Source: Pseudomonadota bacterium (GTDB lineage Bacteria; Myxococcota; Bradymonadia; UBA4248). Taken from it: a DNA stretch of 6,422 bases. Location of the stretch: contig JAGBXG010000352.1 of the NCBI GenBank assembly GCA_017629415.1, positions 1 through 6,422 on the forward strand, written 5' to 3'. Positions 1 through 6,422 of the stretch are shown one piece after another. Below the pieces are notes generated by a model. The model saw only the letters and a program-made list of their open reading frames with translations, was not told the DNA's origin and did no database searches. The position numbers and the translations under genes were made by a program. Within the stretch, counting starts at the first letter, position 1; each line of letters begins with the position of its first letter.

Positions 1-471
1 ACATTTATTGGTTCCAAGCTCAAAGGCATTCCTGGCGGAGTCTGCGCCACTTTTGGACTTATTTTTCCAAGTCTTCTCATTATTGTATTGATTGCAGCAG
101 GCCTCAGTCAGTTTCAGGACAACGCCACGGTTGCCCATGCGTTTAACGGTATCCGTGCCTGCGTTTGCGTATTGATTATCAATGCCGTCATCAAATTGGC
201 CAAATCCAGTCTGGTAGACGTTCCTTCTGTTTGTATTTTTCTGACAGTTTTTGGACTTTCGGCTTTTTTGGGGCTTTCACCTGCTTTACTTGTAGGAATT
301 TGCGGCCTGGTAGGTTTTATCGTCCACAAGATCAAACATTCTGAGAGTTCGTCTATTCAGTTAAACGGTTCTCATACGGCAGAGATTTCGACTGAATCCG
401 AAGGCAGCGGTTCTGTTGCCAGCAACTCTGAATCATCGTCCACCTCAAAAGACCAGGAAAGTGCCTCATGA
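1..471 (+). CDS. Chromate transporter (CHR family) half-protein, N-terminal partner, 5' truncated
   Basis: The reading frame is open from base 1 to TGA at 469-471, giving 156 visible residues; the true start lies upstream of the window. The opening residues, TFIGSKLKGIPGG followed by a hydrophobic helix with FPS, match the middle of the CHR (ChrA, PF02417) domain, and AFNGIRACV matches the family's conserved 'A(F/Y)xGxRP' segment, although the usual Pro is absent. Three or four further membrane segments follow, up to about visible residue 110. The last 43 residues (114-156) are a hydrophilic tail with 17 Ser, unusual for this short family. CHR proteins are inner-membrane anion transporters, classically exporting chromate; many family members have no tested substrate. 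The gene overlaps the next by 4 bp, so the two halves are probably made together and pair in the membrane. An internal TTG at 88 is not a credible start, because homology continues upstream of it. Confidence 0.88.
   Translation, partial: TFIGSKLKGIPGGVCATFGLIFPSLLIIVLIAAGLSQFQDNATVAHAFNGIRACVCVLIINAVIKLAKSSLVDVPSVCIFLTVFGLSAFLGLSPALLVGICGLVGFIVHKIKHSESSSIQLNGSHTAEISTESEGSGSVASNSESSSTSKDQESAS
455..458 (+). promoter_or_regulatory. Ribosome binding site of the second transporter half
   Basis: AGGA lies 9 nt before the ATG at 468, inside the end of the upstream gene. It supports the ATG at 468 as the start, together with the ATGA stop/start overlap. It is the only convincing Shine-Dalgarno sequence in front of a gene start in this window. 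Confidence 0.6.
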
Positions 472-1040
472 TATGGCTTCATCTTTACTTTGAGTTTTTT
501 GTCATTGGTCTTCTGGCGGTAGGGGGCGGTCTGGCGACGATACCGTTTTTGACGGATTTATCTGAACGCACGGGATGGTTTACCTTAGATCAACTGACAA
601 ATATGATTGCTGTCAGTGAATCCACCCCTGGGCCTCTTGGTGTCAATATGGCCAGTTATGTTGGTTATGAAGTCGGCGGAATTATAGGTGCGGTCTCAGC
701 CACTATTGGTCTTATCACTCCATGTATTATCATTATACTTATCGTGGCGGCATGTTTAAAAAAATTCCGTAACAGCCAAACTGTTGTCGGCATTTTTTAT
801 GGTCTGCGTCCGGCCTCAACGGGCCTGATTGCCGCCGCTGGCTGGGCTGTTGTCTGTCTTTCTCTTATCCAAATCACGAGAGAAGACAGTTTTTTACCCT
901 CCGCCGTGCATTTTCAATGGCCGTGCATTGTTCTGGCTGCAGCCATTGGTTTTCTGACCCATTTTAAGAAAACCAAGCGCATTCATCCTGTGGCATGGAT
1001 TGCGATTTCAGCCATCATAGGTATTATTTTTCAGTTTTAA
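468..1040 (+). CDS. Chromate transporter (CHR family) half-protein, second partner
   Basis: A complete 190-aa protein, the usual size of a short-chain CHR protein (one domain, about half of a full ChrA). Family signatures are clear: an N-terminal helix with a GGGLATIPF segment (residues 19-27), the loop ESTPGPLGVNMASYVGY (51-67), which matches the conserved PGPxxxNxAxxVGY block, and GLRPASTGLI (112-121). Roughly six hydrophobic segments cover residues 5-27, 62-95, 105-133, 151-164 and 173-190, so this is an inner-membrane protein. Its start overlaps the previous gene's stop (ATGA), which points to translational coupling and a two-subunit transporter. The likely role is anion (chromate) export driven by the membrane potential. 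That substrate is family knowledge; nothing in the sequence proves it, and no chrB-type regulator is visible. Confidence 0.9.
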   Translation: MIWLHLYFEFFVIGLLAVGGGLATIPFLTDLSERTGWFTLDQLTNMIAVSESTPGPLGVNMASYVGYEVGGIIGAVSATIGLITPCIIIILIVAACLKKFRNSQTVVGIFYGLRPASTGLIAAAGWAVVCLSLIQITREDSFLPSAVHFQWPCIVLAAAIGFLTHFKKTKRIHPVAWIAISAIIGIIFQF

Positions 1041-1062
1041 TCTGGAAATATTGAAAACTTCT

Positions 1063-1081
1063 TTTGGGGCTTTTCCCCAAA
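1063..1081 (+). terminator. Hairpin after the transporter pair, possible weak terminator
   Basis: TTTGGGG and CCCCAAA form a perfect 7-bp stem with a CTTTT loop, 22 nt after the stop codon. No T-run follows, so it does not meet the usual intrinsic-terminator pattern. It could slow decay of the mRNA 3' end or act as a weak terminator. Confidence 0.35.
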
Positions 1082-1262
1082 CCACGCTTAGGGGGTGCAT
1101 CCCTAGGGTTCTGCAATAGATTTAACGTTTATGGCAGGTTAAACAGGTACTGACAACTGACGTTTCGGGGAGAAATAGGGCCCTGATTCCCATTCGGCGT
1201 TCCTGCCCCCCATTTCATAAGCGATATATGTTTTAGCGTATGGCGTGTTTCCGAAAGGGATG

Positions 1263-1296
1263 GCGCGGCGTATGACGCTTGTCGTCATAGCCGCGC
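1263..1296. repeat. Bulged-G palindrome, unit A1
   Basis: The left arm is GCGCGGC (1263-1269), then an unpaired G (1270), then TATGACG (1271-1277). The loop is 1278-1282. The right arm is CGTCATA (1283-1289) plus GCCGCGC (1290-1296). That is a 14-bp perfect stem broken only by the bulged G. It is the same design as the units at 1301, 6353 and 6392, so this is a dispersed repeat family resembling REP elements, not an isolated hairpin. Confidence 0.75.
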
Positions 1297-1300
1297 ACGC

Positions 1301-1334
1301 CGGGCGTATGGAGGCCGGAGGCCGACATAGCCCG
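1301..1334. repeat. Bulged-G palindrome, unit A2 (diverged copy)
   Basis: CGGGC (1301-1305), a bulged G (1306) and TATG (1307-1310) pair with CATA (1326-1329) and GCCCG (1330-1334). Inside, GGCC (1313-1316) pairs with GGCC (1320-1323) around a 3-nt loop, with GA facing GA in between. The sequence differs from the other copies but keeps the fold, including the bulge. It lies 4 bp after unit A1 and 50 bp before the channel gene. Confidence 0.65.
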
Positions 1335-1384
1335 CGCCCTTCCCAAAGCAAACCAGCTCACGATTCCATCTCATCATTATTTTT

Positions 1385-2302
1385 ATGTTTAAAAAATTCT
1401 TTATCGACAGCAATATTATTTTACTGCTTATCACGCTGAACAGCATTCTTATTTTTGCCCAAGAGTGCGGTGTCAATTATCTGTGGGTATCCATTATTGA
1501 TCTTATTTTAACGGCGATATTTCTGAGCGAAATCATTTATAAGAATGTGCATTATGGTTTTAAAAGTTTTTGGCGCCAGCCGATTAACACGATGGATGCT
1601 TTGCTCGTGATTTTGAGTATTCCTTCTGTTATTAATTTTATATATCCTATTGATATTATTGATCTTTCCTTCCTGCTTGCGCTTCGTGTGCTTCGCGTTT
1701 TACGAATTTTCCGTATTATTCGGCTGTTTCCGGATTTTGAAGTCATTGTCCGAAATTTTATCCTGGCCCTGAAGCAGTCATCCGCATTTTTACTCAGTTT
1801 TTTCATTTTGATTATTATTTTTGCGCTGATTGACTGCAGCATGTTCCGCGAAATTGCGCCTGAATATTTTTCGACGCCTTTTGAAGCCATTTATTCCACG
1901 TTCCGGATGTTCAGCGTGGAAGGCTGGTATGAAATTCCTGAAGCCGTTGTTTCCGGTCTTGAAGGGGAATTTTGGCGTCATGTGATTCGTATGTACTTCT
2001 GCATTCAGCTTCTTTTTGGCGGTATTGTGGGGATGTCACTGATTAATGCGATTTTTGTCGATGCGATGGTCAGTGACAATAACGACGATCTCAAACGCGA
2101 TGTTGCTGAAATCAAGGCCGTGGTGGAGCAAAGAAATGATGCGGTTCGCAAAGAACTGGAAGACATCAAATCGTTAATTGCGGCACACGACAGTCATCTG
2201 AGCAAAGACGAACCGTCTGAATCTGTGGATATTGCTCAAGAGCTGTCTCAAATTCGTGCATTGCTTCAAAAGCTGAGCAATGAGCAACCAAAGGATCAAT
2301 AA
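1385..2302 (+). CDS. Voltage-gated cation channel, single-domain six-TM (bacterial Nav/Cav-like)
   Basis: A 305-aa inner-membrane ion channel subunit of the Ion_trans family (PF00520), expected to work as a homotetramer. S1 is about residues 10-27, S2 32-51 (Glu49), S3 69-86 (Asp71), S4 95-114, S5 125-150, pore helix 165-177 and S6 200-224. S4 has five Arg at exact three-residue spacing (101, 104, 107, 110, 113), a full voltage sensor. The selectivity filter is S177-V-E-G-W-Y-E183; Glu179 and Trp181 match the TLESW core of NaChBac/NavAb. S6 keeps an Asn (221) near its inner end. Residues 232-300 are charged and heptad-like, consistent with the cytoplasmic coiled coil that holds tetramers. The start is the only ATG/GTG/TTG after an in-frame stop at 1328-1330; no Shine-Dalgarno is visible before it. 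Whether it passes Na+ or Ca2+ is open; filter Gly180 and Glu183 lean towards Ca2+. Confidence 0.9.
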   Translation: MFKKFFIDSNIILLLITLNSILIFAQECGVNYLWVSIIDLILTAIFLSEIIYKNVHYGFKSFWRQPINTMDALLVILSIPSVINFIYPIDIIDLSFLLALRVLRVLRIFRIIRLFPDFEVIVRNFILALKQSSAFLLSFFILIIIFALIDCSMFREIAPEYFSTPFEAIYSTFRMFSVEGWYEIPEAVVSGLEGEFWRHVIRMYFCIQLLFGGIVGMSLINAIFVDAMVSDNNDDLKRDVAEIKAVVEQRNDAVRKELEDIKSLIAAHDSHLSKDEPSESVDIAQELSQIRALLQKLSNEQPKDQ

Positions 2303-2314
2303 ATTGTGCAGGCG

Positions 2315-2356
2315 ACTCAAGTCATCGTCCCACTTACTCAAGTCATCGTCCCACTT
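2315..2356. repeat. Perfect 21-bp tandem duplication
   Basis: Two identical 21-bp units lie head to tail at 2315-2335 and 2336-2356, each beginning ACTCAAGTC and ending CCCACTT. At the junction, ACTT and AAGT form a short inverted repeat around a 4-nt spacer. The repeat sits between the channel stop and the kinase promoter, about 50-90 bp upstream of the -10. It may be a pair of protein-binding sites or simply a recent slippage duplication. Confidence 0.8.
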
Positions 2357-2402
2357 ATTTTAAATTTTCATCAAATTTTACCTAAGCAAGTATGAGCGAA
2401 CA

Positions 2403-2411
2403 TGGTATAAT
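2403..2411 (+). promoter_or_regulatory. Extended -10 promoter for the kinase gene
   Basis: TGG followed by TATAAT (2406-2411) is a consensus sigma70 -10 with the TGn extension. No good -35 lies 16-18 bp upstream, which extended -10 promoters can tolerate. Transcription would start near 2418, giving a leader of about 65 nt before the ATG at 2484. This suggests the kinase is transcribed separately from the channel, though read-through is possible. Confidence 0.55.
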
Positions 2412-2430
2412 GGAGGTTTGTTTTAGATTT

Positions 2431-2448
2431 CGGCTTATGCCGTTTTTT
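2431..2448 (+). terminator. Mini hairpin plus T6 in the kinase leader, possible attenuator
   Basis: CGGC (2431-2434), a TTAT loop and GCCG (2439-2442) are followed at once by six T. The stem is only 4 bp, so it is weak as a terminator. It lies downstream of the predicted start point at about 2418 and upstream of the kinase start, where it could cause pausing or premature stopping, or it could be the terminator of transcripts from the channel gene. Confidence 0.35.
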
Positions 2449-2483
2449 ATATTTTATTTTCTTTAAATTTGTCCATTTTAGCC

Positions 2484-5400
2484 ATGACCGACGTTGCAAA
2501 ACCAGAACTTCCAAATCCAGGTGACCGACTTGCCGACCGATATACGATTATTCAGCGTTGCAGTCTTGGCGGTTTTGGTGCCGTTTATCGCGGCATTCAG
2601 GACAATTTAGGCCGTGACATTGCGCTGAAAGTTCTTCTTCCTGATGTTGTGTCGAACAATGCTGACTATGTGGAGCAATTTCGTCAGGAAGCACTTTTAA
2701 CGAGTCAGCTTCGTCATCCGAATACGATTACCATATTTGACTATGGTCAGACCGATACAGGTTTGCTTTTTCTCGTCATGGAATGGCTGGACGGCAAGAC
2801 CTTGACCGAAGTGCTTCGTGAGGAAGGCGCGCTGAGTTATGATCGTTGTCTGCATATCAGCAATCAGATGCTCAAGTCGTTAAGTGAAGCTCATGAGCGC
2901 GGTATGGTTCATCGCGATCTTAAGCCTTCGAATTTGATGCTTTGCATGCAGTATGGCGAGTCAGATTTTGTCAAGGTTTTGGATTTTGGTTTGGTGAAAA
3001 ATCTGTCTGAGGAGACGCTGAGCATTCGCGGCAAGGCCGTAGAGGCACCTAAATTTACGGCCAAACGTCGCGCCCCTGGCACACCGCATTATATGGCTCC
3101 TGAGCAGGCCATGGGTAAAGGCACGACGACATCTGCCGATATTTATGCATTTGGTCTTATTCTTCATGAGATGCTGACCGGCAAACGAGCGGTAGATGGC
3201 GCAGATAAGATGGAAGTGCTGCTCAAACAGGTTCGTCAGCCGGTGCCTCCGCTTCCTGATGAGTTTAAAGATACATTTTTAGGCAAAGTTGTTTCACGTT
3301 GTGTTGAGAAAGATCCGCTCAAACGTCCTCAAAATGCCTCAGCTTTACTTCGTGATTATCAGCTGAACGAAGAAACGCGCGGCATTGAGGTTAACAATGC
3401 AGATTTTGAGGCAGCTGCACGTTGGAAAACCCTCGCGGAACAACGGAGCGCCCATTCCGAAGTCAGCAGTTCTCTCAAAGATTTGTTTGTCGGTCGTACG
3501 ACTGAGCTTGAAGAATTCCGCGCGATTGTTCAAAAAGGCATGACCGAGGGCAACGGTATGGCTTTGACGGTCACGGGGCAAACAGGTATTGGCAAAACGA
3601 CCTTGATCAATAAGTTTGCGGACATTTTCCTCGAACTGACCCATGGCACACGCATAAATGCCGCTTATTTGCCGCACAGTTATCTTTCTTATTCGGCGAT
3701 TCGAACGGCGCTTAAAAGCTTCCTGAATGTCCAGTCGGATGACGCGAGTGATGCCCAACTTGAAATCAAACGAGCGTTGGCCAAATACGACATTCATGAT
3801 GCTTATCTTGTTACGTTCATGACTCAGTTTATCGTGGGCAAATATGGTCAGGCTGGGGATGAACGCGAACAGACTGAATTGCGTCTGGAAGAATTTTTTG
3901 ATCTTGTTTCTCGGATGGTGCCCGTCATTTTCATCGTTGAAAATGTCCACTGGGCTGACACAGACAGTCTGAATTTGTTGTGGAAATCTGCACTTTCTGC
4001 CATCAGCAAACGCAGGCCGTTTTTCTTGGTGGCAACATTCCGCCATCAGGCACTTGCCCACAACCGCGAACTTCAGATGCTTCTGGAACGTCTCAACCGT
4101 CTGGATCATGTTTATTATCGCGAAATGCAGCTTGCCTGGCTGAGCAAAAAAGAATGCCATACGATTATTGAGAATGCCGTCAAGATGCAGCGTCCGATGG
4201 CTAATCAATGTATGGCTTTGTCGAAAGGCAATCCACTTTTCCTCAATCTCGTGCTTCGTTATATTCTTGATGAGAAGATGGCCGCCGGTACTGACGATGC
4301 TCAGAAACTCGTCATTCCCAATTCGATTGAAAAGATTTCTCTGAAGCGCATTGATCAGATTGTCCGCAAATACAATCAGCCCGAATACCGCGAAATTTTG
4401 CGCCGCGCGGCACTGATGGGCGAAACATTTTCTTTATCTGTTGTAGAGGCCCTGCTTCGCCGGGACGGTCAATATAATTTGTTGGACTTTACCAGCCGTG
4501 CGCTTGAGGTCTGGCGTCGCGAAGGGATTTTGCGTCGTCAATGGGATGCTGACATGTCTTTTGAATTTGTCCATCCTCATGTTGTTGATTTCTTTATTGC
4601 CGACTCTTCTCCCGAACTTCATCTGAATGTTGCGCGAACCAAAGAAGCCCTGAGTGCCACCGATGTCTTTATTGCCCTTGAAGACATTGCCAAACACTTC
4701 AAACTTGGCGGCGACAAAGCGAGCGCCCTTCGCTATTTTGGTCTTGCGGCCAATGCAGCTTCGCAGACGTCTGATCTTATCAAAGCGCGCAAACTTCTCG
4801 AAGAAATGATTCCGCTTTTTGGTCCCAATGAATCCGTTGAGACGATGAAAAATGTCTATTTCCAGCTTGGTGAATTGACATTGCGTTTATCCGAATACGG
4901 TCCTTCCAAAGATTATTTTGCGAAAACGATATCTTTGTCGCAGTCTGTCCAGGATCACCAGATGGCAGGCCTGGCTTATTGCGGTATTGCTGAGCTTGCA
5001 TTGGCACAAAATCAACTGGAAGAAGCCAGTTCGAATTATAATCGTGCCAAGCAGGCTTTACCTGATGAAGATCCCAATGTTCAGAGCAAACTATTGCTCG
5101 GGATGGGCAAACTTTCCAAACTTAAAGCCGACTGGCAGGCCGCCCTGGCGTGTTTCCAAAAAGCCTATGATTACAGTTCGAATTGTGCCGAATTCAATCT
5201 CATGGGGAATGCCCTTTACGAACTCGGTGTTATTTATTTTGCTTTAGGTGCATCGAGGCAGGCTCACCAGTGCTTTATTGCGGCCCAGAAAAACTATCAA
5301 ACGGTCAACAATACTGCCGATGAAGCCGATATTTTGCTTGCGCTTTCCCAAACATACGCGATTTTCATGCGTGCTGACGATGCGCGCGTGTCGAACGAAT

Positions 5401-6281
5401 CTGCGATTGAAATTTACCAGAAACTTGGCGATCAGCTTGGATTTGCGCGCGCATTGGCTCGCATGGGTGCCCTCAATATCCACCAGCTGGTTTATGATGA
5501 GGCGCAGAAATTTGTGCTTCGGAGTATGCCGCTTTTCAAAGATTTCCATGATGCCGTTGGCAATGCATTCTGTCAGCTTCAGCTGGCCATGATAGAACTT
5601 GCGCACGGTCAGTTTGAAAATGCGACAACCTTGGCCAATCAGGCTTTGGTCGAATTCCAAAAAACAGATGATTTTGGCGCACAAGTCACATTGCTGACAA
5701 TGCTGGGCACGATCAGCATGTATCAAAACAAGCTGGAAGCTGCTCAAAACCACTTCAATCAGGCCGAAATGCTGCTTGATGTTCATCAGTCGAATGCCGG
5801 CCGTCCCGAGCTTTACTGTGAATGCGGTATGTTGTGCGAATGCCGTGGCGACTTTGCAGGCGCCGAAAAATATTACAAACATGCGCAAGATATGGCACAG
5901 CAATGCGAACATCTCGAACAGACTTATCTGGCAAGACTGAGCATCATTAAGGTTAATCTCTATTTTGCGCCCGGCCGCTGGTATTACGAGGAATTGCTTA
6001 AAATTGCGAACGAAGCCAGAACTTATGGCCTCAAAACAGCCCAGCTTCAGGCGCTTTTGCTCATTGTCTGGTTTGAAGGTGTTTACGGCGAACAGCGCAC
6101 TTGGGAGAACCTCATGACTGAACTGACGCGTTTCGTTCAGAGCACCGGCCTGCCCGTTCACGGTATGCTTCGCATTTTCGAATTCAAAGCTGAAGTGCTT
6201 CGCTATGTTTCGCCCGAAATTTCGACAGCCCTTCATCGCAGTGCCGGCTGGATCCGCCAGTATCTGAGCCAGGGCAGATAA
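2484..6281 (+). CDS. Ser/Thr protein kinase fused to AAA_16-type ATPase and TPR repeats
   Basis: A 1265-aa soluble signalling protein; no signal peptide or membrane segment is seen. Residues 20-290 are a Hanks-type kinase: GGFGAVY loop (29-35), Lys49, Glu69, HRDLKPSN (143-150), DFG (167-169), APE (205-207), Asp219 and Arg281. All catalytic residues are present, so it should phosphorylate Ser/Thr. The first Gly of the Gly-rich loop is Ser27, and the activation segment is long with a basic KFTAKRR (190-196). Residues 334-700 are a COG3899-like ATPase: Walker A GQTGIGKT (365-372), Walker B region IFIVENVHWAD (482-492), ATFR (517-520) and GNPLFL (582-587). Residues 785-1145 hold about nine TPR-like helix pairs at 38-40 residue spacing, likely for partner binding. 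ATG 2484 is preferred over TTG 2469 because it is a stronger start codon and leaves the usual short lead into the kinase domain; neither has a Shine-Dalgarno. The substrate is unknown; the neighbouring channel is a candidate partner by position only. Confidence 0.93.
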   Translation: MTDVAKPELPNPGDRLADRYTIIQRCSLGGFGAVYRGIQDNLGRDIALKVLLPDVVSNNADYVEQFRQEALLTSQLRHPNTITIFDYGQTDTGLLFLVMEWLDGKTLTEVLREEGALSYDRCLHISNQMLKSLSEAHERGMVHRDLKPSNLMLCMQYGESDFVKVLDFGLVKNLSEETLSIRGKAVEAPKFTAKRRAPGTPHYMAPEQAMGKGTTTSADIYAFGLILHEMLTGKRAVDGADKMEVLLKQVRQPVPPLPDEFKDTFLGKVVSRCVEKDPLKRPQNASALLRDYQLNEETRGIEVNNADFEAAARWKTLAEQRSAHSEVSSSLKDLFVGRTTELEEFRAIVQKGMTEGNGMALTVTGQTGIGKTTLINKFADIFLELTHGTRINAAYLPHSYLSYSAIRTALKSFLNVQSDDASDAQLEIKRALAKYDIHDAYLVTFMTQFIVGKYGQAGDEREQTELRLEEFFDLVSRMVPVIFIVENVHWADTDSLNLLWKSALSAISKRRPFFLVATFRHQALAHNRELQMLLERLNRLDHVYYREMQLAWLSKKECHTIIENAVKMQRPMANQCMALSKGNPLFLNLVLRYILDEKMAAGTDDAQKLVIPNSIEKISLKRIDQIVRKYNQPEYREILRRAALMGETFSLSVVEALLRRDGQYNLLDFTSRALEVWRREGILRRQWDADMSFEFVHPHVVDFFIADSSPELHLNVARTKEALSATDVFIALEDIAKHFKLGGDKASALRYFGLAANAASQTSDLIKARKLLEEMIPLFGPNESVETMKNVYFQLGELTLRLSEYGPSKDYFAKTISLSQSVQDHQMAGLAYCGIAELALAQNQLEEASSNYNRAKQALPDEDPNVQSKLLLGMGKLSKLKADWQAALACFQKAYDYSSNCAEFNLMGNALYELGVIYFALGASRQAHQCFIAAQKNYQTVNNTADEADILLALSQTYAIFMRADDARVSNESAIEIYQKLGDQLGFARALARMGALNIHQLVYDEAQKFVLRSMPLFKDFHDAVGNAFCQLQLAMIELAHGQFENATTLANQALVEFQKTDDFGAQVTLLTMLGTISMYQNKLEAAQNHFNQAEMLLDVHQSNAGRPELYCECGMLCECRGDFAGAEKYYKHAQDMAQQCEHLEQTYLARLSIIKVNLYFAPGRWYYEELLKIANEARTYGLKTAQLQALLLIVWFEGVYGEQRTWENLMTELTRFVQSTGLPVHGMLRIFEFKAEVLRYVSPEISTALHRSAGWIRQYLSQGR

Positions 6282-6301
6282 CGTTTTTGGGGCATATTCT
6301 G

Positions 6302-6319
6302 ACATCATGAGATGTTTTT
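6302..6319 (+). terminator. Weak terminator-like hairpin after the kinase gene
   Basis: ACATC (6302-6306), an ATGA loop and GATGT (6311-6315) form a 5-bp stem running into five T (6315-6319), 20 nt after the stop codon. The stem is AT-rich and short, so termination would be weak alone; the strong hairpin right after it may help. Confidence 0.4.
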
Positions 6320-6320
6320 G

Positions 6321-6341
6321 GCAGGGGGCATCGCCCCCTGC
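6321..6341. repeat. Strong G/C hairpin downstream of the kinase gene
   Basis: GCAGGGGGC and GCCCCCTGC form a perfect 9-bp stem around a 3-nt ATC loop. No T-run follows on either strand, so it is not a standard terminator. Its place, just before the palindrome array, parallels the G/C hairpins found between the transporter stop and the first array, and it may block 3' exonuclease decay. Confidence 0.7.
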
Positions 6342-6352
6342 GGCGCTATTGG

Positions 6353-6384
6353 CGCGGCGTATGTCGCAAAGCGACATAGCCGCG
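6353..6384. repeat. Bulged-G palindrome, unit B1
   Basis: CGCGGC (6353-6358), a bulged G (6359) and TATGTCGC (6360-6367) pair with GCGACATA (6371-6378) and GCCGCG (6379-6384) around an AAA loop: 14 bp in total. Its outer arm equals that of unit A1, more than 5 kb away. Confidence 0.8.
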
Positions 6385-6391
6385 TCTGCAA

Positions 6392-6422
6392 GGCGTATGT
6401 CGCATAGCGACATAGCCGCGCG
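6392..6422. repeat. Bulged-G palindrome, unit B2 (array continues past the window)
   Basis: GGC (6392-6394), a bulged G (6395) and TATGTCGC (6396-6403) pair with GCGACATA (6407-6414) and GCC (6415-6417) around an ATA loop. The inner 8-bp arms are identical to unit B1. The outer left arm is shorter because the sequence before it (CTGCAA) does not pair with the trailing GCGCG. The window ends here, so further units may follow. Confidence 0.75.

What the first reader, a model, noticed from the sequence alone, without database searches (positions are those of the whole stretch)
1263..6422. Palindromic repeat family with a conserved bulged G and paired base changes
Four units (1263-1296, 1301-1334, 6353-6384, 6392-6422) share the design outer stem ending GGC, a single unpaired G, TATG..., a short loop, ...CATA, GCC. 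Where copies differ, the arms change together: TATGACG/CGTCATA in A1 against TATGTCGC/GCGACATA in B1 and B2, and GGGC/GCCC in A2 against CGGC/GCCG in A1 and B1. The bulge is on the same arm in all four. Keeping a fold while the sequence drifts suggests a selected DNA or RNA structure, such as a REP-like element moved by a REP-associated transposase, a nuclease-resistant mRNA 3' end, or a protein-binding hairpin. I do not recognise it as a named family.
Basis: partly seen in the sequence, partly recalled or inferred. Interest (0 to 1): 0.72.

Follow-up and report, generated by a model that had tools for sequence, protein, structure and literature searches.

The report
Strand-specific bulged-G hairpin repeat family
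A family of gut bacteria carries roughly a hundred or more short DNA hairpins per genome whose sequences differ almost everywhere yet keep the same bulged shape on one particular strand, a new variant of the REP-type palindromic repeats with an unknown partner protein.

Summary
The window has four GGCGTATG...CATAGCC hairpins (0 in 200 shuffles). The same core occurs 9-145 times in each of 8 of 8 genomes of the related family (gut Bradymonadales-like) and at chance level in 369 other genomes sampled from the phylum. The conserved part is C, bulged G, TAT / ATA, G. Outer stem, inner stem and tip length vary but stay paired, within genomes and at sites orthologous between congeners. Copies are mostly intergenic (255 of 266), near gene 3' ends, in head-to-tail arrays of 1-4, in both orientations. 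G.T and purine-purine mismatches are tolerated on the GTAT strand rather than its complement, also where flanking genes run the other way. This suggests a strand-specific single-stranded (DNA-like) hairpin, as for REP/TnpA_REP. But GTAG lies near only about 6% of copies and a RAYT passes its cut-off in 3 of 8 genomes, so it is not a standard REP family. Unexplained: neighbouring arrays alternate in orientation over kilobases in all four genomes tested. New variant of a known kind; partner protein unknown.

The parts
1262..1297 (+). Unit A1: outer stem GCGCGGC/GCCGCGC, bulged G, TATGACG/CGTCATA
   Evidence: covariance model R1 33.1 bits
1298..1336 (+). Unit A2: outer stem CGGGC/GCCCG, bulged G, TATG/CATA, tandem G.A step, GGCC/GGCC tip
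   Evidence: R1 14.6 bits
6351..6386 (+). Unit B1: 8-position outer stem, bulged G, TATGTCGC/GCGACATA
   Evidence: R1 34.7 bits
6387..6422 (+). Unit B2: short outer stem (GGC/GCC), bulged G, TATGTCGC/GCGACATA; reaches the window end
   Evidence: R1 18.8 bits
6322..6340 (.). Neighbouring G/C palindrome CAGGGGGCATCGCCCCCTG, no bulged G; companion hairpin, not counted as a member
   Evidence: 10.4 and 12.7 bits with R1
2484..6281 (+). Ser/Thr kinase-AAA-TPR protein whose 3' end is 69 nt before unit B1; used as the orthologous anchor
468..1040 (+). Chromate transporter protein, the gene upstream of A1/A2
1385..2302 (+). Ion channel (Ion_trans), the gene downstream of A1/A2

Best explanation
This is a lineage-specific family of REP-like palindromic elements that work as strand-specific single-stranded hairpins. 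Shown: the GTAT strand can fold into outer stem - bulged G - TAT/ATA clamp - variable tip; C-G(bulge)-TAT / ATA-G is nearly all that is fixed in sequence, and both stems are kept by pairing. Shown: the units are mostly intergenic, mostly near gene 3' ends, in arrays that differ between congeners by tandem units. Inferred: because the tolerated mismatches are those of the GTAT strand whichever way the flanking genes run, the recognised object is that single strand, most simply ssDNA exposed at replication, bound at the bulge and clamp by a still unidentified ssDNA-processing protein. Inferred: where an array lies antisense behind a gene and carries a T-run, it doubles as an intrinsic terminator.
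For: Copy number: 70, 63, 72, 145, 114, 136, 71 and 9 exact-core copies in 8 of 8 family genomes; reversed-pattern control 2 in all. Covariance model: at least 109-196 matches per family genome, 0 in the 6 non-family genomes tested with it. Bulge and clamp: G+TAT 101 against 1 shuffled, next type 22, in regions chosen around known copies. Pairing at positions not used for selection: outer pairs 1-5 paired in 210, 194, 177, 186, 120 of 263 against re-dealt means 128, 105, 121, 122, 93; inner pairs 1-4 also above all 500 re-dealings. Covariation score 0.323 against 0.084, 0 of 500 shuffles. Between G004 and G005, 12 of 18 orthologous gaps with a hairpin have one in both, some with paired changes. 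Strand: G.T 22 against A.C 4; 8:0 where genes run with the GTAT strand, 11:2 where against; odds ratio 10 against local composition, purine-purine over pyrimidine-pyrimidine 3.1. Orientation mixed: antisense:sense in tandem context 35:23, 52:43, 38:19.
Against: No partner protein found. No copying event with clear ends was shown. A-runs on the array's 5' side are commoner where a gene ends toward its 3' side (0.41 and 0.35 against 0.21 and 0.21) and antisense placement is mildly preferred, both of which speak for an RNA role. The G.T/A.C counts are small (26 cells; 3:2 in the remaining gene contexts), an earlier cut gave inner pairs 3:22 the other way, and the asymmetry would also fit a transcript of the GTAT strand. 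The bulge is not absolute: at two orthologous sites (L346/L383, L325/L366) a G004 copy has another bulge base or a changed clamp. Outer pairs 6-8 and inner pair 5 are not paired above chance; the count of pairs with a change on both sides is reached by 62 of 500 shuffles.
Confidence: 0.5

Rival explanations
1. RNA element: the hairpins act in mRNA 3' regions as terminators, nuclease barriers or protein-binding sites, and the DNA arrangement is secondary.
For: Location near gene 3' ends: a gene ending toward the array's 3' side lies at median 47 nt. T-run behind the last hairpin downstream of the kinase in G005. 5' A-run 0.41 and 0.35 against 0.21 by context. At synteny breaks with an array in both genomes, the array keeps its 3' side to the retained gene in 14 comparisons and its 5' side in 4.
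Against: Both orientations are common in tandem context, and the tolerated mismatches are those of the GTAT strand also where the mRNA would be the other strand (11:2). 14 of 115, 23 of 185 and 11 of 132 arrays lie between divergent genes.
Confidence: 0.27
2. A true REP family mobilised by a RAYT (TnpA_REP) encoded in the genome.
For: Palindromic, high copy, intergenic at 3' ends, irregular stem and strand preference as in E. coli REP (passages of PMC8266576). Y1 genes in 6 of 8 genomes. 8 of the 14 Y1 loci hold a loosely defined GTAT hairpin within about 1.5 kb, one of them A/T-rich and probably chance (no matched control was run). GTAG within 20 nt of the core on the 5' side in 15 of 260 copies against 2 of 260 further out.
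Against: No GTAG near 245 of 260 copies on the 5' side, and CGTC is not enriched (26 against 19 in the control stretch). Two genomes with many copies lack any Y1 match. NF047646 over cut-off in 3 of 8. The 8 Y1 genes whose flanks were read carry other palindromes next to them.
Confidence: 0.1
3. No recognition at all: hairpin-templated mutation (quasi-palindrome correction) keeps the arms complementary.
For: Tips change fast and stay paired. Tandem copies are alike within each species at one locus (L333/L362).
Against: Such correction should erase the bulged G and the G.A and G.T mismatches. Instead bulge and TAT are the most conserved part, and mismatches are biased by type and strand.
Confidence: 0.06
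4. Integron-like attC sites recognised by an IntI-type recombinase.
For: Structure-recognised, strand-specific hairpins with an extrahelical base and variable tips are what attC sites look like (recalled).
Against: TIGR02249 over its cut-off in 0 of 8 genomes. In the arrays seen, tandem units lie tens of nucleotides apart without genes between.
Confidence: 0.03

Closest known systems
GTAG- and CGTC-tagged REPs (PMC3733652; abstract, sections 5, 14 and 15 read, other passages seen)
   Same: Small palindromes in high copy; most families have subfamilies with alternative complementary stem residues, and loops vary; mostly between unidirectional and convergent genes near 3' ends; dimers or groups. 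So covarying stems as such are known.
   Different: No GTAG/CGTC tag in most copies; the tag-like sequence is an internal bulged G plus TAT/ATA clamp. Both stems vary far more freely. [quoted passage not shown] No RAYT link shown.
E. coli REP (y, z1, z2)/BIME with TnpA_REP (PMC8266576, passages seen)
   Same: A mid-stem irregularity is needed and contacted; one strand is bound.
   Different: E. coli uses an AA-GC mismatch and GTAG; here a single bulged G on the 5' arm and CGTAT/ATAG.
Untagged REP-like families (M. tuberculosis, D. radiodurans, Bordetellae, Brucellae, Cyanobacteria; named in a passage of PMC3733652)
   Same: No terminal tag; function open.
   Different: Other lineages; their sequences were not compared here.
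IS200/IS605 end hairpins and integron attC (recalled, plus PMC8266576 passages)
   Same: ssDNA hairpins read by shape with an extrahelical base.
   Different: No transposase ends, cassettes or IntI over cut-off found.

Membership tests
REP (tagged, RAYT-associated) | Small palindrome in high, mostly intergenic copy | tested here: met
   11 of 266 exact-core copies inside a called gene
REP (tagged, RAYT-associated) | GTAG or CGTC tetranucleotide at the foot of the hairpin | tested here: not met
   GTAG within 20 nt 5' of the core in 15 of 260, 3' in 13 of 260, control stretch 2 of 260; CGTC 26 and 12 against 19. A GTAG-preceded subfamily exists in G004/G005
REP (tagged, RAYT-associated) | RAYT gene in the genome flanked by the same repeat | tested here: not met
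   NF047646 over cut-off 3 of 8; Y1 6 of 8; flanks of 8 of 14 Y1 matches read, other palindromes there; genome completeness is not given
REP (tagged, RAYT-associated) | Strand-specific ssDNA binding | not testable with these tools
   Only indirect: strand-asymmetric mismatches
Integron attC | IntI integrase | tested here: not met
   0 of 8 over cut-off; weaker matches in 7 of 8, as in all 14 controls
Integron attC | Gene cassettes between sites | tested here: not met
   tandem units tens of nt apart in the printed flanks
Known Rfam RNA family | Match at gathering score | tested here: not met
   0 matches in the window; relatives not scanned
Intrinsic terminator | GC hairpin followed by T-run in the gene's sense | tested here: inconclusive
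   Met for a part of antisense-placed arrays; T-runs on the array's 3' side are rare (0.01-0.02); none of the window's four units is in the terminator scan

The most novel reading that the evidence does not exclude
The arrays are boundaries of chromosomal blocks: strand-specific hairpin sites that tend to face inward around gene blocks, alternate in orientation along the chromosome over kilobases, and mark where rearrangement joins change. This would be a structure-read recombination or block-boundary system without a counterpart known to me.
Probability: 0.08. Interest if true: 0.9.

Novelty: new variant of a known kind. Interest (0 to 1): 0.6.

Why it matters
If the reading is right, this is a clear natural experiment on what an ssDNA hairpin-reading system needs: many copies per genome keep about five bases on one arm and four on the other and let nearly everything else drift in pairs. 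It gives a handle (model R1, core CGTAT...ATAG) for finding the partner protein and for testing whether REP-like elements can persist without a RAYT. The kilobase-scale alternation of orientation, if confirmed in closed genomes, would be a kind of chromosomal order that no model known to me predicts.

Tried and rejected
RAYT mobilisation: tested by Y1 Pfam, NCBIfam, hairpins near Y1 loci and reading the flanks of 8 of 14 Y1 matches; not supported. Integron attC: no IntI over cut-off. Recent inverted copying as the cause of alternation: neighbours share an identical GTAT..ATA string in 2 of 107, 3 of 65 and 2 of 49 pairs against 1.5% of random pairs, no clear excess. Inversion of blocks between inverted arrays: among the 19 G004/G005 locus pairs printed I saw no block inverted relative to its neighbour, by eye. 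Alternation as a by-product of gene strand: a permutation within local gene contexts does not reproduce it. A gene shared by array-flanked intervals as the mobiliser: 46 genes flanked on both sides; I looked only at their first 60 residues and at similarities among them, and recognised no transposase. The exact-core-only subset shows no alternation (19 same, 16 opposite); I read this as the effect of skipping intermediate arrays, but it is a result against. My first gene caller missed genes in the window; its replacement finds them, and placement counts here come from the replacement. The contig-end result comes mostly from one genome and may be an assembly effect.

Full report
What is in the window. 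Four units of the form outer stem - GGC - bulged G - TATG - tip - CATA - GCC lie at 1262-1297, 1298-1336, 6351-6386 and 6387-6422, all on +. The core pattern is absent from 200 shuffles. Unit B2 has a weak outer stem and reaches the window end. A2 has a tandem G.A/A.G step in the inner helix. The genes around are two chromate-transporter proteins (the first cut by the window start), an ion channel and a 1265-aa Ser/Thr kinase-AAA-TPR protein. No Rfam family matches the window at gathering score.

Where it comes from. No whole genome is held for the window. Among the kinase's relatives, P0025 is named Bradymonadales bacterium and P0029 Myxococcota bacterium by their sources. A genome scan found L001 (goat omasum MAG RGIG2907, 83% kinase identity) and L002 (cattle colon MAG RGIG464, 73%), both titled 'Proteobacteria bacterium'. 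Their genomes, G001 and G002, opened the family to search.

Copy number and range. The exact core occurs 70, 63, 72, 145, 114, 136, 71 and 9 times in G001-G008, the 8 genomes held of that family; the reversed-pattern control gives 2 in total, both in G004. Of 377 genomes drawn from the phylum, which include those 8, 23 have a match. The 15 outside the family have 1-2 each, 16 in all by my count of the table; the reversed control gives about 30 there, counted by eye. A covariance model (R1, 51 sequences from G001, G003, G004 and G005) finds 109-196 matches per family genome at E 0.01 and none in six other genomes of the phylum. Only 150 first-look candidates per genome were scored, so these are lower bounds. 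In the order, 9 genomes are held: the 8 plus G128, which has no match.

What is conserved. A scan of 0.53 Mb of G001 for hairpins with a 5-bp outer stem, a one-base bulge and a 3-bp clamp gives 101 for bulge G with TAT against 1 in shuffled sequence; the next type has 22. Those regions were chosen around exact-core copies, so the number is enriched, though the scan itself assumed no motif. In 51 members chosen without the GGC...GCC filter, C-G-TAT and ATA-G are the invariant columns; bulge, TAT and ATA were part of the selection there, the adjoining C-G pair was not. Exceptions to that pair exist, such as CCGGT-G-TAT in L242.

Covariation. In 263 distinct exact-core copies from four genomes and the window, pairs not used for selection are kept: outer pairs 1-5 paired in 210, 194, 177, 186 and 120 of 263 (re-dealt means 128, 105, 121, 122, 93), inner pairs 1-4 in 234 of 259, 167 of 183, 117 of 128 and 55 of 86. 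Outer pairs 6-8 and inner pair 5 are not above chance. On 33 copies of equal length the covariation score is 0.323 against 0.084 shuffled (0 of 500) and at most 0.065 with slid partners; all 8 non-fixed pairs show changes on both sides, a count that 62 of 500 shuffles also reach. Between G004 and G005 (kinase DNA 86.7% identical), 67 orthologous adjacent gene pairs were found; 12 gaps have a hairpin in both genomes, 6 in one only, 49 in neither. Paired exchanges are seen in place, for example CCGCGTATCGCC..GGGCGATAGCGG against GCGCGTATCGCC..GGGCGATAGCGC. Not all fits: at L346/L383 one G004 hairpin has an A bulge and TGT/ACA clamp, and at L325/L366 the G004 copy has CAT against AAA in the clamp. 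Copy number changes by tandem units, and at L333/L362 the 2 and 3 tandem copies are alike within each species but differ between them. So a part of the arrays is old and evolves in place.

Subfamilies. Tips of 4-26 nt occur, the bounds set by the pattern. Two internal-loop types recur: a tandem G.A step (as in window unit A2) and a CGCrCAG...GAGCA loop.

Placement. With the improved gene caller, which recovers all four window genes, 11 of 266 exact-core copies lie inside a called gene; loosely defined arrays overlap called genes in 9 of 115, 22 of 185 and 14 of 132 cases in G001, G004 and G005. In tandem context antisense:sense is 35:23, 52:43 and 38:19; convergent gaps, the smallest class in bases, hold 26, 37 and 22 arrays, divergent gaps 14, 23 and 11. 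A gene ending toward the array's 3' side lies at median 47 nt, toward its 5' side at 79.5 nt. Downstream of the orthologous kinase, arrays are antisense in G003, G004 and G005, with a T-run behind the last hairpin in G005 and, by eye, behind a related undetected hairpin in G003. They are sense and further away in G002 and sense in the window. None was detected close behind the kinase in G001, G006, G007 or G008, two of which (G006, G008) run out of contig 238 and 317 nt after the stop.

Which strand folds. In hairpins with a single interrupted outer pair and the helix continuing beyond it, G.T outnumbers A.C 22 to 4: 8:0 where flanking genes run with the GTAT strand, 11:2 where against, 3:2 elsewhere. 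A.G, G.A and G.G are 109 against 13 for C.T, T.C and C.C. Against unpaired flank positions, which carry the local composition, the odds ratios are 10.1 (p 2e-8) for G.T over A.C and 3.1 (p 2e-5) for purine-purine over pyrimidine-pyrimidine (668 hairpins). An earlier, smaller cut gave outer 9:1 but inner 3:22; the inner excess of A.C I ascribe to the C.A step of one subfamily, without a separate test. The simplest reading is that the GTAT strand itself is the folded, selected species in either gene context. That fits ssDNA read by a strand-specific protein and argues against the flanking gene's mRNA as the main target. It does not exclude transcripts made from the GTAT strand.

Not a standard REP. 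TnpA_REP systems use GTAG and, in E. coli, a mid-stem irregularity, and bind one strand (passages of PMC8266576). Here GTAG lies within 20 nt 5' of the core in 15 of 260 copies (control stretch 2 of 260) and CGTC is not enriched. PF01797 is present in 6 of 8 genomes and NF047646 is over cut-off in 3 of 8. The 8 Y1 genes whose flanks I read (of 14 matches) are bordered by other palindromes such as GAACCCC...GGGGTTC. Eight of the 14 Y1 loci do hold a loosely defined GTAT hairpin within about 1.5 kb, for which no matched control was run. PMC3733652 (abstract, sections 5, 14, 15 and passages) says that most REP families have subfamilies with complementary stem changes and expects further untagged REP-like families; this is best placed there. 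Searches for a prior description in this lineage (listings, three of them empty) showed none; that covers only the held open-access library.

Unexplained order. Neighbouring arrays more than 1 kb apart are oppositely oriented 148 times and the same 41 times in G001, G004 and G005 (each genome separately 31:10, 74:18, 43:13); at the second neighbour 65 are the same and 37 opposite. Permuting orientations within classes of local gene context gives 81.8 same (sd 6.3, minimum 58 of 2000) against 39 of 167 observed. A fresh sample from G003 gives 28:8 (p 0.0012). Within one gap, opposite pairs are nearly always - then +, 26 against 3, with 8 same. Against it: using exact-core copies only, neighbours are 19 same and 16 opposite. 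Arrays are commoner at synteny breaks: present in either genome at 84 of 158 broken and 53 of 234 conserved junctions. At breaks with an array in both genomes, each comparison counted once, the array keeps its 3' side to the retained gene in 14 and its 5' side in 4, with 3 mixed and 2 double; conserved junctions give 11, 9, 2 and 2. Counting all breaks with an array, in both directions, the split is only 58 in to 42 out, and 40:19 at gene 3' ends against 18:23 at 5' ends. Near contig ends (150 nt) hairpins face inward 21 to 3, nearly all in G005. I have no mechanism that is shown for this; selection against direct repeats that could delete the block between them is one idea.

Verdict. I put most weight on a strand-specific hairpin element of REP-like kind with an unidentified reader protein, with a terminator role taken on by part of the copies.

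Noticed in passing
L306 (G004 C16), L304 (G003 C245), L302 (G008 C189): RAYT-like Y1 domains over the NF047646 cut-off; in L306 the frame carries a tandem GYACVSPAKDxARGA-type peptide repeat upstream of the Y1 part.
   Followed up: partly
L294, L295, L296, L297, L298, L300, L301, L303: IS200-like Y1 transposase genes bordered by palindromes of other kinds (GAACCCC..GGGGTTC, GCACCCTGAAAGGGTGC, CGGCTTCCAGCCG); the neighbour of the one in L300 looks like a restriction specificity subunit (recalled).
   Followed up: partly
window 2315-2356: Perfect 21-bp direct repeat ACTCAAGTCATCGTCCCACTT, two copies, between the ion channel and the kinase.
   Followed up: no
L383, L398, L399 (G004), L321 (G005): Composite element GGGGGTAGCGGCGTAT..ATAGCCGCGCAGGGGGAG-CTTCCCCC, similar at several sites; present in G004 and not in the aligned G005 gap at two of them (L346/L383, L435/L399): possibly a recently moving subfamily, and it carries GTAG.
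   Followed up: partly
L312 (G006): Downstream of the kinase, a different tandem repeat CCTCACCCCCGGCCCCTCTCC..GGGGAGAGGGG.
   Followed up: no
L332/L407: A stretch of more than 110 nt including the array is identical between G005 and G004, although reciprocal best gene pairs have a median DNA identity of about 81%.
   Followed up: no
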